Of a stretch of 64,000 bases of DNA, positions 1 through 64,000 are shown piece after piece (position 1 is the stretch's first letter; the number at the start of each line of letters is the position of its first letter). The translations under genes and the position numbers were made by a program. Location of the stretch: NCBI RefSeq assembly GCF_011752045.1, contig NZ_JAAKXW010000002.1, positions 62,001 through 126,000 on the forward strand, in the 5' to 3' direction. Origin of the DNA: Microbacterium hydrocarbonoxydans (GTDB lineage Bacteria > Actinomycetota > Actinomycetes > Actinomycetales > Microbacteriaceae). The notes below the pieces were generated by a model. That model was not told the DNA's origin. It was given only the letters and a program-made list of their open reading frames with translations, and searched no databases.

Positions 1-215
1 GTGCGGCCCACGGCACCGGCATCCGCCAGCCGGTCGAAGGAGATCAGATCGCTCAGCGCGCCGACGAGGCGCTCCCGCGCCGGATGCTCCTGGCCGGACA
101 GGCACGGCGCGGCATGCAGCTCGCGCCGCAGCCGCCTGGCCGCCGGGAGCTCCCGCTCGAGGGCGAGGTTCCAGCGTGCGGCGAGGTCGGTCAGCCGGGT
201 CAGCGTGGGGGTCAC
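1..215 (-). CDS. M20-family amidohydrolase, N-terminal part
   Basis: Only the first 71 codons lie in the window; the gene runs off the left edge. Reading begins at a GTG at 215 whose first bases overlap the stop of the upstream amidohydrolase (GTGA), so translation is probably coupled. The visible protein carries an LRRELH motif followed by LSGQE, a pattern typical of the start of M20 amidohydrolases (N-acyl-amino-acid or hippurate hydrolase type). Metal-binding residues lie outside the window. As last gene of an operon with a permease and a glutamine-synthetase-like enzyme, it may hydrolyse an amide intermediate; that role is inferred. Confidence 0.65.
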   Translation of the reverse strand, partial: MTPTLTRLTDLAARWNLALERELPAARRLRRELHAAPCLSGQEHPARERLVGALSDLISFDRLADAGAVGR

Positions 216-1444
216 GAGCGCTCCCCGCCCTCGATCACGGTGCCGTCGTTCGCGGGGCCGTCTCCCTCGATCACGGTGCCGTCGGCGCCGATGAAGCCGG
301 TCCTCGACGCGAAGTGCGCGTCGTCGAGCCGGTAGGCACGGCGCGCGTTCCGCCACGCGACGAGCTCGGTGACCCGGGAGCGCTCGCCCGCCGGCCAGCC
401 GTCACGCTCGGCGAACACGTCGAGTGCGCGCTGCAGCCCGCGACGGAACAGCAGCGCCCCGAGGTAGTACAGCTCGGCGGCGCCGAAGGCGTCCGAGGAG
501 AACAGGATCTTGTGGAACGGCGCGAGTTCGAAGGTCTCGGCGATGACCTCGTCGGAGCGGGAGCCGGTGTAGTTGATCGCCAGCCCCACGTCGAAGTACA
601 CGTGCGGGAACACGTGCGCGAGATACCCCGCCTCGCGGTGGAAGGGATAGCAGTGCAGCAGGAGCACGCGCGCGCCGGTCGGCCGCGTCAGCCGCAGGAA
701 CTCCGTGAGCAGCAGCGGGCTGCAGCGGTGCAGGTCGACGTCGGCGTCGCCGTAGCCGATGTGGAACTGGATCGCGCACTCCCGGTCGACGGCCGCCCAC
801 AGCAGGTGCCGGATGATCACGGGGTCGTCCAGGCGCACGGTGTCTCCGGCAGCCGCGATCCAGCGCACGACCGCCTCGTCGACCTCCGCGGCCGACGGTC
901 GCTCGGGGGCGAAGTCGAGGCCGATCCGGTATGCGGCGATCGACTTCACGCCGATCGCCGTGCGCAGCCGCTCGTCGAGCAGGCGCGCGTAGGCGTCGCG
1001 GAAGCCGGCGGCGTCGCAGCCGTCGATCACGAGCTCCTCGGCGAGGCGCTCCAGGCGGACGATCTCGAAAGCTCGTGCGGCGCCGGCATCCGCCATCCCC
1101 GCAGGATCCAGGATCTCGTCGGCGCGATGGCCGATCTCGATGAAGTAGTCGCTGATCCCGCTGGCGCGCAGCAGCCGCCTGCTGGCCTCCGCGCCGCCGA
1201 GCTCACGTCTGCGCGTCAGGTACTCCTCCGCGGTCGCGAAGGGCTCGAGCCCGAGCACCGGGGCGCAATGCCGGCGGATCGCGAAGCCGACCTGGGTGTC
1301 GAAGTGCGTGGTGCCGTCCGGGGCATCCCAGTCCGACTCGGTGATCAGCGCCTCGAACAGTCCGCGACCGAGGTTCTGCGTCGTGACACCGTGGCAGTGG
1401 TGGTCGAGCAGCGGGACGTCCGCGGGGCTGATCTCAGTAGACAC
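212..1444 (-). CDS. Amidohydrolase, FluG N-terminal type
   Basis: A 410-residue TIM-barrel metal-dependent hydrolase. A DHHCHG motif near residues 14-19 gives the HxH metal pair, LLHCYPFH and FDVGL follow in the middle, and FSSDAFG near the C-terminus supplies the usual catalytic Asp. The GTG start at 1444 was chosen because the protein then begins just before the first metal motif and overlaps the end of the upstream glutamine-synthetase-like gene by 11 nt. In fungal and plant FluG/nodulin proteins the same two domains are fused; here they are adjacent, coupled genes. The substrate is unknown, probably an amide or gamma-glutamyl compound. It is predicted cytoplasmic, as no signal peptide is seen. 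Confidence 0.75.
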   Translation of the reverse strand: MSTEISPADVPLLDHHCHGVTTQNLGRGLFEALITESDWDAPDGTTHFDTQVGFAIRRHCAPVLGLEPFATAEEYLTRRRELGGAEASRRLLRASGISDYFIEIGHRADEILDPAGMADAGAARAFEIVRLERLAEELVIDGCDAAGFRDAYARLLDERLRTAIGVKSIAAYRIGLDFAPERPSAAEVDEAVVRWIAAAGDTVRLDDPVIIRHLLWAAVDRECAIQFHIGYGDADVDLHRCSPLLLTEFLRLTRPTGARVLLLHCYPFHREAGYLAHVFPHVYFDVGLAINYTGSRSDEVIAETFELAPFHKILFSSDAFGAAELYYLGALLFRRGLQRALDVFAERDGWPAGERSRVTELVAWRNARRAYRLDDAHFASRTGFIGADGTVIEGDGPANDGTVIEGGERS

Positions 1445-2798
1445 GCGCGTACACCTCGCACTGCTCGGCGAGGGAGCGCGCCTGCACGGAGGCGAACTCG
1501 TCGCGCTTGATGGCCTCGAACGTCGCAAGGAACGCCGGGGAGAACCAGCCGGAGACGACCTCGTCGGCCTTCAGCATCTCCAGCGCCTGCTCGAGGTCGC
1601 GCGGCAGCTTCGCGAGGTGGGCGTGGCGGTCCTCGAGGTCGAGCTCGCCCTCGACGATCTCCGGGGTGCCCAGGCCCTCGCGCAGGCCCGCCATCCCCGC
1701 CCGGAGGATCATGCCGAGGAGGATCCACGGGTTCGCGCCGATGTCGCCGCCGCGGAACTCGAAGTGCAGCTGGCGGCTGGGGTCGCGGCCGTCGATCTCG
1801 TTCGTCGGGCAGATCCGCAGCAGGGCCTCGCGGTTCTGCAGGCCGAGGAAGGAGCGGGCGGTCGACCAGTTGTGCGGCGCCAGGCGCAGGTAGCTGGTCG
1901 CCAGCGGGGCGAACAGCGCGGCCATGGACGGGCCGTACTTCACGATGCCGGCGGCGAAGCTCCCGGCGAGCTCGGAGAGGCGGCCGGGGCGCGACGGGTC
2001 CCACACGAGCGTGTTGCCGTCGAGGTCGTCGAGGCCGAAGTGCACGTGCACGCCGTTCCCGGTCTCCCCCGGTGCGACGACCGGAGCGAAGGACGCCTCG
2101 CGGCCGTGCGCCTCGAACAGGTCGTAGACGATGTCGCGCACGAGGATCGCGCGGTCGGCGGCGGCGACCGGGTCGGTCGGGGCGACGGTGATCTCGTACT
2201 GGTGACGACCGTACTCGGGCAGCCAGGTCTCCGGCTCGAGGCCCGCGCGGTGCAGGATCGCCATGAGCTCGGAGCCGAGCGGCTCGGCCCGGCGGAACGC
2301 CTGCAGGGAGAACGGGTGGTGGTCGCCCTTGGCGCTCACGTCCATGAACTCGTGCTCGAAGGAGGAGCGGGTGGTGATGCCGAACTCGGTGCGCAGCTGC
2401 TCCACGGCCTCCCGCAGGAAGGTGCGAGGGCAGCTCTCCCAGGGCGTGCCGTCGGTGTTCACCAGGTCGGCGTAGACGACGTTCAGCGGCGGGCGGCCGG
2501 GGATGCCGTCGACCCGGGCGTGCGAGCTCGGATCGGGCTTCAGGCGCAGGTCGCCGGTGGAGCCGTAGGGGATGTCGTCGACGATGTGCCCGAGGGAGCC
2601 GATGCCGAGGTTCGCCGGCACCCAGCCGAGCGAGGTGCGCTCGTCGAAGTCGGCGAGGCGCATCGAGCGGCCCTTGGTGCGGGCGGCGATGTCGGTGGTG
2701 GCGATGAAGATGAGCTCGTCGTTCGCGGCGGTGCTGTCCATGTCGTCCGTTCCGGTGGGGGTGTCGTCGTTGTCGTGGTGGCGGAGGTGCTCGGTCAT
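1434..2798 (-). CDS. Glutamine synthetase-like gamma-glutamyl ligase
   Basis: A 454-residue glutamine synthetase-fold enzyme. EHEF at 148-151 and GNGVHVHFGL at 248-257 match the metal/ATP-binding catalytic stretches of the family, and EYGRHQYEI lies between them. Its ATG overlaps the permease stop (TGATG) and its 3' end overlaps the next gene. Length and catalytic motifs fit GlnA, but an N-terminal acidic leader and the catabolic neighbours (APC permease, two hydrolases) argue for a gamma-glutamyl-amine ligase of PuuA/FluG type rather than housekeeping ammonia assimilation. The amine substrate cannot be told from the sequence. Confidence 0.8.
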   Translation of the reverse strand: MTEHLRHHDNDDTPTGTDDMDSTAANDELIFIATTDIAARTKGRSMRLADFDERTSLGWVPANLGIGSLGHIVDDIPYGSTGDLRLKPDPSSHARVDGIPGRPPLNVVYADLVNTDGTPWESCPRTFLREAVEQLRTEFGITTRSSFEHEFMDVSAKGDHHPFSLQAFRRAEPLGSELMAILHRAGLEPETWLPEYGRHQYEITVAPTDPVAAADRAILVRDIVYDLFEAHGREASFAPVVAPGETGNGVHVHFGLDDLDGNTLVWDPSRPGRLSELAGSFAAGIVKYGPSMAALFAPLATSYLRLAPHNWSTARSFLGLQNREALLRICPTNEIDGRDPSRQLHFEFRGGDIGANPWILLGMILRAGMAGLREGLGTPEIVEGELDLEDRHAHLAKLPRDLEQALEMLKADEVVSGWFSPAFLATFEAIKRDEFASVQARSLAEQCEVYARVY

Positions 2799-4249
2799 CA
2801 GTCCAGATCCTCCATGCTCAGCCGCGAGCCGATGCGGTCGGCGAGGGAGGGCTTGACGAGCACGATGACCAGGCCGATGAGGCACCACGCGCCGGAGATC
2901 CACGGGAAGTAGGAGTACGGGGCGACCTGGCCCGCGATCTGGATGAAGTACACGTAGGCGAGGAAGGCGAGGCCGAGCACGGGGATCACGACCTCCCACT
3001 TCGGGATCTTCGAGCCGCGCGAGAACGTGTGCTTGATCACGCCGACCGAGGTCATGCCGTAGGCGACGACCATGCACAGGGTGGCGATGGTCGCGAACCA
3101 GTAGTAGACGTCGACCGAGGTCGCGCCGAACAGGCCGAATCCGACGGCGAAGACGACGGTGAGGATGACGACGAACACGGTCGCGTGCACCGGCACCCCG
3201 GTCTTCGGGTTCACGGCCGCGAACGACTTCGGTCCGAATCCGTCACGGGCCAGCGCGAACAGCAGGCGGGCGGCGGCGGCCGTCGAGCTCAGCAGCGAGG
3301 CGAACGCGACGAGGAAGGCGAAGATCGCGATGAGCACGGCGAACCACTGGCCGACGTACGTGGACGCCAGGGTGGTGAGGGTCGAGGATGCTCCGGCGAA
3401 GGCCTCGACGCCCGCGGCATCCGTTCCGAATCCGATGGTCTGCGCGAACATCACGAGCACGTAGATGACGCCGGCGACGACCACCGCGAGGAGCAGCGCC
3501 TTGGGGACGACCCGCTTCGGGTTGTGCGTCTCCTCGCCGAGGGACGTGCCCGACTCGAAGCCCGCCCAGGACAGGAAGCCGAAGACGGCGGCGGTCATCA
3601 CCGCGCTGATCGGAGCATCGCCGGGGAGGAGCACGGAGAGGTCGACGCCGGTGCTCACCGGGGCGTCTCCGGAGGCCACGCGGACGATGATGACGATCGA
3701 GAGGATGACCATCGCGGCGATGCCGACGAAGCCGATGCCGAGCAGGGTGCGGGCGGTGACGGTCGACTCGCGGACGTTGAGGATGAGGGCGAAGACGGCG
3801 ACCACGACCGGGATGATCACCCAGGTCCAGGTGGGCAGGGTGACGCCGAACTCGGCCATCATCGCCTCGAAGAACACGCCGCAGGCTCCGGCGATGCAGA
3901 CCGCGAAGAAGACGTAGGTGCCGAGGAGGGCGAAGCCGCCGAAGAAGCCGGCGCGCGGACCGAGGGTGGAGCCGGCGAGCGCGTAGACCGAGCCGGCGTG
4001 GGTGATGTAGCGGGTGAGGCGGATGAACGCGTATGCCACGAGCATGGTGCCGAGGAACGACACGATGAACGTGAACGGCACGCCGGAGCCGACGAGGCCG
4101 GCCACGCCGATGCCGTTGAGGGACATGGCCATCACGGGGCCCATGAAGCCCACCGAGATCGCGACCACCTCCCAGAGGCGGAGGGTCTTGCGGGGTGTCG
4201 TCCCGGCGGAGGACGCTCCGTCGCTCGGGACCTTCGTCGTCGAAGTCAT
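2798..4249 (-). CDS. APC-family amino acid/polyamine permease
   Basis: A 483-residue integral membrane protein with about twelve hydrophobic segments. The N-terminus is of APC type: a short cytoplasmic Ser/Thr-rich leader, then LRLWEVVAISVGFMGPVMAMS, the conserved TM1 region of amino acid-polyamine-organocation transporters. It is the first gene of the operon that continues into the glutamine synthetase-like ligase (1-nt overlap), so it probably imports the amine or amino acid those enzymes modify. A well-formed promoter with flanking operator-like sites lies 80-130 bp upstream. The substrate is undetermined. Confidence 0.85.
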   Translation of the reverse strand: MTSTTKVPSDGASSAGTTPRKTLRLWEVVAISVGFMGPVMAMSLNGIGVAGLVGSGVPFTFIVSFLGTMLVAYAFIRLTRYITHAGSVYALAGSTLGPRAGFFGGFALLGTYVFFAVCIAGACGVFFEAMMAEFGVTLPTWTWVIIPVVVAVFALILNVRESTVTARTLLGIGFVGIAAMVILSIVIIVRVASGDAPVSTGVDLSVLLPGDAPISAVMTAAVFGFLSWAGFESGTSLGEETHNPKRVVPKALLLAVVVAGVIYVLVMFAQTIGFGTDAAGVEAFAGASSTLTTLASTYVGQWFAVLIAIFAFLVAFASLLSSTAAAARLLFALARDGFGPKSFAAVNPKTGVPVHATVFVVILTVVFAVGFGLFGATSVDVYYWFATIATLCMVVAYGMTSVGVIKHTFSRGSKIPKWEVVIPVLGLAFLAYVYFIQIAGQVAPYSYFPWISGAWCLIGLVIVLVKPSLADRIGSRLSMEDLD

Positions 4250-4329
4250 TTCGGGCCTTTCGGTCTGACGTCTGCTCTGACGCCCAGGGTGGCTAACCGG
4301 ATCGTTCGGGTGACGCCGGTCCGGTCGAT

Positions 4330-4380
4330 TCTGAAACAGATATTACACACAAGGGGGTGCGTTGCCAAGAGTGTTTCAGA
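4330..4380 (-). promoter_or_regulatory. Promoter of the permease operon with two operator-like sites
   Basis: On the minus strand TTGGCA (4368-4363) and TAATAT (4345-4340) are separated by 17 bp, a good sigma-70-type promoter reading into the permease. The palindrome TCTG-AAA-CAGA (4330-4340) covers the -10 edge and start point. TGTTTCAGA (4372-4380) lies just upstream of the -35 and is the exact reverse complement of the first nine bases of that site. Centres are 40 bp apart, about four helical turns, which suggests a repressor bound at both. The regulator is not identified. Confidence 0.6.
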
Positions 4381-4476
4381 TGTTCCGTCGGTGGGTTCGT
4401 GCCTCCTCTTCTGTACGAAAGCGTGAAAGGGTGACTCGCCCCCACGCCGACCTGGTCGACGGCGTACCGTGATCCC

Positions 4477-4794
4477 ATGAGCGTCGACCGGAGAACCCGC
4501 CTGCTGATGACCCTGCCCGTGACGGCCCTCGTCCTGTCCCTCGCCGCGTGCAGCGCCCCGCGTCCGACCGCCGACCAGATCGCCGACGGCCTGGAGAAGT
4601 GGGCGGCGCAGCAGCAGATGGAGGACATCGATGCGGATGCCGCCGCCTGCTTCGCAGAGCATCTCCTCGACTCGGATCTGTCGAACGAGACTCTCAACTA
4701 CATCGCGAACGGCGAGGACAAGCAGTCCAGCGTCGCCGATCGCGACCTCACCACGAAGATCCTCGCGGACAACTACGCCGATTGCACCGCGTGA
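4477..4794 (+). CDS. Small secreted lipoprotein, unknown function
   Basis: A 105-residue protein starting with a short basic segment, a hydrophobic stretch and the lipobox LAAC near residue 25, so it is predicted to be exported, lipidated on Cys and anchored outside the membrane. The mature part is acidic, helical in character and contains two further cysteines (DAAACF and the C-terminal DCTA), which could form a disulphide. No family is recognised. It is divergent from the permease operon and followed by a weak hairpin; nothing shows a functional link to either neighbour. Confidence 0.65.
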   Translation: MSVDRRTRLLMTLPVTALVLSLAACSAPRPTADQIADGLEKWAAQQQMEDIDADAAACFAEHLLDSDLSNETLNYIANGEDKQSSVADRDLTTKILADNYADCTA

Positions 4795-4811
4795 CGCCCC
4801 GTGACCGAGCG

Positions 4812-4836
4812 TGACGGAAACGCGCAGCATCCGTCA
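4812..4836 (+). terminator. Weak hairpin after the lipoprotein gene
   Basis: TGACGGA (4812-4818) and TCCGTCA (4830-4836) form a 7-bp stem with an 11-nt loop, 18 nt after the lipoprotein stop and followed by a modest pyrimidine-rich stretch. It is a possible factor-independent terminator only. Confidence 0.3.
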
Positions 4837-4931
4837 TCCTTCGTCATACCCGCCCGGGGAATGAACAGCCGCTCCTAGCGTTGAGGTCATGGGCGTGCAC
4901 ACGGCGCGCCGCGATTCTGGAGTCCCCTGCA

Positions 4932-6386
4932 ATGAGCACCACCGCACGCGCCGCGAAGGCGCCTGACACCCGCGGGCCGATCCGGAAGCTGCTGACCTCG
5001 TTCGGCTTCCAGATCCTCGCCGCCCTCGTCCTCGGCATCGCCGCCGGCCTCATCGCCCGCCAGCTGGGCGCGACGGCCGACACCCCGAACGGCCTCTCCG
5101 CCACCCTCGACACGATCGGCAGTTCCTACGTCACGCTGCTGCGCGCTGCCGTCGTCCCGCTGATCTTCACAGCGATCGTGGCGAGCATCTCGAATCTCCG
5201 CCGCGTGCAGAACGCCGCCCGCCTGGCCGGGCAGACCCTGCTCTGGTTCGCGATCACCGCGTTCATCGCCGTGACCATCGGCATCGTGCTCGGTCTCGTC
5301 ATCCAGCCCGGCTCCAAGGCCGGCGACGGACTCGAGCCCGGCGACCCGTACACGGTCGGCACCTGGTGGAACTTCCTCCTCGGCCTCATCCCGCAGAACT
5401 TCCTCGGCATCGGCGTGAACACTCAGGTCGACCTGGAGGCAGGCAGCGCAACCTCGAGCGTGAGCTTCAACATCCTGCAGGTCATCGTCGTGGCCGTGGC
5501 CGTCGGCATCGCCGCGCTCAAGGCCGGCAGGAAGGCCGAGCCGTTCCTCGCGTTCACCGAGTCGCTGCTCAAGGTCATCCAGCGCGTGCTGTGGTGGATC
5601 ATCCGCATCGCCCCGATCGGCACCTTCGGCCTCATCGGCGCCGCCGTCGTCAAGTACGGCTGGGAGAAGCTCGCCGCCCTCGGCTGGTTCGCGATCGCCA
5701 TCTACATCGGCCTCGCACTGGTGCTGTTCGTCGTCTACCCGATCCTCGTGAAGACCCACGGGCTGTCGATCAAGCAGTACTTCTCCGGTGTGTGGCCGGC
5801 CGTGCAGCTCGCGTTCGTCAGCCGCTCCTCGATCGGCACCCTGCCGCTCACCGAGCGCGTCACCGAGCGCAACCTCGGCGTGCCCCGCTCGTACGCCTCG
5901 TTCGCGGTGCCGTTCGGCGCCACCACGAAGATGGACGGCTGCGCCGCGATCTACCCGGCCATCGCCGCGATCTTCGTCGCGCAGTTCTTCGGCATCGAGC
6001 TCAACATCGTCCAGTACCTGCTGATCGTGCTCGTCTCGGTCGTCGGCTCGGCCGCCACCGCCGGCACAACCGGCGCGACCGTCATGCTCACGCTCACGCT
6101 GTCGACGCTCGGCCTCCCGCTCGAGGGCGTCGGCCTGCTGCTCGCCATCGACCCGATCCTCGACATGGGCCGCACCGCGGTCAACGTCGCCGGCCAGGCG
6201 CTCGTCCCGACCATCGTCGCCAAGCGCGAGGGCATCCTCGACGAGGAGCTCTACAACGCTCCGCGCGCGGGCCTGCCCTTCGCGGACGATTCGGCGGACG
6301 ATGCCGCCGACGAGGCCGGAGAAGCGGATGCCGGTGAGCCGGGCGCCGTCTCCGACAAGGACCCGGAGCCGGTCGGCGCCCGCTGA
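4932..6386 (+). CDS. Dicarboxylate/amino acid:cation symporter (DAACS family)
   Basis: A 484-residue membrane transporter of the GltP/DctA family. The serine-rich SRSSIGTLPLT stretch, the unwound-helix segment around GATTKMDGCA, and the final IDPILDMGRTAVNVAGQ helix are family signatures for sodium/proton-coupled uptake of glutamate, aspartate or C4-dicarboxylates. The start at 4932 (MSTTARAAK) gives a normal cytoplasmic leader; an upstream in-frame ATG at 4881 would add a non-homologous leader. An acidic Ala/Asp/Glu-rich tail of about 35 residues follows the last membrane segment, which is unusual. It appears to be a single-gene unit. Confidence 0.88.
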   Translation: MSTTARAAKAPDTRGPIRKLLTSFGFQILAALVLGIAAGLIARQLGATADTPNGLSATLDTIGSSYVTLLRAAVVPLIFTAIVASISNLRRVQNAARLAGQTLLWFAITAFIAVTIGIVLGLVIQPGSKAGDGLEPGDPYTVGTWWNFLLGLIPQNFLGIGVNTQVDLEAGSATSSVSFNILQVIVVAVAVGIAALKAGRKAEPFLAFTESLLKVIQRVLWWIIRIAPIGTFGLIGAAVVKYGWEKLAALGWFAIAIYIGLALVLFVVYPILVKTHGLSIKQYFSGVWPAVQLAFVSRSSIGTLPLTERVTERNLGVPRSYASFAVPFGATTKMDGCAAIYPAIAAIFVAQFFGIELNIVQYLLIVLVSVVGSAATAGTTGATVMLTLTLSTLGLPLEGVGLLLAIDPILDMGRTAVNVAGQALVPTIVAKREGILDEELYNAPRAGLPFADDSADDAADEAGEADAGEPGAVSDKDPEPVGAR

Positions 6387-6456
6387 CCCCTCGGTTCCGT
6401 CGCACCTGGAGCGCCTCGTCCCCTCGCGGGGCGGGGCGCTCCTCGCGTCCTGCCTC

Positions 6457-6554
6457 GTTCACAACTCCTCAGGACTGCGCCCGCTCCCTCGCACCCACCC
6501 CGTGGTTCCGCGGCGCCGAAGTGGTCGCCCCCGCGTTTCTGAGGAGTTGCGCAC
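6457..6554. repeat. 98-bp palindromic element, copy A
   Basis: The left end GTTCACAACTCCTCAG (6457-6472) and right end CTGAGGAGTTGCGCAC (6539-6554) are inverted repeats matching at 14 of 16 positions. The element is exactly 98 bp, as are copies at 29925 and 63755, and shares a central CG-rich core around 6500-6516. It lies between the convergent symporter and antiporter genes, where it could also act as a bidirectional terminator. Confidence 0.75.
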
Positions 6555-6587
6555 GCCGTCGGCCGGCCACGCCGAGACGGTCCAGGA

Positions 6588-8318
6588 CTACACGCGGCCC
6601 TGGCTGCGGGTCGCGCCGCGGGTGTCGAGGGCGAGCTCCTCGGCATCCATCGCGATCATCAGCTCCCGCATGAGCTCCTCGTCGAGGTTGCCGGCGTCGC
6701 GCTCGGCGAGCAGGATCTCCCGGCGCACCTGCAGCCATCCCTTCGACAGCGCGACCAGGTCGTCGTAGGAGGGCCGCGCGACGGCATCCTCCACCTCCTG
6801 CGCCTGATCGGTGTCCTTCTCGACCCTGGTCATGCGCTTCGTGAACGCGTCGAAGACGCCGAGATCCACGCTGCCGTGCTTCGCCTCCCACTCGACGCGC
6901 TTCTCGGCGAGATAGGTCTTGCCTGCCTCCCGGCTCTTCTCCTTCACCGCGGCGAGGGCCCTCTCGTCTTCGGCCTCGTCGACATCGCTCTCGATGCCGA
7001 GGCCGCGGATGAGCATCGGCAGGGTCAGTCCCTGCAGCAGCAGGGTGCCGACGGTGACCACGAACGCGACCACGACGATCGCGTGCGAGGCCTCGGAGCC
7101 GAGCGTCGCGAGGTCGGCGGCGGCGAGCGCGGTCGCCAGGGTCACGACGCCGCGCATGCCCGCCCAGGAGATGACGGCGTTGTCCTTCCAGGTGAGCTGG
7201 AGCCCCGCCATCCGCTCGCGCACGATCTGGGTGCGCAGCTCCTCGGCGCTGTACTGGCGCCAGTGCCGCGACCGATCCTTGCGCTTCTCGAACTCCCCGG
7301 AGGCGATGCCGCGATCCATCCGGGCGAGGCGACGGCGGTCGAGGTGATTGGCCCAGCCGTTCGCGGGGTAGATGTACAGCGGCCGCACGACGAGCACGAC
7401 GAGCAGCACGGCACCCGACAGCAGCAGGATGCGGCCGACGGACTCGTCGCCGAGGTCGGCGAGCACCCGCGGGAACTGCAGGCCGATGTAGGCGAACACG
7501 AAGCTCTCCAGCAGCAGGTCGGCGGAGAGCCACAGCGGGGTCTCCTGCTGACGTGTCGTGTAGTCGGTGCGCGGGGCGTTGAACCCCACGTAGAGCCCCA
7601 TCGCGACGACGGCCAGCACACCGGAGCCGAGCAGATGCTCCGCGATCGCGTAGGCGCCGAACGGCGCGAGCAGCCCGAAGGTGCCGATCACGACGGCGTC
7701 GTCGATGCGCATCCGCAGCTGGTGCAGGCCGATCCCGAAGACGAGGCCGACCGCGACGCCCACGCCGACGGCGAGCAGGAACTGCCCGATCCCGTCCCAG
7801 ACGGTGAGGGTCGCACCGGCGAGGATCGCCGCGAACACGCGGTACAGGGTGAGCGAGGTGGCGTCGTTGATGAGACTCTCCCCTGACAGCACCGTCATGA
7901 TGCGCCGCGGCAGGCCGAGCTTGCGGCCGATCGCCGCGGCCGAGACGGCGTCCGGCGGTGCGACGATCGCACCGAGCAGCAGCGCGCCGGGCAGCGTCAG
8001 CGAGGGCAGGATCCACCATGCGACGAGCCCGACGGCGATCGCCGTGAGCAGCACGAGCCAGATGCCGAGCCGGCGGATCTGCGGCAGGCTGCGCCGGAAC
8101 CCGACGAAGGAGACGTCCAGCGCGGCCGAGTACAGCAGCGGCGGCAGCACGAGGTTGAGCAGCAGGTGGCCGTCGATCTCGAGGTCGGGAGCGAACGGCA
8201 GGAAGGATGCCGCGAGCGCCGCGACCGTGACGAGCAGCGGCGCTGGCCATCCGCGCCACCGCGCGATCGCGGCCACCACGACCGATCCGACGAGAACGTA
8301 GAAGATCTCCGCATCCAT
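6588..8318 (-). CDS. Na+/H+ antiporter, CPA1 family
   Basis: A 576-residue monovalent cation/proton antiporter. About twelve membrane segments occupy residues 1-430. The ion-binding signatures of the NhaP/NHE-type family are present as APPDAVSA near 120-127 and GESLINDATSL at 146-156. A charged cytoplasmic C-terminal domain of about 140 residues follows, rich in Glu/Lys and predicted helical, and probably regulatory. It would exchange cytoplasmic Na+ or K+ for protons. The phosphoribosyltransferase gene lies 26 bp upstream on the same strand, so the two may be co-transcribed, though no functional link is evident. Confidence 0.9.
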   Translation of the reverse strand: MDAEIFYVLVGSVVVAAIARWRGWPAPLLVTVAALAASFLPFAPDLEIDGHLLLNLVLPPLLYSAALDVSFVGFRRSLPQIRRLGIWLVLLTAIAVGLVAWWILPSLTLPGALLLGAIVAPPDAVSAAAIGRKLGLPRRIMTVLSGESLINDATSLTLYRVFAAILAGATLTVWDGIGQFLLAVGVGVAVGLVFGIGLHQLRMRIDDAVVIGTFGLLAPFGAYAIAEHLLGSGVLAVVAMGLYVGFNAPRTDYTTRQQETPLWLSADLLLESFVFAYIGLQFPRVLADLGDESVGRILLLSGAVLLVVLVVRPLYIYPANGWANHLDRRRLARMDRGIASGEFEKRKDRSRHWRQYSAEELRTQIVRERMAGLQLTWKDNAVISWAGMRGVVTLATALAAADLATLGSEASHAIVVVAFVVTVGTLLLQGLTLPMLIRGLGIESDVDEAEDERALAAVKEKSREAGKTYLAEKRVEWEAKHGSVDLGVFDAFTKRMTRVEKDTDQAQEVEDAVARPSYDDLVALSKGWLQVRREILLAERDAGNLDEELMRELMIAMDAEELALDTRGATRSQGRV

Positions 8319-8344
8319 GCGAGAAGCGTAGCCGCGACGGCTCG

Positions 8345-8977
8345 TCAGCGAGCGGCCCTGAGCAGCTCCACCACCTCGCTGTCGTCGACCTGGCGGAAGT
8401 CGAGGTAGTGCATCCCGACGGCCATGAAGTCCTCCGGGGCGCGGAGGCAGATGACGTCATCCGCCTCGTCGAGCGCGCTCAGCGCGTCCGGGGCGGCGAC
8501 GGGGACGGCGACGACGACGGATGCCGCACCGCGCGCCCGCGCGATGGAGCACGCCGCACGCATCGTGGCACCGGTCGCGATGCCGTCGTCCACGATCACC
8601 GCGGTGCGGCCGGTGAGCGGAACCGGCGGACGCCCCTCGCGGAACCGGAGCACCCGCTGCTCGACCTCGGCCCGCTCGCGCTGCTCCGCCGCCTCGACGT
8701 CATCGAGCGTGACGCGCGCCGCCGCGGTCACCTCGGTGTTCAGCACCGTCGCGCCGTCCTCTCCCACGGCGCCCATCGCGACCTCCCGGTGCCAGGGAAC
8801 GCCGAGCTTGCGGACCACGAGCACGTCCAGTGGCGCGTCGAGGGCGTGCGCGATCTCCGCCGCCACCGGAACGCCGCCGCGCGGAAGGCCGAGCACGACC
8901 GGGGTGGGAGGCGGCTTCTCGCGCAGCCTCGCCGCCAGCATCCGTCCGGCCTCGATGCGGTCGCGGAATCTGTCCAT
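8345..8977 (-). CDS. Phosphoribosyltransferase-family protein
   Basis: A 210-residue type I phosphoribosyltransferase-fold protein. The PRPP-binding loop is clear as AVIVDDGIATGATM at 126-139, and LGLPRGGVPVAAEIA at 29-43 fits the early beta-strand/loop of the stand-alone family often annotated as a putative phosphoribosyltransferase. It is not a recognisable purine, pyrimidine or orotate enzyme, so the acceptor base is unknown. It precedes the Na+/H+ antiporter on the same strand. Confidence 0.8.
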   Translation of the reverse strand: MDRFRDRIEAGRMLAARLREKPPPTPVVLGLPRGGVPVAAEIAHALDAPLDVLVVRKLGVPWHREVAMGAVGEDGATVLNTEVTAAARVTLDDVEAAEQRERAEVEQRVLRFREGRPPVPLTGRTAVIVDDGIATGATMRAACSIARARGAASVVVAVPVAAPDALSALDEADDVICLRAPEDFMAVGMHYLDFRQVDDSEVVELLRAAR

Positions 8978-9039
8978 GCCACCGGCCTACGCCCGGGGCC
9001 GCGCGCGGTCAACCCCGTCCCGCACGCAGGCGCGGGGTG

Positions 9040-9324
9040 CTACTCGTCGGCGGAGTCGCGCTCCGCGCGCAGGTCCGCGTTCTCGTCCTCGAGGTCGAGC
9101 ACGCGACGGATGCCGACGATGTTGATGCCCTCGTCGCGGAGGTCCGTCACCCGGCGGAGCCGCGCGATGTCGTCGTCGCTGTAGCGGCGCGTCCCGCCCT
9201 CGCTGCGGGCGGGGGTCAGCAGGCCCTTGGCCTCGAACAGCCGCAGGCTGGCCTCGTTCACGCCGCTGAGCTGCGCCGCGACCGCGATCCCGTAGACGGG
9301 GGTGCCGGAATCACGCTCGGCCAT
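9040..9324 (-). CDS. MerR-family regulator, HspR-like
   Basis: A 94-residue protein starting at an ATG with a strong AGGAGG seven bases upstream. YGIAVAAQLSGVNEASLRLFEAKGLLTPARS is a MerR winged-helix HTH with the second-helix pattern of HspR, and GTRRYSDDDIARLRRV completes the wing. A short Leu/Glu-rich coiled-coil tail follows. It is divergent from hsp20, sharing a 123-bp region with nested inverted repeats, so it most likely represses the small heat shock operon and itself. It lacks the longer C-terminus of canonical HspR, so binding to the HAIR motif is not assumed. Confidence 0.8.
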   Translation of the reverse strand: MAERDSGTPVYGIAVAAQLSGVNEASLRLFEAKGLLTPARSEGGTRRYSDDDIARLRRVTDLRDEGINIVGIRRVLDLEDENADLRAERDSADE

Positions 9325-9342
9325 GCTGCCTCCTCTTTCCCG

Positions 9343-9389
9343 TTGCAATCGACCTCGAATTGATCTATAACAAATCTATAGCACGAGGT
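9343..9389 (+). promoter_or_regulatory. hsp20 promoter with nested inverted repeats
   Basis: TTGCAA (9343-9348) and TATAAC (9366-9371) lie 17 bp apart on the plus strand. ACCTCG (9352-9357)/CGAGGT (9384-9389) and CTATA (9365-9369)/TATAG (9377-9381) form two inverted repeats across the -10 region. They are probably the binding site of the divergent MerR/HspR-like repressor. The classical HAIR consensus is not present. Confidence 0.5.
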
Positions 9390-9447
9390 GCAGATAATCT
9401 CACCTCCTCACCATAGCCCATGCAGGGCCGCACGAAAGGAGAAACTC

Positions 9448-9870
9448 ATGGCACTCACCTTCGACCCGTTCAGTCAGCTCGATCGATTCGCAGCGAGCGT
9501 GCTGGACTCCGTTCGGGCGCCCCGGCTGATGCCGGTGGACCTCTTCCGCGACGGGGAGCAGTACGTCCTGCACGCCGATCTGCCGGGCGTCGATCCCGGC
9601 TCGATCGACGTCGACGTCGACGGCGGACAGCTGACGATCCGGGCGCAGCGCACCGCGGACAGCCGCGAGGGCGTGCGCTGGCTCGCCCGTGAACGCGGCG
9701 CGGGGTCCTTCCTCCGCCAGTTCACGCTCGGCGACGGCGTGGACGTCGACAAGATCAGCGCCAACTACGAGAGCGGCGTGCTCTCGGTGCTCATCCCGGT
9801 CAGCGAGCGCGCGAAGCCGCGCAAGATCGAGGTCGAGTCGACCGAGCGCCGGCAGGCGATCGACGCCTGA
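9448..9870 (+). CDS. Hsp20/alpha-crystallin small heat shock protein
   Basis: A 140-residue holdase chaperone. The alpha-crystallin domain spans roughly residues 28-128, with LHADLPGVDPGSIDVDVDGG at its start, the conserved GVLSVLIPV strand at its end, and an IEV motif in the tail matching the IxI/V oligomer-docking motif. The ATG at 9448 has AAAGGAG eight bases upstream; an upstream in-frame start at 9388 would run through the promoter region. It is followed by a small DUF2795-like gene and then a strong hairpin, forming a two-gene stress operon opposite the MerR regulator. Confidence 0.92.
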   Translation: MALTFDPFSQLDRFAASVLDSVRAPRLMPVDLFRDGEQYVLHADLPGVDPGSIDVDVDGGQLTIRAQRTADSREGVRWLARERGAGSFLRQFTLGDGVDVDKISANYESGVLSVLIPVSERAKPRKIEVESTERRQAIDA

Positions 9871-9941
9871 TGCGCCAACGGGGCCGGGCCTCGGCGCCCG
9901 GTCCCGATCCTCAGATGCACGACACGGAAAGGACGATGATC

Positions 9942-10169
9942 ATGCCGCTCTCCCCCTCGCTCGATCGCTTCCTCCGGGCCATGGAGTATCCCGCGACGCG
10001 CGACGATCTCGAGCGCGAGGCGGCGCGCGACGGACTCGCCGTCGAGGACAGGATGCTGCTGTCCGGGCTGCCGGACCAGAGCTACGGCGCCGCCTGGCAG
10101 GTGCGCTACCGGCTGGCTCGCCGGGCGCTGGCCGACGCCTTCGCTCCGGCCGAGCCGGCGCACGCCTGA
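9942..10169 (+). CDS. DUF2795-like small protein
   Basis: A 75-residue basic/acidic protein. LDRFLRAMEYPATRDDLEREA followed by LLSGLPDQSY resembles the DUF2795 pattern (a YPAxKxDLxxxA helix and LPDxxY). Function is unknown; family members are often small stress-associated proteins in actinobacteria. Two in-frame ATGs (9936 and 9942) follow GGAAAGGA; the second gives better ribosome-site spacing. It lies 71 bp after hsp20 and before a 13-bp-stem hairpin, so it is probably co-transcribed with hsp20. Confidence 0.7.
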   Translation: MPLSPSLDRFLRAMEYPATRDDLEREAARDGLAVEDRMLLSGLPDQSYGAAWQVRYRLARRALADAFAPAEPAHA

Positions 10170-10177
10170 CCGGGGCC

Positions 10178-10225
10178 GGAGCGGATGCCGCGCCACCTTC
10201 CCCTCGGCCGCACGGCATCCGCTCC
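10178..10225 (+). terminator. Terminator hairpin of the hsp20 operon
   Basis: GGAGCGGATGCCG (10178-10190) and its exact reverse complement CGGCATCCGCTCC (10213-10225) form a 13-bp stem with a 22-nt loop, 8 nt after the DUF2795-like stop. There is no T-run. The stem is built from the window-wide GGATGCC motif. Confidence 0.5.
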
Positions 10226-10343
10226 GCGCGCGTCCGCGCCTGCATCCGCCCCGACCGGCGTTCGCGCGACCGGCGCCGCGGTCCCGGCATCCGACCCGCC
10301 TGCGTGCGGGAATGCTCCGGTGCGGCCCCCGGTTGGCCCCTGA

Positions 10344-11378
10344 GTGACTGCTCTCTCGGTCCTCGACCTCGTCCCGGTGCGCACCGGGCAGACCAGCGCA
10401 GAGGCGGTCGCCGCCTCGCTCTCCCTCGCGGAGACCGCCGACCGCCTCGGATTCCGCCGGTACTGGTTCGCCGAGCACCACAACATGCCGGCCGTCGCGT
10501 CGACCACGCCCCCGGTGCTCATCGCCGCCGCGGCCGCGCGCACCAGGCAGATGCGGCTCGGCTCCGGCGGCGTGATGCTGCCGAACCACGCCCCCCTCAT
10601 CGTCGCGGAGCAGTTCGCGGCGCTCGAGGCCATCGCGCCGGGCCGCATCGACCTGGGCCTCGGCCGCGCCCCGGGCAGCGACCCGGTGATCACGCAGTTG
10701 CTGCGCGGATCGGGCACCACGAGCGACGTGGAGCAGTTCCCCCGCCACGTGCAGGACATCGCCGCGCTCCTCTCCGCCGACGGCGCGACCGTGCGCTTCA
10801 CCTCCGGCGGCGAGTACACCGTGCACGCCACGCCCGCCGCGACCGGCGCCCCCGAGGTCTGGCTGCTGGGCTCGAGCGACTACTCGGCGCAGCTCGCGGC
10901 ATCCCACGGCCTGCCGTACGTCTTCGCGAACCACTTCTCGGGGCAGGGCCTCGAACGCGCCCTCGATCTCTACCGCAGCGGCTACCGGCCGAGCGAGGAG
11001 CATCCGGAACCCCAGACCTTCCTGACGGTCAACGCCGTCGCCGCCCCCACGGCCGCCGAGGCCGAGGAGCGGGCGCTCCCTCAGCTGCGGATGATGGCGC
11101 GCCTGCGCCTGAACAAGCCTCTCGTCGCCCTGGAGGCCGTGGAGGAGGCCCTCGCCGCACCCTCCGACGCCGCGACCGATCAGGTCGTCGCCGACGCGCG
11201 GGCGCGCTGGTTCGTCGGCACCGGGGATTCCGTGGCCGCCGAGGTGCGCGATTTCGCCGCCCGGTGGGGAGTCGACGAAGTCATGCTCTCCCCCGTCGCC
11301 GCATCATACGAGTCCGAACCGAGGGATGCCGCCCCCGGACGAGCCCAGACCCTGGAGCTCATCGCCGCCGCGCTCTAG
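10344..11378 (+). CDS. LLM-class flavin-dependent oxidoreductase
   Basis: A 344-residue luciferase-like monooxygenase-fold protein. The N-terminal SVLDLVPVRTGQT, RYWFAEHHNMP around residues 40-51, and GRIDLGLGRAPGSDP match the MsnO8/YtmO-type single-component LLM subgroup, which uses FMN and an external flavin reductase. The substrate cannot be predicted. The GTG start at 10344 has no strong ribosome-binding site. No operon partner is apparent: a hairpin lies upstream and a palindromic element downstream, next to a convergent gene. Confidence 0.85.
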   Translation: MTALSVLDLVPVRTGQTSAEAVAASLSLAETADRLGFRRYWFAEHHNMPAVASTTPPVLIAAAAARTRQMRLGSGGVMLPNHAPLIVAEQFAALEAIAPGRIDLGLGRAPGSDPVITQLLRGSGTTSDVEQFPRHVQDIAALLSADGATVRFTSGGEYTVHATPAATGAPEVWLLGSSDYSAQLAASHGLPYVFANHFSGQGLERALDLYRSGYRPSEEHPEPQTFLTVNAVAAPTAAEAEERALPQLRMMARLRLNKPLVALEAVEEALAAPSDAATDQVVADARARWFVGTGDSVAAEVRDFAARWGVDEVMLSPVAASYESEPRDAAPGRAQTLELIAAAL

Positions 11379-11406
11379 TCGTCCGCCTGTGTCCTTCGTG
11401 TCCCGC

Positions 11407-11460
11407 GCTGGATCGAAAATGCCGGCGTGAGCCGCTCCGCACCGTCATCTCTGATCCACG
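11407..11460. repeat. 54-bp palindromic element, left copy beside the DUF559 gene
   Basis: CTGGATCGAAAATGCCGG (11408-11425) pairs imperfectly with CCGTCATCTCTGATCCACG (11442-11460). The same 54-bp element occurs in opposite orientation at 12509-12562, so the two copies bracket the DUF559 gene. Confidence 0.6.
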
Positions 11461-11469
11461 CCGCCAGAA

Positions 11470-12396
11470 TCAAGTCGCGCGGGAGGCGATCGCCCGCCGT
11501 AGCCGCGCGAGGAACTCCGCCGGGTCCTCCAGGTCGTGCTGCGTCAGCCTGATCACGATCCAGCCACGGTCCTCGAGATCGCGCTGTCGGGCAACGTCTC
11601 GGCGCCACTGCTCCTTGCTCCTGCGATGTCCGTCGCCCTCGTACTCGACGGCGATCCGCCACTGCGGGTACGCGAGATCCACCCGGGCGATGAATCGCTC
11701 GCCCGCTCGCACGTCGAACTGGACGGTCGGCTCGGGAAGTCCCGCGTCCAGGATCGCAAGGCGGGTCTCGGTCTCCTTCGGCGACTCGACCCTCTCCCGC
11801 GTCATCCGGAGCGCGATGCGGACGCGTCCGCTGCCAGGAAAGCGCCCCCATGCCGCGACCCGCATCTCGAGTTCGTCAAGAGTGCACCGCGGCCGCCCCG
11901 CCTCCTCCATCCCCGGATAGTTCGTGCAATCGGTCAGGATCGCGTCGAGCAGGATCACCAGGTGCGGGACCGTGAGCTCGCCCGCGCTGCTGAGCACAGC
12001 CGCTACCGGGTCCACGACCGGCGCCTGCCGGAGAAACCACGTCTGCGCCCGCGAGCGTCCGAGATGCCGGCCCTTCACGCCTGCGGCACGCGGCGGGCTC
12101 TGCTCCTGGGGCGCCGCGATCTCGAGAGCCTCCTCGGGTTGCCACGGATCGGGGTACGGAAGCGCCCAGAGCCTCACCGCGCTGCGCCCGACGAACCTCT
12201 GATGCGGACGCAGACGCGGCAGGTAGCAGTCGACGGTCGCGCGGAACGTCTGCGGCGCCTCGACGGAGCGGATCCCGTGGAACGGACGCGCCAGGTCCGC
12301 AGCATCCGTCCGTCCCCGGCGGACTCCGAGTGCCGCCGCCTGCCGCACGCTGAAGTTCTCGCCCAGCCGAGGGGGAAGCGCGATTCGATGACGCAT
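11470..12396 (-). CDS. DUF559 / Vsr-like nuclease-fold protein
   Basis: A 308-residue protein of a family common in Microbacteriaceae, with an N-terminal region resembling AbiEi-like transcriptional-regulator proteins and a C-terminal DUF559 (very-short-patch-repair endonuclease-like) domain. In the last third, RVDLAYPQWRIAVEYEGDGH gives the Asp and Glu of a PD-(D/E)xK-type site, followed by RDLEDRGWIVIRLTQHDL. Whether it cuts DNA is unknown. The ATG at 12396 was chosen because the conserved region begins soon after; no clear ribosome-binding site is seen. It is flanked by inverted copies of a 54-bp palindrome, suggesting an accessory cassette. Confidence 0.7.
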   Translation of the reverse strand: MRHRIALPPRLGENFSVRQAAALGVRRGRTDAADLARPFHGIRSVEAPQTFRATVDCYLPRLRPHQRFVGRSAVRLWALPYPDPWQPEEALEIAAPQEQSPPRAAGVKGRHLGRSRAQTWFLRQAPVVDPVAAVLSSAGELTVPHLVILLDAILTDCTNYPGMEEAGRPRCTLDELEMRVAAWGRFPGSGRVRIALRMTRERVESPKETETRLAILDAGLPEPTVQFDVRAGERFIARVDLAYPQWRIAVEYEGDGHRRSKEQWRRDVARQRDLEDRGWIVIRLTQHDLEDPAEFLARLRRAIASRAT

Positions 12397-12508
12397 CCGA
12401 CGATGCTCCCATCGCCGCGGCCGCGACTCCTCGCGCGCGGGCCCGACGTCCCGGAGCGTGGGGAGAACTCCGCCGCACGTCCCCCTGTGCAGTCGTTCTC
12501 CACTCGAC

Positions 12509-12562
12509 CGTGGATCAAGAATGCCGCACGCAGCTCGCCTGGACCGGCATTTTCGATCCACG
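12509..12562. repeat. 54-bp palindromic element, right copy
   Basis: CGTGGATCAAGAATGCCG (12509-12526) and CGGCATTTTCGATCCACG (12545-12562) are inverted repeats with two mismatches in 18. Reverse-complemented, the element matches the copy at 11407-11460, with 17 identical bases in a row at its start. Confidence 0.65.
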
Positions 12563-12625
12563 CCGCGGCAGAACGCCGCGGCAGAACCCCGAAGCAAAAC
12601 GCCGCGACAGAACGCCGCGACAGAG
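12561..12625. repeat. Five tandem 13-bp units
   Basis: Five consecutive 13-mers: CGCCGCGGCAGAA twice, a diverged CCCCGAAGCAAAA, then CGCCGCGACAGAA and CGCCGCGACAGAG. They directly abut the right palindrome and end 5 bp from the pheA stop. The period is not a multiple of three and the array is intergenic. Confidence 0.75.
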
Positions 12626-12629
12626 CCGG

Positions 12630-13571
12630 CTACGCCTCCGGCTCGCCGGAGAGGATGCCGCGGAGCCAGTCGCGCGCCTCGACGAAGACGTCGTCGGAGT
12701 AGCGCTCCGGGTACTGCACGATCTGGCGGTCGGCGCGCGGGTACGAGCCGAGGAAGACGACACGAGGGCTGAACCGGCGGATGCCGAGCAGTGCGTCCGC
12801 CATCCGCTCGTGCTCGATGTGGCCGTCGGCGTCGATGACGAAGCGGTAGCGGCCGAGCTCGTCGCCGATCGGCCGGGACTCGATCAGCGACAGGTTGATG
12901 CCGCGGGTGGAGAACTGCTCGAGCATCTCCAGGAGCGAACCGGGGTGGTCGTGCGGCAGCTCGACGATGAGGGAGGTCTTGTCGGCTCCGGTCGGCTCCG
13001 GCGAGCGGGTCGTGCGGGTGACGAGCACGAAGCGTGTGACGGCGTGCGCGTTGTCGCCGATGCCCTCGGCGAGCACGTCGACGTCGTAGTGGTTCACGAT
13101 GCCCGGGGCGGCGATCGCCGCCTGCGCGGGGAGCGTGCCCTCGAGCACGCCGATCGCGGATGCCACGTTCGAGGCCGCCGGCACGTGCGAGTGCTGCGGC
13201 AGGTGCGCGCCGAGCCAGCCGTGGCACTGCGCGTAGGCGACCGGATGCGCGGCGATGACCTTCACATCCTCCAGCCGGGTGCCGCGGGGCGCGACGAGCA
13301 CGAAGTTGACCCTCACCAGGTACTCGCCGATGATGCGCAGCCCCGGCAGCGTCGCGAGGGCATCCTGGGTGGTGGAGACGCCGCCCTCGATCGAGTTCTC
13401 GATCGCGATCATCGCGGCGTCCGACACGCCCGAGAGCACGTCGTCGAGCGCCTCGCCGACGTTGTGCACCGGGCGCCATTCCTGCCCGCGCGCCTCCGCC
13501 ACCTGCTCCAGCGCCGCTTCGGTGAACGTCCCCGCGGGGCCGAGATAGCTGTAGGTGCGGCGTTCAGTCAC
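12630..13571 (-). CDS. pheA: Prephenate dehydratase
   Basis: A 313-residue monofunctional prephenate dehydratase converting prephenate to phenylpyruvate in phenylalanine synthesis. SYLGPAGTFTEAA opens the catalytic domain (residues 1-190), IENSIEGGV and AVTRFVLV carry the substrate-binding and TRF catalytic motifs, and the ACT domain (about 200-290) shows the ESRP phenylalanine-binding motif in LIESRPIGDELGRYRF, so feedback inhibition is expected. The start is GTG at 13571. No chorismate mutase domain is fused. It is transcribed divergently from pgm. Confidence 0.95.
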   Translation of the reverse strand: MTERRTYSYLGPAGTFTEAALEQVAEARGQEWRPVHNVGEALDDVLSGVSDAAMIAIENSIEGGVSTTQDALATLPGLRIIGEYLVRVNFVLVAPRGTRLEDVKVIAAHPVAYAQCHGWLGAHLPQHSHVPAASNVASAIGVLEGTLPAQAAIAAPGIVNHYDVDVLAEGIGDNAHAVTRFVLVTRTTRSPEPTGADKTSLIVELPHDHPGSLLEMLEQFSTRGINLSLIESRPIGDELGRYRFVIDADGHIEHERMADALLGIRRFSPRVVFLGSYPRADRQIVQYPERYSDDVFVEARDWLRGILSGEPEA

Positions 13572-13679
13572 GCGGCAAGCCTAGTCGCCCGCGCCCCACC
13601 GCCCCTGCCTGTGACGAAAACCTGCACGACTCAGGAAATGTGAGGTGCGCGATCGCCGCGCGAGGGGCAGACTGTCTGC

Positions 13680-15323
13680 ATGACGAGCCGTGCAGGCCTC
13701 CCCGCGGAGGAAAGTGACCTCATCGATGTCGACGAGCTGATCGCCGCCTACTACGATCGCACCCCGAATCCCGACGTCCCGGGTGAGCGGGTCGTGTTCG
13801 GCACCAGCGGCCATCGCGGCTCCTCCCTGTCGAACAGCTTCAACGAGAACCACATCCTCGCCACGACGCAGGCGATCGTGGACTATCGCGCAGGGCAGGG
13901 CATCACGGGTCCGCTCTTCCTCGGCCGCGACACCCACGCACTGTCGCTCCCGGCCGAGCGCAGCGCCATCGAGGTGCTGGTCGCGAACGGCGTCGACGTG
14001 CGCGTGGACTCCCGGGACGCCTGGGTTCCGACCCCGGCGCTCAGCCATGCGATCCTCACCTACAACCGCGACCTGGCGCCGGATGACGCCGGCCGCGCTG
14101 ACGGCATCGTGGTCACTCCGAGCCACAACCCGCCGCGCGACGGAGGCTTCAAGTACAACCCGCCGCACGGCGGCCCCGCCGACACGGACGCGACCGGCTG
14201 GATCGCCGACCGCGCCAACGAGCTCATCGCCGGCGGACTCGAGGGCGTGAAGCGCGTGCGCTACGCGGACATCGACGCCGACACGCTCGGCAGCTACGAC
14301 TTCCGCGACGCCTATGTGCGCGACCTCTCGTCGATCATCGACGTCGACGCCATCCGCAGGGCCGGCGTGCGCATCGGCGCCGACCCGCTGGGCGGAGCAT
14401 CCGTCGAGTACTGGGCGCTCATCGCCGAGGTCCACGATCTCGACCTCACCGTGGTGAACCCGGAGGTCGACCCGACCTGGCGCTTCATGACACTGGACTG
14501 GGACGAGAAGATCCGCATGGATCCGTCCTCGCCCTCCGCGATGGCGTCCCTGGTCGCGAAGAAGGCCGACTACGACGTCCTCACCGGCAACGACGCGGAT
14601 GCCGACCGGCACGGCATCGTGACTCCGGATGCCGGGCTGATGAACCCGAACCACTACCTCGCCGTCGCGATCGACTATCTGTTCTCCCACCGGGCCGAGT
14701 GGCCGCGCGACGCCGCGATCGGCAAGACGCTCGTGTCGTCGATGATCATCGACCGGGTGGCCGAGTCGCTCGGCCGTCGCCTGCTCGAGGTCCCGGTGGG
14801 CTTCAAGTGGTTCGTGCCGGGGCTGCTCGACGGGACCGTCGCGTTCGGCGGCGAGGAGTCCGCCGGCGCGTCCTTCCTCCGGAAGGACGGCTCCGTCTGG
14901 TCGACGGACAAGGACGGCATCCTGCTCTGCCTGCTCGCCGCGGAGATCATCGCCGTGACCGGCAAGACGCCCTCGGAGCGCTACGCCGAGCTCGAGGCAG
15001 CCTTCGGCGCCTCCGCCTACCAGCGCGTGGACGCACCGGCGTCTCCCGAGCAGAAGGCGGCGCTCTCCAAGCTGGCGCCGGATGCCGTCAGCGCGACGAC
15101 CCTGGCCGGAGAGGACATCACGGCGAAGCTGTCGCACGCGCCAGGCAACGGCGCGGCGATCGGCGGCCTCAAGGTGCAGACCGAGCACGCCTGGTTCGCC
15201 GCCCGCCCGTCGGGCACGGAGGACGTCTACAAGCTGTACGCCGAGAGCCTGCGCGGCCCCGAGCACCTCGCCGAGGTGCAGGCCGAGGCGCGCGCCGTCG
15301 TCTCCGCCGCGCTCGGGGGCTGA
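13680..15323 (+). CDS. pgm: Phosphoglucomutase, alpha-D-glucose type
   Basis: A 547-residue alpha-D-phosphohexomutase interconverting glucose-1-phosphate and glucose-6-phosphate. All four signature loops are visible: TSGHRGS at 42-48, the phosphoserine loop TPSHNPP at 146-152 (Ser148), the Mg loop DADADR at 305-310, GGEESAG for sugar binding, and the C-terminal RPSGTED phosphate loop. Length is normal for the Pgm subfamily. It would feed the product of the galTKE pathway at 55788-59192 into glycolysis. It appears monocistronic, with a tandem repeat downstream. Confidence 0.96.
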   Translation: MTSRAGLPAEESDLIDVDELIAAYYDRTPNPDVPGERVVFGTSGHRGSSLSNSFNENHILATTQAIVDYRAGQGITGPLFLGRDTHALSLPAERSAIEVLVANGVDVRVDSRDAWVPTPALSHAILTYNRDLAPDDAGRADGIVVTPSHNPPRDGGFKYNPPHGGPADTDATGWIADRANELIAGGLEGVKRVRYADIDADTLGSYDFRDAYVRDLSSIIDVDAIRRAGVRIGADPLGGASVEYWALIAEVHDLDLTVVNPEVDPTWRFMTLDWDEKIRMDPSSPSAMASLVAKKADYDVLTGNDADADRHGIVTPDAGLMNPNHYLAVAIDYLFSHRAEWPRDAAIGKTLVSSMIIDRVAESLGRRLLEVPVGFKWFVPGLLDGTVAFGGEESAGASFLRKDGSVWSTDKDGILLCLLAAEIIAVTGKTPSERYAELEAAFGASAYQRVDAPASPEQKAALSKLAPDAVSATTLAGEDITAKLSHAPGNGAAIGGLKVQTEHAWFAARPSGTEDVYKLYAESLRGPEHLAEVQAEARAVVSAALGG

Positions 15324-15388
15324 CGCCGGGCCCTCTCGCTCATGCGTGGGTGGTCAAGGGAGCATCCGGAACCGGGTTGCGCGAGGCT

Positions 15389-15448
15389 TTTCTGACCGCG
15401 CACCCGACGCCGGATTCCTTTCTGACCGCGCACCGGATGCCGGAGGCG
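15389..15448. repeat. Two tandem 30-bp units (TTTCTGACC family)
   Basis: 15389-15418 and 15419-15448 are 30-bp direct repeats, both beginning TTTCTGACCGCGCACC and then sharing GA-Y-GCCGGA. Related TTCTGACC/GGTCAGAA units occur at 25763-25876. The array fills the gap between pgm and the convergent glycerate kinase gene. Confidence 0.65.
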
Positions 15449-15459
15449 ACCTCCGGGCC

Positions 15460-16566
15460 TCAGGACTCAGAGCGCGCCAGCGCGGCCCCGGCCTCGCGCA
15501 GCCACCTCGCGGGGTCCGCGAGCGCGGACTCCGAGGAGCCCGCGAGCTCTGTGAGCGAGGCGGATGCCGCGAACAGAGCGGTGTCGGCGTCATCCGTGAT
15601 CCGACCCGCCGCGAGCAGCGCCCGCGCTCCGGAGCCGGCGGCCAGGCCCGCGATGAACGAGGGGACCTTGCCGTCGCCGGACTGCCCGTCGTAGGAGCCC
15701 TCTCCGGTGATCACGACGTCGGCGCCGGCGATCGCCACGGCGAGTCCGATGAGCTCGGCCACCTCGGCCGCCCCGGGCGCGAGCATGCCGCCCCAGGCGA
15801 CGAGTGCTCCGCCGGTGCCTCCCGCGGCTCCGGTGCCCGCCAGCCCAGCGTCGAGCTCCAGCAGCGCGGCGAGCCGTCCGAGCGCGGCATCGACCGCGGC
15901 GATGTCCGCCGGCGCCGTGAGCCCCTTCTGCGGGCCGAACACCGCGGCCGCGCCCCGAGGGCCGCACAGCGGATTGGTCACGTCCGTGAGCACGCGCACC
16001 TCCGGGGCGGCGCGCAGCCCGCTCCGGTCGACCGCGGCGATCTCGGCGAGACCGCGCGCCCCTCGCGCGACGGGCTCGCCCGCGGCGTCGAGGAAGCGGG
16101 CGCCGAGGGCGGTCAGCATCCCCGTGCCGCCGTCCGTGGAGGCGCTCGAGCCGATGCCGACCACCACGCGCGAGACGCCGTGGTCGAGGGCGGCGGCGAT
16201 GGCCTGGCCGAAGCCGGTCGTGTCCGCGTCCCACGGCCGGAGTTCGTCGAGGAGCTCGATGCCGGAGGTGGATGCGAGGTCGACCACTGCGGTCCCGGCC
16301 GGCGAGTCCGCAGTGGGCGGCAGCAGCAGCCACGACGTCTTCACGGCACGTCCGGCCGGGCCGTCCACCGTGACCGGCATCCGCCGGGCTCCGGGCACGG
16401 CCGCGGCGAACGCCGCCACGGTTCCCTCGCCGCCGTCCGCCATCGGCCGGTGCACGAACACGGCCGACGGGTCCGCGTCGCGCCACCCCTCGGCCAGCGC
16501 CCGCGCCGCGTCCGCGGCCGTGATCGTCCCCTTGAAGCTGTCCGGGGCGAGGACCACCGTCGTCAT
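15460..16566 (-). CDS. Glycerate kinase, GlxK/GarK type
   Basis: A 368-residue class II-type glycerate kinase phosphorylating D-glycerate. APDSFKGT (7-14) and MADGGEGT (about 42-49) at the N-terminus, VVGIGSSASTDGGTGML in the middle and ITGEGSYDGQSGDGKVP near the C-terminus are family motifs. Its ATG overlaps the stop of the upstream LacI gene by 4 nt (ATGA), so the two form an operon. Control by a sugar-type LacI suggests that glycerate arises from sugar acid catabolism, with the kinase returning it to glycolysis. Confidence 0.9.
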   Translation of the reverse strand: MTTVVLAPDSFKGTITAADAARALAEGWRDADPSAVFVHRPMADGGEGTVAAFAAAVPGARRMPVTVDGPAGRAVKTSWLLLPPTADSPAGTAVVDLASTSGIELLDELRPWDADTTGFGQAIAAALDHGVSRVVVGIGSSASTDGGTGMLTALGARFLDAAGEPVARGARGLAEIAAVDRSGLRAAPEVRVLTDVTNPLCGPRGAAAVFGPQKGLTAPADIAAVDAALGRLAALLELDAGLAGTGAAGGTGGALVAWGGMLAPGAAEVAELIGLAVAIAGADVVITGEGSYDGQSGDGKVPSFIAGLAAGSGARALLAAGRITDDADTALFAASASLTELAGSSESALADPARWLREAGAALARSES

Positions 16567-17624
16567 CGACGCAGCCCGGGGGTGCTGTCCCGCACCACGA
16601 CCTCCAGCGGCAGCGGCGGCTGCTCCCAGTCGGCGTCCACCGTGGCGCGGAAGGCCTGATACCCGACCTCGCTGAGCGGCACCCGCACCGTGGTGAGCGC
16701 CGGGGTGACGTCGACGCTGGAGGGGACGTCGTCGAAGCCGCACACCGCGACGTCCGCGCCCACTGCCCTGCCGGCGTCGCGGAGGGCGGACATCGCGCCG
16801 ATCGCCACGACGTCGCTGAGGCCGAAGACCAGAGTCCCCGGCTCCACGCCCTCGGCGAGCGCCTGCGTCATCAGCGCCGCGCCGCTCTCCTTGCGGAAGT
16901 CTCCGCGCAGCACGCGGTGCACGGCCCCGCCACCGGCCTCGAACCCGGCACGGAAGCCGGCGAGCCGGTCGTCCGAGGTCCGCACGCCCTCGGCGGCGGC
17001 GATCGCGACGGCCGACCGGTAGCCGAGCTCTGCCATGCTCCGCCCGAGCGCCTCGGCGCCCGCCCTGTTGTCGATCTCGACATGGCGACCCTCTGCTCCG
17101 CCTTCGCCGAACGTCACGACCCGCCCGCCGAATCGCGCGAACTCGGTCAGCTCGGCGACGGTTGCGGAATCGGCCGGGTCCTCCTGGGTACGGGATGCCG
17201 CGAGGATGAGCCCCTGCGGGCGCTGGCCGCGCAGGGCGCGCACGATGCGCGCCTCCCTGGCGGGATCGCGCTCGGTGATCGCGATGGTCACGACGAGCCC
17301 CTGCTCATCCGCCCCGCGCGCCACCCCGGAGGCGATCAGCCCGAAGTAGGGGTCGGCGATGTCCGCCACGAGCAGGGCGATCACCGGGGAGGTCCCGCGC
17401 GCGGTGGCCTGGGCGGACACGTTGGCCGTGTACCCGAGGGATGCGGCCGCCTGCTCGACGCGCTCGCGATAGGACTCCGCGACCTTGCGCTCGGAGCCGT
17501 TCAGGACGCGGGATGCGGTGGCGAGGGAGACGCCCGCCTCACGGGCCACGTCATGCAGAGTCGGCGCCGCCGCGCGCGCGTGGCGCGCCTGGCGCGTGCG
17601 GGAAGGGCTTTCCTGCAGTTCCAT
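16563..17624 (-). CDS. LacI-family transcriptional regulator 1
   Basis: A 353-residue repressor. The HTH is at about 20-45 (TLHDVAREAGVSLATASRVLNG), followed by the hinge and a periplasmic-binding-protein-like effector domain with the family's CGFDDVPSSVDVTPALTTVRVPL near the C-terminus. The start is probably ATG 17624; ATG 17636 is also in frame. A LacI-type operator lies 49-64 bp upstream (17673-17688), suggesting autoregulation together with glycerate kinase. The same operator type precedes the ABC importer operon, so this protein is a good candidate for controlling both. The effector is unknown. Confidence 0.88.
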   Translation of the reverse strand: MELQESPSRTRQARHARAAAPTLHDVAREAGVSLATASRVLNGSERKVAESYRERVEQAAASLGYTANVSAQATARGTSPVIALLVADIADPYFGLIASGVARGADEQGLVVTIAITERDPAREARIVRALRGQRPQGLILAASRTQEDPADSATVAELTEFARFGGRVVTFGEGGAEGRHVEIDNRAGAEALGRSMAELGYRSAVAIAAAEGVRTSDDRLAGFRAGFEAGGGAVHRVLRGDFRKESGAALMTQALAEGVEPGTLVFGLSDVVAIGAMSALRDAGRAVGADVAVCGFDDVPSSVDVTPALTTVRVPLSEVGYQAFRATVDADWEQPPLPLEVVVRDSTPGLRR

Positions 17625-17672
17625 GCCCCTGAGCATAGTGGCCGCGGGCCCATCCAACCGAGGTTCGCGCCC

Positions 17673-17688
17673 TGGCAAGCGGTTGCCG
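17673..17688. promoter_or_regulatory. LacI-type operator, site 1
   Basis: TGGCAAGCGGTTGCCG is an imperfect palindrome in the 66-bp gap between the 2-hydroxyacid dehydrogenase and lacI1. It shares TGGCAA-R-CG-N-TTGCC with sites at 18793, 28395 and 33655. Confidence 0.65.
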
Positions 17689-17690
17689 AC

Positions 17691-18704
17691 TCAGGCCATC
17701 CTCGCGAGCGCCTCCTCCTCGATCCGGTGCCGCAGGGGCGACCCCTTCACGAGGCGCTCGAGCTCCTCGGCGACGAGCTGTCCCATGGCCCCGCGATCGG
17801 ACCCCATGGATCCGGCCACGTGCGGCGTCAGCTCGACGTTCTCCAGCTCCCACAGCGGCGAGTCCGGCGCCGGCGGCTCTTCGACCGTGACGTCCAGGAG
17901 GGCGGTGAGATCCGGGCGGCGGGAGAAGACGGCGGCCAGGCCCTGCTCGTCGACGAGGCCGCCACGCGCCGTGTTGATGAGCGTCGCGCCCTCCGGCATC
18001 CGCTCCAGCAGCGAGGCGCCGATCATGCCCTCGGTGGCGGGGAGCAGGGGCGCGTGCAGGCTCACCACCTCGGCCCGGTCGAACAGCTCCTCGAGCGAGA
18101 CGAGCTCGACGCCGAGTTCCGCGGCCGCATCGGGTGTCGCGAAGGGGTCGGCGGCGAGCATCCGCACTCCGGTGCCGCGCAGCCGCCCGGCGACCCTGCG
18201 CCCGATCTCCCCCAGCGCGACGAGGCCCACGACGGTGCCCCGGATGCCGGATGCCGCCGCCGCGGCCGCCTGGCGATCCCGCTCCGCGCGGTAGCGACGG
18301 CGTGCGGCGGGGATTCCGCGGGCGGCGAGGACGATCTGCGCGGCCGTCATCTCGGCGACAGGATCGGCGTTCGCGGCGGCCGCCGAGACCACCGTGATCC
18401 CGCGCCGCCAGGCCGCGTCGGTCATGAGGTGCTTCACCGATCCCGCCGCGTGCAGCACCGCGCGCAGCCGCGGCGCAGCGCTGAGCAGCCGGGCGTCGAC
18501 GACGGGGGCGCCCCAGCCGGTGAGCAGCACCTCCGTGTCGTGCAGCACACCCGGATCGGCGGCGAGTTCCTCCGCGGTGAGGAACGGCCTGCGCAGGTCC
18601 GCGATACGGTCGACTGCGGCCAGTACATCCGCGGGATAGACGTCGCCGCGGCGTCCCTCCTCCATCACCAGGCGCACCGTGATGCGATTCGCGTCGTCGG
18701 TCAT
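17691..18704 (-). CDS. D-2-hydroxyacid dehydrogenase, NAD-dependent
   Basis: A 337-residue dehydrogenase of the SerA/PGDH-like family. The Rossmann motif reads VGLVALGEIGRRVA, and the catalytic Arg, Glu and His lie in INTARGGLVDE, LDVTVEEPP and LTPHVAGS. The start was placed at ATG 18704 because AAAGGAG lies six bases upstream; an ATG at 18710 would touch the ribosome site. It is divergent from the ABC importer operon and shares its operator region. A paralogue at 44702-45682 ends the second importer operon. It probably reduces or oxidises a 2-keto/2-hydroxy sugar acid; the substrate is unknown. Confidence 0.85.
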   Translation of the reverse strand: MTDDANRITVRLVMEEGRRGDVYPADVLAAVDRIADLRRPFLTAEELAADPGVLHDTEVLLTGWGAPVVDARLLSAAPRLRAVLHAAGSVKHLMTDAAWRRGITVVSAAAANADPVAEMTAAQIVLAARGIPAARRRYRAERDRQAAAAAASGIRGTVVGLVALGEIGRRVAGRLRGTGVRMLAADPFATPDAAAELGVELVSLEELFDRAEVVSLHAPLLPATEGMIGASLLERMPEGATLINTARGGLVDEQGLAAVFSRRPDLTALLDVTVEEPPAPDSPLWELENVELTPHVAGSMGSDRGAMGQLVAEELERLVKGSPLRHRIEEEALARMA

Positions 18705-18741
18705 TCCCATCTCCTTTGAAAGCGAAACATCCGATCAATGA

Positions 18742-18808
18742 TTGACAGTGCTCGCGTCCCTAGGTTAGATTCGCCAACGACGTCTTGCAAAGTGGCAAGC
18801 GTTTGCCA
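18742..18808 (+). promoter_or_regulatory. Promoter and LacI operator (site 2) of the ABC-fucosidase-PL6 operon
   Basis: TTGACA (18742-18747) and TTAGAT (18765-18770) are separated by 17 bp, near consensus. The operator TGGCAAGCGTTTGCCA (18793-18808) lies just downstream of the expected start point, where a bound LacI protein would block elongation. Confidence 0.75.
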
Positions 18809-18823
18809 AACCCTGGAGATCAC

Positions 18824-20161
18824 ATGCACACAAAGATGAAAGCAGCCGCCGTCCTCGGCGTCGCCGCGCTCGCACTCGCCGGCTGCTCCAGCGCAGCCCC
18901 CGCTCCCGAAGGCGGCTCCGGCGTGAAGCAGGACGAAGAGGCCGTCCTCGAGATCTGGACGCGCACCACGCCCGGCAGTCCCAGCGAGGCCGCCACCATC
19001 CGTCAGGTCGAGGCGTTCACCGAGGCCACCGGCTTCAAGGCCGAGGTCACCGCGATCTTCGACGACTTCGAGATCAAGCTCGCCCAGCGCGCCGGCCAGA
19101 AGGACCTGCCGGACATCGTGCTCAACGACGTCAGCCAGCTCGGCACCATGCAGTCGCAGGGCATCCTCCGCGAGATCGACCTCGAGGACATCGAGAACTC
19201 CAAGAACCTCACCGCCCAGGCGCTCGAAGCCGGCAAGGCCGTCGACGGCAAGACGTACGGCATCCCGTACTCGGCGCAGGCCAACGCCCTCTTCATCCGC
19301 AGCGACTGGCTGCAGAACCTCGGCCTCGAAGCGCCGACCGACTGGGACGAGATGCTCGAGGTCGCCACGGCCTTCACCGAGAACGACCCCGACGGCAACG
19401 GCCAGGCCGACACGTACGGGCTCGCCGTCCCCGGTTCCACCAAGCGCGGCTACGCGTCCTGGTACTTCTCGAACTTCCTGTGGGCCGCCGGCGGCGACTT
19501 CATCACGGGCTCCGGCGACGAGTGGCTGCCCTCGATGACCTCCGACGAGGCGATCGAGGCGACCACCTGGTTCCGCGATCTGCAGTGCAAGGCGGGCGTG
19601 GTCCAGCCGGGCGCCCCGAGCATGGACACCCCTCCGACCAATGAGGCCTTCGAGTCGGGCGTCGCGGGCATGTACGTGACCGGCCCCTACATGATGCCGC
19701 GCTTCGACAAGGTGCTCGGCGCCGACAAGTACGAGGTCGTCCCCGCACCCGAGGGCCCGAAGGACGGCTCGGTGCTCGCCGAGGGCGGCACCGTCTACCT
19801 GATGGCCGGGTCGGAGAACGAGAAGGGCCAGACGGCGTTCGCCGACTGGTACGTCAGCCCCGAGGCGCAGAAGTTCGGCATGGAGGGCACGGATGCCTTC
19901 GCCATCCAACTCCCGGTGAACGAGAAGGTCGACATCTCCGACGTCCGCGACGACCCGCGCTGGCAGACGTTCGCCACCGCCTACAAGGAGAGCGGCCACT
20001 ACGCGCCGACGATCCCGAGCTGGACCCCGGTGCGCCAGATGAGCGCCGACACCATCAACGCCCTCCTCGCGGACTGCTCGCTGGACGTCGAGGAGGAACT
20101 CACCAAGCTCGACGGCAAGCTCACCGCCGAGCTCCTGACGCAGGGAATCCTCAAGCAGTGA
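18824..20161 (+). CDS. ABC sugar transporter, solute-binding lipoprotein 1
   Basis: A 445-residue family 1 extracellular solute-binding protein. The signal peptide ends in the lipobox LAGC near residue 21, so the mature protein is membrane-anchored outside the cell. The VLEIWTRTTPGSPSEAATIRQ and LPDIVLNDVSQLG segments fit the carbohydrate-binding MalE/UgpB class. ATG 18824 has GGAG six bases upstream. It leads a six-gene operon with two permeases, a phosphatase-like protein, a fucosidase and a PL6 lyase, so the ligand is likely a fucosylated or uronate-containing oligosaccharide (inference). Confidence 0.9.
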   Translation: MHTKMKAAAVLGVAALALAGCSSAAPAPEGGSGVKQDEEAVLEIWTRTTPGSPSEAATIRQVEAFTEATGFKAEVTAIFDDFEIKLAQRAGQKDLPDIVLNDVSQLGTMQSQGILREIDLEDIENSKNLTAQALEAGKAVDGKTYGIPYSAQANALFIRSDWLQNLGLEAPTDWDEMLEVATAFTENDPDGNGQADTYGLAVPGSTKRGYASWYFSNFLWAAGGDFITGSGDEWLPSMTSDEAIEATTWFRDLQCKAGVVQPGAPSMDTPPTNEAFESGVAGMYVTGPYMMPRFDKVLGADKYEVVPAPEGPKDGSVLAEGGTVYLMAGSENEKGQTAFADWYVSPEAQKFGMEGTDAFAIQLPVNEKVDISDVRDDPRWQTFATAYKESGHYAPTIPSWTPVRQMSADTINALLADCSLDVEEELTKLDGKLTAELLTQGILKQ

Positions 20162-21129
20162 CCATCCACACAGCCGACGCCGCGACCGCGGCCGACGCTC
20201 CCAAGGCGGCGGCGGGGGCCATCGCGTCCCCGCCGCCCGCCCGGCGGCGTCGCCGCCACCGCGTGCAGGGACAGTGGTGGGTCCCGTGGGCCTTCCTCGC
20301 CCCCGCTCTCCTGCTCTTCCTCGTCTTCCGCTACATCCCGATGGTCCAGGCCGTCTCGATGTCGGTCGAGAACGTGCGCCCCTACCTCGGCAACGAGTTC
20401 GTGGGCCTCAAGAACTACCAGACGATCCTCGCCGACCCTGCCTTCCAGGACGCGACGGTCAACACCCTCATCCTCGCCGTCGGGCAGACGGCCGGATGCC
20501 TCCTCCTCGGCTTCGTCCTGGCGCTGCTGCTCGAAGGCCAGACCCGCAAGCTCTCCTTCATCCGCTCCGCGGCGTTCCTCCCTGTCGTCGTCCCGATGGC
20601 CGTGGTGGCCGAGCTGTGGCGGATCATGTACCACCCGTCCCCCGACGGGTTCCTGAACTCCCTCATCGGCTTCCTCGGCCTCGGCCCCAGCGAGTACATC
20701 AACAGCCCCGACTCGGCGATGTGGTCGATCATGCTGATGGGCATCTGGCGCGGCGGACCCTACGACATGATGATCATCCTCGCCGGGCTCGCCGGCATCG
20801 ACCGCGGGCTCTACGAGGCGGCGACGGTCGACGGCGCCAACCGCTGGCAGCGCATCGTCCACGTCACCCTGCCGGGTCTGCGCCCGGTGTTCACGATCCT
20901 GTTCATCCTCGCCGCCATCCGCGGCTTCCGGGTGTTCACCGAGGTGTACCTGATGACCAACGGCGGCCCGAACGGCGCCACCGAGGTCGTGATGACCCTC
21001 CTCTACAAGCTCGGCCTGGAGCAGCAGAAGCTCGGCGTCGGCTCGGCGGGCGCGGTGCTGCTGTTCCTCGCCACCCTGGTGCTGACCGTCGGAGTCCAGC
21101 TGCTCCTGCGCAGGAAGAAGGACGCATGA
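20158..21129 (+). CDS. ABC sugar transporter permease 1 (UgpA/MalF-like)
   Basis: A 323-residue inner-membrane permease with an Arg-rich N-terminal cytoplasmic leader and about six membrane segments. The EAA loop that contacts the ATPase reads EAATVDGANRWQRIVHVTLP. The GTG start overlaps the stop of the binding-protein gene by 4 nt, and the 3' end overlaps the next permease by 4 nt, so translation is coupled. No ABC ATPase is encoded in this operon. Confidence 0.92.
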   Translation: MTIHTADAATAADAPKAAAGAIASPPPARRRRRHRVQGQWWVPWAFLAPALLLFLVFRYIPMVQAVSMSVENVRPYLGNEFVGLKNYQTILADPAFQDATVNTLILAVGQTAGCLLLGFVLALLLEGQTRKLSFIRSAAFLPVVVPMAVVAELWRIMYHPSPDGFLNSLIGFLGLGPSEYINSPDSAMWSIMLMGIWRGGPYDMMIILAGLAGIDRGLYEAATVDGANRWQRIVHVTLPGLRPVFTILFILAAIRGFRVFTEVYLMTNGGPNGATEVVMTLLYKLGLEQQKLGVGSAGAVLLFLATLVLTVGVQLLLRRKKDA

Positions 21130-21992
21130 GCGCCGGAACCGATACCGCCCTCGGCCTGACCGAGAGCCGCACCGTCGTCGGCATCGGCGTGAAGGTCGTG
21201 CTGTACGCCCTCGTGGTGGCCCTGTTCGCCGGCCCCCTGGTCGCACTGCTGTCCGGCGCGTTCAGCGAGGTCACCGACCCCACCGAGCTCAGCGTCATCC
21301 CGACCCGGCCGACGCTGGAGAACTTCGCCGTCGCCTTCGACTTCGGCGTGCTCGGCTACCTGATGAACTCCTTCTTCGTGGTCGGCTTCGGCCTGCTGCT
21401 GCAGGTGATCGTCTCGGTGCTCGCCGGCTACGCGCTCGCCCGCAAGCGGTTCCGCTTCTCGGCGCTCGCCCTCGTCGCCATCCTGGCCACGATGATGCTG
21501 CCCGACGAGATCCTGGCGCTCCCGCTGTCGATCCTGCTCGCGGACCTGCCGATCGTGCACCTCAACCTGATGGGCACCCTGGCCGGCATGATCGTGCCGA
21601 TCGGCGCCTGGGCGTTCTCGATCCTCGTGATGACGGAGTTCATGAAGGACGTCCCGCTCGAGCTCGAGGAGGCGGCCCGCATCGACGGCGCCAGCGAGCT
21701 CCGGGTCTTCGGCCAGATCATCGTGCCGCTGTGCAAGCCCGCGCTCGGCGTCATCGGCGTGTTCGGGTTCACGATGATCTGGGACCAGTACCTGCTCCCG
21801 CTGCTCGTCTCGACCTCGAGCGACACGTACACCCTGCCGCTCGCCCTGCGCACCCTGCGCATCGAGCCGGAGGTCACCCCCGGCGTGGTGATGGCGGCCT
21901 CGCTGCTCGCGCTCGCCCCGTCGGTGATCGTGTTCCTGCTGTTCCAGCGCTCGTTCGCCCGCGGACTCACGTCCGGGGCGCTCAAGGGCTGA
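21126..21992 (+). CDS. ABC sugar transporter permease 2 (UgpE/MalG-like)
   Basis: A 288-residue permease with about six membrane segments and the EAA loop EEAARIDGASELRVFGQIIVPL. It pairs with the preceding permease to form the transmembrane channel of a carbohydrate importer. The ATG overlaps the upstream stop (ATGA). A shared, distantly encoded MsmK-type ATPase would be needed to energise it; that is known for other CUT1 systems and inferred here. Confidence 0.92.
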   Translation: MSAGTDTALGLTESRTVVGIGVKVVLYALVVALFAGPLVALLSGAFSEVTDPTELSVIPTRPTLENFAVAFDFGVLGYLMNSFFVVGFGLLLQVIVSVLAGYALARKRFRFSALALVAILATMMLPDEILALPLSILLADLPIVHLNLMGTLAGMIVPIGAWAFSILVMTEFMKDVPLELEEAARIDGASELRVFGQIIVPLCKPALGVIGVFGFTMIWDQYLLPLLVSTSSDTYTLPLALRTLRIEPEVTPGVVMAASLLALAPSVIVFLLFQRSFARGLTSGALKG

Positions 21993-22011
21993 CCGGGACC
22001 AGGACAGGACC

Positions 22012-22758
22012 ATGGCGGTGATCATGATCGACGGCGTGACCGGATTCCGTGACGTCGGCGGCATCCCCGCTTCCGGCGGGACGATCCGCAGCGGACGGCT
22101 GTTCCGCTCGGGTCATCTCGCCGGGCTCCCCGCTCACGCCGTCGAGGAGCTGCGCGCCCGGGTGCGCCGCATCGTCGACCTCCGTGCCGACGACGAGGTC
22201 GCGGAGGACGTCACGGCTCGCGGCGACGCGGAGATCACCCGCATCCCCCTGTTCCTCGGGTCCGCGCGCTCCTTCTTCCTCGAGGACTACAGCCTCGGCG
22301 AGATCTACGCGCACCTGTTCGCGGAATGCGCCCCGCAGCTCGTCGCGGCGCTGCGCGTGATCGCCGCCGGCGACCCGACGCTCGTGCACTGCACGGCCGG
22401 CAAGGACCGCACCGGGGTCACGATCGCACTCGCACTCTCCGCCGTCGGGGCGGACCGGGACGCCGTCGTCGCCGATTACGCGCTCACCGCCGACCTCATC
22501 CCCGCTGCGCACCGGCGGGCGACCTCCGAGCGTCTCGCCGCGAAGTACCCGCAGTCGCGGCACGCATGGATGCTCGCCACCGAATCACCCGCCGAGGTCA
22601 TGCGCGACGCGCTCGCCGCCCTCGACGCCGAATGGGGATCGGCGGCGGACTACCTCCTGGCCCACGACTTCACCGCCGACGAGCTCGCCGCGCTCCGCGC
22701 CGCCCTCGTCGCACCCGACACCATCACCGAGGAGCACCGTCATGACGGCATCCGCTGA
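22012..22758 (+). CDS. Tyrosine phosphatase-like protein (CxxxKDR type)
   Basis: A 248-residue protein with the P-loop HCTAGKDRTG at 126-135 (nucleophile Cys127, Arg133) and the N-terminal FRDVGG motif (12-17), both typical of the MptpB/LipA-like tyrosine and phosphoinositide phosphatases. The Lys within the P-loop is linked in this group to phospholipid or dual-specificity activity. There is no signal peptide. It lies inside a sugar importer operon and overlaps the fucosidase gene by 17 nt. It may act on a phosphorylated sugar or on a phosphoprotein regulating the pathway; neither can be read from sequence. Confidence 0.85.
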   Translation: MAVIMIDGVTGFRDVGGIPASGGTIRSGRLFRSGHLAGLPAHAVEELRARVRRIVDLRADDEVAEDVTARGDAEITRIPLFLGSARSFFLEDYSLGEIYAHLFAECAPQLVAALRVIAAGDPTLVHCTAGKDRTGVTIALALSAVGADRDAVVADYALTADLIPAAHRRATSERLAAKYPQSRHAWMLATESPAEVMRDALAALDAEWGSAADYLLAHDFTADELAALRAALVAPDTITEEHRHDGIR

Positions 22759-24064
22759 TCTCGCCTTCGCACCGGCCACGCTGACGACCGACGACCGGCT
22801 CGCCTGGTTCACCGAGGCCCGCCTCGGGATGTTCGTGCACTGGGGGCTGTACTCCCTCGCGGCACGGCACGAGTGGGTGAAGAACCACGAGCGGATGACG
22901 GATGCCGACTACGAGCCGTACTTCGCGCACTTCGACCCCGACCGCTACGACCCCCGGGCCTGGGCGCGCACCGCCAGGGCCGCGGGCGCCGGCTACGTCG
23001 TGCTCACCGCGAAGCACCACGACGGGTTCTGCCTGTGGGACTCGCAGCTCACCGACTACACCTCCGTGAACACGCCGTTCGGCCGCGACGCCGTCGCGGA
23101 GTTCGTCGAGGCCTGCCGCGCCGAGGGGCTGCGGGTCGGGCTCTACTACTCCCTCATCGACTGGCACCACCCGTCCTTCCCCGTCGACGGCACGCATCCG
23201 CAGCGCGACGACGAGGACTTCAAGGCTGCCGCCGCGACCCGGGACATCCGCGACTACCAGCGCTACCTGCACGGCCAGGTGCGCGAGCTGCTCACCGGCT
23301 ACGGGCGGATCGACTACCTCTTCTTCGACTTCTCCTACACGCATCACCCCGACTACTGGGGCGGCAAGGGCGCGGTGGACTGGGACGCCGAGAACCTGCT
23401 CTGCCTCGTCAGGGCCCTGCAGCCGGGCATCGTCGTCAACGACCGGCTCGGCATCCCCGGCGACGTCGTCACCCCCGAGCAGTACCAGCCGCTGGAGCCG
23501 ATGACGCGCGACGGGGAGCCCGTCGCGTGGGAGGCCTGCCAGACGCTCAACGGCAGCTGGGGCTACGACCGCGACAACCTCGATGTGAAGAGCCCGGAGT
23601 CCCTGATCAAGCTCCTCATCGACGGCGTCTCCAAGGACGGCAACCTGCTGCTGAACGTCGGACCCGACGGCCGCGGCCGGATCGACGCCAGCGCGCAGCG
23701 CACCTTCGCCGAGATCGCCCGCTGGATGGACGATCACGCCAGGTCCGTCCACGGCGCAGGCCCCGCGCCCTTCCCGGCGCCGAGCGACACGCGCTACACG
23801 CTGCGCGGCGACCGCCTGTACGTGCACCTCTACTCCTGGCCGTTCAAGCACCTGCATCTGCCGGGGCTCGCCGGGAAGGTCCGCTACGCCCAGCTGATGG
23901 CGGATGCGTCAGAGCTGATCCCGCTGCACATCGACCCCGACCGGGTCGCGCAGAACACCCTGATGGGCGGCCTCCCCGAGGGCACGCTCACCCTGCAGCT
24001 GCCCGTGCAGCGCCCCGACACCCCGGTGCCCGTCATCGAGCTGTTCCTCGCCGAAGCCCCCTGA
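22742..24064 (+). CDS. Alpha-L-fucosidase, GH29
   Basis: A 440-residue glycoside hydrolase family 29 enzyme releasing alpha-linked L-fucose. The TIM barrel shows GMFVHWGLYS (29-38), TAKHHDGFCLWDS (89-101) and YLFFDFSY (192-199), with Asp196 the predicted nucleophile; GNLLLNVGPDGRGRI is also conserved. There is no signal peptide, so it acts in the cytoplasm on imported oligosaccharides. The start overlaps the phosphatase gene by 17 nt. It ends at a compact C-terminal beta domain without an added CBM. No fucose catabolism genes are in the window. Confidence 0.92.
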   Translation: MTASADLAFAPATLTTDDRLAWFTEARLGMFVHWGLYSLAARHEWVKNHERMTDADYEPYFAHFDPDRYDPRAWARTARAAGAGYVVLTAKHHDGFCLWDSQLTDYTSVNTPFGRDAVAEFVEACRAEGLRVGLYYSLIDWHHPSFPVDGTHPQRDDEDFKAAAATRDIRDYQRYLHGQVRELLTGYGRIDYLFFDFSYTHHPDYWGGKGAVDWDAENLLCLVRALQPGIVVNDRLGIPGDVVTPEQYQPLEPMTRDGEPVAWEACQTLNGSWGYDRDNLDVKSPESLIKLLIDGVSKDGNLLLNVGPDGRGRIDASAQRTFAEIARWMDDHARSVHGAGPAPFPAPSDTRYTLRGDRLYVHLYSWPFKHLHLPGLAGKVRYAQLMADASELIPLHIDPDRVAQNTLMGGLPEGTLTLQLPVQRPDTPVPVIELFLAEAP

Positions 24065-24097
24065 CCGGCCGGGCCTCTCATCCCCCGTCTCGTCTCC

Positions 24098-24120
24098 CCC
24101 CTCGGGACCGCGTCGAGGGG
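24098..24120 (+). terminator. Intra-operon hairpin before PL6
   Basis: CCCCTCG (24098-24104) and CGAGGGG (24114-24120) form a 7-bp stem with a 9-nt loop between the fucosidase and the PL6 gene. It may attenuate read-through or protect the downstream mRNA. Confidence 0.3.
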
Positions 24121-24169
24121 CCCGGTCCTCCACGCCCTCAACACCCCCAACCCTCAACGAGGAGGAAAC

Positions 24170-25651
24170 ATGAAGCGCCGTACATTCATCCTGTCCGCCG
24201 TCGCCGGTGCCGCCGCAGCGATCGCCATCCCGCAGCAGGCGGGAGCGTCCGCGTTCGGCCGTGCCGCGGCATCCGTCGTCCCGATGCTGCCGGGCCGCGG
24301 CCCGTACTCCCACGTGTCGTCGCTCGAGCAGCTTCAGGCGGCGATCGACGCCGCCGACCCCGAGTCGAGCGGCACGATCATCGTCGCGAACGGCACCTAC
24401 GCGGTGCCCGAGGGCGGTGCGATCGACCTCGCCGGAGTCGGCGGACGCTGGAACAAGCCGCTCACGATCATGGCCGAGTCCATCGGCGGAGTCACGCTCA
24501 CCGGTGCGCGCAGCTTCGCATTCGACGGCACGCACGACGTCGTCATCAGCGGCTTCGTGTTCACGCAGTCGACGACGCTGGAGATCCCCGCGAGCTGCCG
24601 GGCGATCACGCTGAGCCGCAACGAGTTCGTCCTCGCCGACATCGAGGGGATGCACTGCGTGATGGTGCGCGCCGACGACACGGTCGTCGAGTACAACCAC
24701 TTCCACGGCAAGTCGACGCTCGGCATCTTCCTCGGCATCGAGGGCGCGAACTCGACCGAGATGGCCGAGAACGTCCACATCCATCACAACTACTTCTCCG
24801 ACCACACCTTTCCCGGTGACAACGGCGGCGAGCCGATCCGCCTCGGCGTGAGCCCGCGGGCGCTCAGCAGCGCCTACGCGGTGATCGAGTACAACCTGTT
24901 CGAGCGCACGAACGGCGACCCCGAGGCCATCTCGGTGAAGTCCAGCGACAACGTCATCCGCTACAACACGATCCGCGACAGCGGCGGCGGCATCGTGCTG
25001 CGCCACGGCAACCGCACGAGGGTCGAGGCGAACCACATCATCCGCGGCGAGCGCGGCATCCGCATCTACGGCAACGACCACGTCATCGTGAACAACTACA
25101 TCGGCGAGACGGCGGACACGGCGATCGTGCTCGGCGCCGGCACCGTGAAGGACCACTACGAGGGGGAGCCCGCGAACTCCCGCAACAAGAACGACGCGGC
25201 GGAGCGGGTGCGCGTCGCGCTGAACACCATCGTCGGCAACGCCGGCGGCGTCTCCGGGGAGACCCACCGCCCGATCGCGCCGGCCGACTGCGTCATCGTC
25301 GACAACATCTTCCAGGGCGACACCGGCGTGCTCGCGAAGGTGCCCGTGTCGAGCGGATTCACCTGGGCGGGCAACATCCTGTGGGGCGCAGCGTCGGACG
25401 GTGATCTGCCCACCGAGGGCTTCACGCGCGTCGACCCGCTGCTCACCCGCGATGCGGCCGACGTGCTGCGCATCGGCGCCGGCAGCCCCGCGATCGATGC
25501 GGCGACGCAGGACCACTCCGCCGTCGTCCGCGACGACATCGAGGGCCGCCGCCGCACCGGCATCGCCGACGTCGGCGCGCACGAGTTCGGTGCGAGCCGT
25601 GCGCAGCGCGAGCCCCTGACCACGGCCGACGTGGGCCCGCTCGCGCCCTGA
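24170..25651 (+). CDS. Secreted PL6-family lyase (chondroitinase B/alginate lyase fold)
   Basis: A 493-residue secreted polysaccharide lyase of family 6. A KRRTF twin-arginine motif at 2-6 and a hydrophobic stretch suggest Tat export. The parallel beta-helix carries NGGEPIRLG (218-226), NGDPEAISVKSS with Lys257, and GGIVLRHGN with Arg278. The 21-residue Lys-Arg spacing equals that of Lys250/Arg271 in chondroitinase B, the catalytic base and acid. It cleaves a uronate glycan by beta-elimination; alginate versus dermatan specificity cannot be decided. A strong GAGGAGG site precedes the ATG. It is the last gene of the importer operon. Confidence 0.9.
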   Translation: MKRRTFILSAVAGAAAAIAIPQQAGASAFGRAAASVVPMLPGRGPYSHVSSLEQLQAAIDAADPESSGTIIVANGTYAVPEGGAIDLAGVGGRWNKPLTIMAESIGGVTLTGARSFAFDGTHDVVISGFVFTQSTTLEIPASCRAITLSRNEFVLADIEGMHCVMVRADDTVVEYNHFHGKSTLGIFLGIEGANSTEMAENVHIHHNYFSDHTFPGDNGGEPIRLGVSPRALSSAYAVIEYNLFERTNGDPEAISVKSSDNVIRYNTIRDSGGGIVLRHGNRTRVEANHIIRGERGIRIYGNDHVIVNNYIGETADTAIVLGAGTVKDHYEGEPANSRNKNDAAERVRVALNTIVGNAGGVSGETHRPIAPADCVIVDNIFQGDTGVLAKVPVSSGFTWAGNILWGAASDGDLPTEGFTRVDPLLTRDAADVLRIGAGSPAIDAATQDHSAVVRDDIEGRRRTGIADVGAHEFGASRAQREPLTTADVGPLAP

Positions 25652-25762
25652 CCCGGGTCTTCGCCCTCGCGGCCGGTCGCGCTCGTCTCATCGAGTGCGG
25701 CCGGCTGCTTCGCGTGCGCCCTGGGCGGGGCGGTGCGAGGCGGTCGGTCGGTCCGGTTCACC

Positions 25763-25876
25763 GTGCGAGGTCAGAAGCGCATCCCCACCGGCATCCGGAA
25801 CCGCTGCACGGTCAGAAACGCACCGGAAACGGGCCGCGGAGCAGCCTTTTCGACCACGCACCAACGCGGATGCCGA
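25763..25876. repeat. TTTCTGACC-family repeat cluster
   Basis: TGCGAGGTCAGAA (25764-25776) and TGCACGGTCAGAA (25805-25817) are direct repeats 41 bp apart. TTTTCGACCACGCACC (25847-25862) is a related unit in the opposite orientation. They resemble the 30-bp units at 15389-15448. The cluster fills most of the 310-bp gap 25652-25961 between PL6 and lacI2; I see no gene there. Confidence 0.5.
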
Positions 25877-25914
25877 CGAGCACGGATGCCGTACGACGCG
25901 GCACCCCGCGGATG

Positions 25915-25935
25915 CCGCCGGGGCCCCTCCGGCGG
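25915..25935 (-). terminator. Hairpin downstream of lacI2
   Basis: CCGCCGG (25915-25921) and CCGGCGG (25929-25935) give a 7-bp GC stem 27 nt beyond the lacI2 stop. It could also end the convergent PL6 transcript. Confidence 0.4.
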
Positions 25936-25961
25936 AGTGCCCTCGGGCCGGCAGGCGGGGA

Positions 25962-27008
25962 TCAGTGCGCGGCGGGACCGGTGGAGCCGCGCACCACGAG
26001 GTTCGTGGCGAGGTCGAAGCCGCCGCTGGGCGCCTCGCCGCCGGTGACCCGCCCGAGCAGGGCGCTCATGGCGTGGTCGCCTCCTTCACGCAGCGGGGAC
26101 TTCACCGTGGTGAGGGAGGGAGAGGTGAAGTCGGCACCGAAGATGTCGTCGAAGCCGACGACGCTGATGTCGCCGGGGATCCGGATGCCGGTCTCGACGA
26201 GCTCCTGCATGAGGCCGATTGCGATGAGGTCGTTGTAGGCGAACACCGCGGTCGCCCCGCTGTCGCGCACGGCGACCGCCGCGCTGCGCCCGCCGACGAC
26301 CGTCGGCGCGACCGGGTCGAGGGTGACGAGGTCGATGTGCGCCCACTCGCAGCGCTGGGCGAGCAGCTCGCCGCGGCGACGCGCCATCCACGACAGCGTC
26401 GGCCCCGGCACGTAGGCGATGCGGCTGTGGCCGAGGCCACGCAGGTGACGCACGGCCTCCGCGATGCCGTGCTGCAGGTCGGGCACCACGGAGAGCACAT
26501 CGTCGATGAGGCGGTTCACGACGGCGACCGGCTTCTGCCTCGCGAGCGCCGTGATCTGCTCGTCCGACATGCGAGGGGTCGCCAGCAGCAGGCCGTCGAC
26601 CATGCGCAGCATCCGCTGGGCGCGCTCGTACTCGCGCTCGTCCGACTCCTCGGATTCGGTGAGCACGAGGGTGTAGCCCGCGCGCGTGGCGGCCGCCTCC
26701 GCACCACGGATGACGTCGAAGAAGACCGGGTTCGTGATGTCGGAGACGACGAGCCCCACGATCGAGGTGCGACCGGTCGGCAGCGCCCGCGCCATCGGGT
26801 TCACCTGGTAGTTCAGCGACTCGGCGGCGGCGCGGATCCGGCGTTCGGTGACGGCGTTCACGCGGCCGGGACGGTTCAGCGCACGCGACACCGTCGACGG
26901 GTTGACGCCCGCGAGCTTCGCGACGTCGTAGATGGTGACGCTCTCCGACGGGCGCTCCGACGCGGCATCCGTCTCGCCGGGCTCTCCGACGGCGCTGTCA
27001 TCAGCCAA
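25962..27008 (-). CDS. LacI-family transcriptional regulator 2 (uronate locus)
   Basis: A 348-residue LacI repressor. The HTH TIYDVAKLAGVNPSTVSRALN lies at about 25-45, the hinge region around 60-75, and VVGFDDIFGADFTSPSLTTVKSPL marks the C-terminal domain. It starts with TTG at 27008, 2 nt after the stop of the UxuB-like gene, with GGAG at good spacing; it is therefore translated from the same transcript. It most likely senses a uronate-pathway intermediate and acts at the operator between uxuB and uxaC. Confidence 0.85.
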   Translation of the reverse strand: MADDSAVGEPGETDAASERPSESVTIYDVAKLAGVNPSTVSRALNRPGRVNAVTERRIRAAAESLNYQVNPMARALPTGRTSIVGLVVSDITNPVFFDVIRGAEAAATRAGYTLVLTESEESDEREYERAQRMLRMVDGLLLATPRMSDEQITALARQKPVAVVNRLIDDVLSVVPDLQHGIAEAVRHLRGLGHSRIAYVPGPTLSWMARRRGELLAQRCEWAHIDLVTLDPVAPTVVGGRSAAVAVRDSGATAVFAYNDLIAIGLMQELVETGIRIPGDISVVGFDDIFGADFTSPSLTTVKSPLREGGDHAMSALLGRVTGGEAPSGGFDLATNLVVRGSTGPAAH

Positions 27009-27010
27009 TG

Positions 27011-28342
27011 TCAGCTCCTCACTGCCTCGGCACGCGGAACGGCGCCGATCGGGTCCGCGTCCAGCCTACGGATCTCCCGCCCGATCGCGGCGCGCATCGC
27101 GCGCATGACGCCGGACTCGTCCACGCCGGCGAGCAGCGCGTCGACCTCGGTCTCGGAGTGTCCGCCGGCGACCGCCCATGCGGCGATCGCCGACGCAGGC
27201 GCCGAGACCGCGCCGCCGCTGCGCACCGCATGCGCGAGCACGGGCACGACGCGCTGCGGCAGCTTGTGCGCGCCGTCCGTCGCGATCTGGGCGAGGAGGT
27301 GCCGGATGCGCGGGTTGGCGAACCGCGTGCGGGTCGCCGCGATCGCCTCGGCGAGCTCGGCGGCGGGGAGGTCGCAGCTCGCCGCCGCGGCCTCCCAGTA
27401 CTCCTCGACGAGGGCGCGGAGCGCCGGATCGCCGAAGGCGCCGGCGACATCGTCCACGCCGCGCAGCAGCCCCTGGTACGCGAGCAGCGAGTGCGCCCCG
27501 TTGAGGATGCGGAGCTTGCGTCGCTCGTAGGGGCCGAGATCGGCGGTGAAGCGGACGCCCGCGCTCGCCCAGTCCGGGTGCGGGCCGGCGAAGCCCTCCT
27601 CGATGACCCACTCGGAGAACGGCTCGGTGACCACGGTGCCCTCGTCGCGGATGCCGGTGGCGCGCTCGACCTCGTCGATGTCGGCACCGGTCGTGCGGGG
27701 CGTGATCCGATCGACCATGGAGGAGAGGAAGACGACGCTCTGCTCGATCCAGCGGGCGAGGGACGGGTCGAGGGCCAGCGCGGCGCCGAGGACCACGGAC
27801 CGCGTGACGGCGCCGTTCCCGCCGAGATTGTCGCAGCTGATGACGGTGAGCGGTCCCGCAACGGACCTGCGCCGCGCGGCGAGGCCCAGGGCGAGGCGCA
27901 CCGGTGCGGTGGCGATCGGCGCCTCGGGGTCGGCGGCGTGACGCAGATCGGCGGCGACCGCCGGCGCCGCCGTGTCCAGCCGGCCGCGGGTGTCGAGGGC
28001 GTACCCGGCTTCGGTGATCGTGAGCGTGAGGACGTTCGTGCCGGGGTCGGCCAGGACCGCCTCCCAGGCCTGGCGGTCGGACCCGTCGTGAACCGAGCGG
28101 ATGCTGCCGATCTGCGTGAACGCGTCGCCGTCCGCCCCGCGGGTGAGCAGCGTGTACCGCCCCCCGCGAGCCTGGAGCAGCCGCGCCTGCTCGCCGGAGC
28201 GTCCGGTGAAGGCCGCGATCCTCCAGCTCTCCCCCGCAGGCGCCGCCCGCTGGGTGTACCAGGCCTGGTGGGCGCGGTGGAAGGCGCCCACGCCCAGGTG
28301 GGCGACGGTGGCTGTCTCGGCCCCGGGATGCCCGTCGTGCAT
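27011..28342 (-). CDS. uxuB: Fructuronate reductase-like long-chain mannitol dehydrogenase (UxuB family)
   Basis: A 443-residue NAD-dependent dehydrogenase of the polyol-specific long-chain family. HLGVGAFHRAHQAWYT near the N-terminus is the nucleotide-binding signature, and KLRILNGAHSLLAYQG carries the catalytic Lys-Asn-His array. It would reduce D-fructuronate to D-mannonate. The neighbouring uronate isomerase supports UxuB over mannitol dehydrogenase, though tagaturonate reductase cannot be excluded. ATG 28342 has AGGAG seven bases upstream. Mannonate dehydratase, the next enzyme, is not in the window. Confidence 0.85.
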   Translation of the reverse strand: MHDGHPGAETATVAHLGVGAFHRAHQAWYTQRAAPAGESWRIAAFTGRSGEQARLLQARGGRYTLLTRGADGDAFTQIGSIRSVHDGSDRQAWEAVLADPGTNVLTLTITEAGYALDTRGRLDTAAPAVAADLRHAADPEAPIATAPVRLALGLAARRRSVAGPLTVISCDNLGGNGAVTRSVVLGAALALDPSLARWIEQSVVFLSSMVDRITPRTTGADIDEVERATGIRDEGTVVTEPFSEWVIEEGFAGPHPDWASAGVRFTADLGPYERRKLRILNGAHSLLAYQGLLRGVDDVAGAFGDPALRALVEEYWEAAAASCDLPAAELAEAIAATRTRFANPRIRHLLAQIATDGAHKLPQRVVPVLAHAVRSGGAVSAPASAIAAWAVAGGHSETEVDALLAGVDESGVMRAMRAAIGREIRRLDADPIGAVPRAEAVRS

Positions 28343-28393
28343 GCGGTCTCCTCGTCTCTGGAGCCGACGTCCGCGTCGGCCTCCCCCAGTGTA

Positions 28394-28411
28394 ATGGCAA
28401 ACGGTTGCCAT
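28394..28411. promoter_or_regulatory. LacI-type operator, site 3, between uxuB and uxaC
   Basis: ATGGCAAACGGTTGCCAT, a near-perfect palindrome, lies in the 134-bp divergent promoter region and can control both directions. It matches the operators at 17673, 18793 and 33655. Confidence 0.75.
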
Positions 28412-28476
28412 AACGGACTGTGACCGGTAACGTCGAGCCGGGGCCCTCCCCTGCGCACGACCCGCCGAAGGACAGC

Positions 28477-29889
28477 ATGCCGACCACGAAGATGCATCCG
28501 GACCGCCTCTTCCCGAGCGATCCGATCACCCGCGACATCGCCCGCGAGCTCTACCTCACGGTCGCCGACGCACCGATCTGCTCCCCGCACGGTCACGTGC
28601 CCGCCGCCCTGCTCGCGGACGACGAGCCCTTCGCCTCCCCCACCGACCTCCTCATCACGGGCGACCACTACGTGACCCGCGTGCTGCACGGCGCCGGCGT
28701 CCCCCTCGGCACCGTGCAGGCCCCCGCCGGAGAGCCCGCGGTCGACCCGCGCGCGGCCTGGCGCGTGCTCGCCGCCCACTGGCACCTCTTCCGCGCCACG
28801 CCCGTGCAGTACTGGCTCGAGTATCAGCTCAGCGAGGTCTTCGGCGTCTCCGAGCGCCTCAGCGCGGAGACCGCCGACGCCCTGTACGACGAGATCGCCG
28901 AGCGCCTCGCCGAGGACGACTTCCGCCCCCGCGCGCTGTTCGAGCGCTTCGGCGTCGACGTGCTGGCGACCACCGACGACCCCGCCGACGACCTCGCCGC
29001 GCACCGCGCCCTCGCCGAGGATCCGAGCTTCCACGGCCGGGTGCTGCCCACCTTCCGCGCCGACCGCATCATGGACCCGGCGACACCCGGGTGGATCCCC
29101 GCGCTCGACCGGCTGGCCGCGGCATCCGGCATCCCCTGCGGCACCCACTCCGGCCTGCTCGAGGCGCTGCGCGCCCGTCGCGCGTACTTCCGCGGCCTCG
29201 GCGGCACAGCGACCGACACCGGCGTCGCCGACGCGTGGGCCGTGCCGCTCGCTGCGGCCGAGGCGGAGCGCATCCATGCCGCCGGGCTCCGGGGCCGCGC
29301 GACCGCCGCAGAGGGCGTGGCCTACCGCCGCGACATCCTGTACCGGCTGATCGAGATGTCCGCAGAGGACGGCATGGTCATGCAGCTGCACCCCGGGGTG
29401 CACCGCAACCACCACGCGCCGACGCTCGCGCGGCACGGCGCCGACACCGGTCACGACCTGCCGCTGCCCACGACGTTCACCGAGCCGCTGCGGCGCGCCC
29501 TCAACGACTTCGGCACCGGCACGGCGCTGCGGCTCGTGCTGTTCACGGTCGACGAGACCGCGTTCTCCCGCGAGCTCGCCCCGCTCGCGGGCTTCTATCC
29601 GAGCGTGTACGTGGGCGCCCCGTGGTGGTTCCTGGACACCCCCGACGCCATGGAACGCTACCGTCGCGCCATCACCGACAGCGCCGGCTTCGCGAAGACA
29701 TCCGGGTTCATCGACGACACCAGGGCGTTCTGCTCGATCCCCGCGCGGCACGACATGGCCCGCCGGGCGGACGCCTCGTACCTCGCCTCCCTGGTCGCCA
29801 CGCATCGACTGACCGAGGCGGATGCCGCCGACATCGCCCTCGACCTGGTGCAGCGCATCCCGTACGACACCTTCCGCATCCCGCGCTGA
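28477..29889 (+). CDS. uxaC: Uronate isomerase
   Basis: A 470-residue amidohydrolase-superfamily isomerase converting glucuronate to fructuronate (or galacturonate to tagaturonate). The SPHGHVPAAL motif places metal ligands His38 and His40; MQLHPGVHRNHH and the C-terminal TRAFCSIPARHDMARR region match actinobacterial UxaC. Length equals the family norm. ATG 28477 with AAGGA six bases upstream was preferred to an upstream start at 28420. It is divergent from the UxuB-like gene across a LacI operator, so the two steps are co-regulated. No signal peptide: cytoplasmic. Confidence 0.93.
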   Translation: MPTTKMHPDRLFPSDPITRDIARELYLTVADAPICSPHGHVPAALLADDEPFASPTDLLITGDHYVTRVLHGAGVPLGTVQAPAGEPAVDPRAAWRVLAAHWHLFRATPVQYWLEYQLSEVFGVSERLSAETADALYDEIAERLAEDDFRPRALFERFGVDVLATTDDPADDLAAHRALAEDPSFHGRVLPTFRADRIMDPATPGWIPALDRLAAASGIPCGTHSGLLEALRARRAYFRGLGGTATDTGVADAWAVPLAAAEAERIHAAGLRGRATAAEGVAYRRDILYRLIEMSAEDGMVMQLHPGVHRNHHAPTLARHGADTGHDLPLPTTFTEPLRRALNDFGTGTALRLVLFTVDETAFSRELAPLAGFYPSVYVGAPWWFLDTPDAMERYRRAITDSAGFAKTSGFIDDTRAFCSIPARHDMARRADASYLASLVATHRLTEADAADIALDLVQRIPYDTFRIPR

Positions 29890-29924
29890 GCGGCGGGGCC
29901 GGAGGCCCGGTGGCCGCCCTGCCC

Positions 29925-30022
29925 GTTCACAACTCCTCAGATTCCGCCTGCGGGCGCATCTCGAAGGGCGGGATCACGCGGCACGACACGGGAGCAGCGT
30001 GCGGTCTTGAGGAATTCTGCAC
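29925..30022. repeat. 98-bp palindromic element, copy B
   Basis: The left end GTTCACAACTCCTCAG (29925-29940) is identical to copy A; the right end TTGAGGAATTCTGCAC (30007-30022) matches 12 of 16 positions. Total length is again 98 bp, and the core aligns without gaps with copies A and C. It lies between convergent uxaC and PL6-2. Confidence 0.7.
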
Positions 30023-30049
30023 CACGTCGCGACGGCCCGAACGCGACGA

Positions 30050-30079
30050 AGCGCCGGGGAGGAATCCCTCCCCGGCGCT
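30050..30079 (-). terminator. Terminator of the CBM32/PL6 operon
   Basis: AGCGCCGGGGAGG (30050-30062) and CCTCCCCGGCGCT (30067-30079) form a perfect 13-bp stem with a 4-nt loop, 14 nt after the PL6-2 stop, followed on the minus strand by TTCGTCG. Confidence 0.75.
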
Positions 30080-30092
30080 CCCCCTCCGGCCG

Positions 30093-32024
30093 CTACGGCG
30101 CGCTAGGGCCGACCTTCGACGTGGTCAGCGGGGCACGTGTCGCCGGGTTGCTCGTCACCTCGTGGGCGCCGACGTCGTAGACGCCCGCACGCAGCCGGCC
30201 CTCGATGTCGTCCGTCACCCAGGTGCCGTGGTCGGTCATGAACGCCGCGTTCACCGCGGGGCTCGACGAGCCGATCTTCCACACGCCCGCCGCGTCCTGC
30301 GCGAGCTGCGGGTTCACCCGGGTGTAGCCCACCGTGGGGATGTTGCCGTTGGCGGCCGATCCCCACAGGATGTTGCCGCGCCAGTAGAAGTCCTGCATGA
30401 GCGGCACGTCGGCGAGCTTGCCCGTGGACCCCTGGAAGATGTTGTCCACGATGGTCACACGGAGCGGCGGAAGTGTGCGGTGCGTCTCACCCGCGAGCCC
30501 GTTGACGTTGTTCGCCACGGTGTTCAGGCCGATGCGGATGCGGTCGGGGGCGTCGTACTGCTCACGCGAGTCGTCGCTCTCGCCCACGAAGTGATCGCGC
30601 ACCGTGCCGGAGCCGACGATGATGGCGCCGTCGGTGTCGGTGATCCCGCTCACGTGGTTGTTCATGATGACGTGGTCGTTGCCGTAGATGCGGATGCCGT
30701 TGTCGCCGTTCATGATGTAGTTCGACAGCACCTTGTTGTCGTTCCCGTGGCGCAGCACGATGCCGCCCTCGCTGTTGCGGATCGTGTTGTACCGGATGGT
30801 GTGGCCGCTCGTCTTCACCGAGATCGCCTCGGGGTCGCCGTTCGCGTTCTCGAACAGGTTGTACTCCACGATCGCGCCGCCGCTGGAGAGCGCCTTCGGG
30901 CTGGTGCCGAGGCGGATCGGCTCGCCGCCGTTGGTGCCGGTGAAGTTGTGGTCGGAGAAGTAGTTGTGGTGGATGTGGGAGTTCTTGGCGACCGTCACCC
31001 TGTCGGGACCCTCGATGCCGAGGTAGACGCCGATCGAGTCCTTGCCGTGGAACCAGTTGTACGCGATCTCCGAGTCGTCGGAGCGGACGATCAGGTTGTG
31101 ATTCGCCGCGTCGGAGAACGCGAACTCGTTGCGGACGAAGTCCACCGCCTTGCTGCTCGAGCCCACGTCGATCGTCGTCGACTGCGTGAACCGGAACCCC
31201 TGGATGCTGATGTCGTGCACGCCGGAGAAGGAGAAGCTCGATGATCCGGTGAGCGTCACTCCGCCGACGGTCTCGGCCCTGACGACCACCGGCGCCGATG
31301 AGGTCCCGGAGGCGCTGGAGCCGAGGCTCACCGCCGAGGAGACGCTGTAGCTGCCGTTCTTCAGCACGATCGTGTCGCCGGGGTCGGAGGCGTTGATCGC
31401 GCTCTGCAGCGCCGAGATCGAGGTGACCGTGGTTGTCGGGCCGCTGGTTCCGCCACCGCCCGTCGTGCCGGGCGTGCCGTAGACCTGGAGCTCCCAGAGC
31501 GAGTAGCCGTACGACGTGCCACGGGCGGTGCCGTAGACGCGCAGGTAGCGGCCGGTTCCGCTCAGGCCCGTGATGTCGTCGGTTCCGCCGTTGCCGGCGG
31601 TCTCGTCCTTGAGCGTGGTCCAGTTCGTGCCGTCGTCCGAGATCTGCACCTTGTACTTCGACGCGTAGGCGACCTCCCAGTTCAGGAGCACGCGGGAGAC
31701 CGTCGCCCCCTCGCCGAGGTCGACCGTGATCCACTGCGGGTCGACGCCTTCTTCGCTCGCCCAGCGCGTGGTCGACGAGCCGTCGACGGCGGCGAATGCC
31801 GGGAACGCGGATGTCTCCAGGGAGGATGCCGTCGCCGGACGCCCCTGCGAGATGAGGGTCTCGGCGAGCGGTCCGACCTCGGCGGCGGTCAGCGGCCCTG
31901 CCTGGCCTGCCGGCGCGGCGTGCAGCGGAGCGGTCTCGGCGGCGCCGGCGGCCGCCGGCACGCAGGTCAGCGACAGCGTCGCCGCGGCGAGCACCGCGAT
32001 GACCCGATGGGTGGTCTTCATCAT
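30093..32024 (-). CDS. Secreted CBM32-PL6 polysaccharide lyase
   Basis: A 643-residue exported lyase. A Sec signal peptide (1-29) is followed by an F5/8C-type CBM32 (about 57-183), a Gly/Thr linker and a PL6 parallel beta-helix (about 199-640). NGGEPIRLG, NGDPEAISVKTS (Lys404) and GGIVLRHGN (Arg425) reproduce the catalytic pattern of chondroitinase B, again 21 residues apart. Residues 43-53, PLTAAEVGPLA, look like the C-terminal tail of a PL6 enzyme stranded before the CBM. It is second in an operon with another CBM32 protein (47-nt gap) and probably degrades the same substrate as the PL6 at 24170. Confidence 0.9.
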   Translation of the reverse strand: MMKTTHRVIAVLAAATLSLTCVPAAAGAAETAPLHAAPAGQAGPLTAAEVGPLAETLISQGRPATASSLETSAFPAFAAVDGSSTTRWASEEGVDPQWITVDLGEGATVSRVLLNWEVAYASKYKVQISDDGTNWTTLKDETAGNGGTDDITGLSGTGRYLRVYGTARGTSYGYSLWELQVYGTPGTTGGGGTSGPTTTVTSISALQSAINASDPGDTIVLKNGSYSVSSAVSLGSSASGTSSAPVVVRAETVGGVTLTGSSSFSFSGVHDISIQGFRFTQSTTIDVGSSSKAVDFVRNEFAFSDAANHNLIVRSDDSEIAYNWFHGKDSIGVYLGIEGPDRVTVAKNSHIHHNYFSDHNFTGTNGGEPIRLGTSPKALSSGGAIVEYNLFENANGDPEAISVKTSGHTIRYNTIRNSEGGIVLRHGNDNKVLSNYIMNGDNGIRIYGNDHVIMNNHVSGITDTDGAIIVGSGTVRDHFVGESDDSREQYDAPDRIRIGLNTVANNVNGLAGETHRTLPPLRVTIVDNIFQGSTGKLADVPLMQDFYWRGNILWGSAANGNIPTVGYTRVNPQLAQDAAGVWKIGSSSPAVNAAFMTDHGTWVTDDIEGRLRAGVYDVGAHEVTSNPATRAPLTTSKVGPSAP

Positions 32025-32071
32025 GCAGTTTCCGATCTTCGTTGATGGGGGGTGGGGTTACTGCGTCGGGA

Positions 32072-33556
32072 TCACGGCGTGACCGCGATGTTCGTGAGTC
32101 CGTTCACCGCATTGCTGACGGTGTTGGAGGCGTACACCCTGTTGGGGTTGCCGGAGCACTTCGACGTCGAGGTCACGAGCACGGCGTACTTCCCGACGTC
32201 GCCGAGATCGGAGTCGTTGCTCCGCCACACGTTGCCGCAGCCGTACCCCTCGAGGGGGTTGTGCGTCTCGTACCCGTTGGCGAAGGTGCCGGGGCTGGAG
32301 AAGGCGCCGGTGTTGCCCTCGAAGAGGTAGCCGTTGCCCTTCACATCGACCCAGGAGTCCGCCGAGTTCTGGCCGGAGAGACCCGTGCCGTCGAAGACGT
32401 TGCCGCGGATGACGCCGCCGGCGGTGCCCTCCTTGATGTCGATGTGCTCGGCGGCGATGCCCGGTCCGAAGACGTTGTCGATGACCTGCACCCGGTCGGA
32501 GCGGTCGCGCCCCGAGGAGTCGGCGTAGCAGGGGAAGTTCGACTTCGCGGAGCCGAGGTAGAGGCCCTCGCCGTAGCCGGGCTGCGCGAGCCCGGTGCGG
32601 GTGATCTCGGAGTTCCGGATCACGCCGTCCGCCGAGGACTTCCGGAAGTGCACGCCCTCGTCCTCGATGTCGCGCACGAGCACGCCGTCGATCGTCACGT
32701 GCGTGGCGGCGTCGAGGACGATGCCCTTCTTCGCGTCGGCCACGGTCAGGCCGGTGACGTTCCAGTGCGAGGCGCCGTACAGCCAGAGCCCGTAGCCGGA
32801 GTCCCAGCCGTCACCCGGGTGGGGGCATCCGTTCAGCGTGCCGCTGGGGCCGTCGTTGGTGAGGATCGCGCTGCGCGGTCCGGTGAGCGTGATCGGAGCG
32901 GATGCCGTGCCCGGCCTCGTCGCGACGAAGCTGCCCTGGTACGTGCCGGGGGCGAGCCGGATGGTCTGCCCCGGCACCGCGGCGGCGAGAGCGTCGGTGA
33001 GCTGCGCGGAGGTGGCGACGTCGACGACCGTGCCGGCCGGCGGGGTGCCGGTGCCGGCGGCGCCGTAGACCTGCAGCTCCCAGAGCGAGTAGCCGTAGGA
33101 CGTGCCTCGGGCGGTGCCGTGCACCCGGAGGTAGCGGCCGGTGCCGCTGAGGCCGGTGATGTCGTCGATGCCGCCGTCGCCGTCGGTCTCCGCGGCCAGG
33201 GTGGTCCAGGCCGTCCCGTCGGCGGAGAGCTGGATCGTGTAGTCGGTCGCGTAGGCGGCCTCCCAGTTCAGCAGCACCCGGCTGACGGATGCTCCGGCGC
33301 CGAGGTCGACGGTGATCCACTGCGGGTCGACGCCCTCGAGGCTGGCCCACCGGGTGCTCGCGGAGCCGTCGACGGCGGCGCTCGCGGGAAAGGACGAGGT
33401 CTCCAGGGAGGATGCCGTCGCCGGACGGCCTTGAGAGATCAGGGTCGGCGTCGCCTCGGCTGCCGCCGAGGTGGCGACGGCGAGGGGGAGTACGACGGCT
33501 GCGGCCGCGAGCATGGTCAGCAGCCGTCGGCGGACGGTGGGTCGTGCGTGTGACAT
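32072..33556 (-). CDS. Secreted CBM32 parallel beta-helix protein
   Basis: A 494-residue exported protein with a Sec signal peptide (1-33), CBM32 (about 38-165) and a right-handed beta-helix (about 175-490) of unassigned family. The CBM is nearly the same as that of the neighbouring PL6 enzyme (about four in five residues identical by eye). The helix shows EGVHFRKSSADGVIRNSEITR and HIDIKEGTAGGVIRGNVFDG, a Lys-containing pattern compatible with a lyase or epimerase, but not the PL6 signatures. ATG 33556 has AGGAG at good spacing. A LacI-type operator lies 99 bp upstream. Confidence 0.8.
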   Translation of the reverse strand: MSHARPTVRRRLLTMLAAAAVVLPLAVATSAAAEATPTLISQGRPATASSLETSSFPASAAVDGSASTRWASLEGVDPQWITVDLGAGASVSRVLLNWEAAYATDYTIQLSADGTAWTTLAAETDGDGGIDDITGLSGTGRYLRVHGTARGTSYGYSLWELQVYGAAGTGTPPAGTVVDVATSAQLTDALAAAVPGQTIRLAPGTYQGSFVATRPGTASAPITLTGPRSAILTNDGPSGTLNGCPHPGDGWDSGYGLWLYGASHWNVTGLTVADAKKGIVLDAATHVTIDGVLVRDIEDEGVHFRKSSADGVIRNSEITRTGLAQPGYGEGLYLGSAKSNFPCYADSSGRDRSDRVQVIDNVFGPGIAAEHIDIKEGTAGGVIRGNVFDGTGLSGQNSADSWVDVKGNGYLFEGNTGAFSSPGTFANGYETHNPLEGYGCGNVWRSNDSDLGDVGKYAVLVTSTSKCSGNPNRVYASNTVSNAVNGLTNIAVTP

Positions 33557-33654
33557 CGTCGTCTCCTGCGCGGTTCGAAGAGCATCCGACGGAGCCGGTC
33601 GGCACCGTTCGTAAAACTTCTTACCATTACTCGGCCATCGCGCACCAGCATTTT

Positions 33655-33670
33655 TGGCAAACGCTTGCCA
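33655..33670. promoter_or_regulatory. LacI-type operator, site 4, upstream of the CBM32 operon
   Basis: TGGCAAACGCTTGCCA differs from the site at 18793 only in the two central bases. It lies 99-114 bp upstream of the CBM32 beta-helix start and links the secreted lyases to the uronate regulon. Confidence 0.7.
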
Positions 33671-33740
33671 GGCCGAGCAGGATCACTCTATGCCACGAGA
33701 TAGCTCTCATGCCAGTGCCGTCTCGTGCGGCGGCGGGCGG

Positions 33741-33768
33741 CGGGAGACGGGAGACGCCAGACGCCAGA
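33741..33768. repeat. 7-bp tandem repeats
   Basis: CGGGAGA twice, then CGCCAGA twice, in direct succession, 17 bp past the stop of the isomerase gene at 33785. It is a short intergenic microsatellite-like run. Confidence 0.5.
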
Positions 33769-33784
33769 CCGACAGCAGCGAGCT

Positions 33785-34543
33785 TCAGGCCGAGAGGTAT
33801 CCGCGCAGGGTCGCCGCTTCGGAGGAGAGCATGCCGGGATCGTCGCCGGGGACGAACTCGAGCAGCGCGTCGCGCGGAGGGCGCTCGGCGGCCGCGGCCT
33901 CGGTGAAGAAGCGGGTCCAGAGCGCATCGCGGGCCCGGAGGGGCAGCCGCTCCCTCACCGGCCACCACGAGAAGACGTGCGCGGCGCTCGTGTGCGCGGC
34001 GAGGGCGCGGTACTCGTCGAGCACCGTGTCGACCGAAGCCGCCACGGTGGGCTGCCAATAGGTGGTCAGATGCGGGCTGCCCACCTCCTCGAGCAGACGC
34101 AGCGTCGACGGCGCTGTGGCTGCGAGCGTGCCGGAATGGAACTCCAGCGCGAGGCCGATGCCCCGCTCCCCCGCTTCGGCGGTCGCGGATCGCAGCCGTT
34201 CCACGGTCCGCGTCCAGTCCCCGTCCGTCGCATCGGCGACGTCGACGGCGCCCGCCCAGATCCGCACCCGGTCGACGCCGAGCGCCTCGGCGCTGTCGAG
34301 GATCGGCGTGAGCTCCTCGCCGGCGCCGGCGCGGAAGTACGACCCGTACGAGCAGGACCCGAGCCCGGCATCCGCCGTCGCCCTGGCGACCTCCGCCGCG
34401 CGTGCCGTGTCACCCGGCGGCACGTGCACGTCGCCGCCCCACTCGATCACCTCGAGGCCGGCGTCCGCCGCGAGCGCCACGATGCGCTCCGGAGTGAGCG
34501 CGCGGAAGGTCACAGAGCAGAGGCCGGGGCGGATCGCGGTCAT
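33785..34543 (-). CDS. Sugar phosphate isomerase/epimerase (TIM barrel) A
   Basis: A 252-residue xylose-isomerase-like TIM-barrel protein. LEVIEWGGDVHVPPGD (29-44), GIGLALEFHSGTL in the middle (metal-ligand Glu/His) and VSLFEFVPGDDP-like LLEFVPGDDP near the end fit the IolE/IolI/hydroxypyruvate-isomerase superfamily. Members isomerise or epimerise keto sugars; the substrate is unknown. It is downstream of the isomerase/DUF993/dehydrogenase operon, separated from it by a 62-bp inverted repeat, so it may be co-expressed at a lower level. ATG 34543. Confidence 0.78.
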   Translation of the reverse strand: MTAIRPGLCSVTFRALTPERIVALAADAGLEVIEWGGDVHVPPGDTARAAEVARATADAGLGSCSYGSYFRAGAGEELTPILDSAEALGVDRVRIWAGAVDVADATDGDWTRTVERLRSATAEAGERGIGLALEFHSGTLAATAPSTLRLLEEVGSPHLTTYWQPTVAASVDTVLDEYRALAAHTSAAHVFSWWPVRERLPLRARDALWTRFFTEAAAAERPPRDALLEFVPGDDPGMLSSEAATLRGYLSA

Positions 34544-34574
34544 GGTTTCATCCTCTCAGCGACGGACTCACCCT

Positions 34575-34636
34575 GCTCCGGTATGAGTTCTTGTCGCAGA
34601 ATCGGGCGAAAAGGCGACAAGAACTCATACCGGAGC
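34575..34636. repeat. Perfect 22-bp inverted repeat
   Basis: 34575-34596 (starting GCTCCGGTATGAG, ending TTGTCG) and 34615-34636 are exact reverse complements separated by 18 nt. It is too long for an ordinary terminator; it may be a palindromic repeat element that also attenuates transcription between the two isomerase genes. Confidence 0.8.
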
Positions 34637-34659
34637 GAGGCGGGGCGGGGCGGGGCGAC

Positions 34660-35526
34660 TCAGGCGAGGTGCGGGGAGACCGCGGCGCCGAAGGTCTCGG
34701 CGGTGCGGCGGACCACATGCTCGGGAGCATCCGCCCAGATGTCGGCGTTGAAGATCTCGACCTCGATGTCGCGGTCGTACCCCGTGGCGATCACGGCCTC
34801 CGTGAGCGACCCGAAGTCGATGACGCCGTCGCCCGTGTAGTGGCGCGAGAGCAGCACGTCGGCGGGCAGCGGGGTCTTCCAGTCGCACACCTGGTACGTG
34901 GAGATGCGCCCCTCGCGGCCTGCACGGGCGATCTGCTCGAGCACCTGCGGGTCCCACCAGATGTGGAAGGTGTCGACGGCGGCGCCGACGACCTCGGGCT
35001 CGAAGTCGGCCGCGATGTCGAGCGCCTGACCGAGGGTCGAGACCACGGCCCGATCAGACGCGTACATCGGATGCAGCGGCTCGATCGCGAGAGTCACACC
35101 GGCCTCCTGAGCGAACGGGGCGAGCGCGCCGATCGCGTCGCGCACGCGCTCGCGCGCCCCGATGAGGTCGCGCGATCCCTCCGGCAGTCCGCCGGCGACG
35201 AGCACGAGCACGGCCTTCGAGCCGTCCGCCCCGGCGGCGGCGAGCGTCGCGGTCTCCTCGATCGCGCGCCGGTTGTCGTCCAGCGCGGCGACCCGCCCCG
35301 GCCCCTCCGGCAGGGTGAAGAACCCTCCGCGGCAGTGCGTGGTGAACCGCAGGCCGGAGTCGGCGAGCATCCGCGCAGCCACGTCGAGGCCGACCTCGTA
35401 CACCGGTTCGCGCCAGAGTCCGATGGCCTGGATGCCGGCATCCGCCGTCACCCTCAGCGCGGTCTCGAGGTCCGCGTGCTTGATGGTGGCCTGGTTGATG
35501 GACAGCCGTGGATCGACGGCGCTCAT
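34660..35526 (-). CDS. Sugar phosphate isomerase/epimerase (TIM barrel) B
   Basis: A 288-residue xylose-isomerase-like protein. The sequence starts with SINQATIKHADLETALRV, LAIEPLHPMYASDRA (metal Glu plus neighbours) lies in mid-barrel, VGAAVDTFHIWWDP carries the second Asp/His metal pair, and IEVEIFNADIW ends the barrel. It overlaps the stop of the DUF993 gene by 4 nt, so it belongs to the operon Gfo/Idh - DUF993 - isomerase. It probably isomerises a product of the dehydrogenase before aldol cleavage; the substrate is unassigned. Confidence 0.83.
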   Translation of the reverse strand: MSAVDPRLSINQATIKHADLETALRVTADAGIQAIGLWREPVYEVGLDVAARMLADSGLRFTTHCRGGFFTLPEGPGRVAALDDNRRAIEETATLAAAGADGSKAVLVLVAGGLPEGSRDLIGARERVRDAIGALAPFAQEAGVTLAIEPLHPMYASDRAVVSTLGQALDIAADFEPEVVGAAVDTFHIWWDPQVLEQIARAGREGRISTYQVCDWKTPLPADVLLSRHYTGDGVIDFGSLTEAVIATGYDRDIEVEIFNADIWADAPEHVVRRTAETFGAAVSPHLA

Positions 35527-36695
35527 GCGTCCACTCCGTTCAGGCGCAGCATCCCGTGCCAGCGCTCGCGGGCGAGCTCCGGATCCTCCAGCGCGAGCGA
35601 GGCGTTCGCGAGCTCGACGATGCGGCTCAGGTGCGGAAGACTCCGGGCCGAGTGCAGGCCGCCGACCATCTGGAAGGCGGGCTGGTGGCCGTTCAGCCAG
35701 GCGAGGAACGCGACACCCGTCTTGTAGTAGAACGTTGGCGCGGCGAACACCTGCCGGCTGAGCTCCTCGGTGGGGCCGAGGATCTCGAGGTAGCGCGCCG
35801 GGTCACCGGCATCCAGCGCCTGGATCGCCGCGGAGGCGACCGGGGTGATCGCGGCGAAGGCGCCGAGCAGCGCGTCGGAATGCGCATCGCCCTGCCCGAC
35901 CGAGTCACCGCCGATGAGGCCGACGTAGTTGAAGTCGTCGCCGGTGAACATCCGCACGCCGTCCGGCAGCTGCGCGCGCACCGCGATCTCCGACTCCGCG
36001 TTCAGCAGGCTCATCTTGACGCCTGCGACCTTGCCCGGGTTCTCGTCGATGATGTCGCGCAGCACGGCGGATGCCGTCTGCCAGTCATCCGCGCCGAAGT
36101 ATCCCTGCAGCTCGGGGTCGAAGGCCGTGCCGAGCCAGTGCAGCACGACCGGGACGGTCGCGCTCTCCAGCACGGATCGATACACACGGCGGTAGTCGTC
36201 GGCGGAGGTCGCGACCCGTGCGAGATGACGGGAGGCCATCAGCACCGGGCCCGCCCCCTGCTCCTCGGTGAAGTGCAGCTGCTCCTTATAGGCGTCGATG
36301 ACGGCATCCAGCGAGATGCGCGACTCGAGGACATGGTCGGTGTTGACACCCACCACGACCGAGCCGCCCTCTTCGCGGGCGACCTCGGCGCTCCGCGCGA
36401 TCAGCTCGCGGGTCGCCGCGGCATCGAGGCCCATGTTGCGCTGCGCGGTGTCCATGGCGTCCGCGACTCCGAGGCCCCAGGAGTACACGTTGCGGCGGAA
36501 CGCGAGGGTGGAATCCCAGTCGATGTCGGCCGGCTGACCCGGGGTGTTGTCGGCGTGCACCTTCGGCACCACGTGCGCGGCGGCGTACGCGACGCGGCTC
36601 TGCAGAGGCGCCGTCGGGCGCGCGTACCCGCCGCCCTCGTTCAGCGCGGCATCCGTGACCGCGCCGGCGGCGTCGAGGAGTCGGAGCGTGCTCAT
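35523..36695 (-). CDS. DUF993 family, dihydrodipicolinate synthase-like aldolase
   Basis: A 390-residue protein of the DUF993 family, placed near class I aldolases of the DapA superfamily. VAGVKMSLLNAE offers a candidate Schiff-base Lys and VVLHWLGTAFDPELQGYFG is a family stretch. Its ATG overlaps the dehydrogenase stop (TGATG) and its stop overlaps the isomerase start (ATGA): a tightly coupled cassette. No activity is established for the family to my knowledge; retro-aldol cleavage of an oxidised sugar is inferred from fold and neighbours. Confidence 0.75.
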   Translation of the reverse strand: MSTLRLLDAAGAVTDAALNEGGGYARPTAPLQSRVAYAAAHVVPKVHADNTPGQPADIDWDSTLAFRRNVYSWGLGVADAMDTAQRNMGLDAAATRELIARSAEVAREEGGSVVVGVNTDHVLESRISLDAVIDAYKEQLHFTEEQGAGPVLMASRHLARVATSADDYRRVYRSVLESATVPVVLHWLGTAFDPELQGYFGADDWQTASAVLRDIIDENPGKVAGVKMSLLNAESEIAVRAQLPDGVRMFTGDDFNYVGLIGGDSVGQGDAHSDALLGAFAAITPVASAAIQALDAGDPARYLEILGPTEELSRQVFAAPTFYYKTGVAFLAWLNGHQPAFQMVGGLHSARSLPHLSRIVELANASLALEDPELARERWHGMLRLNGVDA

Positions 36696-37855
36696 CAGAT
36701 GCTCAGCGGCTCGATCGCGACCTTGCGCCCCTCGGCGCTGGAGGTGAGGCCGGCCTCGGCGAACTGCACGCCTCGGGCGCCGGCGAGCAGGTCGTACTCG
36801 TATTCGGTGCCCTCGACGTAGGAGACGAGGTACTCCTGCCACTGCTGGCGGAAGCCGTTGAGGAAGACGTCGTTCGTGGGGACCTTCTGCCAGTCTGCGT
36901 CGTAGTCGTGGCTGTCCTCGAGGTCGGGGTTCCAGACCGGCTTCGGGGTGGCGTTGCGCGGCTGGATCTTGGCGCCGAACAGGCCGACGACCGCGGAGCC
37001 GTGGGTGCCGTCGACCTGGAACTCGACGAGCTCGTCGCGGTTGACGCGCACGGTCCAGCTCGAGTTGATCTCGGCGATGACGCCGCCCTCGAGCTCGAAG
37101 ATGCCGTACGCGGCGTCCTCGGCGGTGGCGGTGTAGTGCTCGCCCTTCTCGTCCCAGCGGTCGGCGATGTGCACGGCGGCCTGGGCGTAGACGCTCTTGA
37201 CCTCGCCGAAGAGGTTCTCCAGCACGTAGTTCCAGTGCGGAAACATGTCGGAGATGATGCCGCCGCCGTCCTCGGTGCGGTAGTTCCAGCTCGGGCGCTG
37301 CGCGGGCTGCCAGTCGCCCTCGAACACCCAGTAGCCGAACTCGCCGCGGACCGAGAGGATGCGGCCGAAGAAGCCCGAGTCGATGAGGCGCTTCAGCTTC
37401 TGCAGGCCGGGCAGGTACAGCTTGTCGTGCACGACGCCGGTCTTGACGCCGGCCTCCTTCGCGAGGCGGGCGAGCTCGAGGGCCTCTTCGAGGGACTCGG
37501 CGGTGGGCTTCTCGGTGTAGATGGCCTTGCCGGCGGCGATGGCCTTGCGGATCGCGGAGGCGCGCGCCTTGGTGACGAGGAAGTCGGCGTAGATCTCCCA
37601 TTGCGGGTCGGCCAGGGCGGCGTCGAGGTCGGTGGTGTAGTCCTCGATGCCGTGCTTGGCCGCGAGCTCGGCGAGCTTGGCCTCGTTACGGCCGACGAGC
37701 AGGGGCTTGACGGTGATGCGGGAGCCGTCGGGCAGCTCGATGCCGCCCTCGTCGCGGATCGCGAGGATCGAGCGCACGAGGTGCTGACGGTAGCCCATGC
37801 GTCCGGAGACGCCGTTCATGATGATCCCGATCTCGCGGGTGGTCGACTGCGACAT
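36695..37855 (-). CDS. Gfo/Idh/MocA-family sugar dehydrogenase
   Basis: A 386-residue NAD(P)-dependent oxidoreductase. MNGVSGRMGYRQHL in the first beta-alpha unit is the Rossmann segment, AIYTEKPTAESLEEAL carries the family EKP motif with the catalytic Lys, and the C-terminal alpha/beta domain contains GGIISDMFPHWNYVLENLFG with the expected His. First gene of the DUF993 cassette, with a palindromic LacI-like site 40 bp upstream. It is likely to oxidise a sugar or sugar glycoside at C1 or C3; the substrate is unknown. Confidence 0.87.
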   Translation of the reverse strand: MSQSTTREIGIIMNGVSGRMGYRQHLVRSILAIRDEGGIELPDGSRITVKPLLVGRNEAKLAELAAKHGIEDYTTDLDAALADPQWEIYADFLVTKARASAIRKAIAAGKAIYTEKPTAESLEEALELARLAKEAGVKTGVVHDKLYLPGLQKLKRLIDSGFFGRILSVRGEFGYWVFEGDWQPAQRPSWNYRTEDGGGIISDMFPHWNYVLENLFGEVKSVYAQAAVHIADRWDEKGEHYTATAEDAAYGIFELEGGVIAEINSSWTVRVNRDELVEFQVDGTHGSAVVGLFGAKIQPRNATPKPVWNPDLEDSHDYDADWQKVPTNDVFLNGFRQQWQEYLVSYVEGTEYEYDLLAGARGVQFAEAGLTSSAEGRKVAIEPLSI

Positions 37856-37894
37856 GGTGGTCCGTTCTCTGCAAGCTGACGCGCTCCATCATTC

Positions 37895-37908
37895 GGTAAG
37901 CGCTTTCC
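37895..37908. promoter_or_regulatory. LacI-like palindrome in the divergent promoter region
   Basis: GGTAAGCGCTTTCC has a perfect AAGCGCTT core and 12 of 14 symmetric positions. It is 40 bp from the dehydrogenase start and 219 bp from the NPCBM gene. Its half-sites differ from the TGGCAA operators, so another LacI-type regulator is likely. Confidence 0.55.
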
Positions 37909-38080
37909 CATAGCATGCCAGCTCTGTGCCGGCGGCGCAACCACCGGCGCTCGAATCGCGTGAATGAATGGCCCTTGCAGCGGCGGTTTCAGAGCCATCT
38001 GAGCGATTCGAACGACAGCGCGGTGTTCAAGTCTGTTCATGTGTTCACGGCTGTGCAGACGGCAGTGGAACGATGACATC

Positions 38081-38100
38081 GACCGCCCCCGAAGGCGGTC
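38081..38100 (+). other. Leader hairpin of the NPCBM gene
   Basis: GACCGCC (38081-38087) and GGCGGTC (38094-38100) pair with a 6-nt loop just upstream of a strong AGGAGGAG site. It is probably in the 5' leader and could stabilise the mRNA or tune its expression. Confidence 0.4.
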
Positions 38101-38126
38101 CTCATGCTGATTCGAGGAGGAGTCAC

Positions 38127-41100
38127 GTGCACAAGACACGAACACGGATGCTGGCCGCCATCGCGGCGAGCGCGCTCTGCCTGACCGCCGCACCGCTGCC
38201 GGCCGCCGCCGTCGACGGCCTCGCCGGCGGCGTCCACTACGCGAGCGATCTGGACTGGGTGAGCGCGGAGAACGGCTGGGGTCCCGTCGAGCGGGACTAC
38301 AGCAACGGCGCCAGGGCGGTGCCCGACCCCGATCGGAAGACGATCTCGATCCGCGGCACGAAGTACGAGAAGGGCCTCGGCACGCACGCCCCCGCGAAGA
38401 TCGTCTACGACGTGAACCAGGAGTGCACCCAGCTGCTCGGCTACGTCGGAATCGACGACAGCCAGTCGGGCAAGGGGCGCGTCGACTTCGTGGTCGTCGT
38501 CGACGGCGTGGAGCAGTTCCGTCAGCAGCGCACGGGCACCGACCCCGCGGGCCGACTCAATCTCGATCTCCGAGGCGCCGATCTCGTCGAGCTCCGCGCC
38601 GAGGCGGGCCCGGAGGGCAACGGGAACGACCACGCAGACTGGGCCGACCTGAAGTTCAACTGCACCGGCGCCTTCCTCGCTCAGCCGCTCACCCTCACCC
38701 CGCAGGGAACGGACCTCTCACTGCTCTCTCCCGGCATGCCGGTCACGCTCCGCGTCGAGGGCGCGAGCCCGCAGGCGCCGGTGACGGTCGCCTTCGACGG
38801 CGAGAGCACGGTCGTGAACGCCGACGATCAGGGCACTGCCCTGGCGACGTTCGTCGTGCCCGCGGATGCGGCGAAGGGCGATCACACGATCACCGCGTTC
38901 GCCGGCTCCCTCTTCGGCACCGTGGCCGAGGGCAGCCTCCTGGCCCGGGTCGTGCGGGAATCCACGCAGACCTACTTCGTCGACTGCTCGCGCGCAGAAG
39001 CCGGCGACGGGACCGAGCAGTCCCCGTTCCGCTCCCTGGAGGAGCTCGCCGGCGTCGGCGCGTTCTACCCCGGCGAGAAGATCCTGTTCCGCCGCGGCAC
39101 CGAGTGCATCGGCACCTTCGCGCCCACCGGGTCCGGCTTCGATCACGCGCCGATCGTGGTCTCCGGCTACGGCGACGGCGAGGAGAAGGCCACGATCAAC
39201 GGGAACGGCGCCCTCGCCGGCATCCACCTGCTGAACGTGAGCAACTGGACCGTCGACGGCATGCGCGTGATCAACCCCGGCACTCCGGATCAGCGTCGCG
39301 TCGGCATCCTCTACGAGATCAACGACGGCTCCATCCGCCGCGGCGTGGTGCTGACGGACAACCACGTCGAGAAGGTCGCCGGCTGGTCGGACAAGACCAC
39401 GCTCGGCAACGCATTCTCGCGCTCGGCCGGCATCTCGGTGCTCGGCGACGGCATCGGGGCCTTCCAGGGCATCACCATCACCGGCAACGAGGTGAACGAC
39501 ACCGCGGCCGGCGGCATCAAGCTCTCCGCACCGGACACGACGAAGGTCTACAACACCGGCGTCTACGTCGCCCGCAACGACATCCACGAGGTCGGCGGCG
39601 ACGGGATCGTCATCCACAACTCCGACAAGCCGGTCGTCGAGTACAACTCCGCCATCGATCTCGGCCACGGCGAGTACCCGTTCCTCAAGGGCAACTTCGC
39701 GGGCATGTGGCCCTACAACTCGGTGGATCCGCTGTTCCAGTACAACGTCGTCGGCAACAGCACGGCGTCGACGTACGACTCCACCGCATGGGACTGCGAC
39801 ATGAAGATCAAGGGCACCTGCACGTTCCAGTACAACTACTCGTACGGCAATGCCGGCGGCTTCTACCTGGACTGCATCTCCGGCTGCGGCACGGCCTCGA
39901 CGACCGCGACCGCGATCCTGCGGTACAACGTCTCGCAGGACGACTGCCGCATCGCCGGCGCCAGCGGCGGCCCCGGTATGCACCTCATCTACAACAACAC
40001 GTTCTCGTGCCTGAACCGGCCGTTCGAGGACGACATGAACGCCCCGCGCGAGCTGAAGAACAACATCATCATCGCGCCCGGCGGCACGCTGCGGACCACG
40101 AACGCGGTGTACGCGCACAACGCGTACTGGGGCGGCATCCAGCCCCCGGCCACCGAGACCGGCGCCGTCGTCGGCGATCCAGGGCTCGTCGCCGCGGGCA
40201 GCGGCCAGCAGACCCGCGAGCTCCCCGGCTACCGCCTCCTCGTCGGCTCGCCGCTGATCGGCGCGGGCGTGCCCGTCGCGGATGCCGGTGCGCAGGACTT
40301 CTTCGGCGGCCCCATCCCCGCGGATGCTCCGAACATCGGCGCCGACCAGGGCGCCGGCGTCCAGGCCGCGCCCCTTCCGTTCCGCGCGCTGGTGAACCAG
40401 ACCTCGGTCGCGAGCACCGCGAACCCGCGCAACGGGGCGATCACCACCGACTACCGGGTGCTCTCGGAGTCGGCGCTGGCAGACGCGGGGCTGCGCACCG
40501 GCGCGGCCGTGACGGCCTTCGGCACGGAGCTCGACTGGCATCCCGACCCGGTCGGCACCCCCGACTCGGTGAAGGCCGCCGGCCAGGCGGTGGAGCTCGA
40601 GGGCACCGGCGACGCGATCATCGTCGCCGGGTTCTCCACCGGCACCGCGAAGGCAAGGACGGCGCTCGTGCGCTACCAGGACGGAACCAGCCAGGAGATC
40701 AGGATCGACCTGCCGCTGTGGTCGGCGGCGGATGCCGGAGGCGACCCCGACACGGTCCTTCTCGGCACCGCGGCCTCGTACCTGAAGCGGGACCGCCCCT
40801 ACCTCGGCGGCACGGTGACGACGGTGCCGTCGACCGCCTCGGTGTTCGCCCAGCGGATCCCGCTCTCCGGCAAGCCGGTGGCCGGCGTGACGCTCCCGGA
40901 CGGCAGTCCGCTCCTCGGCGAAGGCGTCACCCTGTTCGGGCTCGCCCTCCACGCAGCCGAGGCGAAGGCGCACATCGCCGTCAGCACGCAGTGCAACGGC
41001 GGGAAGGCGCAGCTGGACACCACCGTCACCAGCGCGGACGGTCGCGCGCTCAGCGTCACGGTGACCACGCCGCTGGGCACCAAGGCCGATCAGCGCCTCG

Positions 41101-41234
41101 CCGCAGGCAAGGCGATGACGGTGTCGTTCAAGGCGCCGGTCCAGTTCCCGGCAGGGGTCGTGGAGGTGACGGCCGGCGCGGGCTCCGACAGCACGACGCT
41201 CGAGGTCCCCTACGCCGCGCGCAGCTGCCGCTGA
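38127..41234 (+). CDS. Large secreted NPCBM/parallel beta-helix protein
   Basis: A 1035-residue exported protein. The GTG at 38127 follows a strong AGGAGGAG site and opens a Sec signal peptide (about 1-30, ending in PAAA). Domains in order: NPCBM-type carbohydrate-binding module (about 30-175, with KYEKGLGTHAPAKIVYDV), an Ig-like domain (about 180-280), a right-handed beta-helix (about 281-740, beginning YFVDCSRAEAGDGTEQSPF), then two beta-sandwich-like C-terminal domains. The catalytic family is unassigned; a polysaccharide lyase or glycosidase is likely. Divergent from the DUF993 cassette, whose substrate it may generate. A strong terminator follows. Confidence 0.85.
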   Translation: MHKTRTRMLAAIAASALCLTAAPLPAAAVDGLAGGVHYASDLDWVSAENGWGPVERDYSNGARAVPDPDRKTISIRGTKYEKGLGTHAPAKIVYDVNQECTQLLGYVGIDDSQSGKGRVDFVVVVDGVEQFRQQRTGTDPAGRLNLDLRGADLVELRAEAGPEGNGNDHADWADLKFNCTGAFLAQPLTLTPQGTDLSLLSPGMPVTLRVEGASPQAPVTVAFDGESTVVNADDQGTALATFVVPADAAKGDHTITAFAGSLFGTVAEGSLLARVVRESTQTYFVDCSRAEAGDGTEQSPFRSLEELAGVGAFYPGEKILFRRGTECIGTFAPTGSGFDHAPIVVSGYGDGEEKATINGNGALAGIHLLNVSNWTVDGMRVINPGTPDQRRVGILYEINDGSIRRGVVLTDNHVEKVAGWSDKTTLGNAFSRSAGISVLGDGIGAFQGITITGNEVNDTAAGGIKLSAPDTTKVYNTGVYVARNDIHEVGGDGIVIHNSDKPVVEYNSAIDLGHGEYPFLKGNFAGMWPYNSVDPLFQYNVVGNSTASTYDSTAWDCDMKIKGTCTFQYNYSYGNAGGFYLDCISGCGTASTTATAILRYNVSQDDCRIAGASGGPGMHLIYNNTFSCLNRPFEDDMNAPRELKNNIIIAPGGTLRTTNAVYAHNAYWGGIQPPATETGAVVGDPGLVAAGSGQQTRELPGYRLLVGSPLIGAGVPVADAGAQDFFGGPIPADAPNIGADQGAGVQAAPLPFRALVNQTSVASTANPRNGAITTDYRVLSESALADAGLRTGAAVTAFGTELDWHPDPVGTPDSVKAAGQAVELEGTGDAIIVAGFSTGTAKARTALVRYQDGTSQEIRIDLPLWSAADAGGDPDTVLLGTAASYLKRDRPYLGGTVTTVPSTASVFAQRIPLSGKPVAGVTLPDGSPLLGEGVTLFGLALHAAEAKAHIAVSTQCNGGKAQLDTTVTSADGRALSVTVTTPLGTKADQRLAAGKAMTVSFKAPVQFPAGVVEVTAGAGSDSTTLEVPYAARSCR

Positions 41235-41247
41235 CCGATCACGCCGC

Positions 41248-41281
41248 GGGGCGGTGCGTCCTCTCGGAGGCGCACCGCCCC
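41248..41281 (+). terminator. Terminator of the NPCBM gene
   Basis: GGGGCGGTGCG (41248-41258) and CGCACCGCCCC (41271-41281) form a perfect 11-bp stem, with CCTC/GAGG able to extend pairing inside the 12-nt loop, 14 nt after the stop. Confidence 0.75.
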
Positions 41282-41356
41282 GTCGGCATCCCGCGACGAA
41301 GGAGACGACATGCCCGCATCCGCCCCGGACGACCGGCGACTCGCTAGCCTGATGCC

Positions 41357-42430
41357 GTGATAGCCGAGGAGCGACGCGAGCGGATCCTCCGCGAGCTCGT
41401 GCTGCGCGGACGCATCGAGGTGCAGGAGTTCGCGGCCCGCCTCGGCCTGTCCGGCATGACCATCCGCCGGGACCTCGCGGTGCTCTCCGAGCGCGGCCTG
41501 CTGCGACGGGTGCACGGCGGCGCCGTGCTGCCTGACGCCGCCGACGCCCCCGCGACCGGGGCGCGCGGCATCGGCTCCGCCGGCCGGCCGATCGCCACGA
41601 TCGGGCTCATCGTGCCGGATGCCTCCTACTACTTCCCTCCCGTGATCCGCGGGGCCAGCGAGGCCGCACGCTCCGCCGGCATCCGCCTCGTCCTGGGAGC
41701 GACGAACTACGACGCCGGCGAGGAGGGACGCCAGCTCAGGCGCCTCAGTGAGAGCGGCGTCGACGCGATCATGCTCGTCACCGCCCGCCCGCAGATCGAG
41801 GACCAGGCCACCTGGGACACGATCGCGCGGATCGGCACCCCGGTCGTGCTGGTGGAGCGCTCGGCGGGAGGGGCCCCGACCTCGCTGCGGATCGACGCGG
41901 TGCGCAGCGACCACAGCTACGGCGCGGAGATCGCCGTGGACCACCTCGCCGAACGCGGACACCGCAGCGTCGCCCTGCTGTGCAGGGAGAGCGCCACAGC
42001 GCCGTGGATCGTGCGCGGGCACGCCAGGGCGACCGCCCGCTGGGGCCTCGACCCGCATGCGCCCGTCGTCACCGCGCCTTCGCCGCGATGGGGGGACGGG
42101 TCCACGTCCGACGTCCTCCGGCGCTTCCTCGACGACTGCCTCGCCGCGGGCGCCCGCGCCGCCCTGGTGCTGCCCGACGAGCTCGCGATCGGGCTGCTGG
42201 GCATCGCCGAGGAGCGCGGCCTTCGCGTGCCGGAGGACTTCGCCATCGTCGCCTACGACGACGAGATCGCCTCGCTCGCCGGCGTCCCGCTCACCGCCGT
42301 CGCTCCGCCGAAGCTCGCCGTGGGCCGCCGGGCGCTGGAGATGTGCTTCCTGCGGCTCGAGGAGCGCGACTCGACCCCGTCGCAGCGCACCAAGCTCGCA
42401 CCGACCCTGCACGTGCGCGAGTCGACCTGA
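41357..42430 (+). CDS. DeoR-HTH/LacI-sensor chimeric regulator 1
   Basis: A 357-residue regulator combining two families. Residues 1-60 are a DeoR-type winged helix (RRERILRELVLRG, then GLSGMTIRRDLAVLSERGLLRRVHGGAV). Residues about 80-350 are a LacI/periplasmic-binding-like sensor (TIGLIVPDASYYFPPVIRGASEAA, ending VAYDDEIASLAGVPLTAVAPPKLAVG). The start is GTG 41357. It lies downstream of the NPCBM gene behind a terminator and convergent with the epoxide hydrolase. A second protein of the same architecture is at 53584. Targets are unknown; the beta-helix or DUF993 genes are candidates. Confidence 0.85.
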   Translation: MIAEERRERILRELVLRGRIEVQEFAARLGLSGMTIRRDLAVLSERGLLRRVHGGAVLPDAADAPATGARGIGSAGRPIATIGLIVPDASYYFPPVIRGASEAARSAGIRLVLGATNYDAGEEGRQLRRLSESGVDAIMLVTARPQIEDQATWDTIARIGTPVVLVERSAGGAPTSLRIDAVRSDHSYGAEIAVDHLAERGHRSVALLCRESATAPWIVRGHARATARWGLDPHAPVVTAPSPRWGDGSTSDVLRRFLDDCLAAGARAALVLPDELAIGLLGIAEERGLRVPEDFAIVAYDDEIASLAGVPLTAVAPPKLAVGRRALEMCFLRLEERDSTPSQRTKLAPTLHVREST

Positions 42431-42468
42431 GACGACGGCGCGAGCCGGCCCGGATCGAATGCGGCGGG

Positions 42469-43665
42469 TCAGCGGCCGCGGAAGGCGGAGCGGATGTCGT
42501 CGACGAGAAGTTCAGGCACCTCCATCGCAGGAAAGTGCCCGCCGACCCCGTACTCGTTCCAGGTGGAGACGGTCCCGTAGGGATCGACCGCGCTGCGCAC
42601 CGACATGTCAGCGGCGAAGACGGCGACGGATGCCGGCGGCATCGGGGGCATCTCCCACCCGCCCTCCGCCGGCGCGGCGCCGGAGGATGCGGTCTCGGCG
42701 AACCGGCGGAACGTCTCCATGCCCTCGTGGAGCGCATGCGCCGACGACCAGCCGAGCTCCTGGAACCAGTAGAGACTCACGATCGTGAGCAGGTCGTCGA
42801 GGTCGACGGCATCCTCCGGCAGCGCAGCCGCCGGATCGGTCCACTCCTGGAACTTCTCCACGATCCACGCCAGCTGCGCCACCGGTGAGTCGGTGAGCCC
42901 GTAGGCGATCGTCTGCGGCCGGGTCGACTGGATCGCGAGGTAGCCGGTGCCGTTCCGCTGCCAGTCGTTGAAGGCCTCGGCCCGCTCGCGCTCCCGTCCG
43001 CTCAGCGCCCCGGCATCGATCGCAGGTCCGAACGGCGAAGGCGCCGGCCCGTTGACGTGCGTGGCGATGACCCGGCCCGGAGCGACCATCGGAAGGAGCC
43101 CGACGATGCCGGCCCCGGCATCCGTTCCCTGCGCGAGGAACCGGTCGTAGCCGAGGAGGGTCATGAGCTCGGCGAACGCGCCGGCCACGCGGAGCAGGTC
43201 GCCGCGGCCGCTCTCCTCCAGGGGCGAGAACCCGAAGCCCGGGATCGAAGGCAGCACCAGGTGCACGGCGTCCTCGGCGCTGCCGCCGTGAGCCTCCGGA
43301 TCGGTGAGCCGGCCGACGAGGCCGGCGAACTCGGCGAAGGAGCTCGGCCAGCCGTGCACCATGATCAGCGGACGTGCACCGGGAACCTCGGAGCGGATGT
43401 GCGCGAAGTGGAGCGTCTGGCCGTCGATCTCCGCGAGGAACTGCGGCAGCTCGTTCAGGCGCGCCTCGGCGCCGCGCCAGTCGTAGGAGTCGCGCCAGTA
43501 CTCGGCGATGCGCCGGAGGTATCCGGTCGGCACGCCGCGGCCCCAGCCGAGGCCGGGGAGCTCGCGCGGCCATCGGGTCGCGGAGATCCGGGCGTGCAGG
43601 TCGTCGATCTCGGCCTGCGGGACGTCGATGCGGAAAGGGCGGATGGCGGTGGAGTTCGTGTTCAT
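42469..43665 (-). CDS. Epoxide hydrolase-like alpha/beta hydrolase
   Basis: A 398-residue protein with the EHN N-terminal domain (PFRIDVPQAEIDDLHARI, 10-27) followed by an alpha/beta-hydrolase core. The oxyanion motif HGWP is at 104-107, the nucleophile Asp182 is in AQGTDAGAG where most family members have GGDWG, and a C-terminal GGHFPAMEVPE supplies the His. The Trp-to-Ala change beside the nucleophile is a departure from the family. It is divergent from a WYL regulator across a perfect palindrome, a frequent pairing for inducible detoxification genes. Confidence 0.85.
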   Translation of the reverse strand: MNTNSTAIRPFRIDVPQAEIDDLHARISATRWPRELPGLGWGRGVPTGYLRRIAEYWRDSYDWRGAEARLNELPQFLAEIDGQTLHFAHIRSEVPGARPLIMVHGWPSSFAEFAGLVGRLTDPEAHGGSAEDAVHLVLPSIPGFGFSPLEESGRGDLLRVAGAFAELMTLLGYDRFLAQGTDAGAGIVGLLPMVAPGRVIATHVNGPAPSPFGPAIDAGALSGRERERAEAFNDWQRNGTGYLAIQSTRPQTIAYGLTDSPVAQLAWIVEKFQEWTDPAAALPEDAVDLDDLLTIVSLYWFQELGWSSAHALHEGMETFRRFAETASSGAAPAEGGWEMPPMPPASVAVFAADMSVRSAVDPYGTVSTWNEYGVGGHFPAMEVPELLVDDIRSAFRGR

Positions 43666-43686
43666 GCTCCGATGGTAGAAACCATT

Positions 43687-43705
43687 GAGGAACACTTTGT
43701 TCCTC
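43687..43705. promoter_or_regulatory. Perfect palindrome between epoxide hydrolase and WYL regulator
   Basis: GAGGAACA-CTT-TGTTCCTC has perfect 8-bp arms and a 3-nt spacer, midway in the 61-bp divergent region. It is the likely binding site of the WYL regulator. Confidence 0.7.
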
Positions 43706-43726
43706 GATTCCGAATATCCTCGGAGG

Positions 43727-44677
43727 ATGCTCGAGACCTCCACCCGGCTGCTGCAGCTGCTGTCCCTTCTGCAGAGCAGACGGCACTGGCCGGGCGCCGA
43801 CCTGGCCGACCGGCTCGGCGTGACCCCGCGCACCGTGCGCAACGACGTCGCCCGCCTTCGCGAGCTCGGCTACCCCATCGAGGCCGCGCCGGGCGTGGCC
43901 GGCGGCTACCGGCTGGGCCGGGGTGCGGACATGCCGCCGCTGCTGCTCGACGATGAAGAGGCCGTCGCCGTCGCGGTGGCGCTGCGCGCGAGCGCGGGCG
44001 GGGCGCTCACCGGGATCGAGGAGACCTCCGTGCGCGCGCTCGTGAAGCTGGAGCAGATGCTGCCGTCGCGGCTGCGCCACCGCATCGACGCCCTGCGCAG
44101 GTTCACCGTACCCGTCGCCCGCACCGGACCTGTCGTCGATGCCGCGGTGCTCACGACGCTCGCCGCCCTGTGCCGAGACCACGAGCGCCTGCGGTTCGAC
44201 TACGCCACCCACTCCGGCACGGTGACACGGCGCTCGGTGGAGCCGTACCGCCTCGCGCACCGCGAGGGCCGCTGGTATCTCGTCGCGTTCGATCTCGACC
44301 GTGACGACTGGCGCACGTTCCGCGCCGACCGCATGACCCCGAAGATCCCGACCGGGCCGCGTTTCACCCCGCGTCCCCTCCCGCCGGAGGGGATCGCGAC
44401 CTATGTCGACCGCGGCGTCGCCCGGGCCGCCTGGGAGTACCGCGCCCGCATCCGCATCCTCGCCTCGCTCGAGACGGTGAAGGCGCTCCTCCCGCCGTCA
44501 GCCGGCGATCTCACGCCCGTCGATGACGAGTCCTGCATCCTCGACACCGGGGCCGACGATCCCGGCACCCTCGTGCGGTATCTCAGCATGCTCGATCTCG
44601 ACTTCGAGGTCGTCGACGCCCCGGAGGTGGCTGCGGAGCTGCGACGCCTGATCGGCCGCTACGAACGGGCGCTGTGA
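43727..44677 (+). CDS. YafY-type WYL-domain transcriptional regulator
   Basis: A 316-residue regulator with an HTH_11-type N-terminal DNA-binding domain (LETSTRLLQLLSLLQSRR, then GVTPRTVRNDVARLRELGYPI) and a WYL domain (about 130-230, with RSVEPYRLAHREGRWYLVAFD), plus the C-terminal WCX-like extension. ATG 43727 is chosen because homologues begin MLETSxRLL; GGAGG abuts it, so it may be translated without a normal ribosome site. It probably represses the divergent epoxide hydrolase through the 43687-43705 palindrome and responds to a small ligand. Confidence 0.88.
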   Translation: MLETSTRLLQLLSLLQSRRHWPGADLADRLGVTPRTVRNDVARLRELGYPIEAAPGVAGGYRLGRGADMPPLLLDDEEAVAVAVALRASAGGALTGIEETSVRALVKLEQMLPSRLRHRIDALRRFTVPVARTGPVVDAAVLTTLAALCRDHERLRFDYATHSGTVTRRSVEPYRLAHREGRWYLVAFDLDRDDWRTFRADRMTPKIPTGPRFTPRPLPPEGIATYVDRGVARAAWEYRARIRILASLETVKALLPPSAGDLTPVDDESCILDTGADDPGTLVRYLSMLDLDFEVVDAPEVAAELRRLIGRYERAL

Positions 44678-44701
44678 CCGTACGCCGCAGCGTCGGCGCC
44701 C

Positions 44702-45682
44702 TCAGGCGCTGAGCTCCATGTCGCGTCGGGTGATCACACCCGAGAGACGGCCGCCGCGCAGGAGCGCCTCGACATCGTCGAGCGCCGAGTCCGCCAGCCG
44801 CCTCGCCTCGGTGCCCATCGACCCCGCGATGTGCGGGGTGAGCGCGACGTTCGCCAGAGCGCGCAGCGGCGCGTCGGCGGGCAGGGGGTCCGGCTCGGTG
44901 ACGTCGAGCAGGGCATCCAGCCGCCCCGAGGCGCACTCGGCGTAGAGGGCCTCGTGATCGAGGATCCACCCGCGCGCCGTGTTGATCACAGTGGCGCCGT
45001 CGCGGAGCGCCGCGAGCTGCGCCGCACCGATCAGGTGCCGCGTCTCCGGCAGCGCGGGCGCATGCAGGGAGAGCACGTCGACCTGCCCGAGCATCTCGTC
45101 CAGCGGCAGCAGCTCCGCTCCCGCCTCCTCCACGGCATCCGGGGAGACGAAGGGGTCGGCGACGAGGATGCGGACGTCGTCGAGCTGGCCCAGCATCCGG
45201 ACGACCCGGCGGCCGATCCGGGAGAAGCCGACGATGCCGACCGTGCGGCCGACGCTGCCGTACCGCCGGGAGCCGACCAGGTCGCCCCACTCCAGCACGC
45301 GCGCCGGGGTGCGCATGTGCACGAAGGCCCGTTTGAACGCGAGGATGATCGACGCGAAGGTGTACTCGGCCACCGGCACGGCGTTGGCGTCCGCCGCGGA
45401 GGTCACCGTGATGCCGCGCTCCCAGAGCTCCTCGGACACGAGCCCCTGCACGCTGCCCGCTGCGTGCACGACGGCGCGCAGCCGGGGCATGCGGCGGAGC
45501 ATCCCGGCATCCAGACGCGGGGCGCCCCACGAGGTGAGCAGGATCTCGGTGCCGGCGATGTCGCCGTCGTCGATGGGCAGCCGCGTCGCGCCGGCCAGGG
45601 CGTGCAGCCGCTGCAGGCGGGACTCGTCGAACAGCAGGTCGAACACCTCGGGGTTCATCGCCGTGCGGATGACGCCGCTCAT
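44702..45682 (-). CDS. D-2-hydroxyacid dehydrogenase, second paralogue
   Basis: A 326-residue NAD-dependent dehydrogenase related to the protein at 17691. The Rossmann motif is VGIVGFSRIGRRVV; catalytic residues lie in INTARGWILDHEAL (Arg), LLDVTEPDPLP (Glu) and LTPHIAGSMG (His). The ATG overlaps the stop of the DUF624 gene by 4 nt, making this the last gene of the second importer operon. The repeated association of this enzyme type with a sugar importer suggests a shared catabolic step on a sugar-derived 2-hydroxyacid. Confidence 0.85.
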   Translation of the reverse strand: MSGVIRTAMNPEVFDLLFDESRLQRLHALAGATRLPIDDGDIAGTEILLTSWGAPRLDAGMLRRMPRLRAVVHAAGSVQGLVSEELWERGITVTSAADANAVPVAEYTFASIILAFKRAFVHMRTPARVLEWGDLVGSRRYGSVGRTVGIVGFSRIGRRVVRMLGQLDDVRILVADPFVSPDAVEEAGAELLPLDEMLGQVDVLSLHAPALPETRHLIGAAQLAALRDGATVINTARGWILDHEALYAECASGRLDALLDVTEPDPLPADAPLRALANVALTPHIAGSMGTEARRLADSALDDVEALLRGGRLSGVITRRDMELSA

Positions 45683-46347
45683 GCGGCCGCCTCCTCGACC
45701 TCGAGCACCGGCCGCAGCGTGTGCCGGCTGTTCGCCCAGGCGACGTACAGCGCCGGCGCGCACGTGAGGCCGACGGCGATCGCGGGGACCGTCGTGAACA
45801 CCGCGAACTGCACGCCGAGCACAGCGAACGACAGCGCGGTGAGGTACCAGCGCCGCACCCCGAGGTAGAGCGCGGCCCTGAGGAGGTCGCGCATCCGCGC
45901 CCTCGGGGCCTCGGCGAGCCCGACCAGGCCGACCAGGGCGGTGGCCACGGCGACCACGGTGAGCAGCCCGAGCACGGGCACGACGACGACGGATGCCGCC
46001 GTGTCCGCCACCGCCCTGACGTCCACGAGCAGCACCACCACGGTGGCCGTCGAGAGGAGCCCCAGCAGCATCGCCTTGCGCCAGGTCGCCGTCCAGCCGC
46101 GCAGGAACGCGCGCACCACCTGCGTCTCGCCGTCGGCCGACTCGCGGAAGGCGGTGAACGCGCCGGTGAGGGCGGGCGCCGCGATCGGGGCGGCGAGGAC
46201 GAGCAGCGGCCAGGACAGCGCCGGATCGGTCGTGAACAGCAGCAGCATGAGGGGCAGGGCCGACAGGAGGACGAGGAGGTTCACCATCAGGCCGAGGTGG
46301 ACGACGCCGAGGATCGCTGCCCAGGTGCCGTGGGAGACGCGCTTCAT
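45679..46347 (-). CDS. YesL-like DUF624 membrane protein
   Basis: A 222-residue membrane protein with about five hydrophobic segments; GAFTAFRESADGETQVVRAFLRGWTATWRKA is the conserved cytoplasmic loop of the YesL/DUF624 family. Such proteins accompany ABC importers of plant-glycan oligosaccharides, for example the Bacillus yes rhamnogalacturonan cluster, but have no known biochemical role. It begins 3 nt after the permease stop and overlaps the dehydrogenase downstream, so it is fully embedded in the importer operon. Confidence 0.82.
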   Translation of the reverse strand: MKRVSHGTWAAILGVVHLGLMVNLLVLLSALPLMLLLFTTDPALSWPLLVLAAPIAAPALTGAFTAFRESADGETQVVRAFLRGWTATWRKAMLLGLLSTATVVVLLVDVRAVADTAASVVVVPVLGLLTVVAVATALVGLVGLAEAPRARMRDLLRAALYLGVRRWYLTALSFAVLGVQFAVFTTVPAIAVGLTCAPALYVAWANSRHTLRPVLEVEEAAA

Positions 46348-46350
46348 CGA

Positions 46351-47274
46351 TCAGCCCTTCATCCCGCTGGTGGCGATGCCCTCGACGAAGTACTTCTGCC
46401 CGAGCAGGAAGATGATCGCGATCGGCAGCACGGAGATCGTGAGCCCTGCGAACAGCAGGGCGTAGTTCGTGTCGAAGAGGTTGGAGACGAAGCTCTTGAG
46501 TCCGAGCTGGATCGTCCACAGATCGGGGTTGCGCAGATAGATGAGCGGGCCGAGGTAGTCGTTCCAGGTGTTCACGAAGGTGAGCAGCGTGAGGCTCGCG
46601 ATCGCCGGGACCGAGAGCGGCAGCATGATCCGCCGCCAGATGCCGTACTCGCTGAGCCCGTCCAGACGGGCCGCCTCGCTGAGCTCCTCGGGGATCGTCT
46701 CGTAGTACTGCTTCATCAGGAACACGCCGAAGGCGCCGAACGCCTGCAGGAGGATGATCGACCACAGCGTGTTGGACACCTTGAGGTTCGAGAGCAGGAT
46801 GAACTGCGGGATCATGTACGACTGCCACGGCACCGCGATCGTGCCGATGTAGGCGAGGAACAGGATGTCGCGACCGGCGAACCGCATGCGCGCGAAGCCG
46901 TACGCGGCGAAGGATCCGGTGAGCACCTGGAGGAAGGTCACGCTCACGGCGAGGAACAGCGTGTTGCGGATCCAGACCAGCATGTCCGACTGGGTCCAGA
47001 TGTCGAGGTAGTTCTGCCAGACGAAGGTCTCGGGCACCCAGATCACCGGCACCGAGAACACCTCGTTGGCGTTCTTCAGGGAGCTCATCACCATCCAGAA
47101 GAACGGCGCGAGCAGGCCGATCGCGGCGATGATCAGGGCGGCGTAGCCGAGGACGCGGCCGGCGCGGCGGCCGGCGACGGAGCGTCCTGCACCGCGGGGC
47201 CTCTCCGGCGCGGGTGCGGTCAGGCTGTTCAGGTTCTTGCGGCCGGTGACCAGCAGCTCGGTCTGGGTCATCAT
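46351..47274 (-). CDS. ABC sugar transporter permease (MalG-like), second system
   Basis: A 307-residue permease with about six membrane segments; the EAA loop is SEAARLDGLSEYGIWRRIMLPL. The N-terminus has a long basic cytoplasmic leader. The ATG overlaps the stop of the partner permease by 4 nt (ATGA). Together with 47271-48218 and the binding protein it forms a CUT1 importer; no ATPase is encoded nearby. Confidence 0.92.
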   Translation of the reverse strand: MMTQTELLVTGRKNLNSLTAPAPERPRGAGRSVAGRRAGRVLGYAALIIAAIGLLAPFFWMVMSSLKNANEVFSVPVIWVPETFVWQNYLDIWTQSDMLVWIRNTLFLAVSVTFLQVLTGSFAAYGFARMRFAGRDILFLAYIGTIAVPWQSYMIPQFILLSNLKVSNTLWSIILLQAFGAFGVFLMKQYYETIPEELSEAARLDGLSEYGIWRRIMLPLSVPAIASLTLLTFVNTWNDYLGPLIYLRNPDLWTIQLGLKSFVSNLFDTNYALLFAGLTISVLPIAIIFLLGQKYFVEGIATSGMKG

Positions 47275-48218
47275 GCGCTCCGCTTCTTGTTCCACAGGAA
47301 CTGGCCGATGGTGACGAGGATGCAGAGGAAGAAGAGCGCGACGGCGGCGGCGGAGGCGTAGCCGAACTGCGACTCCTCGAAGCCCTTCTTGTAGATGAAC
47401 TGGGAGAGCACCAGGGTGGACTGCCCCGGTCCGCCGTCGGTCATCACGAGGATCAGGTCGAAGATCTTGAAGGAGTTGATCGTCAGCATCACGGTGACGA
47501 AGAACATGGTCGGGCGCAGGCAGGGCAGCGTCACGTTGACGAATCGCTGCCACACGCTCGCGCCGTCGACGCGGGCGGCCTCGTGGAGCTCCCGCGGCAC
47601 GGTCTGCAGCCCGGCGAGGAACAGGATCATGTAGTAGCCCATGTCGCGCCAGGTGCTGACGATGACGACGGCGGGCATCGCCCAGTCGGAGCTGGTGAGC
47701 CATCCGGGCGGCTCGGTGATGCCGACGGCACGGAGGATCTCGTTGACGGGACCGTAGTCGGGGCTGAAGAGCAGGTTCCACACGACCGCGATCGCGACGA
47801 TCGAGGTGATGTACGGGAAGAAGGCGGCGGTGCGGAAGAACGCGACGCCGCGGAGCTTGTTGTTGAGCAGGAGCGCGAGCCCGAGCGAGACGACGATCGT
47901 CAGCGGGATGTGCAGCACGGAGTAGTAGAGGGTGTTCACGAACGCGATGCGGAAGCTGCCGTCGCCGAGTAGCCGCTCGAAGTTCGCCAGCCCCACCCAG
48001 TCGGCCTTGCCGAAGACGTTCCAGTTGGTGAACGCCATGTAGAAGAGGATCAGCACCGGGAGCAGGGTGAGGAACCCGAACCCGATGAAGTTCGGCAGGA
48101 TGAAGCTCCAGCCGATCAGGGCGTTGCGGCGGCGCAGGGCGGAGCGGCGGCGCTTCGGCGGCGCCTGCCCGCTCTGCTGCGGTGCCGGACCGCGACGCGC
48201 GGTCTCGGTGGTGGTCAT
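47271..48218 (-). CDS. ABC sugar transporter permease (MalF/UgpA-like), second system
   Basis: A 315-residue permease with a basic N-terminal tail and about six membrane segments. HEAARVDGASVWQRFVNVTLP is the EAA coupling loop, and LVMTDGGPGQSTLVLSQFIY is a family stretch. It is separated from the binding-protein gene by a 73-nt gap holding a strong hairpin, which probably keeps permease levels below those of the binding protein. Confidence 0.92.
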   Translation of the reverse strand: MTTTETARRGPAPQQSGQAPPKRRRSALRRRNALIGWSFILPNFIGFGFLTLLPVLILFYMAFTNWNVFGKADWVGLANFERLLGDGSFRIAFVNTLYYSVLHIPLTIVVSLGLALLLNNKLRGVAFFRTAAFFPYITSIVAIAVVWNLLFSPDYGPVNEILRAVGITEPPGWLTSSDWAMPAVVIVSTWRDMGYYMILFLAGLQTVPRELHEAARVDGASVWQRFVNVTLPCLRPTMFFVTVMLTINSFKIFDLILVMTDGGPGQSTLVLSQFIYKKGFEESQFGYASAAAVALFFLCILVTIGQFLWNKKRSA

Positions 48219-48256
48219 GTCTGTCTCTCTCCGGGGTGCTTCTCGTTCGCGTGGGG

Positions 48257-48287
48257 TCAGGGGCCGGCCGGTCCGGCCGGCCCCTGA
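48257..48287 (-). terminator. Intra-operon attenuator between binding protein and permease
   Basis: TCAGGGGCCGGCC (48257-48269) and GGCCGGCCCCTGA (48275-48287) form a 13-bp stem with a 5-nt loop, starting 4 nt past the binding-protein stop. The position suits partial termination or mRNA stabilisation. Confidence 0.65.
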
Positions 48288-48291
48288 GAGG

Positions 48292-49578
48292 TCAGTCGAG
48301 ACCGACCTCGCTCTTCACGCGCTCCTCGGCGGTCTTGATCGATTCGTCGAGCGGCGCGGAGCCCGACATCACGGCCGTGTGCAGATCGGCGAGGATGCCC
48401 TGGATCGCGGCGGTCTTGCTGGAGGTGGGGTTCTCCGGCAGCACCTCGTGCGTCGACCACGCGAACTTCGACAGCTCGTCGCTCGGGGCGCCCTCGACGC
48501 CGAAGTACGTCTCGACGACGGCGTCGTTCGTGAGCGCCGGCGTGATGCCGATCGCCGCGAGAGCCTGTGCGGCCTCCTCGGAGGCGGCGAACTCGAGGAA
48601 CTGCTTCGCGGCGTCCGCCTTCGCGGAGTCGATGTTCGCGTTGATGCCGAAACCGGTCGGGTCGCCGAAGGTCACGGGGGTGTTGTCCGTGCCGGCGGTC
48701 TTCTCGTCCAGCTGCGGCGCCGGGGCGATGCCCCACTCGAAGTCGTTCGCCTCGCCGGAGGCCTGCTGGGCGATGAGGGTCGCCGTGTACCAGGTGCCCA
48801 TCAGCAGCATCGCGGACTTCTGGGTGCCGAACTCGCCCTGGTACGTGAGCTGGTTGGCGGTGGACGTGTTGAAGTCGACCTGGTCGCCCGCATCCTGCAT
48901 CGCGAGGGCGTTCTCGTAGAACTCGGTCATGTTGCCGTAGTCGCCGTCGAGCACGCTGGTCCCGGTCTGCGCGTTCGCGAAGCCCTGCACGGTCGATTGC
49001 CAGCGGTGCAGATATGCGCCCTTCACGGTGTCGGTCGTGAGCGCGGCCGCGGCATCCGCGTAGTCGTCCCAGGTCCACGAGCCGTCGGGGTACTCGACGC
49101 CCGCCGCGTCGAACAGGTCCTTGTCGTAGAAGAGCACCCAGGAGTCCTGGCGGTAGGGGACGGCGTAGGCCGTGCCGTCGACCTTGTAGGAGTCGGCGCC
49201 GCTGATGCCCTCGGGGAGCTCCACGTCGGAGACGTCCAGCAGCTGGCTGCCCTCCTGGAAGGTGGTCATGTACTTGACCTCCTTCTGCGTGATGATGTCC
49301 GGGCCGGAGCCCGCGGCGAGGTCGGCGGTGACGAGCGTGTTGTACTCGGCGGCGTCGTACTCCTTGAGCTCGATCGTGACGTTCGGGTGCTCTGCGGTGA
49401 ACGCGTCGGCGAGCGTCTGGAACTCGGGAGTCGTCTCGAGGCTCCACCCGGACAGCGTCAGGGTGACCGGAGCGTCGGGATCGGCGCTCTCGCCGGCGTC
49501 GGTGCCGCCGGCGCAGCCGGCGAGGGCGAGGGCGGCCACCGCGGCGATGCTGCCGGCGGCGAGGAACTTTCGGTTCAT
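48292..49578 (-). CDS. ABC sugar transporter, solute-binding lipoprotein 2
   Basis: A 428-residue family 1 solute-binding protein with a signal peptide ending in the lipobox LAGC near residue 22. VTLTLSGWSLETTPEFQTLADAF and AAGSGPDIITQKEV are typical of CUT1 binding proteins. ATG 49578 has AAGGAG ten bases upstream. It lies 54 bp downstream of the DUF2264 gene in the same operon, so the ligand is probably an oligosaccharide handled by that enzyme and by the divergent heparinase-like protein. Confidence 0.9.
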   Translation of the reverse strand: MNRKFLAAGSIAAVAALALAGCAGGTDAGESADPDAPVTLTLSGWSLETTPEFQTLADAFTAEHPNVTIELKEYDAAEYNTLVTADLAAGSGPDIITQKEVKYMTTFQEGSQLLDVSDVELPEGISGADSYKVDGTAYAVPYRQDSWVLFYDKDLFDAAGVEYPDGSWTWDDYADAAAALTTDTVKGAYLHRWQSTVQGFANAQTGTSVLDGDYGNMTEFYENALAMQDAGDQVDFNTSTANQLTYQGEFGTQKSAMLLMGTWYTATLIAQQASGEANDFEWGIAPAPQLDEKTAGTDNTPVTFGDPTGFGINANIDSAKADAAKQFLEFAASEEAAQALAAIGITPALTNDAVVETYFGVEGAPSDELSKFAWSTHEVLPENPTSSKTAAIQGILADLHTAVMSGSAPLDESIKTAEERVKSEVGLD

Positions 49579-49632
49579 GAGGGTACTGCTCCTTTGCAAT
49601 TGCGGGTGCCCAGGACGGGTCGGGGGTCGGGC

Positions 49633-51543
49633 TCAGGAGAGCCGGTGGTGGGTGACTGCGAGGTCGGGCCAGGTGATGGAGATGTCGCCGTCGGCCAGGG
49701 CGACGGCGGGGGCCGACGCGGCGGGACGGTCGGAGAGGTGCACGGCGCAGGCGATCCACGTGCCCGCCGCGATCGGATGCGTGAGCACGGGAACGGATGC
49801 CGCCGCGCCGAGCGGGCTCGCATCGCGGCGCTCCTCGACCGAGGCGGTGCCGCCGGGGGTCAGCGCGACGATCGTGCTGTGGCGGCCGGCCGCCGCCGCG
49901 ATCGCCCGGTCGGCGGCCGCCGAGGAGTGCACGGCATCCGCGGCGACAGGCCAGCCGCCGATGCGCAGCGCCGTGGGGGCGGCATCCGCTGCGATGCTGT
50001 CGATGCGGACCAGCCGCACCTCCCAGGCTCCGCGGACGATCGACCAGGTGGTGACCTCCCCGGCCGGCTGCGCCTCGCCGACGATCCCCGATCCGTGACG
50101 CGTCTGCGTCGCGGCCGGCGCGATCCAGTGCGCGGTGGCGGTCGAGCCGGCGAGCGCGACGCCGTCGTCGAGACGGATGCCGCGCACTCGCATGCCCGCA
50201 CGGTGCGTCGCGCGCCCGTCGGCGTGCAGCAGGGCGACGGACTGCTCGAGCGGCTCGGCCCAGGCGTCGCCGTTCAGCAGCGGGCTGGTGGCCGTCGAGT
50301 AGCCGAGGCGTGCGTAGAGGGGCGAGTCGCCGGCGAGGGCTCCGGGGAGTGCATGGTCGGTGCCGTGGTTGATCACGCGCACGATGCCGTCGTCGGCCGT
50401 GGCGGAGATGATCCAGGCCGGCGACACCGCGACGCGGAGGGTGTCGGCGGTCTCCGCGGGGAGCCGGTCCGCCGGCGCCGTCCACACCGGGTGGTCGGCG
50501 GGGAGGGCGATGCCGAGCAGGCCCTTCGACGCCCAGTACGGAGAGCCGGTGCCCGAGTAGTTCTGGGCGAGGCGGCGCCACTCGGCGTGCCAGCCGAGGT
50601 CGAGCAGCCCGTCGGCGTTGGGAACCCCGTGGCCGGCGAAGTGGCGGATGATGCCGGATGCCGCGCGGCGCAGCTGCCCGGGCGGCACCGAGGGCGCTCC
50701 GGCGAGGATTCCGGCCCAGTACGGGGCGGCGGCGGCGAAGCGGTAGACGAGGCTGCGGCCCTGGATGAGCGGCGCGCCGTCGGCCCCGACGAGGGCGATC
50801 GCGTCCTGCAGGAAGTCGTCGAGCCTGGCGATGTCGCCGGCGGTGCGACCGTTGGAAAGCTCCTCGGCGCCCTGCATGCGAGCCCACAGCACCGGATACA
50901 GGTGCAGCGCCCAGCCGACGTAGTGGTCGAAGGAGCGCTCGTCGCCGTCGGAGATCCAGCCGCCCTCGCGCAGGTAGGAGTCGTGACGGGCGAGGTCCGC
51001 GTCGATGTCGGCCTGGGACCAGGGCCCGCCGACCGAGCGGAGGAAGGTCTGCACCACCACACGGAACCAGAGCCAGTTGTTGCGCGGGTAGCTCTCGTCG
51101 CCGACCACCGGGGCGAGGTAGTCGATGACGCGCTGCCTGGTGACGGCGTCGAGACGGTCCCAGATCCAGGGGCGGGTCATGTCGAGGATGAGCGCGAGCG
51201 AGGCCGCCTCGACCTTCGCCTGCGCGTGCTCCTCGAGGCGGACCCAGCGGTCCGCAGCCTGGGGGTCCACGCCGGCGGCGATGCCTCGCGCATAGAAGTC
51301 GATGAGGTCGTCGACGCCTTCGCCGCGGGCGCCGGCGATGCGGAACCCGGCGAGCAGGAGCGTGCGGGTGAACCCCTCGAGGCCGTCCACGGCCTCCCCG
51401 TAGCCACCGGAGGCTCCGGGCAGCGTGATCCTCGCACCGTTCTCGGAGGCCCAGGGCCGCACGGCCGCCAGCAGTCCGTCGGCATATGCGATCAGATCGT
51501 CGCGGGTCCATTCCGTGGTGCCCGTGAGGGACTCGAACGACAC
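49633..51543 (-). CDS. DUF2264 protein, probable glycoside hydrolase
   Basis: A 636-residue protein of the DUF2264 family. The N-terminal two thirds look like an (alpha/alpha)6 barrel (WTRDDLIAYADGLLAAVRPW, GGYGEAVDGLEGFTRTLLLAG, PRNNWLWFRVVVQTFLRSVGG, GWISDGDERSFDHYVGWALHLYP); a beta-rich C-terminal domain follows. From memory, related proteins are placed in CAZy GH154 with beta-glucuronidase activity; I could not check this. There is no signal peptide, so it would act on imported oligosaccharides. First gene of the second importer operon, divergent from the heparinase II/III-like gene. Confidence 0.8.
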   Translation of the reverse strand: MSFESLTGTTEWTRDDLIAYADGLLAAVRPWASENGARITLPGASGGYGEAVDGLEGFTRTLLLAGFRIAGARGEGVDDLIDFYARGIAAGVDPQAADRWVRLEEHAQAKVEAASLALILDMTRPWIWDRLDAVTRQRVIDYLAPVVGDESYPRNNWLWFRVVVQTFLRSVGGPWSQADIDADLARHDSYLREGGWISDGDERSFDHYVGWALHLYPVLWARMQGAEELSNGRTAGDIARLDDFLQDAIALVGADGAPLIQGRSLVYRFAAAAPYWAGILAGAPSVPPGQLRRAASGIIRHFAGHGVPNADGLLDLGWHAEWRRLAQNYSGTGSPYWASKGLLGIALPADHPVWTAPADRLPAETADTLRVAVSPAWIISATADDGIVRVINHGTDHALPGALAGDSPLYARLGYSTATSPLLNGDAWAEPLEQSVALLHADGRATHRAGMRVRGIRLDDGVALAGSTATAHWIAPAATQTRHGSGIVGEAQPAGEVTTWSIVRGAWEVRLVRIDSIAADAAPTALRIGGWPVAADAVHSSAAADRAIAAAAGRHSTIVALTPGGTASVEERRDASPLGAAASVPVLTHPIAAGTWIACAVHLSDRPAASAPAVALADGDISITWPDLAVTHHRLS

Positions 51544-51616
51544 AGGATTCTCCTTCGAAGGCTGTTCCGCGACGGGCTGTCGTCCCTTCGCGATCGTTGG
51601 GAGGCTATCATCCTGT

Positions 51617-51665
51617 TTCGATCAAGACAACACCAAAATAATCCTAGTTCGATCATTTTCGATCA
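51617..51665. promoter_or_regulatory. Three TTCGATCA direct repeats (DeoR-type operator)
   Basis: TTCGATCA occurs at 51617-51624, 51648-51655 and 51658-51665. The last two are one helical turn apart (10 bp), the first 31 bp (three turns) before. Direct repeats of this kind suit DeoR-family DNA binding; the DeoR-LacI chimera at 53584 is the obvious candidate. The site serves both the DUF2264 and the heparinase operons. Confidence 0.65.
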
Positions 51666-51679
51666 GCTAAGCTGGGGCC

Positions 51680-53587
51680 GTGACCCAGCACGACGCAACG
51701 GCGGAGCCCGCCACGACCCGCTTCCGCGGCGCTCTCGCGGCAGCCCTCGGCGGCGGCGTCTCCGTCGCGCGCCTGCGTGCGCTCCCGTCGTGGGCACCCC
51801 TCCCCGTGCCGACGGCCGAGGATCGATCCTCCTGGTCGCGGGTCGACGCGGCCGCGTTGCTGACGCGGGCCGAGGCCGATCTCGGCGCCCCGTGGCCGCA
51901 GCCCCTCGCCTCCCAGGCGGCGCGCGTGCACCGCGACGGCGACCGCTCGACGTGGGAGGGCGAGGCCTTCGCGCGGCAGCATCGGCTGAGCCGCGCCGCC
52001 GTCGCCGCCGCCGTCACGCTCGAGGAGCGCTGGATCGACGAGGTCGTCGACGGCATCCAGCTGCTGTGCGAGCAGAGCTCGTGGTGCTGGCCCGCCCATG
52101 ACGACGCCCTCGAGCGGCACGGCAGCGTGCTGGCCGTGGTCACCGACCCGTATCTCGACCTGGGCGCGGGCGAGGCCGCCGGGCAGCTCGCCTGGATCGA
52201 CCGCGTGCTCGGCGCGCAGCTGGAGACGCGCGCCCCCGGCATCCGCACCCGCATCCGTCATGAGGCGCAGACGCGCGTGTTCACGCCGTTCCTCGCCCGC
52301 CGCGACTGGCACTGGCTGGGCCTCGACGGCGACGTGCACAACTGGAACCCGTGGATCCACTCGAACGTGCTCGCCACCGCGCTGCAGCTGCACGAGGACC
52401 CCGCCGAGATCGTCGCCCTCGTCGTCGAGGGCCTCGACCGCTACATCACCGCCCTGCCCGACGACGGCGCGATCGACGAGGGCTACGCGTACTGGTGGAA
52501 CGGCGCCTGCCGCGCGCTGGAGGCGCTCGACGTGCTCGCCGCGGCCACAGGACTCGACGGCTTCGACGTGCCGGCGCTGCGCGAGACCGTCGCCTTCCCG
52601 CACCGCTGCCACCTCGGCGGCGACTGGTACGTGAACCTCGCCGACGGGCAGGCGCGGCCTCCCGCCGCCCAGCCCTGGCACGCCCTGCACCGCGCGGCGC
52701 GCCGGCTCGGAGACGCGGATGCCGCCGCGCACGCCTCCGCGCACCGCGATCGCGCTCCCTCCGAGGAGGCCGGATTCGGACGCCTGGCGCGGGAGCTCAC
52801 CGACCCGGAGTGGGCCGCGGCATCCGTCACCCGCTCCCCGCTGCCGCGCGACGTCTGGCTGCCCTCGACCGAGGTCCTGCTGAGCCGCACGGCGGCGGGC
52901 AGTGCGAGCGGGCTGACGCTCGTCGTGAAGGGCGGGCACAACGCCGAGCACCACAACCACAACGACGTCGGGTCGTTCCTCGTCGCCTCCGACGGCGTGC
53001 CCGTGATCGTGGACGCCGGGCGCCCCACCTACACGAAGGCGACATTCGGTCCCGGCCGCTACGACATCTGGACCATGCAGAGCGCCTGGCACAGCGTGCC
53101 GGTGGCGGCCGGCCGAGACCAGTCTCCGGGACGCGCGTTCGCGGCATCCGACGTGTCCGCCACGGTGTCGGATGCCGCCTCCGCGCTGTCCCTCGACATC
53201 GGCGGGGCATACGACGTCCCCGGCCTCTCGTGGCGGCGGACGGCGCGACTCGACCGGGACGCCGGCCTGGTGCGCATCGAGGACTCCTGGTCCGCTGCGG
53301 GCGACCCGGCGATGCTGCACCTCGTCGTCGCCGGCGAGGTCGCCCTCCGCGACGGCGGCGCACGGATCGTGCCCCTCGACGGCGCGTCGCCGGTGCTGGT
53401 CCGCTGGCCGGCGGAGCTGACGGCGCGGATGACGGTGCGCGAGCTCGACGATCCGATGCTCTCCGCGGTCTGGGGCGAGCGGCTCACCCGGATCGAACTC
53501 GACGCGAGCGCGCGCGACGCGGCGTGGATCACGGTAGAAAGAGACATCGAGGCCCGCGCGACGGGCGACGGCGAGGACGAGGAATGA
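51680..53587 (+). CDS. Heparinase II/III-like protein
   Basis: A 635-residue protein with an (alpha/alpha) toroid N-terminal half (about 90-340, with GDVHNWNPWIHSNVL and DDGAIDEGYAYWWNGACRALEAL) and a C-terminal heparinase II/III beta-domain. KGGHNAEHHNHNDVGSFLV is the family signature with clustered His and Asn residues. No signal peptide is seen, so it acts inside the cell, probably as an oligo-uronate lyase on imported material. The start is GTG 51680, 14 nt past the third TTCGATCA repeat. Its stop overlaps the chimeric regulator start by 4 nt. Confidence 0.85.
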   Translation: MTQHDATAEPATTRFRGALAAALGGGVSVARLRALPSWAPLPVPTAEDRSSWSRVDAAALLTRAEADLGAPWPQPLASQAARVHRDGDRSTWEGEAFARQHRLSRAAVAAAVTLEERWIDEVVDGIQLLCEQSSWCWPAHDDALERHGSVLAVVTDPYLDLGAGEAAGQLAWIDRVLGAQLETRAPGIRTRIRHEAQTRVFTPFLARRDWHWLGLDGDVHNWNPWIHSNVLATALQLHEDPAEIVALVVEGLDRYITALPDDGAIDEGYAYWWNGACRALEALDVLAAATGLDGFDVPALRETVAFPHRCHLGGDWYVNLADGQARPPAAQPWHALHRAARRLGDADAAAHASAHRDRAPSEEAGFGRLARELTDPEWAAASVTRSPLPRDVWLPSTEVLLSRTAAGSASGLTLVVKGGHNAEHHNHNDVGSFLVASDGVPVIVDAGRPTYTKATFGPGRYDIWTMQSAWHSVPVAAGRDQSPGRAFAASDVSATVSDAASALSLDIGGAYDVPGLSWRRTARLDRDAGLVRIEDSWSAAGDPAMLHLVVAGEVALRDGGARIVPLDGASPVLVRWPAELTARMTVRELDDPMLSAVWGERLTRIELDASARDAAWITVERDIEARATGDGEDEE

Positions 53588-54675
53588 CCGATCAGCAGCA
53601 GCACGCACCGCTGGCACCCGCGCGCCATGCGCACATCCTCTCCGCCCTGGAGCGCGACGGCATCGTGCGCGTCTCGCAGCTCACCGAGGAGCTCGGCGTC
53701 GCCCCGGTCACCCTCCGGCGCGACCTCCAGCAGCTCGAGGACGACGGGCACCTCGAGCGGGTGCATGGCGGTGCCGTGCCGATCTCCGTCACCGCCCCGG
53801 CGCAGCCGGCGGGAGAGAGCACAGGCGGCGCGATCGCCGTGCTCGTGCCGTCCCTCGCGTACTACTGGCCCAGCGTCATCCGCGGCATGGAGGCCGAGGC
53901 GCGCCGCCGCGGCCTCCGGCTGGTGCCGCGCGGCGCCTCGTACGAGCTGCAGGACGAGCGCCCCGTGCTGGAGCGACTCGTCGCCTCCGACGACGTGCGC
54001 GGACTCATCGTCGCCCCCAACCCGGACGCCGCGCACGCGCAGGACGTGGTGCAGTGGCTGCACGACGCCGCCCTTCCCGCCGTGTTCGTCGAGCGCGATG
54101 CCGTGCTGCTCCCCGAGCGCGCCCCCGTGGAGAGCGTCACCACCGATCACGCCCTGGGCGCCGTGCTCGCGGTGCGCCACCTCCAGCGTCTCGGCCACCG
54201 CCGGTTCGGGCTCGTGCTGTCCCGCGACTCCCCCACCGGACGGAAGATCCTGACGGGCTGGGCGAGCGCCTGCGCGGAGCTCGAGCTCGGCGACGCCGAC
54301 CATTTCGAGAGCCTGTTCCCTGATCGCAACGGCCCCGGCTTCACCAGGGCGGTGAACGCGGCGATCGACACGGCGCTGGAGATGGGGGTGACCGGCCTGC
54401 TGATCCACTCCGACCCGGAGGCCATGGCGTTCATCGACATCGCACTGAGCCGGGGGCTCTCCGTGCCGGAGGATCTGTCCGTCGTGGCCTACGACGACGA
54501 GGTGGCACAGTTGTTCACCCCCGCGCTGACGGCGATCAGCCCGCCTCGGGAGAGCGTCGGAGCCGCGGCCGTCGACCTCATCGCCCGTAGGCTCGCCGAC
54601 CCGTCGCGGCCGGTGCACCGGGTGTCGCTGAGCCCGACGCTCAAGGTGCGCGAGTCGTCGGCGGCACCGGCCTGA
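53584..54675 (+). CDS. DeoR-HTH/LacI-sensor chimeric regulator 2
   Basis: A 363-residue regulator with a DeoR-type winged helix at 15-65 (ARHAHILSALERDGIVRVSQL, GVAPVTLRRDLQQLEDDGHLERVHGGAV) and a LacI/periplasmic-binding sensor from about 80 onward (AIAVLVPSLAYYWPSVIRGMEAEA, VVAYDDEVAQLFTPALTAISPP). It shares its whole architecture with the regulator at 41357. The ATG overlaps the heparinase gene stop, so it is autoregulated with that gene through the upstream TTCGATCA repeats. The effector is likely an unsaturated uronate oligosaccharide or its product (inference). Confidence 0.87.
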   Translation: MTDQQQHAPLAPARHAHILSALERDGIVRVSQLTEELGVAPVTLRRDLQQLEDDGHLERVHGGAVPISVTAPAQPAGESTGGAIAVLVPSLAYYWPSVIRGMEAEARRRGLRLVPRGASYELQDERPVLERLVASDDVRGLIVAPNPDAAHAQDVVQWLHDAALPAVFVERDAVLLPERAPVESVTTDHALGAVLAVRHLQRLGHRRFGLVLSRDSPTGRKILTGWASACAELELGDADHFESLFPDRNGPGFTRAVNAAIDTALEMGVTGLLIHSDPEAMAFIDIALSRGLSVPEDLSVVAYDDEVAQLFTPALTAISPPRESVGAAAVDLIARRLADPSRPVHRVSLSPTLKVRESSAAPA

Positions 54676-54681
54676 GTCGCG

Positions 54682-55704
54682 TCAGCGGGTGCTGGCGCGC
54701 TCGACGAGCGTCGTCGGGATGACGGCATCGCCCGACGACGTGTCGGCGCCCTCGATGCCGGCGACCAGCGCGTCGAAGGCGCGGCGGGCGAGCGCGGTGA
54801 AGTCCTGGCGGATCGTCGTCAGCGGCGGCCGGTAGTTCGCGGCATCCGGCACGTCGTCGAAGCCGATCACGCTGACGTCCTCCGGCACCCGGCGACCGGA
54901 TTCGGCGAGCGCGCGGAGCAGGCCGAGCGCCATCTGGTCGTTGGCGCAGAACACGGCGGATGCCGCGGCGAGTGCGCCCCCGGCGTCGAATCCGGCGTCG
55001 GCGCTCCAGTCGCCGCGCACGACGGGCGGCGGCGCGATGCCTGCGGCCTCGAGCGTCTCCCGCCAGCCGCGCTCGCGCTCGGCGGCGGCGAAGGAGTCGG
55101 CGGGACCGGCGAGGTGATGAACGGTCGGGTGCCCGAGTGCGAGGAGGTGCGCGGTCGCCGCCGCGGCGCCGCCCACGTGGTCGCTGTGCACGCCGTCGAG
55201 GCCGGCTCCCGCCGGCGCATCCACGACGACCAGCCGAAGTCCTGCGGGCCGCGCGGCGGAGGGGACCTGGGCCGAGGCCTCGTTCAGCACGATCGCGCCG
55301 TCGACCTCCTGTTCGGCGAGGCGCTCGAAGGCGTCGGCGACGCCGCCCGAGGCTGTGACGACGGTGAGGGCGTAGCCGCGCTCGGCGGCGGCCTCGGCGG
55401 TCGCCTGCAGCATCCGGGAGTTGCCGACGGTCGCGAGGGTGGTGACGACGAGGCCGATGGTGTGCGAGCGTCCTGTGCGCAGGGCGCGGGCGGCGCGGTG
55501 CGGGCGGTAGCCGAGGTCGGCCATCGCCTTCTCGACCCGCTCGCGGGTGGCCGGATCGACGCGCGGGCTGTCGTTGACGACACGGGAGACGGTCTGCCCG
55601 GAGACGCCCGCACGGGCGGCGACCATCGCCATGGAGACACGGCCGGAGGCTGCGCGGCGTCGGGGCGCCGGGGAGCGGCCGAGGTCGAGATCCCTGTCGG
55701 TCAC
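54682..55704 (-). CDS. LacI-family regulator, probable galactose repressor
   Basis: A 340-residue LacI protein. HTH VSMAMVAARAGVSGQTVSRVVND, a hinge around RPHRAARALRTGRSHTIGLVV, and SVIGFDDVPDAANYRPPLTTIRQDF near the C-terminus. GTG 55704 is preferred because GGAGG then has a 6-nt spacing; ATG 55710 abuts it. It is divergent from galTKE, and a 20-bp palindrome overlapping the galT start is its probable operator. Convergent with the chimeric regulator, with only six bases between the two stops. Confidence 0.87.
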   Translation of the reverse strand: MTDRDLDLGRSPAPRRRAASGRVSMAMVAARAGVSGQTVSRVVNDSPRVDPATRERVEKAMADLGYRPHRAARALRTGRSHTIGLVVTTLATVGNSRMLQATAEAAAERGYALTVVTASGGVADAFERLAEQEVDGAIVLNEASAQVPSAARPAGLRLVVVDAPAGAGLDGVHSDHVGGAAAATAHLLALGHPTVHHLAGPADSFAAAERERGWRETLEAAGIAPPPVVRGDWSADAGFDAGGALAAASAVFCANDQMALGLLRALAESGRRVPEDVSVIGFDDVPDAANYRPPLTTIRQDFTALARRAFDALVAGIEGADTSSGDAVIPTTLVERASTR

Positions 55705-55771
55705 CGGCATCCTCCGTCCCGTCCTGCGTTCACAACTCCTGAATGTTGACGTTACCACGGCCGCCGTGCCA

Positions 55772-55791
55772 TCATGTTTACGTGAACATGA
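55772..55791. promoter_or_regulatory. gal operator overlapping the galT start codon
   Basis: TCATGTTTACGTGAACATGA is a 20-bp palindrome with perfect 7-bp arms; its right arm contains the galT ATG (55788). TTGACG at 55746-55751 is a possible -35. No ribosome-binding site precedes the ATG, so galT may be leaderless, with the operator lying on the start point. Confidence 0.65.
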
Positions 55792-56957
55792 CCGAATCTC
55801 CGGAGTTGCGGACAGAGACCCTCGGCGCCGGCGTCGTCAAGCGCGCCACCGCCCTCGCCGACGGCCGCGAACTCATCTACTACGACGACCCCGGCACGAC
55901 GCTCGACGCAGAGCGCTCGGTCGACGCGCGCACCCTCGACCCCCGCGGCGAGACCGCGACGATGCGCCTCGACGTGCTCACCGGCGACTGGATCACCGTC
56001 GCCGCGAACCGGCAGAACCGCGTGATGATGCCGAGCGCCGACGCCGACCCGCTCGCCCCGCAGTCTCCGGCGAACCCGTCCGAGGTGCCCTCGCTCTACG
56101 ACGTCGCGGTGTTCGAGAACCGCTCCCCCGCATTCGGTCCCGCCCTCGCCGAGGCGATCGGCGCAGCTCCGGCCGCGAGCAACCCTCCGCGCGGACTCGA
56201 CGACCTCGAGGCGCTCGGCCTCGGCCGCACCCGGACCTCGGTGGGCCGCTGCGAGGTCGTGTGCTTCAGCCCGGAGCACACCGGATCGTTCGGCACCCAG
56301 ACCGTCACCCGCGCGCGCACCGTGATCGAGGCGTGGGCCGACCGCACCGCCGCCCTGTCTCAGCTGCCCGGCATCGAGCAGATCTTCCCGTTCGAGAACC
56401 GCGGCGAGGCCATCGGCGTGACCCTCCCGCATCCGCACGGTCAGATCTACGCCTACCCGTACGTCACCCCGCGCACGACGCGGGTGCTGGAGAGCATCGA
56501 CCGCACCGCCCCCGACCTGTTCCAGCACATCCTCGACTTCGAGCAGGGCTCCGAGCGCGTCGTGTTCCGGGGCGAGCACTGGACGGCCTTCGTCCCGTTC
56601 GCGGCCCGCTGGCCGCTCGAGGTGCACCTGATGCCGCACCGCCACGTGCCCGACTTCGCGGAGACGACGGATGCTGAGCGCGACGAGCTCGCCCCGCTCT
56701 ACCTGAAGCTGCTGCGAGGGGTGGACGCCCTGTACGAGACCCCGACCCCGTACATCGCCGCCTGGCACCAGGCCCCCGTGCACGTCGGCCGTGAGAGCGT
56801 GCGCCTGCACCTGCAGCTGACGAGCCCGCGCCGCGCGGCCGACAAGCTGAAGTTCCTCGCCGGCTCCGAGGCCGCGATGTGGGCCTGGGCCGCCGAGGTC
56901 ACCCCCGAACAGGGCGCCGCCCGCATCCGCGAAGCCGTCGAAAGGGCATCCGCATGA
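55788..56957 (+). CDS. galT: Galactose-1-phosphate uridylyltransferase
   Basis: A 389-residue HIT-superfamily enzyme of the Leloir pathway, exchanging UMP between UDP-glucose and galactose-1-phosphate. LPHPHGQIYAYPYV carries the active-site HPHGQ at 215-219, with ENRGEAIGV before it and LMPHRHVPDF and HLQLTSP later. The ATG at 55788 lies inside the operator palindrome. The stop overlaps galK by 4 nt. First gene of galTKE. Confidence 0.95.
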   Translation: MTESPELRTETLGAGVVKRATALADGRELIYYDDPGTTLDAERSVDARTLDPRGETATMRLDVLTGDWITVAANRQNRVMMPSADADPLAPQSPANPSEVPSLYDVAVFENRSPAFGPALAEAIGAAPAASNPPRGLDDLEALGLGRTRTSVGRCEVVCFSPEHTGSFGTQTVTRARTVIEAWADRTAALSQLPGIEQIFPFENRGEAIGVTLPHPHGQIYAYPYVTPRTTRVLESIDRTAPDLFQHILDFEQGSERVVFRGEHWTAFVPFAARWPLEVHLMPHRHVPDFAETTDAERDELAPLYLKLLRGVDALYETPTPYIAAWHQAPVHVGRESVRLHLQLTSPRRAADKLKFLAGSEAAMWAWAAEVTPEQGAARIREAVERASA

Positions 56958-58168
56958 CCACCGCCACCGAAGCCGGCACCGCCGAGGCCACCGCCCCTGA
57001 GGCCGCCCGCACCCTGTTCACCGCGCTCACCGGCCGCGAGCCGGACGGGCTCTGGTCGGCGCCGGGCCGGGTGAACCTGATCGGCGAGCACACCGACTAC
57101 AACGACGGCTTCGTGCTTCCGTTCGCGATCCCGCAGCGCACGGTCGCGGCGGTCGGCATCCGCGCCGACGACCGCAGTCGCGTCTTCGTCGCCTCGACGT
57201 TCGCCGACGAGCCGGTCGAGGTCGCCCTCGACGAGCTCCAGGAGCTGTTCCCGACCGCCGCCGGCGCAGAGCCGGGCGTGGCCGAATGGGCCGCGTATCC
57301 GCTGGGCGTCGCCTGGGCGCTCGGTCAGGACGGCGTCCGGGGGCCCGGCGTCGACATCGCGATCGCCTCCGACGTCCCCGTCGGCGCCGGCCTCTCCTCC
57401 TCGGCCGCGATCGAGGGCGCCACGGCATCCGCTCTGAACGACCTCTGGAGCGCCGGACTCGACCGCACGGCGCTCGCCCGCATCGGCCGCCGCGCCGAGA
57501 ACGAGGCGGTGGGCGCCCCCACGGGGATCATGGACCAGATGGCGTCGATGCTCGGAGAGCCTGACGCCGCGATCTTCCTGGACTGCCGATCTCTGGAGAC
57601 CCGGCTGGTGCCGCTGGGGATGGCCGAGGCCGGACTCGCACTGCTGGTGATGGACACCCGCGTCAAGCATGCGCACTCGACCGGCGGCTACGGCGAGCGC
57701 CGCGCCTCGTGCGAGCGGGGCGCCTCGATCATGGGCGTCCCCGCGCTGCGCGATCTCTCCGTGGACGACCTTCCCCGCGCGCAGGAGCTCATGGACGACG
57801 TGACCTTCCGTCGGGTGCGCCACGTGGTGACCGAGAACCAGCGCGTGCTCGACACCGTCGAAGTGCTGCGCACGCGCGGCGCCCGTGCGATCGGGGACCT
57901 CCTCGTCGCCTCGCACGCGTCGATGCGCGACGACTTCGAGATCTCGGTGCCCGAGCTGGACACGGCCGTCGATGCGGCGCTGGCCGCGGGCGCCCTCGGC
58001 GCGCGGATGACCGGAGGCGGCTTCGGCGGGGCGGCGATCGCCCTGGTGGAGCAGGACGCGGTGCAATCGGTGTCGGATGCCGTGACCGCCGCGTTCGCCG
58101 ACGCGGGGTTCGCTGCCCCGACCCTGTTCACCGTGACCCCGTCGGCCGGCGCCGGCCGCGACGCCTGA
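56954..58168 (+). CDS. galK: Galactokinase
   Basis: A 404-residue GHMP-family kinase phosphorylating galactose at C1. GRVNLIGEHTDYNDG near residue 38 is the galactokinase signature, VGAGLSSSAAIEGAT the ATP-binding loop, and TGGGFGGAAIAL the third GHMP motif. The ATG overlaps the galT stop (ATGA), so both are translationally coupled. galE follows 46 bp later with its own strong ribosome-binding site. Confidence 0.96.
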   Translation: MTTATEAGTAEATAPEAARTLFTALTGREPDGLWSAPGRVNLIGEHTDYNDGFVLPFAIPQRTVAAVGIRADDRSRVFVASTFADEPVEVALDELQELFPTAAGAEPGVAEWAAYPLGVAWALGQDGVRGPGVDIAIASDVPVGAGLSSSAAIEGATASALNDLWSAGLDRTALARIGRRAENEAVGAPTGIMDQMASMLGEPDAAIFLDCRSLETRLVPLGMAEAGLALLVMDTRVKHAHSTGGYGERRASCERGASIMGVPALRDLSVDDLPRAQELMDDVTFRRVRHVVTENQRVLDTVEVLRTRGARAIGDLLVASHASMRDDFEISVPELDTAVDAALAAGALGARMTGGGFGGAAIALVEQDAVQSVSDAVTAAFADAGFAAPTLFTVTPSAGAGRDA

Positions 58169-58214
58169 CCCGTTCCTGAGACAATTGACGCTCGACCCCC
58201 GCTGAAGGAGAAGC

Positions 58215-59192
<978 letters not shown>

Positions 59193-59245
59193 CGCCGCGC
59201 TCGGCCTCCACGTCCGGCCGCCGCATCCGTCGCGGCCTGCACGTC

Positions 59246-59310
59246 CGGTTCCGGTCGCACTTCAGCACAGTCCGGCGGCGCAGCACCCGCACGGGCTGCG
59301 ACCGGAACCG
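59246..59310. repeat. Perfect 14-bp inverted repeat after galE
   Basis: CGGTTCCGGTCGCA (59246-59259) and TGCGACCGGAACCG (59297-59310) are exact reverse complements around a 37-nt loop. It is separate from the real terminator downstream and may be another palindromic repeat element. Confidence 0.7.
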
Positions 59311-59338
59311 CGTTCGCAGGCGGATGCCGGACACACGA

Positions 59339-59373
59339 GAGCCGCCCCTCCCGGTCCCTGGGAGAGGCGGCTC
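59339..59373. terminator. Bidirectional terminator between galE and the secreted protein gene
   Basis: GAGCCGCCCCTCCC (59339-59352) and GGGAGAGGCGGCTC (59360-59373) pair over 14 positions with one mismatch and a 7-nt loop. It lies 18 bp from the stop of the convergent gene at 59392. Confidence 0.75.
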
Positions 59374-59391
59374 CTGTTGCTTCGCAGCCGG

Positions 59392-60567
59392 TCAGGGGAC
59401 GGCGGGAGCGCGCATCGTGTAGATCTTCGCGTCGTCGCCGCCGAGGTACATGATCCCGTTGCTGACGGCGATCGAGGTGTAGCGGCCGTAGTGCGGGAGC
59501 ATCGTCCCGTTGTGGTTCCAGTACGTCGTCGCGGGCACCACGACCGGCGCGGCTACCTGCGTCCAGTTCACGCCGTCGCGCGTCGCGAACACGACGTTGC
59601 GGGTCATGTCGATGTCGGCTCCGGAGATCCAGTTGCCGATCGAGTAGGCGACGCCGCCGGAGACTGTGATGTCACGCGACGCGAACGAGGGCGGGAGGTT
59701 GGACAGCTTGACGCCGCCGGCCTTGCCCTTCGCGTTCAGGTCGATGTATCCGGTCGTGTTGCTGTCGGACAGGATGATCTTGCTGCCGAGCACCTCGTAC
59801 TTCGTCGGCTCATGGCGGTGGGCAAGCCCGAACCAAGCTCCGAGATCGAGAGTGGTCCAGCGTCCGCCGCTGTACACGTCGAGGACGCGGTTGGTGGCTC
59901 CCCTCGCGTCCCGGACCTCTGCGATCGCGGCGATCTTCCCGTTCACGTTCGCGAGCCAGTAGTAGCGGTCATAGGCGCTGGAGCCGCTCGCCGAGGCCCT
60001 CGCCTTGGCTATGGTCCAGGTCTTCCCGCCGTCGGCGCTCTTCTTGATCACGGCGAGATCCGGGGTCGGGCCGTACAGCGAGGGGTTCGGGTTGACCACG
60101 CTGCCGGCGAGGAAGATCTCGCTGCCGCTCTTGGCGATGTCGAAGACGTGCTGGAACGGGGATGCCGCGTTGTAGCTCCAGGCACCGCCGGCGTTCGTGA
60201 CGTACCCGACGTTCGACGTCCACGACGCCTTCGGGTCGACGTCGGCGGCGAACACCTTGCCGTCGATGACGCGGAGCGCCTTGAGCTCCTCGCCGTTGAG
60301 CGTGAACTGCTTCGTCTGGGCTCCGGTCGAGACGTTCAGGGAGTTGAGATCGACCGGACCGGTGTTGGCGTCGTAGTCGCCGTAGCTGGAGTAGACCTCG
60401 CCTCCGGCCACCGCCAGGTCGGTGAGGACGTCGCCGGCAGCCGCGGCCGACGTGTTGGTGCCGAGCAGCACCGGGACGTCGTCCGCGGCGAAGGCCGGGG
60501 AGGAGAACACGGGGATGAGGAGAGCCGTCGTCGCGACGACGACGACGGCCTTGGTGGGTGTGCGCAC
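59392..60567 (-). CDS. Secreted beta-propeller-like protein, unknown function
   Basis: A 391-residue exported protein with a Sec signal peptide (about 1-28, ending AFAA). The mature part contains repeated beta-rich units with Asp-box-like elements such as KSADGGKTWTIA and ATRDGVNWTQVA, resembling sialidase/BNR propellers, but the Arg triad of sialidases is not evident. It starts at GTG 60567 behind AGAGGG. No operon partner. It might bind or hydrolyse a surface glycan; function is not assignable. Confidence 0.7.
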   Translation of the reverse strand: MRTPTKAVVVVATTALLIPVFSSPAFAADDVPVLLGTNTSAAAAGDVLTDLAVAGGEVYSSYGDYDANTGPVDLNSLNVSTGAQTKQFTLNGEELKALRVIDGKVFAADVDPKASWTSNVGYVTNAGGAWSYNAASPFQHVFDIAKSGSEIFLAGSVVNPNPSLYGPTPDLAVIKKSADGGKTWTIAKARASASGSSAYDRYYWLANVNGKIAAIAEVRDARGATNRVLDVYSGGRWTTLDLGAWFGLAHRHEPTKYEVLGSKIILSDSNTTGYIDLNAKGKAGGVKLSNLPPSFASRDITVSGGVAYSIGNWISGADIDMTRNVVFATRDGVNWTQVAAPVVVPATTYWNHNGTMLPHYGRYTSIAVSNGIMYLGGDDAKIYTMRAPAVP

Positions 60568-60683
60568 GAGCCCTCTTTCGTAGGCGTTTCAGGGGGAGGC
60601 GCCATTCCCGTGATTTCGACGCTTCCCCAGCGCACACTTACGACGGCCCAACTCTATGGGCGCCGCTCCACCCTCCAGCAGAT

Positions 60684-60774
60684 GACTTTCGTCGCACCAC
60701 TCCCCGACTTTCGTCGGCGTTGCACCTGTGCGCCGCTCGTCGCGCGACGAGGGTTCTTGCGGATTCTGAATCCG
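60684..60774. promoter_or_regulatory. Direct repeat and two perfect palindromes upstream of lrp
   Basis: GACTTTCGTCG occurs at 60684-60694 and 60706-60716 (22 bp apart). CTCGTCGCGCGACGAG (60736-60751) is a perfect 16-bp palindrome and CGGATTCTGAATCCG (60760-60774) a perfect 15-bp one. This 267-bp region (60568-60834) holds no gene; the sites probably bind regulators of the divergent genes. Confidence 0.5.
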
Positions 60775-60799
60775 ATCGCGTAAATGACGACTGAATCAG

Positions 60800-60828
60800 T
60801 TGCGCAAGCACGGTATACCTGTCAATAT
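60800..60828 (+). promoter_or_regulatory. lrp promoter, leaderless start
   Basis: TTGCGC (60800-60805) and CAATAT (60823-60828) are 17 bp apart; the start point would fall at or near the ATG at 60835, which has no ribosome-binding site. The -35 lies within the palindrome TTGCGCAA. Confidence 0.5.
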
Positions 60829-60834
60829 CGACAC

Positions 60835-61302
60835 ATGAGCGCCACACCGAAGCATCCCGCCCTGGATGACGTGTCGAAGAAGATCGTCGAGCTCCTCCAG
60901 GAGGACGGCCGACGCCCGTACGCCGAGATCGGCCGCGCCGTCGGACTCAGCGAGGCGGCTGCCCGTCAGCGCGTGCAGCGGATGACCGAAGCCGGGATCA
61001 TCCAGATCGTCGCCGTGACCGACCCGATGCAGCTCGGCTTCCACCGTATGTCGATGATCGGCATCCGGGTGGACAGCGACCCGCGGGCGATCGCACAGGA
61101 GCTGACGAAGATCACCGAGCTCGCCTATGTGGTCGTCACCCTCGGCACCTTCGACATCCTCGTCGAGGCCGTGTGCGAGAGCGACGAGGACCTCATCGAC
61201 CTCATCGCGACGCGCATCCGCACGATCCCCGGCGTCACCCACACCGAGAGCCTGCTCTACGCCGGCCTCTACAAGGACCTCTACAACTGGGGCACGCGCT
61301 GA
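60835..61302 (+). CDS. Lrp/AsnC-family regulator
   Basis: A 155-residue regulator. The N-terminal winged HTH covers about 8-55 (ALDDVSKKIVELLQEDGRRPY, GLSEAAARQRVQRMTEAGII) and the C-terminal RAM effector/oligomerisation domain about 70-150 (VVTLGTFDILVEAVCESDEDLIDLI). It overlaps the FAD oxidoreductase by 1 nt (TGATG). It probably senses an amino acid or amine and controls its own three-gene operon. ATG 60835 is taken over an upstream start at 60784 because of the promoter position. Confidence 0.92.
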   Translation: MSATPKHPALDDVSKKIVELLQEDGRRPYAEIGRAVGLSEAAARQRVQRMTEAGIIQIVAVTDPMQLGFHRMSMIGIRVDSDPRAIAQELTKITELAYVVVTLGTFDILVEAVCESDEDLIDLIATRIRTIPGVTHTESLLYAGLYKDLYNWGTR

Positions 61303-62705
61303 TGGGCACCACCGTCTTCGAACGCCGGCGTCCCACCGACGCCGTCATCGACGAGTCGCTGCGCGGCACCGCCTTCGGGGTGTTCTGGCTCGATGACGTC
61401 GAGCGCCCCCGGCATCCGTCGCTCTCCGGCCACGTCACCGCAGATCTCGTCGTGGTCGGCGGCGGCTACACCGGCCTGTGGACCGCGATCCGGGCGAAGG
61501 AGCGCCACCCGGAGCGCCGCGTCGTGCTGCTGGAGGCGTCGCGGGTCTCCTGGGCGGCATCCGGCCGCAACGGCGGGTTCTGCGAGGCGAGCCTCACCCA
61601 CGGTCACGAGAACGGCCTGAACCGCTGGCCAGAGGAGATCGACCGGCTCGAGGCGATGGGGCTGGAGAACCTCGACGGGATCGAGACCGCGGTCGGCCGC
61701 TACGACATGAAGGCCGACTTCGAGCGCACCGGCCAGCTCAGCGTCGCCGTGGAGCCGCACCAGGTCGAGTGGTACCGCGACGAGCCCGGATTCCTCGACC
61801 GCGAGGCCGTGCAGGCGGAGGTGCACTCGGACACCTTCCTCGCCGGCTCCTGGGATCGCGAGGGCTGCGCCATGGTGCACCCGGCGAAGCTCGGCATGGA
61901 GCTGGCCCGCGTCGCGCTCGACCTGGGCGTCGAGATCCATGAGCACTCCCTCGTCCGCGGCGTCGAGGGCGACGGCTCCGGCCCGATCACGGTCGTCACC
62001 GAGGGCGGCCGGGTGACCGCGGATGCCGTCGCCCTCGGCACGAACGTGTTCCCGTCCCTGCTCAAGCGCAACCGCCTGATGACCGTGCCGGTGTACGACT
62101 ACGTGCTGATGACGGAGCCGCTGAGCTCCGAGCAGCTGGCCTCGATCGGCTGGTCGAACCGGCAGGGCCTCGCCGACAGCGCGAACCAGTTCCACTACTA
62201 CCGGCTCACCGCCGACGACCGCATCCTGTTCGGCGGCTACGACGCGATCTACCACTTCGGCGGCAAGGTCCGCCCGGAGTACGAGGACCGCATGGCGAGC
62301 CACCGCAGGCTCGCCTCGCACTTCTTCACGACGTTCCCGCAGCTCGAGGGCCTGCGCTTCACGCACCGCTGGGCCGGCGCGATCGACTCGTCGAGCCGCT
62401 TCTGCGCCTTCTTCGGCACCGCCCGCAAGGGGCGCGTCGCCTACGCCACCGGGTTCACCGGGCTCGGCGTCGGCGCCGCACGCTTCGCCGCCGACGTCAT
62501 GCTCGACAAGCTGTCGGGCGTCGAGACCGAGCGCACCGAGCTGCGGATGGTGCGCGAGAAGCCGATCCCCTTCCCGCCCGAGCCCGCCGCCGCCATCGGC
62601 ATCAACCTCGTGCGCGCGGCGATGAACCAGGCCGATCACAACGAGGGAAAGCGCAACCTCTTCCTCAAGGCGCTCGACGCCGTCGGCATGGGGTTCGACT
62701 CGTGA
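61302..62705 (+). CDS. FAD-dependent amine/amino acid oxidoreductase (DAO family)
   Basis: A 467-residue DAO-type flavoenzyme. GGGYTG at 53-58 starts the FAD-binding Rossmann fold; SWAASGRNGGFCEASL follows, as in PuuB-like gamma-glutamylputrescine oxidases and related enzymes, and YATGFTGLGVGAARFAADVMLD is the C-terminal FAD-contact stretch. It would oxidise a secondary or primary amine, releasing aldehyde and H2O2. It lies between an Lrp regulator and a cupin protein with overlaps at both ends. The substrate is unknown; a gamma-glutamyl-amine would tie it to the ligase at 1434. Confidence 0.85.
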   Translation: MGTTVFERRRPTDAVIDESLRGTAFGVFWLDDVERPRHPSLSGHVTADLVVVGGGYTGLWTAIRAKERHPERRVVLLEASRVSWAASGRNGGFCEASLTHGHENGLNRWPEEIDRLEAMGLENLDGIETAVGRYDMKADFERTGQLSVAVEPHQVEWYRDEPGFLDREAVQAEVHSDTFLAGSWDREGCAMVHPAKLGMELARVALDLGVEIHEHSLVRGVEGDGSGPITVVTEGGRVTADAVALGTNVFPSLLKRNRLMTVPVYDYVLMTEPLSSEQLASIGWSNRQGLADSANQFHYYRLTADDRILFGGYDAIYHFGGKVRPEYEDRMASHRRLASHFFTTFPQLEGLRFTHRWAGAIDSSSRFCAFFGTARKGRVAYATGFTGLGVGAARFAADVMLDKLSGVETERTELRMVREKPIPFPPEPAAAIGINLVRAAMNQADHNEGKRNLFLKALDAVGMGFDS

Positions 62706-63049
62706 GCGCGCTGGCCGCCGGCGCCGGCGCCGATGCGCACACCCTCGACCTCGCGCACGCGCCGCTGCCCGCCGAGGAGGTCGTGGCCGGCGCGCCGACG
62801 ACCGGGTCGGTCGCCCTCGCGACCATCGGCGACGTCGAGGTGGGCATCTGGGAGATGACCCCCGGCACGGCATCCGACACCGAGGCCGACGAGGTCTTCG
62901 TCGTGCTCTCCGGCCGGGCCGTGATCTCCTTCGTCTCTCCCGCGCTGCCCGACCTCGAGGTGGGTCCGGGGTCGGTCGTGCGGCTCGCCGAGGGCATGCA
63001 GACCGTGTGGACCGTCACCGAGACGCTCCGCAAGGTGTACGTGGCCTGA
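62702..63049 (+). CDS. Cupin-domain protein (EutQ/Cupin_3-like)
   Basis: A 115-residue single-domain cupin. VEVGIWEMTPGTASDTEADEVFVVLSGRAVISF is the first cupin motif and VGPGSVVRLAEGMQTVWTVTETLRKVYV the second, with Trp/Thr in place of the usual metal-binding His, as in the Cupin_3 group. The GTG start overlaps the flavoenzyme stop (GTGA). Such proteins accompany amine-oxidising enzymes; a chaperone-like or product-handling role is possible but unproven. Confidence 0.82.
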   Translation: MSALAAGAGADAHTLDLAHAPLPAEEVVAGAPTTGSVALATIGDVEVGIWEMTPGTASDTEADEVFVVLSGRAVISFVSPALPDLEVGPGSVVRLAEGMQTVWTVTETLRKVYVA

Positions 63050-63050
63050 G

Positions 63051-63986
63051 TCAGTCCTCGCGCGCCGTGACCTCGGCATGCGGCATCCGCTCGCGCATCA
63101 CGCGGATCGCCTCGGGGTTGTCGTCGACGAGCACCGCGTCGCGCCCGAGCGCCGAAGCCACTGCTCCGGTCGTCCCCGAACCCGCGAACAGGTCGAGCAC
63201 GCGGTCGCCAGGCCGGCTCGACGCCGTCACGATGCGGCGCAGGATGCCCTCGGGCTTCTGGGTCGGGTACCCCGTCTTCTCGCGGCCCGTCGTCGGCACG
63301 ATGGTGTGCCACCACACGTCGGTGGGCAGCTTGCCGCGTTCGGCCTTCTCGGCCGTCACCAGCCCGGGGGCCATGTACGGCTCGCGGTCGACCGCCTCGG
63401 AGTCGAAGAAGTAGGAGCGGGGGTTCTTCACGTACACCAGGATCGTGTCGTGCTTGGTCGGCCAGCGCCGCCGCGACTTCGCCCCGTAGTCGTACGCCCA
63501 GATCAGCTCGTTGAGGAAGCAGTCCCTGCCGAAGACGGCATCCAGCATCACCTTGGCGTAGTGCGCCTCGCGGTAGTCGAGGTGCAGGTACAGCGTGCCG
63601 TCGTCGGCGAGCAGCCGCCAGGCCTCCTCCAGCCGCGGCATGAGGAACGACCCGTAGTCGTCGAACCGGTCGTCGTAGGCGCGCAGCATCCCGCGCACCC
63701 GCTCGTACCGATGCCCGTGGAAGCCGTGCCGGATCTCGATCTCCGCGGCGGGCTGTTCAGAACTCCGCAGATCCGCGGGCGTGCTCGCCCGGCCATAGCG
63801 GGAATCCGCGGGCCGTGCGCTCTCAGCCTCGGATTCCTGAGGAGTTGTGGACGTCCGCCGCGCGGTGACCACCTGACGCCCCTGCGTGCGGCCTGTGTTG
63901 AACGGCGGGTCCAGGTACACCAGGGCGAAGGATGCCGCGGGCAGGGTCGCGGCGACAGCCAGGTTGTCGCCCTCGATGACGGTCAC
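63051..63986 (-). CDS. Site-specific DNA methyltransferase (N6-adenine/N4-cytosine type)
   Basis: A 311-residue methyltransferase, with catalytic motif IV as YLDPPFN (24-30) before the AdoMet motif VLDLFAGSGTTG near the C-terminus, the order of the beta class. YLHLDYREAHYAKVMLD, NELIWAYDYG and GYPTQKPEGILRRIV match the family. GTG 63986 gives the usual N-terminus, but the frame stays open to the window edge, so the true start may be further right. Residues about 46-78 are encoded by a 98-bp repeat element with A/T-ending codons unlike the rest. No restriction partner is seen. Confidence 0.88.
   Translation of the reverse strand: MTVIEGDNLAVAATLPAASFALVYLDPPFNTGRTQGRQVVTARRTSTTPQESEAESARPADSRYGRASTPADLRSSEQPAAEIEIRHGFHGHRYERVRGMLRAYDDRFDDYGSFLMPRLEEAWRLLADDGTLYLHLDYREAHYAKVMLDAVFGRDCFLNELIWAYDYGAKSRRRWPTKHDTILVYVKNPRSYFFDSEAVDREPYMAPGLVTAEKAERGKLPTDVWWHTIVPTTGREKTGYPTQKPEGILRRIVTASSRPGDRVLDLFAGSGTTGAVASALGRDAVLVDDNPEAIRVMRERMPHAEVTARED
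63755..63852. repeat. 98-bp palindromic element, copy C, inside the methyltransferase gene
   Basis: The left end GTTCAGAACTCCGCAG (63755-63770) and right end CTGAGGAGTTGTGGAC (63837-63852) match the ends of copies A and B. Length is exactly 98 bp and the core aligns without gaps. It is read in frame as part of the methyltransferase. Confidence 0.75.
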
Positions 63987-64000
63987 CGCGCCGGGCGCCG

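Follow-up and report, generated by a model that had tools for sequence, protein, structure and literature searches.

It was found that a 98-nt palindromic element is translated inside a DNA methyltransferase gene of Microbacterium hydrocarbonoxydans, and that the element belongs to a dispersed family of paired, inverted arms. The element (copy C) occupies positions 63755-63852 on the minus strand of the window, which is the whole 64,000-nt stretch of DNA analyzed here. Its host gene, encoding an N6/N4 DNA methyltransferase, covers 63051-63998 on the same strand, and the 5′ end of the gene lies outside the window. The translation of the element is settled, and a concerted change of the arms within genomes is well supported. 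I lean, without great confidence, toward the reading that copy C belongs, as an old in-frame copy, to a family of paired-arm sites, which would have arisen from a mobile palindrome and would be read by a binder with drifting specificity.

On the minus strand, copy C begins with GTCCACAAC and ends with GTTCTGAAC, the ends being inverted. The 5′ arm is GTCCACAACTCCTCAGGAA (63834-63852, minus strand) with the tetranucleotide CTCA, while the 3′ arm (63755-63773, minus strand) reads GTTCAGAACTCCGCAGATC on the opposite strand with the tetranucleotide CGCA. An earlier sequence-only reading had given the boundaries exactly to the base. It had also claimed an in-frame insert at residues 46-78 with A/T-ending codons (ACA ACT CCT, TCT GAA); these codons are present, and by arithmetic on a 311-residue numbering of the host frame the element corresponds to the same residues, with the peptide TSTTPQES...ADLRSSE in the host reading frame. 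The host frame matches Pfam N6_N4_Mtase (PF01555; E 5.1e-41), and its PDB relatives include M.RsrI (E 7.9e-25) and CcrM. The extra loop begins directly after DPPF, which I take to be motif IV, and the sequence-only reading was right to locate a palindromic element in the coding sequence of the loop after that motif. In the structure alignment with M.RsrI, the similarity is weak up to query residue 34 and strong from residue 104. The M.RsrI chain passes from residue 69 to 71, and thus the whole loop, including the element, is extra relative to M.RsrI. Residues 35-96 have a pLDDT below 50 in the predicted structure (mean 65.9); the loop is unfolded in this prediction, in which other loops are also poor and the alignment had 36 rows. 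Beside the methyltransferase gene, the window region 60784-62705 has frames that, by eye, resemble an AsnC/Lrp regulator and an oxidoreductase.

Two other 98-nt copies are present in the window, copy A (6457-6554; locus L010) and copy B (29925-30022; locus L034), each lying between two convergent genes. At least 14 copies of the family were found in this Microbacterium genome: 13 partnered elements in its loci and a 14th within its RlmG-like gene. The sequence CACAACTCCTCAG was found at 12 places in the 3.65-Mb genome, and the reversed control gave no match. When up to three mismatches were allowed, an 18-mer from one arm had three matches in the window including itself (0.04 expected from shuffles). 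A 20-mer from the other arm had its own site as the sole window match. The reversed control of the full pair pattern had 0 matches in each of the 295 genomes searched. No common functional theme was seen by eye among the genes flanking 11 copies of this genome, which counts against the binder reading.

The arm is about 19 nt in length (GTTCACAAYTC-NNNN-gAA), and each site has two arms in inverted orientation. The outer ends are mostly 85-87 or 97-99 nt apart, the two classes being separated by about one helical turn, while the interiors differ. In 12 genomes, 122 of 127 anchored arms had a partner with up to three mismatches within the 45-170 nt scanned, and 113 of these 122 pairs were 85-87 nt (97 units) or 97-99 nt (16 units) in length. 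Of the remaining nine, six result from extra tandem arms before an 86-nt unit, and the rest are units of 93, 106, and 107 nt in genome G125. In other genera of the Microbacteriaceae the units are 85-87 and 96-98 nt, with additional units of 107-108 nt in G116; single exceptions of 75 nt and 77 nt (G127) were also found. Strict patterns undercount diverged copies. Since the length steps are about 11-12 bp, the arms are suggested to face the same side of the helix. It is the ends that are conserved and not the interiors: among 667 interior pairs from the same genome, the sole conspicuous ones are a tandem duplication in G185 and a single pair in G142. Ten 98-nt units share a weak common centre, about CCGCG..TTCCGCGG.

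Is the translated copy common in the genus? The methyltransferase gene is present in 271 of 295 Microbacterium genomes. I compared 138 distinct methyltransferases, a chosen sample composed of the best 80 named loci, the best 30 genus hits, 40 more genus hits, and one G283 locus, and leaving out L100, L109, L116, and L393, which could not be parsed. A recognisable element (up to seven mismatches) was found in 64 of them, with lengths of 86 nt (n=35), 98 nt (n=28), and 74 nt (n=1), and thus the insertion is not recent. When the length filter was removed, 67 methyltransferases passed, three of them with other lengths (93, 104, and 116). All 50 distinct copies with up to five arm mismatches are 86 nt (26) or 98 nt (24) in length and share one codon phase, in a search that allowed 60-150 nt. 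The sequence-only reading had remarked that 98 is not a multiple of three, which is true; both lengths of the well-kept orthologues are 2 modulo 3. The other 74 methyltransferases have no passing element. Thus, the site is dispensable in this gene, which counts against a binder. In a tree of loop-free protein sequences, the element is spread across one large clade of 80 rows, where it is missing here and there, and across seven deeper Microbacterium rows. At least 23 changes are required, and 57 of 131 inner branches were weak. An ancient insertion followed by repeated loss and decay fits this distribution.

The element is absent from M. testaceum and its neighbours and from the other genera parsed. 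The homologue comparison proposed in the sequence-only reading gave support, as some relatives in other genera have a short loop and no element: the distance from DPPF to YxR is 35 residues in L111, L115, and L120 versus 71 here. Loop length alone turned out to be a poor argument, since M. testaceum and its relatives have a loop of 65-72 residues with an unrelated sequence. The contrary case named in that reading, a single ancestral sequence conserved at similar length in every homologue, was not found.

The four bases after GTTCACAAYTC are variable, namely AGCA, AGGA, CTCA, CGGA, CGCA, AGTC, AGCC, and rarer forms; the arm tetranucleotides of 15 genomes were taken by eye. Agreement of the tetranucleotide was 0.625 between different positions of the same genome (771 pairs), 0.221 between different genomes at the same position (139 pairs), and 0.185 where neither was shared (6467 pairs), the positions being site groups p1-p12 with shared flanks of at least 500 nt, which is not proof of the same base. 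The tetranucleotide follows the genome rather than the site. For example, one shared intergenic position has CTCA in G000 and G142, AGGA in G059 and G208, AGCA in G283, and CGCA/CTCA in G185. The methyltransferase arms of 24 genomes match the dialect of their own genome at 0.557, versus 0.223 in shuffles (highest 0.482; 0 of 20,000 as high). The shuffle tests used here ignore how closely the genomes are related. Against a binder, the methyltransferase copy departs from its own genome's dialect with both arms in G142 and G210 and with one arm in G229 and G249. Among 62 distinct methyltransferase elements, the two arms match each other in 37 (shuffled mean 8.8, maximum 19). Outside the methyltransferase they match in 143 of 193 elements from 27 genomes, where shuffling the 3′ arms within genomes gave 127 on average and at most 142 in 5000 trials. 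In 15 of 21 genomes, single-base steps connect the dialects that occur together; the random mean was 6.9, and 2 of 5000 random sets reached the observed value. In six of the 21 genomes, G125 and G281 among them, distant dialects coexist, which again counts against a binder. In the methyltransferase, the 3′ arm differs from the family at position 6, which is C or G in 41 of 62 elements. This change turns a TGT cysteine codon into TCT and may be a sign of pressure at the protein level.

The sites are also biased in their chromosomal position. With parS as the origin marker, the origin half contains 150 of the 160 sites counted in ten genomes, and 147 are located in the nearest 40 percent (about 0.7 Mb); paired arms were counted once, G148 entered with 23 of its 24 matches, and several chromosome lengths were rounded. 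These genomes have 6-24 sites each. Part of this bias could also arise if the region is stable and old sites survive there more readily. When 109 loci were grouped by shared flanks, 56 positions were obtained, and 26 of them are common to at least two genomes. The strict pair was found in 51 of 295 Microbacterium genomes, which speaks against a binder. In a sample of 349 genomes from the Microbacteriaceae it was present in 15, belonging to seven of 85 genus codes. Carriage by phages was also considered and was rejected, as the exact pair pattern had no match in a viral collection.

If a protein binds both arms, this would account for the phasing of the lengths, for the match between the arms, for the dialect, and for the persistence of arms within genes; on these grounds I infer such a protein. 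In the proposed mechanism, a sequence-specific DNA-binding protein would bridge both arms on one face of the helix, and its specificity would drift stepwise between lineages. Selection would make the sites follow the binder, even via amino-acid changes (FTTPQE, FTTQHE, FTIQQE) in the loop predicted to be unfolded. The sites probably arose as a small mobile palindrome. More tentatively, and as somewhat less likely than not, I propose that this may be a new chromosomal site system of Microbacteriaceae: pairs of 19-nt arms concentrated near the origin, spaced in steps of about one turn, and read by a putative protein of drifting specificity, with the sites being rewritten even within proteins. 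The parS, matS, and Noc sites are limited numbers of short inverted sites with a regional chromosome bias, each kind being read by one protein. The regional bias is similar here. In contrast, those sites are single short palindromes, while here two separate arms stand 86 or 98 bp apart, the core drifts, and the binder is putative.

An ordinary selfish MITE resembling the Rickettsia palindromic elements would be one alternative: an old jump into a harmless frame, decay since then, and arms alike only by descent. The short unit with terminal inverted repeats is a MITE feature, and translation in several unrelated genes, the absence or decay in many lineages, and the Rickettsia precedent agree with it. 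The G142 pair is identical at 77 of 86 positions across the unit but at only 21 of 40 and 15 of 40 in the 40-nt flanks; the resemblance extends beyond the 86-nt unit for about 12 nt on one side and then stops. Since this pair of copies shares the whole unit and not most of the flanks, a mobile origin is suggested. I consider this alternative unlikely, however, because the arms at shared sites go with the genome's dialect and the lengths are quantised despite the differing interiors. Besides, RAYT-type Y1 transposases (PF01797) were found in none of 22 genomes, while five of 14 control genomes were positive, and no target-site duplication was seen by eye in the flanks examined. A clean empty site was not found. 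In L340 of another genus, no transposase was recognised by eye in the gene between neighbouring elements. The sequence-only reading had proposed that a selfish palindrome became part of an enzyme. The element is indeed in the coding sequence, but the word selfish is not established, since positions are common to several species while the arms change in concert across the genome. A merely decaying selfish insert would not show such a change.

If the active copy of each lineage repeatedly re-inserted into the same hot spots, or converted them, this would produce the dialects without selection at each site. I regard this as quite unlikely, although it does account for the dialects. A different translated palindrome of about 100 nt was found in the methyltransferase loop of L067 (from 2897), L072 (from 3171), and L086 (from 3177), with nested inverted repeats such as GCCGAGAC...GTCTCGGC and, in L072, outer arms such as GCGAGACTTCAA...TTGAAGTCTCGC; thus, the loop may be a hot spot. 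A similar palindrome lies outside the methyltransferase gene in L082 (near 118). Also in favour of re-insertion, when methyltransferase interiors were compared with other elements (7104 comparisons), the top three results all point to one intergenic copy of G283. In several orthologous pairs with switched arms, the interiors are at the background level (G143 with G281, G001, and G241: 39, 40, and 42 of 60 identical), which cannot decide. However, both arms changed while the interior was kept in two clear cases. The methyltransferase copies of the tree neighbours G143 (AGGA/AGGA) and G283 (AGCA/AGCA) are identical at 51 of 60 interior positions, and an intergenic site with AGCA/AGGA in G283 and CGGA/CGGA in G241 is identical at 50 of 60. 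Unrelated interiors compared by the same method have a median identity of 0.60 and a 95th percentile of 0.72. Whole replacement is unlikely in these two cases, and the same codon phase and place in all 50 well-preserved copies also speak against re-insertion or conversion.

An RNA hairpin, either a bidirectional terminator or an mRNA structure, whose arms are kept paired via compensatory change or template-switch correction of imperfect palindromes, is improbable. The RNA folds are more stable than shuffled sequences (z -3.9 for copy C and -1.5 to -8.8 for six others). Moreover, with genes called by a crude, purpose-built caller, convergent genes flank 47 of the 95 intergenic copies that were classified, versus six of 22 large gaps of the window (p 0.09) and three of 53 in a locus control that is biased by design. 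A hairpin explains the matching arms in one element but not one dialect per genome, and leaves the length steps of about 11-12 nt and the origin bias unexplained. No Rfam family was found in the window at the gathering threshold, and a known RNA family was rejected on this basis.

Translation of the element is not limited to the methyltransferase. According to the same crude gene caller, 14 of 113 elements lie within called genes, in four genes. The arm is translated as FTT or STT in the DNA methyltransferase (two loci of this set), as VHNS in an ABC-F ATPase just after the second P-loop (four genomes), as SQL in an RlmG/RsmC-like methyltransferase before the catalytic domain (seven genomes), and as VHNS in CydD (one genome). 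As for these names, the first two RlmG/RsmC models and the ABC-F models matched below cut-offs, and CydD above its cut-off. Thus, the host genes read the arm in three different reading frames. The RlmG-like protein has matches in 43 of 60 family genomes (one per genus code), and in 40 of the 42 other than the window's genome the match splits into two pieces around the insert. The linker between two conserved motifs has 17-23 residues in 21 loci of other genera and 34 and 44 in two, versus 45-56 residues in eight copies from Microbacterium; this comparison leaves out six unparsed loci. Ancestral protein sequence or chance resemblance, although all parsed homologues of the DNA methyltransferase have some loop of variable length here, is already refuted by the genome-wide family, as both arms match interspersed copies with a zero reversed-pattern control, the codon phase varies between host genes, and those 40 other genera lack a match across the RlmG-like insert.

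No published account of the family or of the arm sequences was found among the open-licence papers listed. The comparison with Rickettsia palindromic elements made in the sequence-only reading holds as an analogy, the present family being translated in at least four genes. According to a review (PMC10969869), those elements are about 150 bp in length and are translated in frame within many unrelated genes. Similarly, a palindromic element is in frame here in the methyltransferase, ABC-F, RlmG/RsmC-like, and CydD genes. In contrast, the unit here is 86-98 nt with an interior that is not conserved and quantised lengths, the arms have a genome-wide dialect, and most copies were found to be intergenic and near the origin. 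REPINs, as described in PMC3116915, have two inverted conserved ends, and the length of the spacer rather than its sequence seems to matter; compensatory changes were noted, and co-evolution with a trans-acting protein was proposed. REPs may number many hundreds per genome, and REPINs are called randomly distributed. The present sites share the inverted conserved ends and the set spacer length. They differ in the lack of Y1/RAYT transposases, the low number of sites per genome, the sites shared between species, the origin bias, and the translated copies. RAYT/REPIN membership was rejected from the Y1 result, the search having covered the Y1 family only. In Nematomorpha mitochondria, inverted repeats lie inside functional protein genes, with protein and palindrome preserved together (PMC6649704). 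Those repeats are perfect ones in conserved protein regions and not a dispersed family with dialects.

If the binder reading is true, it would show that fixed DNA sites evolve in concert strongly enough to rewrite residues of three kinds of protein, namely a DNA methyltransferase, an ABC-F ATPase, and an rRNA-methyltransferase-like protein. The series of dialects would then document in nature the way in which specificity might shift jointly in a DNA-binding protein and in its sites. The bias toward the origin would point to an undescribed chromosome factor.

Some variants of the architecture were also found. Extra single arms precede complete elements in tandem, 17-24 bp apart, in L236, L306, and L230. 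In L279 and L291 (G208 and G185), two divergent genes are separated by a gap that coincides with the element, and repeats of the ATGTTGACGT kind lie within the element. In one other genus (code g51; L335, L337-L346, L348, L351, and L352), AGGA-type elements seem to have a second, inner inverted repeat of about CGGCGYGTC/GACRCGCCG behind the outer arms, which by eye is absent from the CTGC-type elements.
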